NCBI GenBank assembly: GCA_019096065.1
Contig: JAGUCH010000009.1
Span: 4,102,001 to 4,166,000, forward strand
Reading direction: 5' to 3'
DNA: 64,000 nucleotides
Origin: Paracyclopina nana
Lineage: Eukaryota; Arthropoda; Copepoda; Cyclopoida; Cyclopettidae
Shown here: piece after piece, positions 1 to 64,000 of the stretch
Layout of the letters: every line of letters starts with the position of its first letter
How positions within the stretch are numbered: the stretch's first letter is position 1
The notes under the pieces: model-generated
What the model was told of the DNA's origin: nothing
The model's input: only the letters and a program-made list of their open reading frames with translations
Database searches by the model: none
Program-made: the position numbers and the translations under genes

Positions 1-65
1 CCCAGACTCTGACCACGACCGCGGATATTGCTTGCCCACCACCTCAACCTTGGACTGAAAAATAA
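1..65 (+). CDS. 3' end of a gene entering from the left edge (partial)
   Basis: The first 60 bases are clearly richer in G and C than what follows. They stay open in two + frames: one ends with a TGA at 56-58 (last residues CLPTTSTLD), the other with a TAA at 63-65 (last residues PPPQPWTEK). An AATAAA overlaps the second stop, as expected at the 3' end of a transcript. I infer a terminal coding exon whose remainder lies outside the window. The frame cannot be decided from 60 bases and no family is recognisable. Confidence 0.35.
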   Translation, partial: QTLTTTADIACPPPQPWTEK

Positions 66-66
66 A
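61..66 (+). promoter_or_regulatory. polyadenylation signal AATAAA
   Basis: A canonical AATAAA sits at the end of the partial coding segment at the left edge. Such hexamers are common by chance in AT-rich DNA; its position next to the stop codons is the only support. Confidence 0.3.
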
Positions 67-3000
67 ACTATTCGTTTTTCAATTAAGCATAGCAGACTGT
101 TGATAACGCATTTAATGATTGATATTCTCAGGATTGCACAAGGTTTTCAAGGGGAGAACTTGAAAAATGCCAGTATATGCAAAAACTCAGCGCTCAATTT
201 GTAGCTCAAATTCATACTCATCTCTTTTGAGGCTGGGAAAAAAGTCTGACCCCACAGGCCCTCATTTCTAGGAAAAAATCCACATGAATATATGCCTATT
301 TGAAGAGAAACTCAAAGACCGAGGAGTGCAAGGAAGTTCAGCTTAAAAATGGGAACAAGAAGAAGAGTGAGAAAAATTGTCAGAACTTGTCTGCTAAATT
401 ATGCATTAGAGAATTGCAGAAATTGGTAAGAAAAAGAATGAAGGCTGGGCTTAGATACTGTTTGTGAGGCCCAACACACAACTTATTTGTTTTTCAGGTC
501 ATTGAATTTCATTTTAGAGTGGGGCGGGCTTCTTCTACTGCATCAAAGCAGCAGCATTCAAAAGGATAATCTGAGGAAATTTGAGATTTGTTTTTGTTGT
601 TGTTGCTGTTCACCCCACAGCCATCATGTTTGATGAGAATCAATTTCAAAATTGATTTAACCTGCTGAGTCTGTAGACATTCACAAAAAAGATCTCAGCA
701 ATCATATTCTCAGTGGTGAGCAACATGAAGAAGATGAGCGCGGGGTTTCCGGTTTAGTCACACAATAACAGCCTGTAAGGAGAAAAAATGAAATTGCTAA
801 TTAATAAAAGTGAAAGAAGCAAATCTTGTTAACTCACCATCTCGGTGTACTTAGAAGGGTTCATCAAGGCACTTTTTGCTGCTCCTTTAAAGAACGGACC
901 ATAATGCAAAAAAGCTTTTTAATAAGTGAAATCCTACACTAAATGCGTCACTTTTTGCGGCATTTCTGGCTCAATTTTCGCGAATAAAAAGTCCCGCTTT
1001 CACTGTATACTCAGTCAACCAACAAATATATCCTCTTAGGTAGTGTAGCAAATTGTTGCCAAAATTTGTGGCAGTTCAGCAAATGAAAAAATATACTGTA
1101 TTGTGACTTTTATCATTAGCCATGCGTATAGGAGAACTCGTTTATATTTATACTGTCAAGTAATTAATGTTTGCAGCATTAATTGCTGAACTTGAAGACC
1201 ACCATGTAAGAATATCCAATGAAGTTGCTGCACTATGAGAACAACAACGGCCGTTTTAATAAATATCCAAAAACAAATGGATGTTTTGGCCCTTTTAATT
1301 GCATTCACTCCGGGGCTTTGCAACTGCACAAAATCTCGGTGAAAATCAGCATCGTTTTGCAAGAAATAAAAAAAATATATCGTTAATCAAAAAATCATAT
1401 CAAATGCTTTTTTTTTATTTGGTAGCACCACAGTGCAGTGGCTAACATGAGATGCATTTTGGTGGTGAGCTGCAATTCCGTAAATTCCGTCCCAAAAAGG
1501 CCTGATGGTATATTTGTGGATGTTGCAAAGATGATTCAGCCGCCAAATGGATTCAAAGTGAAATTCCACAAGGAAAATTCAAGTGGAAAACGTGCAATTT
1601 CATGCAACACACAAAGATAGTATGCCATGATAGCAGCAGCACCATTTTTATATACTCTATGCCCACCTAAAAGGTTGTTGCCCCCTCAAGCTTGATTTCT
1701 ATTAAGCTCCTACTTTGTCAATGACAACCTAGGGTTAATTTGAAGGCGTGAACATAATCAATTATTAGCTTATAATAACTACGCACATAGCCAAAGGGGA
1801 TTTTAACGCGTGGAGATGCAAACCTGAGCCTCCCTATCAAAGCACATAGTAAAATCGGCTGATAATTTGGAGCTTTGCTGCCTCTACTATGAGCAGCATA
1901 ATTAACCAATCAAGCTCACTTTTACGATGGGACGAAGGAGCCAATTTCTGTTGCTCTTTTCAACACCCAGCATTGTCTTCTGAAAGGGCGATAAAGCCTC
2001 ATAACTTCATGTGAGCCAGACCAATTGCTCATCCTCCAAGCAGTAAAAAGTGGCATTCAAATATTATGTGACTTCAATGTTCAATTTTTGGACACTTTTG
2101 AGCCAGATTAGATCTAGGGAGGTCGTGGTAGGGCAGCAGCAGTGGATGAAGTTCTGAGAAGTTCCAATCATGGGTTTGTGAAGAGTGCACAATAGAAAGT
2201 GCTCGGCCAATGCACATTTGAAAGATATCAAGGTAGAGACGTGTCGAATCGAAGCTACTCCGAGGTGAAACTGACTTGGTTTGTAACCATCACTTCCTCA
2301 GTAGCTCTATGCCATTGTCAGATCAGATCTATTCAACGCAACTGCAGCACCAACGAGATACCCATTGTGCAAAGAAATCGAAAAACTTGTGGAATACCTG
2401 TAACGGCACACATATGCAGGGCAACATGGAAACGTCACTCTGTTGTCGTAAAAACATACATATGAAAACCACATCCGTCCTCTATTAATACGGAGACAGA
2501 TAGAGAACGTTTATAAACCAGAGAGGCTAAGAAAAAGCAAGTACCTACATTTCTAGGTGTTATTTCGAATCGTAAGCAGCAGGAAAATGCTGAATAGCTT
2601 TGCTCATTCAGGCTCTCTACTCAAAGCATAAATCGAAACCCCTTTGCTTTGATTGACTCCCGTGCAGAGCTTCTCATGATTCCTGCTTTCCGGGAAACCA
2701 GATTTTTTATGGGTTGCCCCAATAAACAAATGCAAATTCATTTTTCAAAGAAATCTGTATGCTTACAAAACATATCGGAAAATTCTTAAAGTAATATAAA
2801 CTGTAATTATAGCATTTTTTTGCTGAGAAAATCCAACTTTTCACTGCCCAACTCTGACATGGTTTCCAAGGCTGTAAGTTCTCAGGCCAACACTTGCAAC
2901 CCAGTTTAGCACAGCAGACCCAAGATATGGTTCTCACCCTCTTGACTCCTGAGGATTTGCATGATATGGAAGATAGACAAGAAGGCAGGGATGATCAAAG

Positions 3001-6000
3001 AGTCTTTATTTTGAGTTATGCCAAAGCGAATTTCAGTAATAAGCTGGCTAAGCAAGGTACGTATATATTCCCCATTACGTTGCGAGTTCTTTATGACACT
3101 AGAAGCCATCAGCTCTTGCATTCAAATGGCCAAATTTCACAGATGATGAAAAAACTTTCAAAACCCATTCAGAGCATGTTACTATCTGCTTGATGTCTAG
3201 AAAACTAAAACCTTGCTCACCATGTATATCTAGTTTGTTTTTCCGAATACAATCTAGTAACCGCAAGGCAAGGTTAATTAGGTTTTTCTAATAATATCAT
3301 CAAATTGCAAGTTTCATTAGCTGCAGAATTGACTAAGAGTCAAGGACAGGTGTATTTTATCAGACACCTTGAATTGACGCCTTTTAATGGTATGTATTAG
3401 AAAAACTCATTTCTAGCCCACATTTTAGTAGACATAAGGGGGCCTCGAAGAGCTCAGGCCAGCTCTTTTGCAACTAAGGTTTTTAGATCACATCCCAAGC
3501 ACCTGATTAGCCATATTTACATTCGGTTTTGGTCTGGACCCACATGTATCATGTTAAGGGGCAATTATAGGGATAATGCTAATAATGATGGATGATATGA
3601 TTTTCGATAATTGCCCCACTGACCGACTTGTTCCAGCCAACATGAAGCTGGTTATTATTACTGTTTTTCTTCATCTGTCCAAAATTGATGGAGCTGAATC
3701 AAAATTTCGAGTCTGACTAGGTGTTAGACAAAAAGGCCTCAGGGCTTGGCGCACTCTGACTGCATATAATAATAACGCGCGTATACCAGCTCAAATCGAA
3801 GAAAATCCTCATATCATACACCCCCTTTTATCTTTGAAGTAATCGGACGTGAAGGTCTTAAAAACTTTCTGATCGCTATATTTGGGTTGGGCCAGTTTAA
3901 AGTCTGGATATGAAATTCATTAGACACAGATTTTAATGACCTCAGGCTTTTTAAAAACAAATCAGATACCACTATTTTCAATATAGGAAGATATTTTGCA
4001 ACTGTTAGTAGTTTCATAGGCTCTAGTCACTCTGTCCTAATTAGTCATGTTTCTGTGATGGTGGTCATTAATGAGAATTCATCTAGAAATACTTTCTAAT
4101 TTGCAATGAGTGATGACAACTTGTCATGTTTTCACTTCTGTAAATAATTAATTCTAGCATATTCTGCAAGCATCTGGTTGACAATTTGGTGCGTGTTCTT
4201 TTTGCTGCCAGAGAAGTTGCCACTACCACAGCTGATAATTTATCATTGCGAGCCTATATTTTTTGTCATTGCTGCCAAAATCTATTAATCAAGTAGGCAT
4301 GGAACTTTTCCCCGTTGCAGAAGTTACATCACAGAAAATGCGTACGTTCTACTGCAGCTATATTAGGCACAGTGGGAAAATTGCCTATAAATAAGTCCTG
4401 TGAAGAGACAGTGTTCAAGGTAAGAACCCGTTTGTGAAAAGTAATCCTTTTTTCCCCTCCTAGCTCAAAAATACATTAAACAGAGGAAGTAGAGTTCCAT
4501 CCCTCATCTCAGAATATAATAATTGAGTTTAGTAGTGAGGAGGATTCTTGCTGCGATTTCCTTCATCATCTAGATATTTGAAAAACTCATGAATACCATA
4601 TGAGTAGCGCGCAGGCAGGATTATATGCTTGAGTATATCTCAATTAAGTATGCATCAAAATCTGCCTGAAATATAATTTATGCAGCTCAGCCTAAAAAGA
4701 AAATTTGTACTGAAGGACAAAAGAGATCACACACACACACACTAACTTTTGAGGATGCAAAACTATGAATTGATTTAGGTATTAGCAAGGCCTCCTTTTT
4801 AGCCTTCTGCACTATATGGAATACATATTTTATACTGGCACAATAGTCAGAATTGAGATAAGAGGATTAGGGAGGCCCAATATTAAAGTTGCCAGATTTT
4901 ACCACCAGCGCAGTGGTCCACAGTGGAGGCAGTCAAATATAAAATATAGGCTAGACACTACTGGACCACTTTGTCCAACCCCCAATTCTTTGTGGCTCTT
5001 AACAAGCAATTTATTTATTTGCTTTTTGGGTGGGAGATTTTTCATTTTAAGTTTGTCTTTTGTTGGCCTCAACCTACACAGTGATCATTTTCTCTCTCTC
5101 CCTTTTGACTTTTTATTGGAGTCTGCCCTGCTGTCCCACACCCTTTATTTTATGACCCAGAGTGCACAAATTCAGTTTATCACTTTGAATAGCATCAAAA
5201 GCTTTAATGTTGCTGAGAGTAGACTAACTTGGCATCATCAACCATGATCAATGTCACAGTGGAATTTTTAGCATGCGGAAAAAACAAGATGGCTGCTGGT
5301 GTTTCATGAGATTCCAGAAAATGCAGTCTTGTCACATGACCCTAAGGAGATAAGAAATTCCAAGATAAAACTTTTTAAAGTGCAAAATGGCTAGGAGAAG
5401 TGCAGCCACGTTGTGGTTTTTTTCTTGGGACTTTAAACAAAATGCACTTACATCTATCCTTGACTGCTGGCAACACCACCTACAATTTCCATTTTGCATA
5501 CAAGAGGACACAATAAATGAAACTATTAATGATGGAGAGCAATGTCAAGGTTATTTTTTGACAAAAGACCATTAAGGGCCTGCGATGGAAATCATCATTG
5601 GATCGATTTTGAAGTGAGCCCACACCCACAAATGAATAAATGAGGAGGAAAAAGTGTGAAAGAAAAATCACCCATTTCCTGAATACGATTACCATTATTC
5701 ATTTCTAGCTTTGCTAATGATTCTAGCAGCATCTTCTTTCATTTTTGACAATTGCCCCAAAGCGAAAAGCACAAAAATTCATTAGTATGAATGATGATAA
5801 AAGTAGTCCACATACACATAGAGAGTAGTGCTAAGTGTCACACACATAGCAAACTTCCGGAAAATAAATGAAAATTCTATACGCTTACATAATGTAGGAA
5901 GATATGACCTTAAAAACTAATGAAGTATGGGGCTCCTAAAAGTTCAAGCTTAGTGATGATCAGAGGATATTTACAAATAGGTCAAGATTTATATCTGGCA

Positions 6001-9000
6001 TAAATGTCATGTCATGCACTTGGATTCCGGGAAAAAAGGAATGGCTCGATTAAAAATCCTTTTACAACATCTGATCTGAAATTCTACTTTCAAAATTCCA
6101 GCTAAAGTACTAATTTCCATAAGTGTCACTTGTCAGCAAGAATAGTTGGAAGCATTGCCACTTTTGGTATGTTAAGTAGCCATGAAGATCGAAAGATCTT
6201 CAACTGAAAATATTTATTTTTTACGCTCGACTTTTGAGTGCTTTTGGCAATTGGCCTACTTTTTCTATTGATTGGATCAAGACGAATGTTGACAGGATTC
6301 TCATCATCATGCTTTTAATCATCAAACAGAGCAGTTTTTTCACCCATAAAACCCATCACAATGGGCCGTAGCATTATTATAGCCTACATAAGAAAACATT
6401 CTGCTTGTCGTTTCTTCGTGAAAAGTTGGAATTAGAATTTGTCAGTTTGCCCTCAGAAGACGAAAAAGAAGAGGAGGAGGATGATCATTCTTGACGTTGG
6501 CTCAGACAATTTCAAACCTTGTTGGATTTAATGATTGATCTGAAACGGTGTCGACGACATTGAAAATCTGGCGTGGCCGAAATGTGGCCAATCTATCACC
6601 CAAGTTTGGCGCCATAAATAAGCACATTTTACATATAGTCAAGAAGATACTTAAGGTCAAGGCATCATCACATTTGATATTCCAATGAAGTATGCTCAAA
6701 ATGTGAGGTGAGACTGTAAGCCAAAATGTAGGCATACCACTTCCTCAGATGTGATCAGAATGATATACTCAAATTAAAGTATCTATGATTTAGTAGCTCA
6801 TGTTTTTCATGTAATAAGGTACTTGCATTTTTATAATGCATATTTGAAATTTACCTGCATGAGAAGGATTTTAGACAAAGGGGATGTGTGGTTGTTGCTG
6901 TCTGATTTAGCAGATGAAAACATGCATGCTGCTTCACTATAAATTAGAAGCCTATAAACATCATCTGGAGGCCTCCTACTAGCTAGCCAGTTTTAATTTA
7001 TTTACATGCCTAAGGAAGCTCCAGCCAATAATAATTAACCAACTCCTTTCAGTGGGTAGAGCACTAGGAAGTATTTCTGATAGAAAAACTGAATCTTTCA
7101 GCACACAGAGAGAACTATTTGCTAATGAGAAATGTTTCCTAGAAGGAAATGTTTCTCGGATGTTCATGTGGCTTATGCACTTGACAATGGGGTGAGAACT
7201 AGAGTACTTGAGTACAGAGAGATAAATGGGCATGGCAAATCATACAATATGTCTGATTCACAGAGTTTAATGATACCAGCATTAATTACTGCATGCTTCA
7301 AGAGACAGAAATGAAGAGCCATAAAAGGCAATGTTGTAGCAAAAAATCCATTTGTTTCCCTCAAATCTTCTCATAAAAAAATGTGTTGACACATTGCAGA
7401 CTTTAGTCTGAGTTCATGACCAGGATTACACTTTTTTCTGGCCTTGTTATTGCAGATTTGAAAATTACAGGGATATCAACGAGAAGAGCAGAATTCTGAC
7501 AGCAAGCATGAACTTATGGAGGTGCTGAAAAGGAAATATCTTAGAGCTACCAAAATAAGATGGAAGTGAGACCTTTTTTTGCTAAAAGGAATGATGTCTC
7601 CCTTTCCGCGTTCATCATAGCATAAATGCCTAAATTAGGGGGTCTGGAGTGATGCAGTGTAGGATGAACAGAAGCCAGCATATTTGTTGGATGTGTGTCC
7701 AAAATTGATTGGTTAAAAGCCCAGCAGCAAAAAGCATTAAAAACAGACGCAGTTGCATAAACCCAAAAAGCCAATTACTGAAACTATTAGCAACAACACT
7801 CAGGAGCAGCCAGCATTTGGAAGTCAGCTGACTTGGAAGTAAACTACTCAACAAAAATTCGTTACAGCATTGGACTGGATGTTGGCGGTGGTGGTGGTGT
7901 CAAACCAGTATCTTTTTTGCTGTTGATTTTACTCTTGAGTGGACCTCTAAGATAATTTCTTCTATTGTTGCTAGTTGTCAGAGTCTGTTATCCTAGCTTT
8001 GTGTTCAACCGAAACCCCTAATCTCAACGCCTGAATATTGATAAGATTCGCGGTTAATTATTCTTTTCAAATAAGACACACAGAATAGTCCCATTTGGCT
8101 GCAATCGTTTGGGTCATGGGGAGTGTTCATCCTTAAAGTTCAAAATCATCATCTATGCCACAGTACATGAGCCAGAGTGCTTGTAAGTTAATTGACTTTA
8201 CATAGGAATGGTGAAGAATGGAATCACAGCCCGGCCTGAATTGCTCACTGGCCAAAGAATAGAAAAAGTGTGAAGAGCTGGAGGCAGAAAATTTCCAGTA
8301 AAAAGCTCAATTCATCATAACAAAGGGACTTGTAGGAGACATTGTCCTCACACTGAACCACAAAAACTTGGTCAATTGAAATTAGCGTTCCATGTGAAAA
8401 TCCAACTTCCTTCTGACCTTCTTGGGGTTATTTTATCCACTCAAGTTGTGGGCGGGGATTTTGATAAAAAATCAAGGATACACACTGACCGCCATAGCTT
8501 GGATATGATTAGAGGTGTTTTGGTGACAATTGCTTATTTTAAAGTGCGGAAATGGCTAGAGGCAACAACGAAGCCAAAAGGACCACATACACCAAAAAAT
8601 CACTTGGGAAATGTGAAGGCGGACATGGGCAATTTGAGAGGAGAGCAAAATAACAGAGAATTAGGACATGGCAGCCCACTGTAGAATGCTATTTAAAGTC
8701 AGATTTAAATTAAGCTATCCTTTTTGAATAGAAGTCACCAAACCAGGAACTGCTGCTGCAGCAACACCAATGTTGCTCAATTCATATCTGCATCTTTTTA
8801 TGACTTTGCATGATATTTACATTTAATTTATAGGCACGAAGTTAGCATGTAGTAGTAATTCGCAGGCCAGAATGCCGCGGCAAAAATGGTGGAGAAGTTT
8901 TCCTCTGATATTACAATACGCGCCAGTTGGACATTTTTTGCACGTCAGCTTAAACAATGCAATGACAAACAAACCTCTTTTTGTTAAGACCAGCCGCGGC

Positions 9001-12000
9001 TTTTCCAAGAAGCATTTCTATCACAGAATAGGCTGGCAAAAATAAGAAGCAAATGAATTATTATTCTCAGCTTTGGTCAAACAATAGCCTTTAAAAAAGC
9101 TATCTTTGGCTACCTCTACAAATCAAATCGAAATTACTGCGCATAATGTTCAGGCTAACACAAATATCAAGAAAAAAGTATCTAATATGTAGCTTATGAA
9201 AAGGTGAGCCAACGGTTGAGCACGAAAAAAACAATTCTTGAAGTGATGAGGGACACCCAAAAAGCCAATTCTACAGGGTGTTCCACTAATGATGGTTATA
9301 TGGCATTCTCAGGAGAGCCAAGAAGTCTTAATGAGAGGCTGAGACGAAAAAAAGAATCTGCTACTGCTTGAGAACTGTTAATTATCTTGTCGTGAGGGAG
9401 TCTCTTTTTTACGTTTGCTCAAATGTCCGTGTGATTGACTTGGTCGGAGCTCAAAACTATTTGTAATCACAGCTGCCGTGAAGAGTACCGTTTCGGAAAT
9501 CTAATCAAGTTTAATGCTCAAATTGAGTGGAGACAATTTTAGATTCATCAAGTGCTGCATATGATTGCCAGCTTTGCCAACATCAACACTGGAGCAATGG
9601 AACCAAAAAACCTTCACAAATAACCACGGTGTATGCATTGATTTATGAGGTGGGACCTTGACGCGCGGCGGCATGTTTTATGCCCAACTATTAAGGCATA
9701 AACAAAGATCCATCATGAGCCCAATATCATTTCGTGGTTTTGCAAAGCCTCAAGAGTCTCAATATTTTGGTTGGTGAAAAATTAGATTCCGAAGAGGGTA
9801 CTTTTGAACATTTATGGACCACCAAAAAAAGGGACAAACAACTTTGGTCATCTCACGACATTCCAACGTTTCATTCAAAAAAATCAACCAAATTTTGACA
9901 GCAAGACATGCTAAGCAAACACAATGAGCGGTGCCAAAAATGTGGAGAAGACACTTTCTTCTTCTATTTGTTTTTTTCTGCTGTGAAGAATGACAAAAGG
10001 TAGACAAATGTCATTTGTCTCTTAAAAAGCAGTAAAATTATTCTTGCGCGGGTCCTTTACACCTCTAGGGCTGGGATCGTGAATGGAATATATGCACATT
10101 TTACACTTCCGAGCGATGTACATTATTCAAGCATAAAAATAAGTTACTTTATCTTATATAATTGGAGTAAGTGCATCATGCCAATAACTATGAGGTTTGT
10201 TGGTGACCTCACCAAAAAACTTGTTGGTGCTACACATAAAACGTAGAGCTCTTTAAGTATGCAGAATGGAGCAAAATAGGCATGTGTACTAAAGGCTAAT
10301 TACCACAAAAATGCAACTGTGCATGAACCTGAACAGCCCTACCAACTGTTGATGCCTGCATAGCACAAAATGTTATGCTATGTGCAAGTGATCCCTTAGC
10401 AATTTGCAAATGACCATAGACTTAACAGTGTCGTAAAATTTGCAGTGCGGTTGTGGACTTTCACCTCCAGGCCAAAAGTTATTAGAACTGGCTTTAAAAC
10501 AACTATTGACAAGAGGAAAATTGGAAATTGCTTGTACAACTTCATTATTACTGCTGCGACCCCGCAAGCTGCTCTTCCCTAATTGCTGGGGATGCTGCTC
10601 CAAATGAATCAATATTAATGGACTTTCAATAACTAGCAGATTCCGGCTTCATCCAAAAATAAGTAGCATTTCTCAATTTAATACGTGACAGCATTTTCCA
10701 ACTGCCTTTAATATAGCTAGTGAAATAGCAATCAAACATGAAAGACTCTTTGGAAATGTCTGAGCAGATTACAGTGGCCAATTATTATCAGGTATCAGAA
10801 GTTAATCATTTTTAACAGGAAAAGATGAAAGAAGCTTTTCAAATGCTTCTCATGCCAGCCAGGTCAGAGCAGCATTTTTATAGTTAATTAAGGCAGTTAT
10901 GACATTTTAAAAGAAAACGGCCACTTTTTTTCAATTAGGCCTCTTTTTTGCAACATCAACATTTAATTAAAAGCCTGACATATACTGGAACTACGCACAT
11001 CCACGATTTCCCAGCTGGATTCTCCTTTGTGGGTGTAACTTCATCATCAAGAGGGCTGAAAAAATTGAGAGGCCTACCAGGGAAAATTAAGTGTCATGGT
11101 GGACCTCATTGTGGTTACCTCCAAAAGATATGAGCAAAAAAGCCACCAGCTACTTGACTGATACTCTTGGTGAGTTCACCTTCATGCCTGCTTACACCCT
11201 TGAAATGAGAATTTTCTGACCTTGAATTGTCTACCAAGACTGGATCATCAACTCCTTCTTCAGCAACTGAAATGATTCAATTTACATTCTTGAAATTAGC
11301 CCTCCTTGTGCTTGGCCAAGCATGGCTCATTTTTCTCTCAAAATGTGCTCAAGAAACTTTGTCAGTTCAGCAAAATCAATGAGATATGCCAACAGTTGGC
11401 CACAATTGGTGAAATGCCAATTACTTTTTAATCAATATGCTATAATAAGCATGTAAGAGTGAATGCTTCATCAGCAATAAATCCAACATATGCTGGCATG
11501 AAACAGCAATCTAAGGCCTGGTATTTTTATGAAAGCTTAACTAAATGGTTATTTTTTATTGCAAGGCTCTTGTGCATTTTATTGGTTGCAACTGACAGTG
11601 CAATTCTTATCAATTAACCTGATGATCATCAGTTACTTTTTACTAGCTTCATTGTCTGGGAAGGGTTGAAAAATCTGCACTGCATTAGACAAGCGAGCTC
11701 TAAATAGGTGAATTTTTAGCATTCAATTTCCTTATTGAAATCGCAGCCCAGTTATTGGCCACCAGGCTCTTGGGGCCCTTTAAAATTTGTTATGAATAGC
11801 CACCCATTGATAGGCTGATAAGGGGCATCAAGCCACAAATTGGATCGTTTTGAATGCCTACTAAGCCCAAAGGCAACTCTGCAATTGCTGATAATGTGAG
11901 CAATAAATAACTTATGGCGATTTGAAAGGAAAAAGGCACACCTTGTGCACGCTTTTGCGGTAGGGCTTCCCTGTAACCGAGACAAAAATGACAAATAATG

Positions 12001-12160
12001 TGAAATTGATGAAGATCTTTGCAACGACTTCAAAATTGCAGACCTCAAGAAAACTTGTGGAAGGAAGTATGGCAACTGTTCCTAGTATTTTTTAAGTACG
12101 GTAGCAAAACGATAATTAGTAGCTGTTAAATATAATATACCTAGATACACCTGAGGCTCT
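67..12160. other. gene-poor AT-rich DNA
   Basis: No open segment here combines splice sites of matching phase, a recognisable domain or a promoter/poly(A) pair. Open frames of 60-143 codons occur on both strands, including 143 codons at 4816-5247 (+) and 102 codons at 8376-8684 (+), but they look like chance frames. A short CA dinucleotide run lies at 4728-4742. Distant enhancers or non-coding RNAs would not be visible to me. Confidence 0.5.
4728..4742. repeat. CA dinucleotide microsatellite
   Basis: A run of about seven CA units. It is short and uninterrupted, and would be a potential length polymorphism. Confidence 0.8.
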
Positions 12161-12375
12161 TCAGTGTACGAGAATCTACAAAGGAAGAGTTCTGTTAGGC
12201 TCCTTCCACGGTTAATAATGTGTACTATACTTACAGTCATGAATTTATTGAGGAACACAGATGCATTCTTCCCACGGGAAGCACTAGCACTTGTAGCCAA
12301 TTTATTTTGCATACAGTTCTTGTAGGACTCCAAGGCCAAGAATTCCTCCAGCTCATTGAGTTTGCTAATTAGCAT
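12161..12375 (-). CDS. candidate small two-exon gene (51 aa)
   Basis: Exon 1 runs from an ATG at 12375 down to 12235, and exon 2 from 12175 down to a TGA at 12161-12163. The intron (12176-12234) is 59 bp, the typical length of secure introns in this window. It has a consensus GTAAGTATAG donor, a CCTAAC branch-point-like sequence and a CTTTGTAG acceptor. The 51-residue product begins MLISKLNELEEF and has an amphipathic, lysine- and glutamate-containing first half; I recognise no family. An in-frame stop lies just upstream of the ATG, so the start is possible, but the exon could instead be internal to a longer gene or part of a non-coding RNA. The intron is better supported than the protein. 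Confidence 0.35.
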
Positions 12376-15300
12376 GGGAGTGCTTCAAATCGCCATACAT
12401 ATTGTTGACAAATATTGGCAAATCACTGCCAAAAAAATCGCTATCAAGTAATAAAATCCTGGGTATGGCCATAATTTGCCATCACTGTCAACACGGCATT
12501 CTTAAAACGCCTGCTAATTGGGCAGACGAAAACAGAACTGGTTCCCAGAGCATAAATTCGCTTGGACTTTTATGCTGATCTGTCAGTTCGCCAATTTTAT
12601 TGGTTATTTCATTATCGGTAGCAAGTCTACAGGCTTTTGCTCTCAATAGCCAAAATGTAAGATACTAATAAGGCTGTTGGATTTTGTACATTAGCAAATA
12701 AATGTCAACAGACGGAGAACAAATGTCAGTCAAACTGCAATTTTTGGCATTTTTGGAGAGCCATATCAGCTTTCAGAACCAGTGGCAGTTGGCAAAGCTA
12801 TTTGATGCTTTGAGCATCTCAAATATTTATTCAGCTGGGGTCCTTGTCCTTACAGCTTATATCTATAGCTGAAGAAAATATGAAGCATTTTTTTCTAATC
12901 TAATTAATGTGAACTCCATAATTGTAGGGGAGAAACAATGCTGCTCTCTTTATTTGCATACCCAAGCCTCAATAATGAAAATAATTGGTATTTCAGGGAC
13001 TGTTGGAAGACGAATGATGATCCCGCCTGCAACGGACACTGAGAATTGTAAAACCAAACATACCCAACGTGGCAATTGACGTTTGCAAATCAATTTGGGA
13101 CACCAGAAGATCGTTGAGCATCATTAACAGCAAGAATGCAAATCTTAACTGACATTCTATCGATGTGTGCACTGCAGGAAAGAATATTCGTGAAAAAGCT
13201 ATATACTAAAGCACATCTTGGGGCCAAGTCGAGTTGATTTTCAGACACGTGGGCATCGTCACTCGCGTAAAAAACCTCGAAAGTTTTCGCGGGATTTCTT
13301 CTCACAGTGAGGTGATGGCCTACCCAAAGCTCATTTCAAATAACTCATGTTTATGCACGAGATAGCCACAAAGTACTGTTTTTACTATCAAGACACGCCG
13401 CAAAATCTCAAAGGATATAAGTTCTTTTAACTCCAGTAATTGCCTGGCGTATTACAATTCACGGTGGGATGATGAGATTTTTATCTCAAGTCATGTTTAG
13501 ACTTGGCAAATTTCTGATGGAGCTCCAACGGACATTTCAATTCTTTGATGCCCCATGACAATATTAATTCTTCTGGCTTATATGCAGAACTTTCTGCCAA
13601 CGGATTTTTGCACACATAGACAAGACACCTATCTTATTTATACCTGTCTCTCCTCTGCCAGTCTTATCAAGAATTTATGACTTGATTACCAAGCCACCTG
13701 TGCCTCAGCTTGGTTAGACTTTGGTACCAAGCAGAAATGTGGTCAAGCTGAAATCTGCTATTTAACAATATTTTTGTGGCATGTAGGACCTGCAAGGGTT
13801 GCTACTGGTAAGTGTAGGGATTCCATCTGCTACTATCCATTAACATTGCATTGGATGTGCGTGAAATGATAAATTCTGATCCTTGCAGGCCTCTAGCAAA
13901 GCCAGAAAGTGGCTAAATTAGTGGGCACGTACCAATTAATTGCAGCAAGTGGACATCAGTTGCTCACTTTGAGGATTGATAGTTGAATATTGCCAATGGC
14001 AAGAAAATTTCCTAGGACTAGATTGGGGTCAAATTGAGGCAGCAGAACAAATTATAATAATATTTACTATATTGTTGTTTTAATCAGCAAGGAGCAGACT
14101 TTCCCCCCACTTTTTCCATGCCAATAAAAAAGGTAGTCAATTTACAGCATCACCCATAATTCAACTCGGAGAGCCCCACTTGGGGGGAAATTGGCTATCA
14201 AAATCCATCTCAGGTTATACAACATGAAATGGATCTCCCCAGATTATACAACAGAGCATAATTCAGGAAGAAAGATGATCATTGATGTGTGTTACACTTA
14301 ATTAAAAGATAAACTCATTTGGCATTTTTTCTCACAGCGTAGCTGACAAGTCATCGTCGTCATGATGGGGTAAAAACCCCATTCATTTGACCACACAGGT
14401 GTAGGTCATTAACAGGTGAGTATAATTAACTGTATGTGGTAGCCATACAGAGTGAATTTGATTTAGTGCAAAAAACGTTGCAGGTCATCATCTCACGTTT
14501 CTGACATTTATGTTAAAGGCACATGATTTTCAAAAGTAGCTAACATCAATTGTCATCTCGTTGCAGTGACTCCAGATGTGTCAGATGAACACAAAGGTTT
14601 TTGGGGGACTATCATAACCATTTGTGGCCTTTTTAGCCCACTGGTGATTCCAGACCTCCCGTGGGGTAATATTAGAGCCTGCTGCCCCCAGAGAAGACAT
14701 TCAAAAATCACGAAAAAAAGCTTGGAGTAACTTTTCTGAGGAAGCAAGCCTTCAAAGAAGATTAGAGCAAGGATGGATCCTTGAGAATTGCTCGGAGATG
14801 ATTAAAAAGTGTGAGGAGATCCATTATCATGCAAAGCTTTTGTGGAAGTGCTCCACGAGCACTGTATGAATTCCTTCTTAGAAATTAGTGAGCTACTTGA
14901 AGCAGTCATATTTCTCAGAGCACCAGTGGTTGCAGGGAACAATATATGTCAAGTCGCAAGTCACTGTGCATGCACTAACCTTTATTATTCAATCACTTTT
15001 CCATTTATGGATTACGCTGCCGAGAAACCCGAAACGCATCTCTGGTTTCATGAGATTTCTACCTCATAGAGCTTTTGATATTTGAGATGAAATTCCTTTG
15101 GTGGCAATTTTCTTTTTGGTGAAGAAGCTCCATTTCATCATCATCTCTGGAAAAAAAGTGGCTGCAGCCATCAGGGTGTTCCTCCAAACCACTATTAAAC
15201 AACCAATTTGTCATTGCTGCACTCCCAAGCCGAAAACAAAAAACGACTTCGATTCCCTATTTGGCTGACTTTAATTGTTTTAGCAGCAATAAAAATGCAC

Positions 15301-18300
15301 AAAGCATTGCGAATATTATGTGGTTACAAATCATAACTTTACAAGTTTTATAGCCATTATAATAGCATTCCAGTGGGATGACGTCACAAACGAGGACTTC
15401 TTCAATTGATCGCCTAGTTAAATATTTAAATCTGGGCTTTAAAAATGCAAGTCTACATTTTTCTTTCTGTGCTAGGCCATGGGAGGTTGAGACACCCCAT
15501 TTAGTTTAAGCAAAGCATTACAATTGCCCGAAATGTCACTCGGGTTAATGATGGTGATCATGCAACTGCACAGCAGTCATATCCTAAAAAAATCTGAAAA
15601 ACCTTTTGCATAAGCATTAGCTTTTCCAATAAAAATAGTCGAACAAAATTCAGGCCATTTTGTGGCAGAATTGTGTTCCCACTGTGCAGCTCAACAAAGG
15701 CATGTCACAGTAGCATCTTTTGAAAGGAATCATCTTCAACTATTTAGCTTCTTTTTAAAGGTGTCAGCTGGTTGGGATTTGAGCTCAGTGATTAGGGATG
15801 ACAGTGATTGTGGTAGGCACCCAGTTGGAAATGTTGTGAGAAAAACCGATAAAAGCCTGATTATAACTCTCATTTGCTCCAGATGATAATAAAGTAGCAA
15901 CGGTCAAAATCTACTAAGGAGGTCCTAATGATGAAAAAATGGACTAGCTTTTGCATGAATGCCAAACCAGCACGATAGGAGAAGCAGAGGAAAAAGGGCC
16001 AAGGTAGGAAAATTTAAAAAGAGGTTTTGTGAGACGGTTTTCACCCAGTGAATTGGCCATGTCATAAAAAATCGTGCTGGCACCTCTGGGGTCATTGCAC
16101 AAACGTAAAAAGTGAAAAAAGGTCGACTATCATCGCATAAATAACCGTAGTTTTTTAGCATAATCATCTGTCACAGCGAAGAATGGGGCTTATTAAAAGG
16201 GGCACCAAGTGAGACACCTTGCATAAAGCATGCAAATTATCTGCCTCTTACCTTTCCTGAGCAATTATAAGCTGACAGACAACTTGTGGGAAAACGGCTC
16301 GACCTATGTAATTTTTTTGCGAGACTGGATCACAAAAGAACTATGAAGATCTTCTGACCTCACAAACGTCAAAAAGCGTCTGTGTTTCCTAATATTTCAG
16401 TGAAAAAGCCGCGTGGCAAATTATTTGAGCCAAATTCATATAATTACGAGGAGGTTGAGAAAATACTGCGGTAGCCGTTATCTTGTAATTAAAAGAAAAT
16501 GATTTCAGAAAAATCGGTTGAAATTCCCACCAGACGATTAGAAGCAGGGAACAGGTTCAGTTTTTTAGGAATGCTACTCATTCAGGCAATTTGACAGCCA
16601 CCAGTTGGTGGAATTGCGCCACCTTAACGAGTTTGTAGGGCATCAGGAGCAAATGACACAGCAACTTGCATTAAAATTCCATTGTAAAGAAGGGCCATGA
16701 TTGCCCACAATTTGAAGAAGACATCAAGATTGGGGTAAAAGTCGTGACATGGTCGTATCGCTTAATCCTTTGGTCGGCGGCATTTTAAGCCCAATCTCAT
16801 CGTTATTTGTCCGTCGTGGGGCTTTGAGAAACAAATGCAAAGCAAAAAGTGCAAAAAACCAGCTCAATCAGCTCCGAAAGGTGCACTTCTAGCCCATTTG
16901 TGCTCAAAAATAGGAGAGAAGAGGATCCGATTTAAAGGGCTCACCAAGCAATGGAGAGAGACTGAAAAAAGGCTCCATCTGTTGTTCAAATCTTACAATA
17001 TCACCTTTTCTGGTGGTTTCTATGTAAATAAAAAGGTTAATAGCCCATATGGCATTTGCAGCAGGACTTTTCCTAGGAGGGAAATGCCAGGTTTCTGCAC
17101 ACATGTGCCATCGAGTCAAGGGTTTAATTGCAAGATCATTAAAAAAGCCCCAGACTGGCTAATTCATGTAGCAAATTGTAGACTACTTCATTCGGAATGA
17201 TGGCCACAGCAAAGAGCACGGTGCATGTTTGAAAGCTTCTAGAAGTGGTAATCTATCAGTAGGCATCTTAAAAAGTCATGACCACCTTTTCAATTCGGAG
17301 AGGTAAATTATGGATGCATGCGCCTTGAGAAAGAAGGCTATCTATCTATCCACCGCGAATCTTTTGCAGCTGATCACGCCGATGGAAGCCATGAACCCCT
17401 CTCAGCTTAAGCAGTACAGTAGGCGAAGTAGACATTGACAAAAACTCGTAGGCCTTACTGAAAAGTGAGCAAATTTGGCAAATAACCTGATGAAGTATGT
17501 CAAGACCCACAAAAGCCTTTGCTACTGAAGATACCAGCCACAAAGCAAGTTACTCAAACAGGATGAATGAAGACAAAAACGTTTCATGCAGATCAGTCAG
17601 CGCAAAAAGTTAACCCAGCCTGACAAGTTGTCACCACAACAGAAAATGAGCAGGGTAGATTTCAGCTCTTGTACTTGCATGGTGGATATCAGAACCAATA
17701 TTCCATGATGATATTTCAGCAGAGTGATCACGCTTTTATTGGCCTGAGCAGTATTTGCGCACGTGGTGGAGATTGCGTCAGGATCTTCAATGAGAGGCGT
17801 GGGCCTAATGCTCAATAATAATCGTGAAGGCACATATGAAAGATGGTTGGAGATCATTGATCGAAATATGCTTCAAAGGAGTGAAATTTGGGAGGAGTAC
17901 AGCAGCAGCAGCCTCAAATTGTTTCTTTTTTGCACACATCCACTATCTGCCATCTAGTACTGCATAATGTGAGAATGTATGGGTGCATTCAGTGCTGGCT
18001 TTGGAGTTGCTCAAACTTATTGAGGAGCTGAGCAAAGCTAAAAATGGGCGAAGGCAGTGTGAAAAGAAATATCACCAAGAAGAGCCCATGATTGTGTCTC
18101 AAATAGCGAGAATAGGATCGATCAAGAGATAAGGCGTGAGAAAGTGCACACCGTTACACTCCTCGGTTATATAACGTAATGTGAGCAATTTTTTCAGTGT
18201 TCACCCATAATAAATACATCTTAAATGGCAAGTCATTTGGGCCCAACGCGATCCATTTCAAGCAGAAAAAATGCTCAGCATCATGCTAAAATTCGGTTCA

Positions 18301-21300
18301 GTAGGCGTGTGTTAGGCCCTTGTGTGAAAAAAGCTCTAATGATTCATGTGGGTGTTGCTGAGTTCATTTTCTGTTTTCAATTCCAATCTGTAATGATGTC
18401 CGTGGTAATTGGTTTCTCAATACATAGTATACCTACAATGTAACACCCCACTTTTTACCTTCTCTCGCTCTAATGATGATTGGCAAGTAAAAAAGGCTTT
18501 ATTACTGCCAAGGCGGATTATGGGATAACCAACATAAATAAGTTTTTTGCTGGTTTCACCAAAATTAAGCCGTTTTACTGGCTGATGGCTCGGAAAAACG
18601 ACTTTTAGGTGTTAAATTGCCAATTTCAGGGTAGGCGAGTCCATAAAACAGAGAAAATTGCAGGTAAAATGAATTTAAATAATTATAACAAAGAGACCCT
18701 TTTTTGCCGTTAACTACCAGGGAATGTTTATTTTCAAACGCTCTCTGACGCGGCCACTTACCAAAACAAGCCAAAAAGAAGCCTTTCATTGCATACACAG
18801 AGAAAAGGTAATTTATCCTATCTATTATTTGGAAAAATGTACTGAAGATCCCACCATTTTGACAATTTTTCATGTCAGTTAAAGGCGACCCAGATTTATT
18901 AAAGCCCAAAGAATTGCATCATGAAGTTCATGAGATTGGGATCCTGGCATCATAAGACAGGTGAGACAGATCACAGAGCTCCCATGGATCACGCAAGATA
19001 GTATTTCCAATATAGGCTGTTCTCAAAAATCGTGTTGACAGAGATTTATCACATTCATTCAGCTCCCGCCATCACATCGACCACTCTGGGGGAAACACAC
19101 AATGAATGAACAAAGTGAAGGATTCCAATGAAGAAGAAGAAGAGCCACTTTTCATCAAGAAAATGAGAAAAGTTCGCCAAAAGCCATAAACCCGAATTTT
19201 TTCACCTGCTCACAGTGCAATGGCTGACATTTCAAAAAGTTACGCAAACATCCACGGAAAATCGCGAAAGTACCAAATTATTGCTCTCTTTCGGGTGATA
19301 AATTACCCTTGGAGCTGATATAGCGTACTTCAAGTAATTTCTGTTGAAAAAGGCTTTTGCATGGGCAAACCGTGCACAAAATGTGGTGTTGTTCAAATTC
19401 CTGATTGATATTCCTGTAAAAATGTTTGGTATTCAGCAAATACCAGCCATTTTCCTCCAAGAAAACCTTCACGAGACTTCCTGGCAAGTGCAATGGATAA
19501 ACATGACTTCGTAGAAAATTGATTAGGTGTTGTCCAAACATGTAACAATCTGAGGTCATGAATTTTAGGGAGAAAATTGAGCCTAGGGCAAAAATTAAAA
19601 TAAGTTCATGCTTTTCATTTACCATAAAATTCCAGATGATCTAATTATTGGTTTTCAATGCGGAACTAATCTGGCGGGAAAATGATGTTTTAATTGCAAT
19701 TTACCCTTTAAAACGCCCATGGTTTTTCCTGGGAGGTCTGCGGAATTTTTTTCTGCAATTTACGATTGGAGAAAATTGAAAATGGAACCATACTGAGGCA
19801 CTGAAGGACGTTTTCAAAAGGAATTCTTTTCCCGCAAAAAAGGTCAAGTAGGGAAGAAATCTTTTATGCATATAAAGCACCCAGCAGGACTATACCACTG
19901 AAGCCATTACTGCTACTACAGAGGTGGAGGTAAAAAATGTTTTACTTATGCGGGATAAATAGTGTCCTAAAACAGCTTGGCTTATGCCCTCAGGACCATA
20001 TGAAAATTGCTTTTCAGTGAGGCTTGCAATTTCCCTCACAAGAGCCAAGAGAAGTAAATCCAGATTTGAGAGAAAAGTCCTTGCTGGTGATGTATAATGT
20101 ATGGAAAGACATTAGAAGAATGTCACAAGACACATGGAAAAAATCTTTTATTCATGAAACCTGATATGCTGGCTATTTACTAGCACTAAAAATATCTTCA
20201 CCTCGGGTAGCTCGAAAAAAACAAAACATCTGTGTTTAAAGCTCAGTTGGAGCCACACACAGCTGGAGAAACCCTTTTAAGGGTCAAGGCAAATAAGATG
20301 AGACCTGGATAGGTAAAACCTTGGAAGCATCGATTTAGATGAGGTGGAGTGATACAAGACAAGATTTTTCATACCAGCAGGATTGGCCTTGTCAACCCCC
20401 AAGTTGACGACAAATTCAAATATATCAATACTCCTGCGATCACATCTCCAGAATAGGCATTTACAGACAATAAAACAACTTTACAAGCAACAAAGAAGAT
20501 TGACGATTGTAACCTGCTTTGAAGGGCATCACAAGAATCAATTCTCAATATGGGACACTTTTTGTAAAAAAAAACCAAATTACAAATGCTGTTCATTTAA
20601 CTCTTTACAGCGAAGAAACGCTGACTTTTTACTCGAGGATAAAAAAGGGAACACAAAAGGTGGGGTGATCAGTTTAGGACTGTGCAAAAGACCTGCCTGA
20701 CTGACCACCCTTGGTCCCAATCCTGGGAAAACTCGTGAAAAAAAACCTGCGGAGGGAAAAAATTCCGCGAAGGATTGATTTTATGACTGCGTTTCCTGAA
20801 TCTCCTTTGTCTGCTGTCCTTAAATGGGGCAAAAGAATGAGATTGACGAGAAAAATGAAAGTGAAGACAAGCCAGGCTGACAAAACTTGTGTAACTCTTT
20901 TTCTAAATGGGCACTTAGCTCTCGGCCTACTATCTATTTAGGGTCTCGAAAATAGTGGGTTATCTATCTGGAGGTACAAATGTTCTCGTGGGTGGTTTTC
21001 TCCCAGACATTTTGCGAAATGAGCCCAGCACCCGTGCTTAACATATGTAGAATTAATCTATGGTCCTGCAAAGGAAAGTAGAGCTAGATCGAAATCTCAG
21101 CTCCACTTGAGCTTTCAGCATTCTCATAAATAAAAATGGAGCAACATATTAGGGGCCAGGGCCTAAAACGAAAATCACGATCAGATATTCAATTTATGCA
21201 TGCAACCTATCAAGTAAGTCAATATTTTTTAAATTATCAAGACTGCTGTGCTGAGGTTTCAAAGGGCTTTCAGTCAACTTGCAGCTACATGTGACAATCG

Positions 21301-22202
21301 TTAGATAAGAAATAGTTCAGTTACACCTCCATTAAGAATGAAAGAGTCAAGATTGGACTCTGTGAGAATTATTTGGAAGTGCTAACAGGTTGTTGCATTC
21401 CCACTGTCATGTCAATCAACCAAACCAACTTGTGAGAACTGAAGGCCAACAGCAGCAAAATATGAACACAATCTAGCACCCTTTGTGAACAGTATTAGCT
21501 ACTGTTATATGATTTTGCACTCTAATTGAGGCAGAAATGCTGGAAACTGGACACAACGATAAAAGGATGTTTTCCCCCAAATTCAGGCTTAGTGCAGGCA
21601 TTTTCGCCTTTATCACTCAGCTGCGCACAAATGTTGGCAAAGCTGTAGTACACAGTTAAGCAAACAATGGCCAGATTTACAACTCCTTCGTACAATATTT
21701 GCCAATTTGTTATCAAGATCTTTGTGTGCAAGCAACCGGTTGATGTCGAATGCTATGCGAGATAGGCGAACACACGCCCATCTCTTTGCTCATGTCTGAG
21801 AAAATCATGCGAACTTGATTTTGCGTAATTTCCTCGCCAGACAGGCTAGACTTAGCTACAGGGCATTTCTAGGAGGGGTCATGCACAAGCAAGTCGTGAA
21901 AGTTAATCAATTATGGTGATGGCCAAGCCAGAATTCTTAAAAAGATGGACGGACACACTCAAGAGTAGGTTTAAAGGGCGATGCAAACAAAGCCCATCAA
22001 AAAGTCCCATTTTCTCGTCAATGTAAGATACTTGAAGCAGCATAAAATCCGAGAGAAATGCTATAATAAGGCCAAATAAATCTACACTTGCTGCAGAGCT
22101 GAAAAGAGGTCGGATTTTAACTGAACCATATGTACCAAAATTTTAAGTACAGCAAATAAAATAAAAGTAACAGAACGTAGCTGTCAACACTGCAGATGAT
22201 AT
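12376..22202. other. gene-poor AT-rich DNA
   Basis: I see no gene I can support firmly. A 121-codon frame at 16835-17200 (+) has no domain and poor composition. At 13808-13889 (+) a GTAAGT...TTGCAG pair could be an intron, but the flanking open segments are too short to judge. One somewhat protein-like frame at 19278-19625 (-) is listed separately. Confidence 0.45.
19278..19625 (-). CDS. weak candidate single-exon ORF (115 aa)
   Basis: An ATG-started frame of 115 codons with a hydrophobic first 25 residues, four cysteines in the second half (including CTVCPC) and a charged tail ending SPEREQ. It has a more protein-like composition than most chance frames in this window. However, no promoter, splice site or poly(A) signal supports it, and I recognise no family. 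It may well be a random frame. Confidence 0.2.
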   Translation of the reverse strand: MVNEKHELILIFALGSIFSLKFMTSDCYMFGQHLINFLRSHVYPLHLPGSLVKVFLEENGWYLLNTKHFYRNINQEFEQHHILCTVCPCKSLFQQKLLEVRYISSKGNLSPEREQ

Positions 22203-22349
22203 TGGCTCATTATCTTCCGCGTCTTTGATCGTAGCATGGTTGCGGTTGTTATCGGTTCTTATTTACTGACGAGGTTGCGATGTCAGTAAATAAGAAGCGA
22301 TCACAACCGTGAGCATGTCACGATCAAAGACGCGGAAGATAATGAGCCA
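22203..22349. repeat. 147-base near-perfect palindrome (68-bp arms, 11-base loop)
   Basis: The left arm (22203-22270) and right arm (22282-22349) are reverse complements at 61 of 68 positions, around an 11-base loop (22271-22281). The outer 30 and inner 15 base pairs are perfect. The seven differences cluster in the middle; read as + strand RNA, three of them are G:U wobbles. ATT flanks the structure on both sides if the arms are trimmed by one base (22201-22203 and 22349-22351 read att and att), which could be a 3-bp target duplication. It could be a fold-back mobile element, a long hairpin RNA precursor or a recent inverted duplication. There is no coding potential. Confidence 0.9.
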
Positions 22350-23929
22350 TTGTGTTGTAAATTTTCCGGGATTTAAATCCGTGACAATTGATTGAAGATC
22401 CAAATGCAAGATTTATCTTTTCCATATTTTTTAAAAATGCGGAGAACCAAAAGAATTGCTCTTTTTTCCTTCATTACGGCAGAAACTCGACTCTAAAGTG
22501 AACTTAGTCTAGGGCCTGGATTACAAGATCAATATTAGCCACTTAGGAACCTTAAAAGAAAATTCACCAAACCTCAACTGACCCCTTTTAACCAAAACAA
22601 AGACATTTTCAAAGTCATAATCATGTTTGGCTAAGGCCTGAATCAGCTGGTCGTTGTTACATCGAAACTTTGGTCTTGCTGCTGTCGATCAGCCACTATT
22701 GCATACATTGATAACTGTGGTGCAATATAAGGCTAGCTAAGCATCAGTGCAACTTTTAAAAAAAGAGAAGTCAACAAAAATGGACAATTTTTTTTTATTT
22801 TATTTGAAAGTACTCATCTTTGACTGACTCTGTACAAAAAATGAACAAAACACATCTGGGGGAAGTTCCCTCAATTTTGCTCCAAAGTTAACCCCTATAA
22901 TTCGCATTTTGCCCCAATGACACCCTTAGGGGGCCTAACAATGGCCAAAAATGGGTAGATAAAAGTTGCTTCATATGGCTGTGAGAGGAGTCAAAAGTTT
23001 TACTACATAAGAATTTCCCAAAACTTTGAGGGCCAATATCTCCCCTCCCAGGGGCCCAAGGAAGAAACCCTTTGGCATGGTGACTATGTAGTGGTAGCCC
23101 CTCAAGATGGCCCATAAGATTTTCAAAAAGCTCGCGGTGTATTGAAAATTATGTGAAGGCTTTCCTTAATTTTCAGTTGATCGCAGTTATGTTGGCAATT
23201 TTTATCACAATTACGGCGCACCAGCTGATCCAGGTCTAAGTTTTAGATCATAATACTAAGGTCTGACCCATCATTACACCTCAGAGCATTGATATCTCTG
23301 GTCTCATTGCTTCTACAAAAATTATAGCCATGCACCAATCGAATCTCAATCAAAGCACTAACAAGAATGGATAAGATGCTAAGTCAAGTTTGCTTGGCCA
23401 GGCAATGTTATTAAAATTTGACAACCCTGCGCATAAACAAAAAAATTAAAAACATGGACGAGTCAAGGTAGTAGCAGGAAACTTTTTTTGTACCGAAACA
23501 CAATTCAAATTTGACTCTATGAACAAATGATTTTTTTTCACCAATAACTTTTTAAAGCAAAAGTTGCAGTATGAAGAATCAGCCTATTGAAATAAAAGCC
23601 TGGTAGCACCTAAACTGCTCAGATCACGTTAATTTAATTTCGCAATTTTACACATACATCTGCTAGAAATTTAACGACGGCAATTCTTCCATAAGCTCGC
23701 GAAACTGATAAAGCACAAAATTGACACAACTTGGCTTTGTTTATGATGTGACATCTTTATAATCCATCTCACGCGCAGTACACATGTATTGCGCTTGATA
23801 AGTTATTTTATTCATTCCGAAACATCGTGATCATTGTATAAGTTTTAATGCTACGTAAGGGTTTCCAATGGTTGAGCTACAACATCTGTGAACTTTTTTT
23901 TTGACACTTGTCTTTGGTTCAGACTAGGC
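22350..23929. other. intergenic DNA upstream of the carbonic anhydrase fusion gene
   Basis: No coding segment is supportable. The last few hundred bases should contain the proximal promoter of the gene starting at 23993. I see a TATA box at its 3' end but cannot assign other elements. Confidence 0.5.
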
Positions 23930-23936
23930 TATAAAG
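23930..23936 (+). promoter_or_regulatory. TATA box of the carbonic anhydrase fusion gene
   Basis: TATAAAG lies 57 bp upstream of the start codon at 23993. A start site about 30 bp downstream would leave a 5' leader of roughly 30 bases, which is consistent with a compact TATA-driven promoter. Confidence 0.6.
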
Positions 23937-23992
23937 GTGCAGCACAATCGAGGCATTTGCAGTTTAGAATCTAAGCATTGAGGACAGGTAAT

Positions 23993-26900
23993 ATGTGGTT
24001 GCTCCAACTTGTATTTTTGAACTTAGCTTTGAAAGCCCATTCCGCTAGCTGGGGATACACAGCAGCCGATGGTACATATAAAAGCTTAATACACATTTAG
24101 CTGTAACTACTTGATTATTTTCGCTCAAAGGCCCCTTGACTGATAGCTGGGGAGACCCTTATTGTAAAACTGGACTCAGCCAATCACCAATTGATATTTA
24201 CAACGTAACCAAAGTGAACAATTGGTTGCCTCTTAGATTTTTGGGCTACAGAGAAAAGATTGATGATATTGCAATTTTCAATAATGGCCACACCATTCAA
24301 CTGAATATGCCAGAAACTTGCCAATCAAGACCAAGAGTAGGGCTAATTTTATATTTTAAATTGAACTTAAAGACTATAAAGAGCATCCATAACAGATCAT
24401 TCAAGGAAATCTCCCAGAAGAGTACGAGCTTGCACAGCTTCACTTCCATTGGGGATCAAAGCATTCAAAAGGATCTGAGCACAAACTCTATGGGGTAATT
24501 TTTAGAAGATAAGCTCGAGCTTTTGAAATAATGGGTGTATCATTAAAGGAGCAATACCCTGCTGAGGTGCACTTTGTTCACTACAAGACGAGCTGTGGTA
24601 TTTCTCTATCCGAAGCCTTAGCTAACTGCGGCACCGATCCTCAAGTGTTGGCTGTCGTTGGAGTGTTCATAGAGATCGGCGATCATAATGAGGCATTTGA
24701 GCCCATTGTGGACGGTAACTTAAAAAAATGGCTAAGTCACCAACTGTTGCTTGATATTTTACAACTCTTCAGTGATTGACGCTTTGGAGTTTCCCAACAA
24801 AGACAACCCACTAAACTTGAACAATATTCAACTGCGAGACATGCTACCCAGACAAGTTACCGAGTTTTATAGATATCCTGGATCTTTGACAACTCCCGTT
24901 TGCAATGAACTCGTGGTTTGGACAGTCATGAAAGTATGTATCGCCATTCAACCAAAAAAAACCATTCCATTTAAAACGCTTTAGTTAAAATACGAGGTTT
25001 ATGAATGGTGCAGTGTGCGCCTAGCGTAAATAAATCATGCAGCGCAAGTGCAAAGGACAGAAATGACAAAAACCAAATATCAGAAAATATTGCAACTGAA
25101 ATTTTTTTGTAGCGGTGTCAATAATAATAGCGAAGCTGCAGCAAAAAAAGACACGTAAGAGCTAAAATATCACCATCCTTTCTAGAACACAATTCAAATG
25201 TCCTATCAACAAATGAGCCGTTTCTGGACAACCAAGACTGCCCTTTCCGAGCCCCTCATCGATAACTTTAGGCCAGTTCAGCCAAGAAACGACAGAAATG
25301 TCTTCTACGCTGATCTCCACCTCCATTGCCATTCAAACTCATGGAAAACACAAGAGCAATGCGATATCAAATACAGGTGTGTGTTAGCTAATCTAATTCC
25401 TCCCTATCTGAAAAGTGACATATGTTGTTGGACTAATTTAAGGGAAACCTCCGAAAGCATGAGCTTCGAATCAGCTGTGAAAGCCTGCGTGGGAAATCAG
25501 GTTAAGCACACAGCTTTTGCTGGCCTTATCCCAGTTGGAAAGCTGCGATGCCTGAGGAACAGATTCGAAACCAATGGATGGAATAACGAGCATGACTTCT
25601 GCAACAGATACTTCCATGTCAATGCAGTCAAGGATGAAACTGGCATTTGGAGGCAATATCCTGATGGCTCCCCAGTCAGCTTTAGCCACTTCCCTGACTT
25701 CAACCAAGAGCAAGGAGGCCGAGGAGATTCACTCGTCTGGGATGCCCTGAAAAATCGACTATTTGTAGGAGGAGATGAGCACTTCAATGGCCTTTGCTAC
25801 CAAGGCCATAATTATGGTAGAATAGCGAGCTTTCTCTTATCTCAATGCGCTGATAGCAGTACATGTTTCAGAATGTGACAATTGCCCTGGATACAATCAA
25901 GGCCACGAGTGTTCCGATGCTGGAGATTGCTATGACAGCGAGTGTGCATGTGATGTTGGATTTACAGGACACAGCTGCCAGCTTGGACGTACGTAACACC
26001 TTATACTGCAGCAGTATGCTACGCAGTACAAGTGGCGTCAAATGTTTACACATGTTTTGTTTTTTATAACAGCTTTGCCTGATAATGATATTGTTGTCGT
26101 TGGCAACATTGCTACAGCAACAACCTCCCTGGCTGAGAAAGCTAACACCATTGCTGAGACCGTTTGCGCAGTGACCGAATATGAAAGCATCAACCCCAAC
26201 GGAGTTTCTGGAATGTATTGCGATTTCGTTTTTGGCAGAGGCATTTGCTGCGGTGGCATTTCAGCCGATGGAACTTCAACTTCAGACATCTGTGCCATCT
26301 ACAACTGCAATGATGGCACATGGCAAGAATTCCATGATCTTCCTTTGGCAGTATCCGAAGCAGCCTCCACACCCATCAGGAACAAAGGAAAGGACCATGC
26401 CTGGATGATTTCAGGAGGAGTTGGTAACTGAAACATATTTTTGCGGGGAAAAAATTAGTAAACTAAAAGGTTGTGTATCTACTTACAGTTTCGGGAACAA
26501 CCGATGTTCAGCAAAGCACCATCTTCGTCTTGGAACGCGATTTGAAATGGGAGAGGATTGATAATCCAGCCGTTACACCAAGATCAAGTCACTGCATGGT
26601 TCAAATCAGCGACTGCGAAGTAGCTCTGATTGGAGGCTACGTCGATGGTGACTTGAGCACAAGCAGTGACACCGTCGAAATTTACAATTTCAAGAAAAAC
26701 ACTGTCAAATCTGGACCAACGTAAGCGCTCTTAAAATTGACTCAAAATATGTGAGGGTTACCCCAAAAAACGATCTTTTTAGACTTGTCGCAGCAACAAC
26801 GAACATGGCATGCAACTTGATCAAGGAAAAAATGACTGACATGGACAAAGTTGTCATTGGTTGTGGAGATTCGGATGATTCCGTTCAAGTGTGGGACTTG

Positions 26901-27143
26901 GAAACCAATGAAGTCTACTTGAGCACCTACACTTGTCCAGCCGATTCAACCGGAGTGAGCCAATTTAAAAGGCTCGATGATCAACATCTCGTGTTAACAA
27001 ACGCCGTGGACAAGTTGTACACCTTCAATTTGATTGATTCTTTCACAGAATTGGCTACCACAAGCGCTGATCACAGCGATGGAAATGCATTTGTTGCCCC
27101 AAGAGGACATGGAAAATGCATGCCAGCTCCTACTGGCCCCTAG
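23993..27143 (+). CDS. secreted alpha-carbonic anhydrase / C-type-lectin-like / EGF-like / kelch fusion protein
   Basis: Eleven exons: 23993-24071, 24131-24336, 24396-24494, 24549-24714, 24773-24933, 25186-25376, 25416-25816, 25872-25988, 26073-26423, 26489-26720, 26783-27143. All introns are GT-AG, and the phases join to an open frame of about 787 codons. Residues 1-18 are a signal peptide. Residues 19-280 are an alpha-carbonic anhydrase (reversible CO2 hydration): QSPIDI, proton-shuttle H80, zinc ligands H111, H113 (QLHFHWG) and H136 (AEVHFVH), SLTTP with T223, and C38/C226 matching the disulphide of secreted isoforms. NFRPVQP closes the domain inside exon 6. Residues 302-434 resemble a C-type-lectin domain (MSFESAVKAC, DGSPVSF, a final GLCYQ). 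Residues 435-473 form a six-cysteine EGF-like module. The rest has kelch-like blades (ICCGGIS, VALIGGY, VEIYNF, VVIGCG). The 39-bp intron 25377-25415 is in frame and might be retained. The product is probably extracellular; its ligand is unknown. Confidence 0.85.
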
Positions 27144-30100
27144 ATTGATTTTTTGACACTCTTTTTATGCCCCTGTTCATTAACGCATACCTTGTGCAAG
27201 TTATGCAAGGCTGATCGTTATTACAAGCAGGCAGCAAGATTTACATACTGAAATGCATAGATGAACGGGACATTTTTCGTCATATGAAATTATGAACTGA
27301 AAATACATGGGCATTGACATGAAAAAAAAACCCATTGTGTCATCATTTAAATTGAATCCTACTTTTTTTTTGAAAAATGGTGCTTTATCCTTTGATGATG
27401 TGAAACCACCCTTTATTTAGAGGCATCAAGCCGAGCATCAATTTGTGACGGAGAGTTGGACAAAGAAACAACTACAAGGGAAAACCTTGACTACATCAAC
27501 CTGCAAGCAGTCTGTAAACAAAGGAGGGTTTTTTGGGGGGTAAAAAATGGTCTTTTAAAAGTGCCTAATGCATTCACTATCTATTTATCTCGTTTAAAGA
27601 GCTCGATGGAAAAAAGAAACTGATTGTTGCCAAGGTTTGGAAATTTAGCTCAAAAAATATTCAATGGCTGTGAAGTGTGTGCCATCAACAACTCTAGCCA
27701 TTAGAAGCTAATAAAAAGCTTGTGGGATGTCTAGGCATTTTTTGCAGTGAAATTTGTAGAGTGGTTGCCCACTAATTTCTGAACAAAGTCCGACAACAAG
27801 CAAGGAAAGATCAACAACACTGCTCACGTTGCGGGGAGGTGAAAGTGCTCAAAATCGGACACAAAGGAAGCGACCGAGCTTGAGTATTCAAATATTTTTC
27901 AAAATTCCTTCCTGCTTCAAAAAGTCCTCATAAATATAGAAGGGTCAGCATGTCGATATCGAGCCTTTGGTTTTAAACCTTTTTAAAAAGAAGGGAGGTG
28001 TCACTTACCTTTAATATTTTCTTCATGCTGAAGGAGACATTGAACTTCGAATTTTTAAGCCACTTGGTTAAAGTCCACCAATTTTCGAATCCGGACGCAA
28101 TGAAGGCAACTTTAATGGTCTTTTTTTGGCTAACGAGGATGAAGTCATTAAAGGGCTCGGACCTTGCTGCTTCGGGTCCCAAATGTCCCATTGTCTGCAA
28201 AAAATATCTTGTCAATTAGCCGGAGGTTAACCAAACGTCACGAGACAGGATTTGATGCAAATTTGCACAGCTACACGTTTTGGGAAATAAACTTGAAATA
28301 AGCCTGTTCTTATTCTAAAAAAAGGGGGGACATGATTCTTGGCAGTCACAAAGGATGACCAAATTCCCAATCTAATCACTTGAAGTTATTAAAAGGTGAA
28401 CTTTTTTCAAAGTGTGTGGAAGATAATATGAAAAGCAATCAATTTCAGCCATTTATAGTTAGGCGTTAAATTAAACCCATTATGATGCGTAGACCAACTT
28501 TCGCAAAATTTCTACAAAAGCATCCCGATGATAAAGCTCAAATTATAAGACATTACCTGATTGAAATCAGGAAAAATCGCCATTTTTCTTCCTGCTGCTG
28601 CAGCAATCGTTATTAGAGAAACCTCACTCCATTGAACTCGCATCATTAATCACGGTCTGCTGTGGATTTTTTTCGGCAAATGAAGGATAATTTGGGTTAA
28701 TGACCACGAGGTTTTTTTTAAAGTTATACGACCACCGCCACGATCCAGAGCTAGCTGTAAAACAGAAAAACTGTCATGATTCAACCAAAAAATAGTCAGC
28801 CGGGAGCTGGAAAATTCATAATGCGCCCATGAAGAACACGGGTTAATTTTAAAACCCGCATTTTCCACAAGCCAAATGGCTTTTTGGACTTTTCCGCGCT
28901 TTAAATTACGCACCTTTAGAGCATATATGGCCAGAAGGGACAATTAGGGCGAAGTTTCGGCTCAAAATTGCTCACTTGAAATGGTTTCACTATGACCCTT
29001 TTCGCTTTTTTCCTCCATTACGCCATGCCCGGCAAAAGGTAAACAAACAATTATTTTTCCGCGAAACGACACCGTTTGAAATCGGTACGATAGTTCAAGT
29101 CGAGGCAAAATTATTTTTTCCTCGGAAAAGCAGGATGTGAAAACTGAAATTGAAATTACTCATGCCTACATTTTTTAATAGTTCTATTTATTTCGATGAA
29201 ATAATTGCGGCTTCAGTTCATATATAGTATGCGTATCAGTGAGAGAGGAGAGGAAAATCTGAATACATGATGCCCAAAATTTGTTGAGACGGCACTTTTG
29301 TTTTGATTCTCAGCAAGTTTTATTGCTGCCAGACAAAACAACTTAGTTCGGCATGGAAATTACCGTTTTTTGCCTAAAGTTTGTAGGCACTTCATTTTTC
29401 CGTCCAAGTTTCACCTAAGCTGGATATAAAATTGTGTTGCTGGTTTTTGTGTCGTCAAATTTTTGGATGTCTCAATTTTAGACAGAATTCTTGGCATGAA
29501 ATTTTCGTCCATAACAATGCAGCCAGCTTGGATTCTTTACATTCTGGAACACAATGGGCGAGTGAAGGACCAGAAAGAAAGAGTTAACAACCTAATCTTC
29601 TTCCAATTTACGACTTTTCTGTTACCTCTTCCATATTGTTCTGAAGATGCCTAAAATCCATCCATTATGGATTTCATGGTCAATAGATTCAAAAACCGTT
29701 TGGGTATAAAAAGCTTTTCTTTTTGAACTCATTTATGACACCTCATTTATTATCTAACCATTTTGTTGCAGGAATAATTCAAAGTGAAGTCCTGCTGAGT
29801 TTCAAGATTAAAGGCATTTCATGCTAAAAGTGGCTTGGCACAACAATTTACAATTTTTGCTGTGGAGGGTCGAAATGTTGAGTGATGTGTTGCCATCATC
29901 ACTCAAGATCTTTTTCAAACAAAGGCAATCATTGGAGTCCTGCAAAAATAATCTGTCGAATTTTGACCTTGCTGGGGCATTTTTTGAAGACCTCTGGATA
30001 AGATTAGGGATAACTATTGTCCGGCCATCATCCACATAACGAGGAGTTAGGCATCAATCATTGAAGAGGCTACCTCCACCATGAGGAAAATGGCAGCAAA

Positions 30101-33100
30101 AAATGATGACATGGACGTGTGCTCACCAGGTGATTAGAAAAACTAAGCCCTGCAGTGACACAAATCCGGTTGATTGGCTTAAATAATGAAGTTCTTATCT
30201 TTCATGCCTAAAACTGGCTCATTACAGGTTTTCAACAGATTCGTCGGTGATTCTCAAAACAAGCACTAGAGAGGTTAGCCCATTTTTGGTCATTTTTAGC
30301 CAGGCTGATGTACTATAGCTACAGTGGTGTGTCATGTCACATTCTTCTTCCCATCAACCTACCACCACCCAAGACAATTTTGACCTTGGAAACTAACCAA
30401 ATTCCACGATGAGCATCACCACGCTAAAACCTATCAATTAAAACAGGTACGAAGAAGAGGACCGCATTGGCCATTGCTCTTCTAGCAGAAAGTGTGATAT
30501 TTTCATATTTTCAAATTTCAAACTGATTTTGGTCCCCAGAGTGCTGTTCACTTTTGTTGCAAAGTGTTGAAAAGTCGGCAGCTTTTCTATTCTTTCTTGA
30601 CCTTGGAAACAAAAGAAGGCTGGCCATAATTTTCAACAAGAGCAAAGGGAGAAGATTTTTACGAGCTTGTAATGATAACCGTTGCTCTAACAGAGCCGTA
30701 TGCAGATTGGGATCTTGACAACCACTTCTAAGAACATTTAAGGGCATAAAAATCTTATGCTCCAATTGAGCGGGAGATATTGGGCACCCAATATTTTGGC
30801 GGGAATAGCCCCCAAATCCCTTTTTTTTGGCCAAGCTTGGGCACGCATAATTTGGAGAAAAGAAGCCAAAATGAGCATCACTTAGAGAGCGCCACAGTTT
30901 AGTCTGATTTTTGCAGTGACCATAATAGATATTGCCCAGGCCAATCGTTTAACGACCACTCTGTCTGGTAGTTGTAGTAGCCGTTTAGTTAGAAAATAGC
31001 TATTATTATCAGCTCATAAAGTAATATAGTGGGAGCAGAAGATTGAGTTTAAATTGAAGAAGCTTTCAAGGTCTGCTAACTACTATCAGACTTTATGACT
31101 TTTTCTGGACTCATGCAGTGAGCTCAATGATGATCCAAGGGACTGATCGATGATTTTAGAAAAACCAGATCAAGGTCTCCTCCGAGAGTTTCTTTGTTCA
31201 TGCCAAGCAAGGCACAAATATCCCCACGTTCAAAGGGTTAGTCCGCCAACTTTCTTTTGGAAATATTGAGCAAATCAAAAATCCTATTTTGGGTGATTTA
31301 AAATCGCATTCTGCTGGAGGAATCCTATCTGTTATCAAATTGAGTGTATGAATTGCAAAAGCAGACAAAGGATTGTTGAGAAACTCAGTGAGGCATTGAA
31401 ATTGATAAATTCCAATCCTTTTGATCATACTAGGAAAACAACAATTGTGCGGTTTATAGACGCGTCGCAAAGAGCCAGAAGAATGAATATTTTATTGCTT
31501 CATAAAAAGAGGAGTAATTACGTTTTGCTCATAAACTAGTGATATACTTGGTAATTTTTCTCGGTGTCTGAGCACATCTCGACATTTACTACGTATAAAG
31601 CCGGAATTGATTCTCTCGAAACATGCGAACTCCGGCAAAGGAATTGACCTCATAAACCAATAAAATAGTCATGTCATGATGAATTCATTTATGCCCATGA
31701 GAAATGGAGTAACTTTATGATCATATCAGGATCCGGAGAAAGAAAGTTGGGCCCTTTAAAAAATGGGTGCATTCATGATATTTCTGCCACAAAAACAATT
31801 CGTCATTCCTTTCCACTTGGCCAATTTGGGAGCTTGCAATCATCATTTCGTGGCCTCACAAGTTACATCAATTTTCGATCTCGGTCAGTGATGAAGGTGC
31901 GTTTGAATGGACTCCTTAATTTGATGGATGTTTTGATAGATGTCCCACTGTGCATGAGGATGGGCGAATTTTCACACATTTGAGGGGATTGATTTTGGAA
32001 AATCCAGCATGGCCAGAGTCTGGGAAATAACACGCGATTTGCAAAGAGGTCATGACATGTGATGAGATCTGCATTCCCAGAAAAGATAATTCTCATCATC
32101 AAAAACATCTTCTTGATGACGGTAGTAATTAGTTTAAAATCACCACCCTAGCCCCTAAAGAACCCAACATTTACAGAGATTGGTCATGCCAAATGAGCCG
32201 GATTTCCTATTAAAATACCCACCCAAAAAAGTGGAATTTTTGCAAAGTTTATAAAGTTTATGCTTTCTTGAATATTAAGATGTGAACCTTCTCTTCTGTT
32301 AAAGTATCATTTGATTAATATAGTATGACCCCTCTCTTCTTTCTAGGTCTTCAAAGGTTTGTGTGCTAATGAGATTTTCCGTCCAGTGTGCAACTAGTAA
32401 AAATTGATTAGAAGCATGAGAGAGAAGAAGCAATTTCTCTCGCAAATTCACACAATTAGCATTAACCCAAGCCATAACTCGATTTTCTCTCACTCATTTC
32501 AAGAAACGAATCGATAATTACAGGGCACTGATGCTGCAAAAAAAGGTATCAGCAATCAAGGTGAAAGCTATGAATAAAAGGGTGGACTGTGCAGGACTCT
32601 AGAAAGATATGCGTAGAAATGATCTAGATTTGCATGGCTTGAAGTCATAAACGCCAGAAATAGACTGTTTGAAGCTAACAATTGTGTGATTGTTATGGGC
32701 CAAAATGGGCGAAGTTTCTTCTATGAAAAACCACCCAACCATTTAGAGAGGTCCATTCATTGCCAAAAATGGAGCAAAAGGAAAGTGAAAAAATTACAAG
32801 GTTTATTTTTATGTAGCATGATCAAGATTTTGACCACCACTTCATCTGGAGCATTTTAAGCTACGCCATATTTGGCTAATTATCGTCAACTACAAGCCCC
32901 ATCTTGTATGATAGTTGAAGAGGGATTTTGAGTTTATGACCAAGGCGAGAAAAAAGTGCATTTTTTATAAGTATTCAGAAATGACCCACGTAGAATGTCT
33001 CTCATAAAGACCAGCTTGAAGGCCAATGATGGCGGCTTTGATAATCACAAGAAATGTCCACAAAATGAAACTCAAGATCATTGTCAAGTACACGCATGTG

Positions 33101-36100
33101 CCTACAATGCCATAACTGTACAGCCATTTTTATCACAACCAAACATCAAGTAAGAACTTTTCCTCAAAACTTATCATATTATTGTGCATTTTCCAAGTAA
33201 AAAGCAATGCATCTGCATGCCAAGCTTCCTAATAAATCCATTTTTACCCTCTATACAGCTAGTTTTCCTCGGGTTAATTTTTGACAAGAGCCAAGAGAAA
33301 TCCAATTAATTTATGATCAAGATCTCATGATAATTGATTATTTTAAGTAGTATTTGCCAACGAAAACCCACGCGCATTTGGCTCTCTCTGTGTAAAAGAT
33401 CTACTTGATGATGATGAAGAACTATGGGAGAAAACTTTGCTTGATGGATCTGCAAACAGCTCCATGATCTTGCATCAAAAGTGCTCCTGCACTTGGCTCT
33501 TTACTCTCCCTTCTTTTTTGGCACAATGGTTATTAATGAGGCAAAAGGATGCCTTGTTCTCTATGTAGCCATTAAAAAGCTGCTAGAAAGTCTAGAGCAT
33601 TGCGAAAGTTGATTGTCATTCGCGCTGCTTAAGCTGGGAAAATCTTTCCACACTTGTGCTGCTAAACATTTGAGAGACTTTAGTCATGAGAACTCTGCTG
33701 AGATGCTAAATGTGAAGACCGAGATAAGTCTCTCCCTGCCAATTTACACCATTTTGCTCAATTCTTCCCAAGCTGTCATGTTTGAGTTTCTTTTCAGGCA
33801 GCCTCATTATATGAGTTACTATTAAAAATGTTTAATTGTTTTTTATGTCCCCAATTAAAGTTATTGATGGTATGACCTTATGTCACAAATAATAATAGCA
33901 GGATTTCATTTCAGGCATGTACCACCAAGCTCTGGCAACATTTATTACTTTCCACAATAGATTCAGATTGATGATAGCTTTCTTTCATGATTGATTAGTT
34001 GTGGAACCATTCTGGAGCTCGGTGCTAGTCAAGGGGGTTTCCTAAGCTGGAGGTTGTTTTCAATCTTGTTTTTACCTTGTGTACTAATGTGCTTTTTTGT
34101 GCTGCTGTCCTGGGCATTATTATTTCTCGCGGAAAAAAGCTAAAAGAAGGAGGAGGGGCGTGGACACGCATAAAAATGGTCCACTTAAAAAAGGTGGCAA
34201 AAAACGAGCTTCATAAGTAGTGGTCGCACTCAGTGGACACATCTATCTTTTAAATTGGCATAAATATGGTAGTAACATAATAGTAATCGGTAACTTCAAA
34301 AGAAATTACCGAAATTACTACTTGTTTTTTGAGCCGTTTTACCTACTACAGAGAAGAAAATTGGTCTAGTATATATAAAAGGGTTGAGGACAGCAGGCAA
34401 CACACAAAATGGTATATTAAATTAGGGGTGGTTAACTAGCCTCTTCTGCTTTGCTCGAAATGAGGGAGAAATCGGCCCAAATGAAATCTTTTTACATGTA
34501 TGAAGGTACAAACGAGTCGAGCTTCCTAAAGCCGCTCGCTGAGATTTTTTTCAAGATGCTGACAAGCTGATAAATGTGGCTCAATATATTCATCTCGACG
34601 TAATTGCCCTAATTAATTTGGGCTCGCTTGGGCGCGAAAGAGTGAAATCTCTTGACTAAATAGAAAATTGGCCTCAATGACTTGCGATCAATCAAGCTCA
34701 CTAGCTATGGGCTAGGTTTCATTAGGGGCCAATTTTTTGCAAGCTGGATGGAGGGAAAACACTGTGGGAAACTGCTAAAAACAGACCCCAAAAGCTAAAG
34801 GGAAGCGGGCTGCTTTGACGAATGATTCAAACTTTTGTAACCCTTGATTATTTGCAGAGGGAATACAATACAGCAAGAAATTATGCCCATTGTGAGAAGT
34901 ATCACATCATATCCTCCCCTTTGCTTTTTCGTGATGAAGATCTCTTCGTGACCTGTAATTCTAGTATTTTCCCAACCCAGTAGTAGTTGCTGGTGATGCT
35001 GCAAAAAAGGCTACTACCATTTTAAATTAATGATTGCCTAATAACAGCCTTGCCTTTTATGACGTTGTTGGCTGCTATAAAATTCAATATGATAGCATAT
35101 GGAAATTATGGAGATGATGGCAAAAAGAAACCATAAAGGAAGCACCATGGGCATGCTTATTAAAAAGTAAAATTAAGACGTGGTGCATAAATGGTGCACT
35201 TTAAAATTGTCTCGGAGGAAATTGAATTCTCGTAATTACAAGCTAGCTCATGATGCGTTTATTATTAGGCACTCCAGGATTTGGGTGACTTCAACGCTAG
35301 CCAGATTTATATCAGGCGAAACCTCGAATCCGTCATATTGAGGTTAGCTCTGTGCGGGTGATTAAATGGGCCCAAATGCAAAGGCCAGTTTCTCTTTTAG
35401 GATTATGGGTTAGGCCTAATCTGCTGATTTATACTCCAGCAATATGCTCCAAGCAGGCAATAATAATTGCGTATTGAGCATTTTTCTCATATCCCCCCTA
35501 AATTATGGGAGTTTTCATCATCATCAGCCATACGCGCGGACTTTTAATAATAATAAGCGCGTTTTACCCGTGATTTACGCGCGCAAATCGACCAGAAAGC
35601 TACACGCCCTGGAAATTAGAAACAGGATTCCTCTCCTCGCCATTTTGCATATTTCTGCTGCGTTGACGGCTCTAATCATCATGGTTTGCAAATGCGCCAC
35701 AGTCGGGCACATTGTGCTCTGAAAAATTCCCTCAGCTTTTCCCACCTTTCCGAATGGGCGAATTTTCCTCTGTCATGGCTGATTTTTTTCAATTTATGCC
35801 ATCTTGAGTAGCCTCACTGTGCGGAATGTCGGTCAGGGTTTGGCCGAAACACTTCTTCATCTTAAAAGTCCCTTTTGAGATAGATGAACCGCAAATGAGT
35901 TAAACCGTGCACGTCGGGGTCTCCTGCTGAGTCAGCCTGTCAGCCAACTCCCTTGGCTGCCATCTCAGCAAAAATCTCCGCAAAGCAAAACTGACGGAAA
36001 GAGCCGACATTTTGTTTATGGAGATGAGGCTGTTTATTCAGTTAAATTAGTATATCGAGTGACCGGGTTGTTTTGATCGAAGGCAGCATTTTTCAAGGCT

Positions 36101-39100
36101 AACGATCACGCGAAACGTGACTCATAATGCCAAATGCGAGATTGGAGCCACCCAGTGTAATTTTTGGCACACTTTTCGGATCAGATCATAAAGTATCTAA
36201 TAGCATCGTGGCTGTTGGATTTTATGCTATGAACGACAACAGAGGAATTTAAGAAGCTTCCGCAACTGTAAAATTAAAAGTAATTCGAGTCAATTTTTTC
36301 GTTTTGACTCTTCGCCAACGCTCTTCTAACCGTCAAGAGCGCAAGAAATATGGAATGTGTCACGTTTGTGGTCGTTGTTTTGCATGAATTAACCCTTTTG
36401 CCGCCTGACCCTGAATTCACTCAGCAGGCAAACGAGCGCGAAACTCGTGTAAATCGTGCAATATGGAAATTCATTATACCCAAACCAAATAACAACAAAG
36501 CCTTCTTCTTCGCATAAAAAACTGCACCATGCCAAATAAACAACGGTTTTTCCCTCCAAGAGCTTGCATTTTTAATTGCCAAATTGGAAAAACTTCATTG
36601 CGTTACCTGATATGAGCTTCAATATAGTATGATATTTGAGGGACTTGCCCTTTTATGGGAGGTGGTGACCTTAGACCAAAAATCACTTTGGGTAAAGGGT
36701 AGACACATATACCCACATCTTCTGGTATGACAAAGCCTTTGTCGTGCTCATAATTTATGCTTTTTCAATATCTCGCATGTTGCCATAATTCAAAGTCAAT
36801 ATTCACGCTCTGTCTCGCAAATGTCTCTACGTTTTTTCTCAACGTTTGTGCGCATCGAGGATTTTTGCGCGAAAACAAATACAAAATATAGCGCGAATTT
36901 CCACAGCCCCAAAAGCGCGCCATCTCTCGCTTTTTGGGGCCGTTCCTGCAGATATTGCGCAAATTTTGGCAAACAAACAAGTAATGGGCCATTATTTTTC
37001 TCCCCCTCGTTTTTAGTAGGTCAACTTTCATTCGTCTATCTCGTGTCTGTAAACGCTGAGATAAGCGTAACACGCAAGCTTTTTTGATGCAAGAGAAATT
37101 GGGAAACTTTTTACATCTAAACAATGACCCCCATTTATGGGTGAGTAAACTTAGCCGCATTTTCAATTGGTCTTCTTTGAAGTTTGAAACATCGAGTTTC
37201 GTGAAATCGCCGCAAGCAGAGCCAGTGGCGCTAGTGTCTTCAAAAATTGAGGCGCTGGGTCAAAATAAGTCAATTGTCGAGAGTGACTTTTCCTCGCACA
37301 ATAATAGATTTGTCAGAGCGATTTCAGATTTTCGAGGGTGTCAAGTTTTCCACGATGATGTCAATTGATGTTAGATTTCCCGGAAGGGTTTTGGGTCACA
37401 GTACACGAGTCCTGATAATAATGGTGGCGTGTTCAATATTGTGCCCATTCTTATTCTTGGGGTCTTGAACCTACTCAATCATTAAAGGGAAAGTCCATCA
37501 TAGCACAGTGGTCTAGTCCTGATCATCGCGTCATACCAGTCTGTATTTCATTATCAAAGTGCCCAAAGGCAAACTTTTTGCGAGAGGAGCCCCGGAAACC
37601 AGGTCAAAATTCGAGGCAAGCGAATTTTCCGACCCCCCAAAAAATGGCATCTTCTGGAAAACAATGCTGCATTCCCAAAAAGAGACAAAAGAGAGGCTTT
37701 TATGTTGGATGTGCAACTTGCTTGTTTAAGCTCGGTGGCTAATTTGAATTTGTGAAACTGAATCTCAAATTACAGTGTATTAAAGCAGCCAGACAGATGA
37801 TGGGAGATGCTCACGAAATTTCTTTTGTTTGGTTGCTCAGATTTATGCCCAGATTTGATAGCAGGCTCGATTTTTGATCAGAGTCCACTTTGGGTGAAAT
37901 TGCAACAAGTGATCTTGATATCCAGACATACACACTGGATAAGATATGGACACCAACCACTTTGCAAAAGATTGCTATCAAAACACGAGAATCGTGTGAG
38001 AAAAAATACTATCATCAATTCCGTTTCAACTTTGCCTCAGCACAAATGAAGTGCTGTGATGAAAAAATATTAGATTACTAAAGCTTTGCTGCTTTCCTGG
38101 ACCTATAACTGAAAATGTCGAAAAGCCATTTTGGAGTGGAGACAAAAAAAGCCTACAAGGAATCCAAATGCCTCAAATGCTGGCATGGAATCCTGAATCG
38201 ATTGAAATTGTGTGACCACAAAAAATAATACTATACCTCTTTGAGATGGGGACATTTTTAGATTGCAATCTGAACAAGCCGAAAAAAAACCGTTCACGTT
38301 TTTTGAAGACAACCACTTTGTCAGCCATTGATTTACTGACAGCAGCTACTTAACATCGTCTGACCCTTCTTTTATTCAATTTTGAGCCAATTACCGAGCC
38401 TTTGGTTAATTGTGTGCTTCTTTGTTATCACCTCGTTGAAAAATGTCAAAAAACTCAAATCAAATACAAGCTCGGTATATTTACGATTTTTCTGCAAATC
38501 TGCGATACTACATGAAATTAATGCAACTAAAAGCTATTTTTTCAGTATTCCCTTAATAAAGAGTAATTTATTTAAATATTGCTGGGCAACGTTGTTTTGG
38601 CCTTTGTTGTGGCTTCTTTTCAGCAGCTGACTCAGCCGAGTTGACCAGTCACAACAATTCAGCGCGAGCAGTTGATGTTTACACTCGTGAGGTGAAATTC
38701 AATTGTTTTTAAAAGCGGATGTTGGTTCGCTCAAAACCAATACTACATGATGGTCAAGTCGAATTATCTCAATTTTGAGCAATAATTGCGGCTACGCGAG
38801 TACACGCCTCGGTGTGTCAATACAGTGCAGTGGTGAAAATCAGGCCCCATTTCCACGGACAGGAAAACAAATAGTGACTGAGAAATCTGGTAAGAAACTC
38901 TGTGCGCATTTCAAAATTACGTTTAAAGCTAGGTAGCATTATAGCAGAGAATTATGCAAGCGTAGAACTTCTAGGAAAAATTTCACCTTGATGCACTAAT
39001 GACTATTTCATCTCATGCTTGTTTAGATGAAAAAAAGTCTGTCTCAGTGTGAATCCCAGGAGACGAGAGGCAAAAAAGTGCTGCGCGCGCCTGGATGACA

Positions 39101-42100
39101 AATTATTCAGAATCCTTTGCTTGGAATTTGTTAGCTTGCCAGCTTCCTTGGCTCTTTTCAATTATCATATCTTTGAAAAAGGTGGGTTCTTTTGCCACCA
39201 TTTCTCAGCTGCTCACAATGTTTAAAATTCTTAAAAGAAAATATTCAAGTGCTCTTGAGTCTTGATGTTAGTAGAGGTTTTTTTCAAGCTGGCCTAGAAG
39301 CAAAAGGTGACTGGATTTTTTCCGGGAAAAGGGGGTGAAAGTTATCAATAATTTGTGGGATCTCATAACATGCAACATTGGGGGGTCAGTGGAATGGTTC
39401 ACCATTTCTCTTCAGATGTGTAACCCTTTTCCTCAAATATTTTTCTCATCACACTGATGAACTCTCAATGGGGGTTCTCTTGTCATGGTCAGAAGCTATA
39501 TGAATGATCCCATTTTTCCTCCACTTCCAAGTGTGAGAAATTTTGGCTGAGGCTTCCATTGTCATGTCAATGCTCATTTCACCATTGAACTCCACAAAGA
39601 TTTTAGGAGCACTTTGTGAGTAGAAGTAGTACCCACGTGCTCAGCTCTGAGAGAGTGAGTAATGGTTGTGAGAAGGCATTTGAAAATAGCCTATTTTCAC
39701 TATGGCTACGGATTCCGAATTCTTTCCGGTGTAATTTAGTGCCAAGCTGGAAGTGCCACTTTAAAGTACATAAACGCATTAAGAGAAAAAACCCGAGGAT
39801 TTGGGCTGTAATTGGGTCCTGCTCCACCTTCTACCATTAATACCAGCAAAAAAAAGAATTCTAGAAATGAATTCATAGCCTTTTTTAAGGATGCTTTGGC
39901 TGACAAATTTCCCAGTCTTGGCTCTCCTAATTCATTTCATTGTGTTTCTTTTGGCAGCATCTTCTGCTGCTGTGATTTACTGTGAAAAGTGGTTAACATT
40001 TATCCCTCGTTTATTCTTGGATGTCATTCTGCCTTTTAGGGGGCTCTCCCTCGAGAAGAAGCTTTATAAAACGAGACCTAGGAATTTTTGTACTTGATCT
40101 GCGAAGCATTCTTTAAATGGGCATTTTGACGGGTTTGCATCCTTAGTCTGGTTTATTAGATGATGGGGAAAGTCGATCCCTCCTTATTGAGGGTGATCAT
40201 TAAAAAGCTTGTAAAAGATGCACTTGCAACCGTTTCAAAAGTAGGAATCTGTGGGAAACCAAAGAGTGAGAGACGAAGGCCCTACTCATTTAACGTAAGA
40301 AAAAATACGTAGTGAAACGTCTTTGACTGAATGTCATACTTTCATTATTCATTTATGCAGGATTGCAAAACGTTTCATGTCCTACGAGCAGATGACAAGG
40401 GCCATGTCTACAGAGTAAAACATCTTCGTTTTTCTTTGATTGTGCTGAGGCGCATTTTTTGGCATCGTTTCTCGTTAACTTTTCGGCTTCTTGGCATGGG
40501 GCATGACCATGACATCTATCCAAAGCAACACTTTTTGACCCAAGCAGCCTCGCCGGTCATTTGTCTATCCCCAGCATGACCTTCAAAGCTTCCACCAACA
40601 CCATTTGATTTATTAAACGCACATAATAATCCCATTTATACTTGTAAAGCAAAATGGCAGCAATGACACACAACAGCCGCAGCCATTTATTTTTCGACTG
40701 CTTTTATCTTTGGGCTGAATCTTCCAAAACATCGGACATAACTCTCACTTTATCTCTGGTTAATGGGGAAAATAAGGAAGTCCCTTTCTTGGCCCGGCTC
40801 AAGGATGTCTTGTTGTTTTTATTCGAGGTTGCGTGACTATTGCGAGAAGAAAAATATTCCGCGCTGCCTCAAGTGGCTCAATCTTGGAAAATAAAGGCGG
40901 GAAACCTTATAAAAAGCTCATTCTCTTGATCTGAGGGTGGTCTGTGTTGAAGCATTTTGTCTCGCCACTTCAAATGTGGTGTATGACAGGTAATTGTTTG
41001 CACTCCTGAATTTTTACCTTTTTCTCCATGAAATTCTGGAGGGAAAAATCGTTGAAATTCAGGACTAAGGGTGGTCAATGATAGCAGTAAATGGCTTCCC
41101 AATATGGCCTTATAAGTATATTATATCAAATGGCTTCTGATAAGCGATCTCGTACCCCCTAAAGTCTAAGAAACCGTTTGTCAGATTGCAGATTCATGTT
41201 CGTTGGATGAGTGCCATCTTCGGATGCAAACTGCACTCAAAATTCTGTCTAGTGAAGTTCACTGTGGGGGGAAATAGCTCCTCTCTGCTAGTTCTTCTCC
41301 TTAAGATGCCCACATAGGCTTTATTGCAAGCTACATGCAATAGTGGCCATTTTCGGCAGAATTACCCCAGTGTGGAGCCTAAAAAATATTTCTCCCTTTC
41401 TTACATTGGCGGTCATGCCTGCCATAAAAATCGTCTAGAATGATGTCTAAAGTTGGTCAGCTAAAATGTGGACCAAAAAGACTTTTTAACAGCAATTGAC
41501 TTCAAAATTATTGCCAAAAGTGCTAATATAACACTGGAATCAGCTTGTCCTTGCGCATTTCCTATCCGAGTTTTTGCCAACGTTGCTTGAAAACTCTGCT
41601 GCAGCTCACTGTGGGGCATTTGCCTCAAAAACGACCCAATGATAGGTTAAATTTTTCTTCCTGTGTCAAAATTTGATGAATGGTGGATGATGGAATGGAT
41701 CTAAAGCTGCCAATCATGTCTTGGGCCATTTTGTTGCTATATTCAAGTTGGCACGCAAATGTGTGAATTTCCTGCATATGAAGGCTCTAATTTTCTGTCC
41801 AAGGCCAATTTCATGATTGGCGTTTGAGCGAAGCCGCGCGCGTCTTCTTCTGCTAGTGTCAAAAAGGCAACACTCGTCAATTACTGTCCATTTTCATGAA
41901 TTGATGAATTAAATCTGGTCCAAATTTGGGTCCTCTCATATTATAGATCTGATTGAGGTTTGATTGCACTAGAACTTCCAAAATAAGCTAGGGCCAAAAT
42001 TCGATCACTGAAGCATTAATCTAAAGTGAGCTAAGCCTCATTTATGCAATTTTTAGCCCTGACCAGCTCTAATTTCATTTTGAAAATCCAATCTTCATGC

Positions 42101-43698
42101 TGCATTTGCGCGGAATTTACAAGGTGGCAAGGACAGAAGCTTTTAAAAATGCATACTCCCTCTTATAATATTGACTTGGCAAATTCGTTGTGATGATGAC
42201 TTAACAGATAGAGATCTGAATGCATAGCCTACATAAAATGTGGAGGTACTATATGGATGTGTCTTGAAAAATGGGTCTGTTTTTCCTCATCAGAGCAGAA
42301 TTAAGCATGCTTATAAGGGTTCCCAGACACGCGTAATAGCTTCAAAAATTACCACACTGCTCCAAAAGTAATGACACTCGAGTGTGTAGAACACACCCTC
42401 ATTTCACAGATCTTTTCTCCTCAACCTCGTCTGCATTCGTTTTTGACGAGCACCAGAATATGTCCTATTTAGTTTATTTTTTCCTTTAAATCCGTATATT
42501 CCTCCAATTACTTATGGTCCCAATTAAAATGGAGTGGATTTGAATTAATCTTTGACACTCCAAAACTTGTTCATCTATAATTATCTCTTTTTTATTTTTA
42601 ACGATTTTTTGCCACTTTGCCTTTTAAGTTGGCTTTTCGTTAGAATGGTACCCATGCATATATAACCTCCAATTTGGTATATCAGCTCGCTTAAATTAGA
42701 GTCTTGTCAATCGTAACAAAAGCCACATCAATGGGATCGACTTTTTGTAGGCTGTCATTAGAGTTGTTGTTTGCATACAAAGTCAGCCATCAATGGCAGC
42801 TGGTGAGTTTTTTTTCCAGCTCTCTATCATTATTTGGATAAGGTTGTACTCGGTTTTTTGCTCTCCCAAAATTGAAACCGTGGGCCGTGACGTCACTCAG
42901 TGGCATTGCTTTTTCACTTCAGAAAAGCTAAAGCGGATCAGCCCACTGTGCGCAATATTTTGGATATGTGTCAGAAAAAACGTGGCTTAATAAAGTCATG
43001 TGTAATGAAAGATCAATATCTGGAGTTATTGGGTTTCAAAAAACAGCTGCTCTCTAGGCATCAGCCCACTTTTGATATAGTATACTCATTTCCAGATTGC
43101 CATGGCAATCAATCTTTTTATTCAGCAGCTGACCAGAAAATAGTATTATTTTATGCCCAGGTTTTTATGATTGCCCAAGAAGCAACACCTGGAATGCATT
43201 CAGATTAATGGAACTGATTGGCACAATAAAAAAGCCCAAAAGTTAGCCTATGTTTTTCATCTCCTGACATAGATTTGTAAAACCTCAAAGTTAATTAAGC
43301 TTCGATTTTGGCAATTTGCTCCCGTTTTCTCACTGGAGGTATCAGGCCTATGCTAGGCTTTCAAGGCCTATTTTGCTTGTAAACGAGTTCTTAAAGCCAC
43401 TGAAAAAGAAGAAGTTATGATTGCCTTTATTGCAAGCTTCCGTTCCGCTTCTTCTTTGTAAACTTTGTTTGAGCATTTGTGAATTGTGAGAGAGGTCAAA
43501 GGATATCAAAGTCCCGAGAAGTAGCAAGAAGGGGACATATCACAATAAGGAAGACGTCGTCGCTTTAATGAGCATCCTCTTATCGTGATGACACACAATG
43601 GGCAAAGAATTGTTCCACCATCCCCACCAGAAATTAGCCCAAATGTAAACACACGAAAATGAGTCCCCCATTTTTACACAGAGGCGCTGCATACACAG
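27144..43698. other. long gene-poor interval
   Basis: The first stretch is the 3' flank of the fusion gene; I see no AATAAA close to its stop. A possible degenerate inverted repeat lies at 27169-27273. No other supportable gene is visible. Open frames at 30511-30834 (-), 31198-31539 (both strands) and 36765-37166 (-) lack domains and convincing splice sites. The subregion 35.5-37.4 kb is locally richer in CG dinucleotides than its surroundings, and might contain a promoter or an undetected exon. Confidence 0.4.
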
Positions 43699-43701
43699 TT
43701 A

Positions 43702-43923
43702 GGCCCTGTTCACCTGCATTATTATCAGCAAAATAACGCGCGATATTATGATGAAATTTGCAAATATGTGGTATTTGTAAAATCATTTTTAAGATTTTGA
43801 CTTCGGAATCGGAATATTGGAACCAAAAGCCATCCTACACCTATATAAAAATTCTCAGTTTCTCAGTATTTCTCTCCAATATTTTGCCAAAATAACGGCC
43901 ATAATAAGCAGGTGAACAGGCCC
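43702..43923. mobile_element. Tourist-like MITE (PIF/Harbinger type), 222 bp
   Basis: The ends are inverted repeats: GGCCCTGTTCACCTGC at 43702-43717 and its near-exact reverse complement at 43908-43923 (one mismatch, followed inward by matching TTATTAT). The element is flanked by TTA on both sides (43699-43701 and 43924-43926), the 3-bp target duplication typical of PIF/Harbinger elements. There is no coding capacity, so it would be a non-autonomous miniature element. A relative lies at 61897-62107. Confidence 0.75.
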
Positions 43924-45388
43924 TTAAAGGCCCCCTACATCGAAAATTTAAGCCCTCAAAAAGTCATGATTTGTTTTGTGGGAGTAAAATTATCTTTTCC
44001 ACATTGTTGCACTTAAAAGTAGGCAAATGTCGGCTTATACCGAATGTAAAATTCGTCTTCGGGCCTAAAATGTTGAAAAAAGGAATGGCAATAGATAGCA
44101 AAGTTTACCCATGAAAATGCAGCTCAGGATCATGTTTTAGAATATTTAGGAATGATAGCAAACCATGCCTTTTGTAAGGTTGGTGGGGGAGAAACGCCGT
44201 ATGCTACTACTGTGCACATTTGTTGCTGAGCACATGTAACGTAATTTTGATGGTACACACTCAATTAGTTGCAACCTTGAACTTCATTTGCTTCAGCTAC
44301 ATTACAAATGTGACATGTCTATTATTAGCACCATTATCATCATCTTGCTACTTACAAAATTGGAATTACGTACGGTCTGTTTTTCATGCGTCTTCTTCAA
44401 TTTCAATTTTACACTTGCTGTATTAAAGCCATTAATCCAGGAATAAAAAAATACTACGTACGATCCAAAAGTGCGTAATATTTTGCTATCCTCGGCCAAG
44501 GTGTTGAAGCCCATCTTTATTGGTTGAAGGTTTTGTGTTTATGCTCTTTTTGCAATGATCAATCACTTCACTTTATGCGGTATCTTTTTACATAATAGTC
44601 AGCCTTGAAGCCCAAGCAAAAATATTGGGCCTTTTCATGCTCGTTTTTTCACTTGAGCTCATCCATGAGAAATTGAAGTGCAATTGATTACTATGCTTCT
44701 ACGCTGATGAAGAAGTAAATTGGAAAAATAATTTTTGAAGGCTGCAAAGAAGCAGAAGAAAATTAATTTCCTTTGTGCTGCTGAGATATCACGATTTGAT
44801 TTCTGCTTAATTCAAATGTTGCTGCCATTGCTATGATATGCTGCAAGCAATCATGTTTGCATTAAATTGATGACTTTTGAACTCAATTAGCCCACCGCAC
44901 AGTTAATCTTCGGTTGGAGCCAAAAAAATATTGCATTTTGCAATCCATACAGTCTTTTTTCAGGAGCTCTACTAGAGTCGAACCTTAAGCAGGCTGCCTT
45001 GATTGATGAGCAGGTTTTTTCGTCCTCCACAAGATGATCAGATAAATTCGGGAATTGTGCCAATTAAATCTTTTTTATTATCAAGCTAGCAAAATTATAT
45101 ACCAATGACTTTTCACAGTGGAAGAAAATTACAATACAAGCTACTTAACATAAAAAATATCGTTCACTTTTGTTGATATCATAAGTAGATAGCAGCAATT
45201 TTTTTCAAAAAAATGTCACTTTGTCACTTTGTCCATGCATAATGCATAATATTTCTTGAACAAGAAAGGTCTCACACTATACTGACTTTCATTGTTGGAA
45301 CCGGGCGGGACCAAAAGTAGTTCAACTCCAAATATTAATAAAAGACTGCTTACATATCTTATGGCATTTTTTATAAAGGAGCACGGCA
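43924..45388. other. intergenic DNA
   Basis: I see no supportable gene or repeat between the MITE and the 3' end of the seven-transmembrane gene. No clear AATAAA on the minus strand was found close to that gene's stop. Confidence 0.45.
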
Positions 45389-46671
45389 CTAGAACAATTG
45401 GTACACGGTTACAAACACCTTTGGCTTATGGATGAAGTACATTGTGGGCAAACTTACAGCACCAAGGGAATAAATGATAAGAAATGTCTGAAGTCCTGTC
45501 GGTTCATAGGCAAATAGTACATGAATAAAGGTTATTGAAATTAATAAAATTGCTAACATTGCCAATAGCATGAAACCCCCAATACTCAGAACACTTTCAT
45601 TATGTGACTGGTTGTTGATGCCTTGCATTGGTGCCAATTGTGGAGTCATTTGATTTTTGATTTGTAGCTTCTTGTAGCCGATGAAGAGACTGGACATCAA
45701 TATTGTGGCTGCGACAATCATCCCTGGTAGACGTATGCAGCTGTAATGGGATAATAGGGTGTTCATCTATGCCTCGTTTCCTTAAAATCTTACGACAGCC
45801 TTAAACGAAATGCTTAAGTTTTCGTACTTCTGATTAATCAAAACACTTCTTGCTCACATGACCAAAAGAGGTCGGAAAAGTGGTCTAATTGAAGCTATGA
45901 AAAGTCAGTAAAAATGGTCAGTTCTGAAATAGGAGGCTTAAGTAAAACGCAATATAACTGAATGAAAAAAATTTCCTTGGTAAGTGAACACAGCATAAAA
46001 GAGGGGAAAATGACGAATCAGACGCTATATAAAGACCGCATAATTTTTTCTGCAATAATCAAGCCATGCTTGTATTTGAGATGATTTGCTTACTAGAAGT
46101 GAACTGTGTTGTGAAAGTCATCCCTTGCTGCGTTCATCCCACGTAGAGCAGCAACATAAGGATTTGTGGAAAACTCTACCAAATAGATTCTTGTCAGATT
46201 GACCAAGCAGGCAACTAAAAGGGTCCACGTCCTCAGGAAAAAGCTTACGAATTCATCATTGACCAGTGCCATTCTTGGCCAATGGAAGATTTGCAGAGTC
46301 TTCAAGACAAAGATCAGTGCGATTGACACAGCGACGCTCCACATGCTAATTGAAGTTGCAAGCAGTGCCCAGTAACTTGCAAATTCCCCTAAGAAGCAAT
46401 TCATTTAGCTAGTTTGCGCTTTTAAGGTAATTTTCTTACCGATTGGCTCGACCACTAACGCATAAAACAAAAATGGGATTGCAGCAAAATTGAAGGATAG
46501 GGTATGTTCAAAGATCCAGCTAGCCAGTATGTTAGAGATACTCCTTTTTTGGGGGTCCATTCCATACTTCTCATAAAGAATGAGACCCAACAGAAGTCCA
46601 TTGCTACCGGTTTCAATCAGACTCAGCAGAGCCGCAAAAATCAGCTTTGCAGCAACAGAATATTCGTGCAT
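45389..46671 (-). CDS. seven-transmembrane receptor-like protein (292 aa)
   Basis: Three exons: 46671-46440, 46388-46094, 45740-45389. The introns are 51 bp and 353 bp, both GT-AG, and phases match at both joins. The 292-residue product has seven hydrophobic segments at roughly 7-33, 47-74, 81-107, 122-145, 179-200, 224-250 and 257-280, with polar loops between them. That is the topology of a G-protein-coupled receptor. The last segment ends LPTMYFIHKPKVF, which resembles the NPxxY region of rhodopsin-like receptors with the Asn replaced. SNILA in segment 2 and a basic step after segment 3 (VLKTLQIF) also resemble that class loosely. A DRY motif is absent. Family and ligand cannot be assigned; another multi-pass membrane protein is possible. 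The ATG at 46669-46671 gives a short extracellular N-terminus and no signal peptide. Confidence 0.7.
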
Positions 46672-46766
46672 TTTAACCGACCTTATGGCTAGATGAATTT
46701 ACTGAAACGATCCTGCTCGAATGGAATTGATGCAGTGAATATTACCATAAGGACGTGGACTTCAGA

Positions 46767-46773
46767 CTTTATA
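46767..46773 (-). promoter_or_regulatory. TATA box of the seven-transmembrane gene
   Basis: The minus strand reads TATAAAG here, 96 bp upstream of the ATG at 46671. A start site about 30 bp downstream would give a leader of around 65 bases. Confidence 0.45.
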
Positions 46774-46879
46774 GAGAGAGGTTAAAAGAGAGAAGAGAAA
46801 CATGGCGCGATTTGTTGAAGAGCTTTTATGAAGCTCTTGAAGCAAATCCCTCTTTTCATATTGAAAGCTAGCTCTTTAA

Positions 46880-47130
46880 TGCCCTGTTCATGTATTAAGA
46901 ATGCTTAAGGTATGGAAAAAACTTGGAGCTAAGTAAATGCTCAACATTTCAAGCAAAGTAGCTGCTTTTTGTGAATGTTGAGTAAAATCACCGGTTTTCG
47001 TTGCATAATATTTACCTTAGCTTAGCTAATTTTACCTTAGCTTAGCTTTTTCCGGCAATATGAGAACGGCCTATTTTTTGTAAGACTTCTAAAGTTACAA
47101 CTGAAATAGTCGTTGTACATGAACAGGGCA
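46880..47130. mobile_element. MITE-like element with perfect 15-bp inverted ends, 251 bp
   Basis: TGCCCTGTTCATGTA at 46880-46894 and its perfect reverse complement at 47116-47130 bound a non-coding 251-bp segment. TTAA flanks both sides (46876-46879, 47131-47134). The flanks fit either a piggyBac-type TTAA duplication or the 3-bp TTA/TAA duplication of PIF/Harbinger elements. The CCTGTTCA in its ends is shared with the elements at 43.7 and 61.9 kb, which favours Harbinger/Tourist. A 20-bp tandem duplication lies inside. Confidence 0.7.
47011..47047. repeat. 20-bp tandem duplication inside the MITE-like element
   Basis: A 20-bp unit beginning TTTACCTTAGCTTAGCTAAT is followed directly by a second, slightly truncated copy. 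It probably arose by slippage within the element. Confidence 0.8.
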
Positions 47131-47134
47131 TTAA

Positions 47135-50100
47135 TAAGCAGCTGAATAGCATTTATCAAAGGAAACATTAAACAGCGATTTTCAACTTTGCCTAAAGGTT
47201 GTCAGCTCGGTTCTTCTAGCTTATGGTTCAATAGGTTTTACTGTCTGAAAAGCAACTTCGTTATCCAACAAAAAATGGTAATATTGCATGCCAATTGTTA
47301 CATCACTTTTGCTGCCATGATGATGGCACTCCAAAATGACTCAGCATAAATCGGAAATTGGAATTTTGCATGCATTTAATATCTCCCCAGATGGTTTAAT
47401 CCTTATTCTGGGAAAGAAAGTTTTTGATGATGATATAGAAGGTTTTCGACACGACCAGGTCAGCAGCACAAAAAGTCTCATGAATAATTAATGGAGCCAT
47501 ACCAAGATGACACATCAGTGCAAAAAATTCGGGTCTGAACGGGAGAGTGCCAAAACAAAATGAAGAGGATGAGTGCAAAAAAGGGCGAGAATTACATGGT
47601 TACATGGAAACCGACAAAACTAATTGCTGTCGTCCATCAAGCATGGCTGACAAGCTCTTTAACGCGATCAAATAGCCTCGTACTTCATCAATCTCTAATC
47701 CTTTCCATAGCTGTTGCAATATACTACTAAGGTAGGCTCCCCGGCCTCATGAATAGGCAATTAGAGTTTCGGTGGAACAAAAAGTTTCTTCACCGATTTT
47801 CAATTGACTTTGAGCAAATAGTGCCACTCATCCTTTGGCTTCCACATGCGTTTGCAGTGATGCGGCGTTCATCTACAGACCCACAGAAAATCTGAGAGCG
47901 AAAAGCAAGATGTTAGGACATTTCGCGTCGTCTCAGCGATCAAGTTCTTTCCGCATAGAAAAATGCGGGTTTTGAAGGGTTTTCCTAATAAAACGTAAAG
48001 TAATGTGTATCTATGTACATGTGATGCAGATGACTGTCGCATTTGTGCTTTGAATATTTTCTACTGCAGCAGGAGATAGGAGGGAATTTGCTTTGTTGAC
48101 TTGTTGTGACTCCAATCTGTTAGGGGTCATTAAAATGTTTGCATTTGAATTTTTGCTTATCTCTGTGCGTAGAAGTCAAGCAAGAATTTATATGGCACGC
48201 TAAGGCCCTTGGGGGTGAAAATGCCATTCCTCAATTCGCGATCGTGTCACCAGGAATTAAAAGTGTTTTAGCACGCCATTAATTTCTCCTGCAGCAGCCA
48301 AGTTTAATTTACGCGAGCTTCCTTAATTGTACAATTGAGTTATTTATGCTGCACAATGCTGGGGGACAAATTTCGCGAGGCACAGATAAATTTGGTGCAG
48401 AATCAACATGCACACTGCACGAATATGAGAGCTAGGAAAGAAAGTGCGAATGAAAGAAAATGTGCCATAAAAAGGCGTGAGATATTTCATAGCTTATGCA
48501 TTTTTTATTTGCATAGTACATGCTATAGTGGGCTGCGATGGCTTGTTAAGGATGCACCTGCGTGCGTATTTCGAACCCTTACTTCAGTGTTTTAGCTGAT
48601 TTCTTTTCTGTCCTTACAGATTTGTTTCCAACTCATACGAAAATACCAGTACAAATCAACTGAAAATGTGCAGCTGAGAACCAAACATGAGCTTGCATAG
48701 CAAGGTTACTTTTAATTAGACGCCCAAAACTGATTGAAAAATCACGATTCGAGTAACACACTCTATTATCATTATATTATTATCATTGGATTGCCTCTGT
48801 GCAGGTTTTCCAGCCAGCTTTGCATTGTCATGATGCCTTATAATGATAAAAAGGTCGGAAGGTAAGAGAAATCGCTCCCAGCATGAGTGGGCACGACAAA
48901 ATGTCGTTGGTTGACCAAAACTTCTTCTTCTTCATCTCCACACTGTGCACACTGGGGTCGGTCAAAACCACCACATTTTTGCCACGAATTCTCCAGCTCC
49001 GGATTGGCCTCAAAACATCAATGTATCTAATTTAAAAATTGGCCGCATTCAATGAAATGGCAATTGGATTTCAATTTGTCTCTTTTGCACACAGTGGCCA
49101 TAATTTTAGGTGGATTTCTTCACACTCAGCTAGTGATTGAAAACTCACCCGCTCTTTTGTGGGACAAATTACTTGCCTGGCTCTCTGGCCACTTTTCTTT
49201 ATAAACATCGAATTTCTTCAAGCAACCTTTGGAAGTTGGAATTGAATAGGCTTTTTTAGCTACTTTTGTTGGACTTCACACTCGTGTTGCATCTGGCGAA
49301 CAATCAACACGTTTCAGCCCAGAAAAATAATCAGCCTATTCCTTTATTCAGCTATGCAATGAGAAATGCTACTTCATTCATTTTGTTTATTCTATCAATT
49401 CACTTGGTTCACACATTTGGCCAACCAAACGGTAATGACTGCTGTTGCCTTGTTATTGTTGTCACTTCTGATTTATTGACAAGAAGTTCGTTGAAATTCC
49501 TTGTTGCCCACAAAGGCGCTTTTGGCCATCTGGTGAAAGCAGAAAAGGAAGCTACAAAACAATAAAAAAGTCATTGACACTACTCAAAGCATTTCCTTCT
49601 TCTAACTTGAGCTCTTCCCTGTAATTTTGGAGACATTCCTCGAATGCTGATTAGCTTTTCAGCAGGAAAATTGACTTTCGGCTCAAAGATGAAAAAAGAC
49701 TTCCTGTCAATTTCCAAATACCATTTTGGACACCTTTGGAGTTGAGAACAAAAAATTAACAAGAAGGCGTTCACCGACTCATTTAGAAAATTGAAAAGAA
49801 ACTTTATTGTTTTCTCCACCTCCTTCTAGTTAAAATAGCGCACTGTGGGGTAAACTGCCAATAATGGATATGTGCATTTGAACATGATAAATATAGCCTG
49901 AAGCTGAGTTAGTACATATATGGATGTTTGGTTTTGTTTCTCTGCAGCTTTTTCTGCTTTGCTCACAGTGAAAAAAGTCGACTGTCTCGACCTCTCAAGT
50001 CAAGGATGCTTTTGTCAAAAGGCGTTATTATCACTTCGTCTTTTTCAGCTTGAACTGTTTTTTCTCCAACAAAAAGTTCAAGTTCAATTATTTTCTATTT

Positions 50101-53100
50101 GAATGGACTGCGTTGAAAGGAATAACCAGCTGAAAAAACTGAAGGGGTTGCTCACCTTTTCACAACAAGTGAAAATTATTTGCAGGCAATTGTCGTTGCT
50201 TCCAAATAATAATAGCCACTTTGTTGATGATAACATTATTATTGGCACCTCTTTTCGATTTACCCTTACACACCCTATAGCATTAATTAGAGATTAGCTA
50301 TGCATTTGATGGTGTCAATCTAATTTGATGGCCACTAATAATTATAATTCAAAAAGAGCTGTAGTCACGCCCAGAAATTCTAATTATCCAACCAGAGGAA
50401 CAAATTGGGTCAGATTTCCTCCTGATAAAAATGCCTTTTGGGTCCTCCAATTCAATTAACTGTAAATTCAAGCAATTTATATTGAGAAAGGGGTAAAGGG
50501 CGTTTTATTCAAATTGTCACGTGCCTTCTGGCCTAAAAAAACGTCTACAACTTTAAATTCTGATCACAATGGATTTGAGCAAATAATAGATCTGGAAATG
50601 CATTTAGTGAGCAGGCAGCTGTGCATGAAGCTAGTACGCAAAAAAGTGCGTAGGCTGCTGTTCGTGCTTTAATAGTGAGATGATGGCAAATTGGCATGCG
50701 TAACGTGCAATTCACTGTACCTATATGTTACATGGACCCGAATAAAACAGGGCCTAGGGGGCAAAAAAGTAATGTAGAATCTATTTTTCTCCAAAATATC
50801 TTGCGCGCAATTCTTGACATTTCTTTAATTGTATAGAATGTACGAACGCAGAGGGCAGTAGAACAACAAAGAGAAATCTAAAAAATTGCTTGCACTCATG
50901 CGAGATGCTTTAATGCAAGCACGGTTGTCAAAATCTCATTTATAAGAAAAAGTTTTCCAATTTGAGCAGGGTCATAATGATAATTTTCAGCGGGAAAATA
51001 TCTGCGCCAGCATTATTAATGATGTTTGCCCTCCCCTATGATGTTATTAATTCGCCTCGTTACCAAAGGTTTATATATGCCTCCCTAAAGGTGTAATTGA
51101 ATTTCACATGGAGCAGCAATGAAAAAACGTTCTTTCAAGAAAACCTCATGGCAGTTTGGCAATTTTGGTCAATTGTTGTGGGTCATCTAGTTCACAATAT
51201 CACGCAAAGTCAATTTGGTAAGCACGAAGAGAATATTGAGAAGTGATAATTAGTGCGCAGAAAAAAACGGTTGTAGCATAATTTTCATGGGAAGAAAGAA
51301 GGTAGCTGCTGATTGCTTCAATGGCTCGGCTCATTTTTCTCCGCGTGCGTATGAAAGGACCTGGTTGACAAATGGCGGCATTTTAGCCAATTTGCAAATG
51401 CATTCAGCACGAAAAATATAAATTATATGGGCCTTGTCAGCATTTGCCGTGTGAAATCGGAGAAGACGTGCATCAGAACTGCACACGTGACATTTTTTAT
51501 TGCGAGTAGTGGAGATTTCAACGCGCGGAGAACGGCGAAAATTCTGAGCGTTGGGTGCAAATGGAAGAAGGTGATCTCCAGCTGATTTCCTGGATATCTA
51601 AATCGATACGCGGATGTTGTTAAAGCTAATCAAGACTTTTTGCATCCTTCTCATTCCACCTTGATGTGTGTACGTATAAATAAGGCGCGTGTGCAATTGC
51701 AATCGGTTTAAAGAAGAAGATGGTCTCATTAGATAACCATTTTCCATTTTATCTGAGTGCTTTGACAAGGACCATTCGTTAAATTGTCTCGTGCCCATTT
51801 CGCGAAGCCAAACTACGTTTAAGGCAAGATTTGGGGTCATATAACCATTGTCTGCTCCGTTTTCTCCGTGCGATAGTGATCTGCAGCGATAGAAATGTCA
51901 CTGTGCAATGCACTTGTAAAAGCCACAAAACCATATCTTACTACTTAGGGTGAAATTGGTTTTACTCTCTTTGTTCTTTTCGCATGCTGCAGGGACAGTT
52001 ATAAAGGCGATGCTACACTTTTTTAGGTGAAATTCGGATTTGTTCCCAAGATTTCGGTAATCCTCTCCTCACAACATAATACTGCCATGGATTTAAAATC
52101 AATCTTGTGAAATCTTTGGTCTCGTATTTCATGATTTGAGATTTATTCGTCGTGCTGCTGCTGACTGAAATGCATTTAAAAATACCTACTAAAGTCCCAA
52201 TTAGTGAGAGTCTTGTGTCTAAACAACAACTTGGCAGCCATTCATTTGTCAAATTCATTAGCAGCTAGTGCCAAGCTTTGGGAGCAATAAAGTGCAAGAG
52301 ACTCCAAAAAGTCCAACATTTGTTGCACTTTTTTGGCAATCCCTGTACCTGCAGTTGTATATTTTCATTCTGATAACGCTTACGTAAAAACTGTTTTGAA
52401 TTACAGCTAGGTTTGCTATAATAAGGTTAGCACTTTCAATTTATGAGCTAGTCCAAGCATCTATCCAAAGCTGATCTTGACCACCCAAGAGCTGAGATTT
52501 GCAAACTTGTCCACCAATGCATTAAGGCACCTCAGTGCAGTCAAGCTAGCCAAAAAGGCCTCTGCACATTATCAGAAGTCTACGAGAGATAACATTTTAG
52601 TGTACGCCTTATAACAACTGGAATTAGCCAGATTGCATCATTTTGATCTTGGTTTTCGACAACCCAATGACAAACACTGTATTTTTGACAGCGTAATCCA
52701 TTAAAAAATCTGCTTCGTTGTCATTCTGGCGGGCAAAAACGCGAATACACATAAGCACTTCTTCAGCACCAGAGATCAGATTAGAGCATACTATATAGGA
52801 AGCTTTGTTTTTATTGCCTTTTCCTTTGTGCGTTTTCGTCATGGCAAATCAAAGATATTTTACTATAGCATGGTTTCGCGCGCGGTCTCCCCATTGCATT
52901 GTGAGTTTTACTGCGGTTTTCGCCTTGACCCAAAATGACACAATAAAAGTGACTTCTCCAATTTCAAGGCCATCATCATCTGATGATCAATAAAAGGAAA
53001 AAAAGGATTGACGAAGATGTTTTCATGGTGAGGACAAATTGCCCATCTGATGGCATTGCTTGTGTCATTTAAGAGTAGCTTTATGCCTTCACTCTGAGCT

Positions 53101-53783
53101 TTTATGTGCATAGTGGCTTCTTGATAGCAAATCTTGGCAGCATCCTTTTTTAAGTCTTAATTCAAGGCTAACTTCCTTATGTCACCATCATTTGATACTG
53201 CACACATGGTAAGAAATCTGCTTGAGTTTCTTGTCTTTTTGCAGCTTATCTCAAATGGACATCACTTCTTCTTTGATAGATCCAGTTGCAAATGCACTTC
53301 TCAGATTGTATTCATTCTAAACACTTTATATTGACAGGCTTAAAAGGTGGTTTATCGTTGCCAAAGGTATTTTTGATTGAGTCAGCTTATATGCATTTCT
53401 CTCAGTGTTTGCTGTTGCAGTTCCGTTGGTAAGCCTGATTGCTGAGCCTTGTATATATTTTTGCATTTGCTGCCTTCAAGTATTACAAAAACGGTGGCCA
53501 ACATTGCTTGGCCAAGTTAACTTTCACCTCGGACGAAAATTGATTTACTCCCATTTTTCACGAATTATGACCCAACGTGTCAGTGAGAAACCATGAATAT
53601 TAACTCATTGCCAAGTTCATGAAAGGCAAATGAAGCAAAAAATAGCAGACATTTCTGAACTAAAAAAAGAGTTTCTAAAGTTCTTTTTTTGCACTGCTGT
53701 GCCAGCAAAGCTTGAGGCTGCAAGGCATTTTTCTCAAGTTCAGACTGAGTCTGGGTTAGATTTGTCTGACATTTGAACTTCAG
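47135..53783. other. gene-poor interval with weak candidates
   Basis: Apart from a possible secreted peptide at 49.4 kb, I find no gene I can support. A 60-86 codon frame appears every kilobase or so on either strand, without splice or domain evidence. Any 5' exons of the candidate gene tail at 53.8-54.1 kb would lie in the last kilobase, but I could not define them. Confidence 0.4.
49359..49565 (+). CDS. candidate small secreted peptide (68 aa)
   Basis: An ATG-started frame whose first 21 residues look like a signal peptide (a short polar start, the hydrophobic stretch SFILFILSIHLV, then a small residue before QPN). A TATAAA lies at 49200-49205, and an AATAAA (49561-49566) overlaps the stop codon. 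A GTAATG donor-like sequence at 49432 just after QPN raises the alternative that this is the first exon of a spliced secreted protein; I could not find a convincing partner exon. No family is recognised. Confidence 0.25.
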   Translation: MRNATSFILFILSIHLVHTFGQPNGNDCCCLVIVVTSDLLTRSSLKFLVAHKGAFGHLVKAEKEATKQ

Positions 53784-54106
53784 CTGGACATTGAGCAATT
53801 TTGTATTCATTGTTACGAAAAATGCACGCAAAGTTTTCTCCCAGTTCATAATTTTCATGGCCGAAATTTGGTGAATATTTTTTTGGTCACGCAATCCTGT
53901 GCTGCGGCTACTCTCCCAGTGTCTACCCTAAAATACTCAAGGATATTACATTTTCATCTCCGAAAATTTCCAAGTCAGAAAATCAAACCAATGTAAGTGA
54001 AAATCTCCATTAAATTACCATTTGCTTAATGATGATTTGCGTGTGGTTTCAGATGTCTTTAAGGCATTTTCAGAGGGAAGAAAATTGGGACAACAACAGT
54101 TTATGA
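53784..54106 (+). CDS. candidate 3' exons of an unrecognised gene
   Basis: Three open segments can be joined in phase: 53784-53870, 53920-53992 and 54053-54106 (TGA). The introns are 49 and 60 bp; the second has a strong GTAAGT donor and a TTTCAG acceptor. The roughly 70-residue tail starts WTLSNFVFIVTKNARKVF, which loosely resembles the end of transmembrane segment 7 and the proximal tail of a rhodopsin-like receptor, then becomes polar and ends REENWDNNSL. Upstream exons were not identified. Because short joins like this can arise by chance, this is tentative. Confidence 0.25.
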
Positions 54107-54408
54107 CTCACACTTCAACATTATTTGGGTCACCCTTTGAAATGCTGCAGTCCAATTGATATTTACTCAATCTCAAGCACGGTTTTCCGGGCTTCGCTCA
54201 ATACCGTTAAGGGTTTGTTTACCCTTTCATGATTGACACGTGACAGCCAGTCAATTATTTATTTACCCCTTTGCTAGTATAACAAGCCCTCACACAGCTG
54301 CAGCATCTTCCGTAAGCCAGTCGTGAGAGGCATTCCAAAATTTTTCAAAGAACACAAAAAGGGCCAAGCAAAAATCTAGCCTTGAATTAAAGCACAAAAC
54401 TCAATGTA
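54107..54408. other. intergenic DNA
   Basis: I see nothing identifiable between the candidate + strand tail and the poly(A) signal of the minus-strand small ORF. Confidence 0.4.
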
Positions 54409-54414
54409 TTTATT
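54409..54414 (-). promoter_or_regulatory. polyadenylation signal AATAAA (minus strand)
   Basis: The minus strand reads AATAAA 65 bp downstream of the stop of the small ORF at 54479-54664, a suitable distance for its 3' end. Confidence 0.4.
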
Positions 54415-54478
54415 AGGGGTGACACATTTGCTCTACTGTTCTAAAACAATCCACGGAAGCATACTTATTTCAATGGCC

Positions 54479-54664
54479 TTATTCTTTCAGGATTCTGTCT
54501 AGATAATCATTATATTCTTCTTGATAAAGTAATGGCCCTGTATTCGAAAATTGATCTATCAAAGGCAGGGCGGGAGTTTTTAAAAAACGAATCGGAATGA
54601 TTAATATGGCCACGTTTTTGCCATCATCATCTCGAAATCGTAAATTAGGTGCAAACTTGAGCAT
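54479..54664 (-). CDS. candidate small single-exon protein (61 aa)
   Basis: A 61-codon frame with balanced, protein-like composition. It has a charged centre (RFRDDDGKN), a hydrophobic strand-like stretch (VAILIIPIRFL), then an acidic, tyrosine-containing end (YQEEYNDYLDRILKE). An in-frame TAA directly precedes the ATG, so this ATG is the earliest possible start unless the segment is an internal exon. An AATAAA follows 65 bp after the stop. I recognise no family and see no signal peptide. It could be a small cytosolic protein, a terminal exon, or the remnant of a longer gene. Confidence 0.35.
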   Translation of the reverse strand: MLKFAPNLRFRDDDGKNVAILIIPIRFLKTPALPLIDQFSNTGPLLYQEEYNDYLDRILKE

Positions 54665-57600
54665 TTATCCTCGCTCCAATAAGTACGAATTATGGTCCAG
54701 TTCAGGCATACAACGCAGGCTTCACAAAAATGACTATTTTCTAGGGCCTATAAAATTGCTGAAGTATGCCTAATTATTTCTTGAAAAAAACCAAAAGTGT
54801 CTTCTTGAGAAAATTAATGAGATTTTTAACTGCCAAACTTCCATTTGGAACTATAGTTTAATTTCTCGTCTCTTGTCCCCAAGAGGAGCAATAAAAGTTG
54901 ATTTTTGCAGTTATAAAGTCACCTTTATGGACTCTTAAAAATTCTTACAAAACGACTTTTTAATTTTGGCCCATAGCGAAATTTATTTTGTTGCTGAAGA
55001 GATCAAATAAATGCAAACATAGATTGAAAATATAATGCATTTTATCAAAATACATCATGGCAGGAATGGCGTGAAGTGACACCCAGACTTTTTCCACAGT
55101 GGGTTAAACAGTCAGCTTTTTTAAATGCTTCAGCACACTGTGGCAAATATGTGACGCATTAAAGTAAGCAAACCGTGAAAGTTGCTTTTTTACTAGATTT
55201 CTTACAATGCTAACATTTGATAAACAATCCACCAATTCCTAAGTTTGAATGTGGGAGGTTTGGTATTGAAAAAAGCACTCTGATAAATGATAAGAAATCC
55301 TATTGTTTACTTTTTTCTCAAATTGTCAACATAGCCTTCATAATAAATCTTGATTTTCGGTTACCTGAGCTCATTGTCCCTTTGAGGGCAAAAAGCAAAA
55401 TGTGTGTGTAGCATTCAGTATTGGTCTTTTGAATTAAGAATCGTTGAAGAAGCGAGCAGATTTATTAGTGCAAAGCCTGATTGATTTACTAGCTTCAGTA
55501 GGCTTTATTTGCTTCACTAACTGGTATCCTCATAAACTGAGCTCTGCTGACAAATTCCCAGATTGCAACGAACGATAAGTTTTCCGCTCTGAATTTCCCA
55601 TCCATAAAAGACCATCATCAATTTTCTCCTAAATACATACAAAAAAGAAAGCTTTTTTTGAATGCCCTCAAAATGGTAGCTGGCTGATAGGTACTAGCAA
55701 GGAACTTTATTTTCCTCTGATCTTTGTCTCCAAAGGCCATAAATAGCTTTTGTTTCAGAATCAGGTTGTTGACTGCTATACAGTTGAGCTGTTGTGTTTT
55801 GCAGCATCTTGTCAAGCTGATTACATAACGAGGTGGGCATATGTGATGCACGTGCGCAAAAGAGCCTCATAAGGTCAAAAAGAGCCTATGATTAGCAAAT
55901 TGACGTGGGCATTATTTTATGGCTATTGCTGCATCATCATAATCATCATCTCATATTCTTCACAGGTCATAAAACCCTTGCTCATTATTTTGTGTCAGCT
56001 CCTCTTGTCTCAAGTTCAAGGTTGTCAAGATTCATTGCTATCATTTTGCAGGCACAAATCAGCACCTTGGCCACACAAGCACGCACAAAAAAGGATCGAG
56101 TGAAAAATGCCCACACATGGGTGGACGCTAAGTACCCAAACATATTTTATTGGACAGCCCTTTCTTCTTCCGATTTAGGCTTAAAATACACGAAAAGGAG
56201 CCGTAAACGAGGTGTATTTTCGGCTACCTTTTGTTCTTATTTCCGTTGGAGAAGTGGAATTGAATGAAGAAAATTCTGCCAGCTCACGTTACACAAAATG
56301 TCCGCAAACGAAGAAGAAAAAGAGCAATAAAACAATTTCTCTTTCCATGGATGATGAACGATGCTGTGGTTGAAGAAATAGTCGAAAAAAGAACCCGACA
56401 ACTCTGAGTAAAAAGTAGGGCTTCCCAATTCCCGGAATCGGCAAAAAATCAACCTTCTGATGATAAAGGGAAGATCAAAAAGAGCAATCGTTCTCATTTC
56501 TGAAGGCTTGATTATCTTTTTTACTGAAAAAGTCACTGATTTAAGGCTCTGCCTAGATTTTAGCCCGTAATTTTCTTGCAGTATTTTTTTTTTTGTAGAG
56601 TCACGCCCATTTTTTATTGCTCTGCCATAATAAAGCAGTTGTTAGGCTAAGGATGCTCTTGGAAATAATGACTGGACTTCAAACTGTGAGAAAATGCCGC
56701 GAAAAAAGCTGCCAAAAAAGAAATCCCAGGGTGCTCGCCTATATTGTAGCATTATAGCAATTGGTGGGGGATGAACCTTCCTCCAAGAGCAAAAGTACTA
56801 AAAAGAGCAACGAACTTGCCAAAATCACCTTTATTGGTATTCTTCCCAATAAGGAAGAGCTCTCTCCTTGCTGGGAAACAAATTGCTTCAGTTTTTTCCA
56901 TTCATGGATAATGACATTTGCTCTATCTAAATGACTCGAGATAATTGCTCAAAAGGTCAATAAAACAGTTTTTGCGATGGTAAGCAAGGGAATTTTGGCA
57001 CTTTTTCATTGGCTCAGTCACGATCATGCCCATTTCGTCATAAATGAAAATACATGAGATGCACGATGCTAATTAATTGTACAAAGTAAACTAGAAAATC
57101 GTGAATGGTGGAAAAAATATATTTTAACTTGCATCATCATCATTACTACCTAAAAACAGAAGCCAAGAGAATCAAGACGTCATAATTATTATAGTACATC
57201 TAACAAGGTGCCCGGGATTTCTTTGAGGTGGAAAAACATGCTGTTGAGAGTCTTGACAGACGAGCAAATGAGCAAAGAATGGATAATTTGTTCAAAAAGT
57301 GCCTCTTCCAGAGTACGATTCGTATTCTGCGTTGTTGTATGTTATTTTTAACTGGCATTGACGTTGAAGGATGTAATTCCTTTCAAGTGCATCCTTCTGA
57401 TATTTGAAGGGTTGGCAAGTTTAACATACTGGAGTAATCCAAAGATATCATTAAGATACTAAAACTACGAAACTGGTAACAGAAGAGTCAAGTTGTTTGA
57501 ATTAAAAATCAAAAAGCTTGGTTGTTGCCTTAGCCATATTATCAGTCTGAAAGTCACAAAATCCAAAGCCCTAAGTTTCAGCCAATTACTGATGTAGTAG

Positions 57601-57823
57601 CCAAGTCATGAAGTCCTCAAGTACCTAAATGCTTTTTAGCACAATGAACAAAACTCTTAACAAATACTTTTGAATATGGCCCAAAATCGCATTGGTAAAT
57701 CATACTAAAACTATCAGCTCAACTGACATTCTAAGCTACCTAACCAGAAATTCTGAGCCCTCATACGCCAAAAAAAACCTAAGTGAAACTGATACGTTTT
57801 ATCAACATTAAGTTTAAGTCATT
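54665..57823. other. gene-poor AT-rich DNA
   Basis: No supportable gene. The 120-codon frame at 55905-56267 (+) has low complexity at its start (repeated CAT codons), and no splice or domain evidence. Confidence 0.45.
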
Positions 57824-58218
57824 AGGGCGATCCCATATTCGAATTTTTAGTCAAGTTACGTTGCCAAAACAGCAACCTTTCTTGATCAGTTAAGTTCAGC
57901 TTGTTCCAGCCAAGTTTGTTTCGTTTTAGCAATGTTCAGTTGACCGCTGAGCTGACACGCCAACGCGTTGTACATCAGCAGCTGATTATCAAAGTTATCT
58001 TTTCTCAATTAAGCTAGCTACAGTTACTGCGCATATTAGAACACTTTTTGTAGCTAAGTTCAGTTTGGCAACTGAACTTAGCTATGCAAGCAAGCTAGTA
58101 CTACATAAAATCAAGCTAAGTTAAGCTCTACCTACATAAATATCAGGGAACGGAACTGAACTAAACTTAACTTTCTACCTAACTTAACTTGACTAACAGG
58201 CCAATACGGGAACGCCCT
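57824..58218. mobile_element. fold-back element with about 39-bp inverted ends
   Basis: The left end (57824 onward) and the reverse complement of the right end (58218 backward) both read AGGGCG-TCCC-TATT, and later TTAGTCAAGTTA. They are roughly three-quarters identical over about 39 bp. The interior is non-coding and unusually rich in AAGTT/AACTT words. A perfect 15-bp hairpin lies inside. I see no clear target duplication, so the class is uncertain; a decayed non-autonomous DNA transposon is the likeliest reading. Confidence 0.6.
58051..58084. repeat. perfect 15-bp hairpin with 4-base loop
   Basis: TAGCTAAGTTCAGTT at 58051-58065 and its exact reverse complement at 58070-58084 flank a TGGC loop. 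It lies near the middle of the fold-back element and would form a stable cruciform or RNA stem-loop. Confidence 0.9.
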
Positions 58219-58696
58219 ACTGAGTCACCTCTTTCAGCTGCCTTGACAACTAGGTAAAATCGAAAACACCAATTTTTCGTGTCACCTTCGATTTTTTTCA
58301 ATTTTTTTACTTAGGTGGTACGGAAGTTAATGTTACATAACGACAGAAACTCAACCTGGGTAAAACGAAGGAGTGCGAAAACGTTACAATAACTTTCAGA
58401 AAACTCGGGAAAATTTCTGGTTGGGTAAATAGTGAGAAAATGGCGAAAACTGAAATGGGCGCGTGCCAAGTAGGACAAAGGCCATAAACGTTGCAGTTCC
58501 AAATAAGACAATCATTGTTGTTGTTCCTCATGATCAGCTTGACAAATTGGCCCACCCTAATAGAGCTGTTGTTAAAATCGTTGCAGTGAAATACACCCTG
58601 GAGAAATTGCAGGCACTATAACTAAATATTCTATTTCAGCTCAATCTGCTTTAGTGTACTTTCGACAATCAAAGCCATTGAAGTGAAATACTGATT
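58219..58696. other. intergenic DNA and 3' flank of the peroxidase gene
   Basis: No gene is visible. No canonical AATAAA on the minus strand follows the peroxidase stop closely, so its 3' end cannot be placed. Confidence 0.45.
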
Positions 58697-60007
58697 TTAA
58701 TTGGCAGTCAGTGGAATCCTGGAAACCCTGAAAGTTTCACACCCACAATTGGAAGACTCGAGCTCCATGGCTGGCACAGTGTGGCTCAACATTTTCTCAA
58801 ATACGTTTTTGAAATCCACGAGCCAAAAAGCACAATCCTAAAATTGGATAATGAAATTGATCATTTCAGAGGAAATTAATTTTTATGAAGTATACATTAG
58901 CATATTTGCTGGCTAGGTCAAATCCTCGTCCTTTTTGGCAATTGTCAGGCTGGCAAGAATCATCAAGTCCACAGGTATGATCTAGATTGCAAGTAATTTG
59001 CCCATTTTCACTCAACGATAAGTTGTAAAACATTTCAAAGTCAGTGTTGAGCATGAATCCAGCCTTTTCCCCAGTCCCTTTGTAAACTCCATCAAATTGC
59101 CATTTTGCAGTCTTCTCATCGTCATCCTCTTTATTCTGGTGAAAATGGCTTTTGTTAAACGCAACATTACACTCTATGCTCACGCAACCTCGCTGCACGA
59201 AAAGTTCCGCTTCATAGCTAAATGAAAAATGGCTTACCACGTTGATCCAGGATATTTTTTTGTTCACCATAATTGAGTAGAATTTTTCGTCAAACACGAG
59301 ATCCTCGTTTTGCACCCAGTCACCAAGATATCCGGAATGCTCCCTAGCAGCTTGGCCCAAGGTGTGAGCGCCCATCAAAGCCACCACTTCTGGAATGCTC
59401 ATACCAAACTCATTTTCAAAGTATTTGTAAGTGGATGAGCTGTCCTTTTTGGGATCTGGGAAAATGTTCTGGTCATTCGAGCAGTCCTCGCGATCCACTC
59501 TGCCCCATTTCAAATTAAAGCAGACTTTAGGACACCTGAAAATCAATCAAGTTCACTCAACACTGAAAAGTCATTCAGTACGAAAAGTACGTACTTGATG
59601 GGATCGGCCTTATCCAGGCCAAGCTCGACTCCAACAACTGCAGCCAGAGCGTAAAAATCGGCTCGACTCACAATTTGCGAAAAACCTAATTTTTCATAGA
59701 TTTGGTCTAATGGCTCAGTGATCATGAGCAAACCGAAATTATCTGGATTATTGTGATTCACACAACCATTGCATCCGCCAACGCAATCATGAAAACCTGG
59801 TAAATTAAGTATTTAATATACAGTATGTTTATCAGAAGAAATTTTGGGAGACTTACCCAGTCTGACAGCTTTGGGCATGAGCATTTCGTTGTCGAAAATA
59901 ATTTCAGTGATGGCTGCTTTCATTTCCTGAATTTCTTCGCATGTTGGCATGGAGAGTACGAAGCAAGGTGAGATTGCCAAGAAGGCAAAAATGAGGCTTT
60001 TTAGCAT
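58697..60007 (-). CDS. secreted haem peroxidase, cytochrome c / ascorbate peroxidase-like (343 aa)
   Basis: Five exons: 60007-59857, 59796-59595, 59535-59238, 59135-58896, 58837-58697. Introns are 60, 59, 102 and 58 bp, all GT-AG. The product belongs to the plant/fungal/bacterial haem peroxidase superfamily, which uses H2O2 to oxidise a donor. Residues 1-19 are a signal peptide. Distal Arg49 and His53 lie in RLGFHDCVGGCNGC; proximal His175 lies in VVALMGAHTLG. Trp191 is exactly 16 residues later, the spacing of H175/W191 in cytochrome c peroxidase and H163/W179 in ascorbate peroxidase, and Asp249 in MLNTD matches their proximal Asp. Fungal secreted (class II) enzymes carry Phe at the Trp position. 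Many cysteines suggest disulphides and export, so class I-like catalysis is combined with secretion. The 102-bp intron is in frame and stop-free. I prefer the ATG at 60007 to one 36 bp upstream because it directly begins the signal peptide. The last exon contains DFKNVFEKM, a conserved C-terminal helix. Confidence 0.88.
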
Positions 60008-60056
60008 GTTCGATGCACGAGGGAATAAATACAACTCGCGCACCTCAAATCAGGGC

Positions 60057-60063
60057 CCTTATA
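60057..60063 (-). promoter_or_regulatory. TATA box of the peroxidase gene
   Basis: The minus strand reads TATAAGG here, 50 bp upstream of the start codon at 60007. The spacing is nearly the same as for the TATA box of the carbonic anhydrase fusion gene (57 bp), and implies a very short 5' leader. Confidence 0.5.
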
Positions 60064-61021
60064 CACTACATTGGTGCTGTTGCATAACACATAATCTTGT
60101 GGAGCTGCAATTATGTTCGACGAAAACAAGCAAATCAACTTGCATATTCATCGAGTCCCAGTAAATACTCACATTGTTTGTGCTTGCTTGTAATGGAATT
60201 TAGATTTCTTCAAATTAGGCCAAGGTAAAGAGCAATTAAAATTTCATATTGTAGAGGCAATTCTGCGCTCCACGAAACAGCTAGAATATGATTCGGTTGC
60301 TTTGAATTTTTGGGCCAACTACTGAGTACGCCACAAATTCGAGTAGCAACAAGCCCGGTTTATAACCTGATGGTACATTCAGAAATGGCCAGAAGGGGAA
60401 GTGGACATGCATTCCCTACCCTTTTTGTCCGAATTGCATTTTTGTCTTACATGGACAATTGATGCAAACACAAATTGCGCAGCCATACAAGAATACGTAC
60501 ATGAAATGTCTTTGTTATCGTCTTATGTAAACCATCTATAGGTGGTCGCAATTGATTGTGTGGCTTTAGTTAATTAGTCCTAATGTCTATTGGCAAACTG
60601 TTTTGTAGTTGCTTTGCATCTTGGACAAATACTGTGATTTACTAAGGGATTTTTCAAAAACTTGACGCAACGGAAATCATTTGTTAATGGAATGTTCTAA
60701 ATAAAGAATATTCTTCTTGAGTACACAATCATATAAGTATAAAGCTTGATATTTGCTGATTCTACTAGCGTAGAATTGAGCATTTTTATTTATTTTCCCT
60801 AATCTGGATAATCATACGAGTCCAAAGTATTCACTTCAGCCTCCAAGATAAAGCAACGTTAGCTTGTTGGTCCACAAAATCTGGAATTGTCTCAAAAATA
60901 TCTTTGAAATACTGAATATATTAAAAAAATGACACTATTAAATTGACTGAGAAAGCTCGAACAATAAAATTAAATCAAACTTCAAAATTGCTGTTGCAGC
61001 TTTTGCAAACATATGGCTTCT
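60064..61021. other. intergenic DNA between two minus-strand genes
   Basis: Contains the upstream region of the peroxidase gene and the 3' flank of the gene ending at 61022. The minus strand has overlapping AATAAA copies near 60788-60797, which could end that transcript. A short open segment there (ending DSYDYPD before a stop) might be an extra exon, but no matching splice junction was found. Confidence 0.4.
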
Positions 61022-63328
61022 TCATAGTGAATTGTGCTCAGAATTTTCCAGCCACGAAATCGATGTCAATGGATCATTCTTTGACTTGGTCTCATCTGCA
61101 TATTTCATAGCGACCAAGCGACGGTTATCATCGATCCTTATGTAGTTGGCAGTAGTTCCATCGCAACCTACTCAGTACATAAGAAACGACAATTAATGAT
61201 GTGGCAATGCCACTATGATATCTCCAGAAGGCCTTTATCTGGCAATTTGTGAGCACACCAACCATCATATTTGCTTACTAACACTTCTGTTGGGGTCACA
61301 TTTGGGTAAGTCTGGTCTGAATGCATGAGTACGTCTTTATTTGCCTCACGTTAAAAAAAATTGGTTGCGTGAGGGTTAAAAAAGTTGCGTCTTGTCCTTT
61401 AGAATGATAAAATCCGATTTAATTTAAAACATTTAAATTTGGCGGTTATCTCTGGAATATTAGCTTTAGGAACATGTGAAATACCCAAACTCGTCCCAAC
61501 TTTTTTTAAAATAGAAAAAAAATCAGTGTATGAAGCTCCATTTGCATTAGAAGAGCAATAATATGCCATTTTTTAGCCCAAATCCAATGGAAAGTACTCA
61601 ATAAAGTCATTATGAAATTGAAAGAATACTTTATAATAGTCTGTTCGTCCAAACCTTTAGATTTTCAAAATTCCAACCACAAAAGCTCCGTTATGATGAG
61701 GAGAGCCCAATTAAATTTGCAGCTTCCAAATCCAATGGTTAGTGGGTTCATTATTAAGTTAAACATTTGAAATTGCAATTATAAAAGGAGTTGGGGCACA
61801 AAATAGCCAAAACCTGCCCAAACCAGCTCAAACTCTCATAAAAAGTGTTTTTCAAGTTGCCTAATTGCTAAGCGTTTAGTTTTTTTAGCTACTTTTGGCA
61901 TGGTTCACCTGCTTATAATACATATCTGATATTTTGTCAAAATATCGGACAGAAATATTGACAACTGAGAATTTTATACTGTTGTAGGATGGCTTGTGGC
62001 TCCAAAAGAAAAAATCTAAAAACTGATTTTAGAAGTACCTGATATTTGCAAATATCAGCATAATATCAATCGATATTTTGATCATAATATTGCAGGTGAA
62101 CCAGGCCTAAACATTGATTTAAATAAGTAAAAAATAAAAATACTCCGGATCATCTATTCCAATGCCCAGGTTCACCAATTTTAGACGGTCAAAAAATTGA
62201 CAATAATTTGGGTGACTAGTCACAACTTGAAGAGCAAAGTAAGGTTAGTGCATCAAAAATCAAAGTATATAATTTTTATTGTAGTATATTCCAAATGAAT
62301 AAGGTAGAGTATGATTAGACTCTGGTGATTTGCATTTGCGCAATTTTAGGAGTGGACTCGATGTAGGGCATTCCGGATCCTTCTGCAAACAGCAATAAAG
62401 CAAATATTTGACATCTTTTCTTTCATACCTTTAACTTAGTCTATTTACTTTTGTAGCTCTCCTGTAACTTGAGCTCATCATTTCCTTGAAGCTTTGTTCC
62501 TTGATTCTTTTCTCTTGGATTGGAATGTGAAGAGTTGGAGGATTCCACTAGAAAATTCACGTCTCAAAAAGGCACAAAATTCAAATAACACATAAAGAAT
62601 TACCCGATGCATTGGTTTTCATGGAATTATTTCCAGAATCGTCATTATTGCTGCTGCTACTCTCAGTTTTCTTTGTATTTCTCAGGAAAATCCCCTTCTC
62701 CAGGTCAATGCACAAATCTTGGTCGCCAAAATCAGGCAGCCCAATATCACTCATCACTACAAAAATGCTCTTTTTAAGTATTCAATTTGAAAAAAATCAT
62801 GTTATAAGCTTACAAGATAACCGGTTAATCCTTTTGACTTTGTTTGCTCTTGGTTTTGATCTCATTATGGGAGGCGAGGAATTCACCTTGATTTGAGTGA
62901 CTAGGTTGCAGCTGAGCCTTTTCGAGGTCGCCTCGGCCTCTTTTTCAGCCTCTTCACTTTTGTAAAGGTCATCAAGTTCGTCCAGAGTTATTTCTGACCG
63001 TGTCGTTAATCTCGTGTCAGCATTTTTCCGCCTCGTGACCTGATGCAAATCTTCGCTGTGGTGGAAGCCTGGTGAGAAAAATCCCAAATTGAATTCGCCC
63101 CAAATTGTGTGGTACGAGCTACTTGCCTATTTTTTTCCTTGCCAGCAGCCACCGATCGACAATAGATGGCTCTGGCAGCAATTTATTGGGGCTTTGAACT
63201 CGCTCTGAACGTCGTTTTTTGCTGTTTTGAACGCATTCCTGGAAGAATGAAAAATATTGGTCACATAGAGAGGAAATAACAAAATTATCAGCAGCTCCAT
63301 CTACGTATTTGGAATGAATTGTTTCCAT
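61022..63328 (-). CDS. hydrophilic protein of unknown function with two possible 3' ends
   Basis: Common exons: 63328-63127, 63068-62814, 62756-62604, 62547-62449. Introns are 58, 57 and 56 bp; the first uses a GC donor (GCAAGT). The short form adds 62382-62315 (TAA) and has 258 residues. The long form skips that exon and joins 62225-62144, 61316-61279 and 61167-61022 (TGA), giving 324 residues. All phases match in both forms. The common part is charged and has no signal peptide or membrane segment: KKRRSER near residue 38, an acidic helix-prone stretch around residues 93-114 (LDELDDLYKSEEAEKEAEA), a basic patch near 137-150, then a Ser/Asn-rich linker. The long tail has KCDPNRSVSCDG and a charged end. 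I recognise no domain; an intracellular or nuclear protein is plausible. The first ATG of the leader, four bases upstream, opens a 14-codon overlapping frame that may lower translation. Exons 1-4 are the safest part. Confidence 0.55.
61897..62107. mobile_element. Tourist-like MITE, 211 bp, inside an intron
   Basis: GGCATGGTTCACCTGC at 61897-61912 and GCAGGTGAACCAGGCC at 62092-62107 are inverted copies with one mismatch. They closely match the ends of the element at 43702-43923. The flanking triplets (TTT and TAA) no longer match, suggesting an older insertion. It lies in the 827-bp intron between the last common exon of the long 3' end and the final two exons of the minus-strand gene. Confidence 0.7.
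62275..62280 (-). promoter_or_regulatory. polyadenylation signal AATAAA for the short 3' end
   Basis: The minus strand reads AATAAA 35 bp downstream of the TAA at 62315-62317. It also lies before the first exon specific to the long form, so it could end a short transcript. Confidence 0.5.
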
Positions 63329-64000
63329 TCATTTTACGGCAGGTCCAGCTGATTATTGCTATGCTAGATATGTGGTATTTAAAAAATCATGCGTTACTAA
63401 AGCAATAAAACTTGTTGAGATGTTTGATCAAGAACCGGAATTTTTGGCTTTATCAATTTTTATTGTCTGCTGCTGCTGACCACTGTGTGTGCATTTTGTC
63501 CTTTCCGCCCACTGTGTAGTACAGCTTTTTTATTTACTTCTTATGGCTCATAGCTGTGCTATTGCAACAAAACTCAAGCTCAAGTTTCAGTGATGCACTA
63601 TGGTTATAAAAAGCAGTTTATTTACGATTTGTTTTCTGGGAGAGCCAAAAACGTGACTCATTTTTCCGCCAAAAGATGACTAATTAGCCGATCATCAGCT
63701 GATGATGCATGGTGGAAACCACGTGGTTCCTGGAGAAATTCACTTTCGGGCCGAGAAGAGGCTCATAACAAAGGGAAACACTTTTAAACGATTCATTTTT
63801 CCATTGATTGATAGCCATCTTTACAAGTTTGGCCCGTCAATTACACTTGACTATGTACTAATTGATCTGTCAGCTTTAGCGCCATTTGAGGTGGTGAAAA
63901 AGGATTCTTTTCAATCAGGCCAAAAAGATCCTTTTGGCAAAAATGCATTTCTTCTCTTAAGCATAGAAGTACTGGGGAAAAATGGCTGTCAGAAAAGGCT
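63329..64000. other. upstream region of the minus-strand gene
   Basis: Presumably contains the promoter of the gene starting at 63328. No TATA box is evident at a useful distance, and I see no other gene before the window ends. Confidence 0.4.

Follow-up and report, generated by a model that had tools for sequence, protein, structure and literature searches.

A predicted extracellular carbonic anhydrase carrying C-type-lectin-like, EGF and kelch modules, in a gene family that has mostly lost its zinc site

Fish CA VI-pentraxin is a secreted alpha-carbonic anhydrase (CA) that ends in a lectin-like recognition domain, a pentraxin, and molluscan nacrein is a secreted CA with an inserted low-complexity Gly-X-Asn repeat. 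The receptor tyrosine phosphatases gamma and zeta and the CA-related proteins contain catalytically dead CA domains. Attractin and MEGF8 are extracellular proteins in which kelch and EGF modules (in attractin also a C-type-lectin-like domain, CTLD) are combined with a CUB domain and a membrane anchor. We know of no protein in which CA, CTLD, EGF and kelch succeed one another in that order; the gene described here would add this module order to the alpha-CA family.

The gene lies at 23993-27143 (+) of a 64,000-nt stretch of DNA, hereafter the window (C9:4102001-4166000), in a genome of 92 Mb and 10 contigs. The region was re-read and spliced by splice-aware alignment with two related proteins, P0001 and P0003, as guides. 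This gave one gene of 11 exons (Table 1) with a predicted product of 778 residues, along which CA, a divergent CTLD, an EGF module and a kelch propeller follow one another. All 10 introns are GT-AG and measure 54-252 nt, and a single frame runs to the stop codon. The protein is probably secreted: a signal-like stretch at its N-terminus was supported, as judged by eye, and beyond the N-terminus no membrane-like segment was seen, the best 19-residue mean hydropathy (1.4) falling within the CA.

Table 1. Features of the fused gene, in window coordinates
Feature	Position	Strand	Content
TATA-box-like element GGCTATAAAGG	23930..23935	+	63 nt upstream of ATG; fits the consensus, which alone does not show use
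Exon 1	23993..24071	+	Start codon, signal peptide MWLLQLVFLNLALKAHS (by eye), first CA residues
Exon 2	24131..24336	+	CA; proton-shuttle His in NNGHT
Exon 3	24396..24494	+	CA; zinc ligands His94 and His96 in LHFHWG; Glu106
Exon 4	24549..24714	+	CA; zinc ligand His119 in AEVHF
Exon 5	24773..24933	+	CA; Thr199/Thr200 in SLTTP; second cysteine of the pair
Exon 6	25186..25376	+	Final CA strand (NFRPVQP, 25264-25284), linker, first CTLD residues
Intron within CTLD	25377..25442	+	66 nt, no in-frame stop; both alignment guides agree
Exon 7	25443..25816	+	Main part of CTLD
Exon 8	25872..25988	+	EGF-like module; 117 nt, both flanking introns in phase 1
Exon 9	26073..26423	+	Kelch propeller, first part
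Exon 10	26489..26720	+	Kelch propeller; best Pfam Kelch_4 match
Exon 11	26783..27143	+	End of kelch propeller; stop codon TAG 27141-27143

The original prediction of a single-gene fusion was confirmed by the one frame, the 10 introns and four paralogues of the same order. Its claim that the junctions are in phase to one stop held for the frame, but one junction had to be corrected, that of the intron inside the CTLD (25377-25442), whose position and phase are identical in 4/4 paralogues. Read-through of this segment was discarded, since splice-aware alignment with both guides places an intron there, and an intron end at 25415 was discarded by the same alignment. Variants obtained with P0001 as guide (introns 4 and 9 placed differently, and a short additional exon at 24985-25023) were contradicted by the P0003 guide and by the paralogue introns. 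No AATAAA or ATTAAA was found within 557 nt downstream of the stop codon. Elsewhere in the window, at 58869-60049 (-), lie exons of a probably secreted haem peroxidase of plant/fungal/bacterial type (PF00141; FHDC and GAHTLG motifs), whose best solved matches were cytochrome c and ascorbate peroxidases. Eight PF00141-type exon matches, at six or seven places, were counted in the genome.

The CA module of an earlier 787-residue model matched PF00194 with 235 bits (E 1e-69, residues 32-278), above the curated cut-off. Compared with solved sequences, the CA part had 242 matches at E<=0.001, and among the best 60 of these 242 the closest were CA XIV and CA II. In CA II numbering it carries N62, H64, Q92, H94, H96, E106, E117, H119, V121, V143, Y194, L198, T199, T200 and W209; position 67 is Gln, as in CA XIV, and the two agree at 16/16 active-site positions read. 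The claim of intact catalytic residues was borne out: the three zinc histidines (H94, H96, H119), the shuttle histidine (H64) and the Thr199/Glu106 gate of active alpha-CAs are all present, and the loss of at least one zinc histidine that characterizes the acatalytic CA-related proteins was not found in the window copy. By established CA chemistry, this copy is predicted to bind zinc and to hydrate CO2 extracellularly.

The CTLD and EGF assignments are less firm than those of the other domains. In a Pfam search of the joined translation, as had been proposed, CA and kelch scored above their cut-offs (Kelch_4 E 5e-9, in the same earlier model), and neither Lectin_C nor EGF was matched in the whole protein. 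Kelch repeats and a propeller fold were recognized. The EGF module occupies its own 117-nt exon between phase-1 introns, has cysteines C430, C439, C445, C450, C452 and C461, with their spacing judged by eye, and gave weak Pfam matches when searched as a module. All four module types originally named were supported, the CTLD as a probable, divergent fold.

Evidence for the CTLD is weak but concordant. A profile of 15 rows, L027 being one of them, scored 26.9, whereas 40 column shuffles reached no more than 15.4; the profile probability was only 28-35%, and P-, E- and L-selectin were among the fold matches. Lectin_C (PF00059) matched 0/13 family CTLDs (a set that includes L028) and gave no hit at E<=1 with the window protein; one of the 13 matched UL45 (E 0.002). 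The CTLD on its own, searched as a profile against the PDB, matched no chain up to E 10. A model of the CTLD piece from six alignment rows had a mean pLDDT of 40 (low confidence), and in an AlphaFold2 model of the homologue P0003 from five rows (mean pLDDT 41) the usable part was kelch only. EPN or QPD, together with WND, are the sugar-binding marks of C-type lectins. In a string search these were absent from 13/13 family CTLDs. The suggestion that the non-catalytic domains anchor the enzyme to a glycan is weakened, because the family CTLDs are without the sugar-binding motif, and a protein or matrix ligand appears as likely. Apparent repeats of CTLD-like, EGF, EGF and canonical CTLD units were observed at a separate locus, L025 (G000:C1:3251500-3259000), its CTLD-like unit being of the kind found in the CA-fused family.

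The protein had been taken for a lone oddity, which it is not. A database search gave five proteins at E<=0.001 among 7995 scored. Three of them, P0001, P0002 and P0003 (814, 798 and 787 residues; source jgi), contain CA and kelch and align over their full length; P0004 and P0005 are partial and without CA. The first three need 2364-2445 nt of coding sequence, and their contigs, 2498-2701 nt long, leave no room for introns. Each is therefore most likely a transcript, and as single-frame proteins they answer the proposal to look for the same architecture elsewhere. The genome itself was searched with the non-CA part as query and with PF00194. Four further loci have CA and the remaining modules in order (L021, L022a and L022b on C4, L023 on C6), and the genome carries at least five genes of CA-CTLD-EGF-kelch build. 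The spliced paralogue models have 793-804 residues and no stops, with two GC-AG introns. Introns of the window gene are shared in place and phase by L021 (10/10), L022b (10/10), L023 (9/10) and L022a (8/10); one intron is peculiar to L021 and three to L023. Two loci, L024 and L026, encode CTLD-EGF-kelch with no CA found upstream, and L027, L028 and L029 were left out of the gene counts, their matches being too weak for models.

A solo secreted CA, L050, has 4/4 tested introns in common with the CA part of the window gene (a fifth, ahead of a doubtful 33-nt tail, was dropped), and the probable source of the fused gene is a secreted solo CA that has introns in common with it. In a 21-row CA tree the eight fusion rows fell on one side, with support 72/87. 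A tree of 13 rows drawn from these 21 placed the long-branched L023 outside, giving two changes; a single change was found in 32% of bootstraps, and one clade was not rejected (p-AU 0.43). The CA-less L024 and L026 did not group in a tree of the other modules. The common introns argue for one origin of the fusion.

All three zinc histidines are kept in only two of the eight fused proteins, the window copy and P0003. The other six have lost at least one, in differing combinations (H94L/Q/E/R, H96R, H119Q): L94 and Q119 in L021 and L022b; Q94 with H119 retained in L022a; E94 and Q119 in L023; R96 and Q119 with H94 retained in P0001; and R94, R96 and Q119 in P0002. P0001, L021, L022a and L022b form one group (support 98/99 in the 21-row CA tree, 96/97 in the 13-row tree), and P0002 is sister of the intact P0003 (83/85 and 80/80, respectively). 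Provided that lost ligands never return, the ancestor of the group of four would have been intact, because H94 survives in P0001, H119 in L022a and H96 in three of the four. This loss-only reading would require at least four inactivations (at least two in the P0001 group, one each in P0002 and L023); plain parsimony gave three intact/broken changes on 13 rows. CO2/bicarbonate conversion, the function originally envisaged, is ruled out as common to all members, because six of the seven fused relatives are without a full set of zinc ligands. Ligand loss is not limited to the fused family, as several solo CA models of the genome also lack them. Two near-identical CA genes, L051 (C3) and L052 (C7), both have R94 and Q119 instead of zinc histidines: a probably dead CA that has recently been duplicated and dispersed.

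We favour, with a probability of roughly 0.6, an extracellular CA held by adhesive modules, in a family most of whose CA modules are non-catalytic. The CA module of the window copy, having zinc ligands and shuttle, would hydrate CO2 outside the cell, and the CTLD, EGF and kelch modules, to go by their types, would hold it in place through protein or matrix contacts. All four paralogues in the genome are zinc-broken, and the common job of the family would most likely be recognition or scaffolding; binding, not catalysis, is the likely common task because the sister copies have lost the zinc site. Catalysis may have been retained in some members; alternatively, binding and catalysis may be divided among the copies. 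If the active copy is tethered, a small animal could fix CO2/bicarbonate conversion, and hence pH, at a chosen outer surface. An idea we hold tentatively, at somewhat less than even odds, concerns the family, to date found in this arthropod genome and in the database sets jgi, merc and ena: a CA built onto an adhesive CTLD-EGF-kelch stalk may have passed repeatedly from enzyme to binding module, the window copy and P0003 staying intact, so that an active surface-tethered CA would face dead sisters competing for docking.

The varied ligand losses in six of eight proteins, at least four events on the loss-only count, together with the existence of CTLD-EGF-kelch genes with no CA in front (L024, L026), would also suit a protein that serves mainly in recognition or as a scaffold, its CA fold a binding surface, like the dead CA domains of the receptor phosphatases and CA-related proteins, and the window copy simply yet to lose its zinc site. 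This account seems unlikely, if still a serious one, since the CA parts of the window protein and P0003 are only 51% identical and both keep H64, H94, H96, E106, E117, H119, L198, T199 and T200, which drift would not do. A soluble immune or pattern-recognition protein, whose lectin-like end would bind foreign surfaces while the CA shifts local pH, follows the same logic as fish CA VI-pentraxin, and copies are clustered on C4 and a CTLD-like domain stands beside a canonical one in L025; with EPN, QPD and WND in none of the 13 family CTLDs, we consider it improbable. The remaining alternative is that two neighbours, a secreted CA and a CTLD-EGF-kelch gene, have been wrongly joined, and the intron ahead of the last CA exon is indeed 252 nt long and contains an AATAAA at 25029. 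That exon, as had been claimed, holds both the NFRPVQP block and the start of the CTLD; neither a stop nor a second signal peptide, the signs of two separate genes, was seen; and there are four paralogues with matching introns and three single-frame relatives on contigs without room for introns. A wrong join is very improbable.

Oikosins are modular, secreted house proteins of tunicates. A tunicate house protein was considered and dropped: neither kelch nor carbonic anhydrase is mentioned in the main text of PMC3390340, and the Hox set and cuticle matches say arthropod. A GH6 search also gave no match, but it picked up no control either and so carries no weight. From the genome size and the small introns, our guess is a crustacean, perhaps a copepod. 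The genome has 80 cuticle-protein exon matches (chitin_bind_4), and nine clustered homeoboxes were found among 14 loci read. We take the homeodomains of the Hox cluster to include ftz, Ubx, abd-A and Abd-B types, with the Ubx motif. An identical run of homeobox matches occurs on G000:C10 and at the end of G000:C6, and C10 probably represents a second haplotype of that end. At G000:C1:14475597-14478164 and 14534544-14536811, on opposite strands, four homeodomain matches each lie within one open frame, 1944 and 1407 codons long, respectively.

Among the known systems, nacrein resembles the window protein as a secreted CA with extra sequence, but there a repeat is placed inside the CA rather than three folded modules at the C-terminus, and no Gly-X-Asn run of at least three was found in the window protein. 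Attractin and MEGF8 likewise have kelch, EGF and, in attractin, a CTLD in one chain; they differ in having no CA, another order, an anchor and CUB. At E<=1 the window protein showed neither CUB nor an ATRN-type propeller, and Beta-prop_ATRN-LZTR1 was matched in relatives below the Pfam cut-off. Selectins, too, have a CTLD followed directly by one EGF, but their CTLD is a canonical calcium- and sugar-binding one and they bear CCP repeats and a membrane anchor. Fish CA VI-pentraxin shares the combination of CA and a lectin-like C-terminus, yet that end is a pentraxin instead of a CTLD, EGF and kelch are missing, and the protein is from vertebrates. The receptor phosphatases are membrane proteins with FNIII and phosphatase domains, the CA-related proteins stand alone, and the window copy, unlike either, keeps its zinc ligands. 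What they have in common with six of the eight members here is a CA fold that has outlasted the loss of zinc ligands, and one intact and four zinc-broken copies in a single genome make a natural series for asking why CA folds outlast catalysis.
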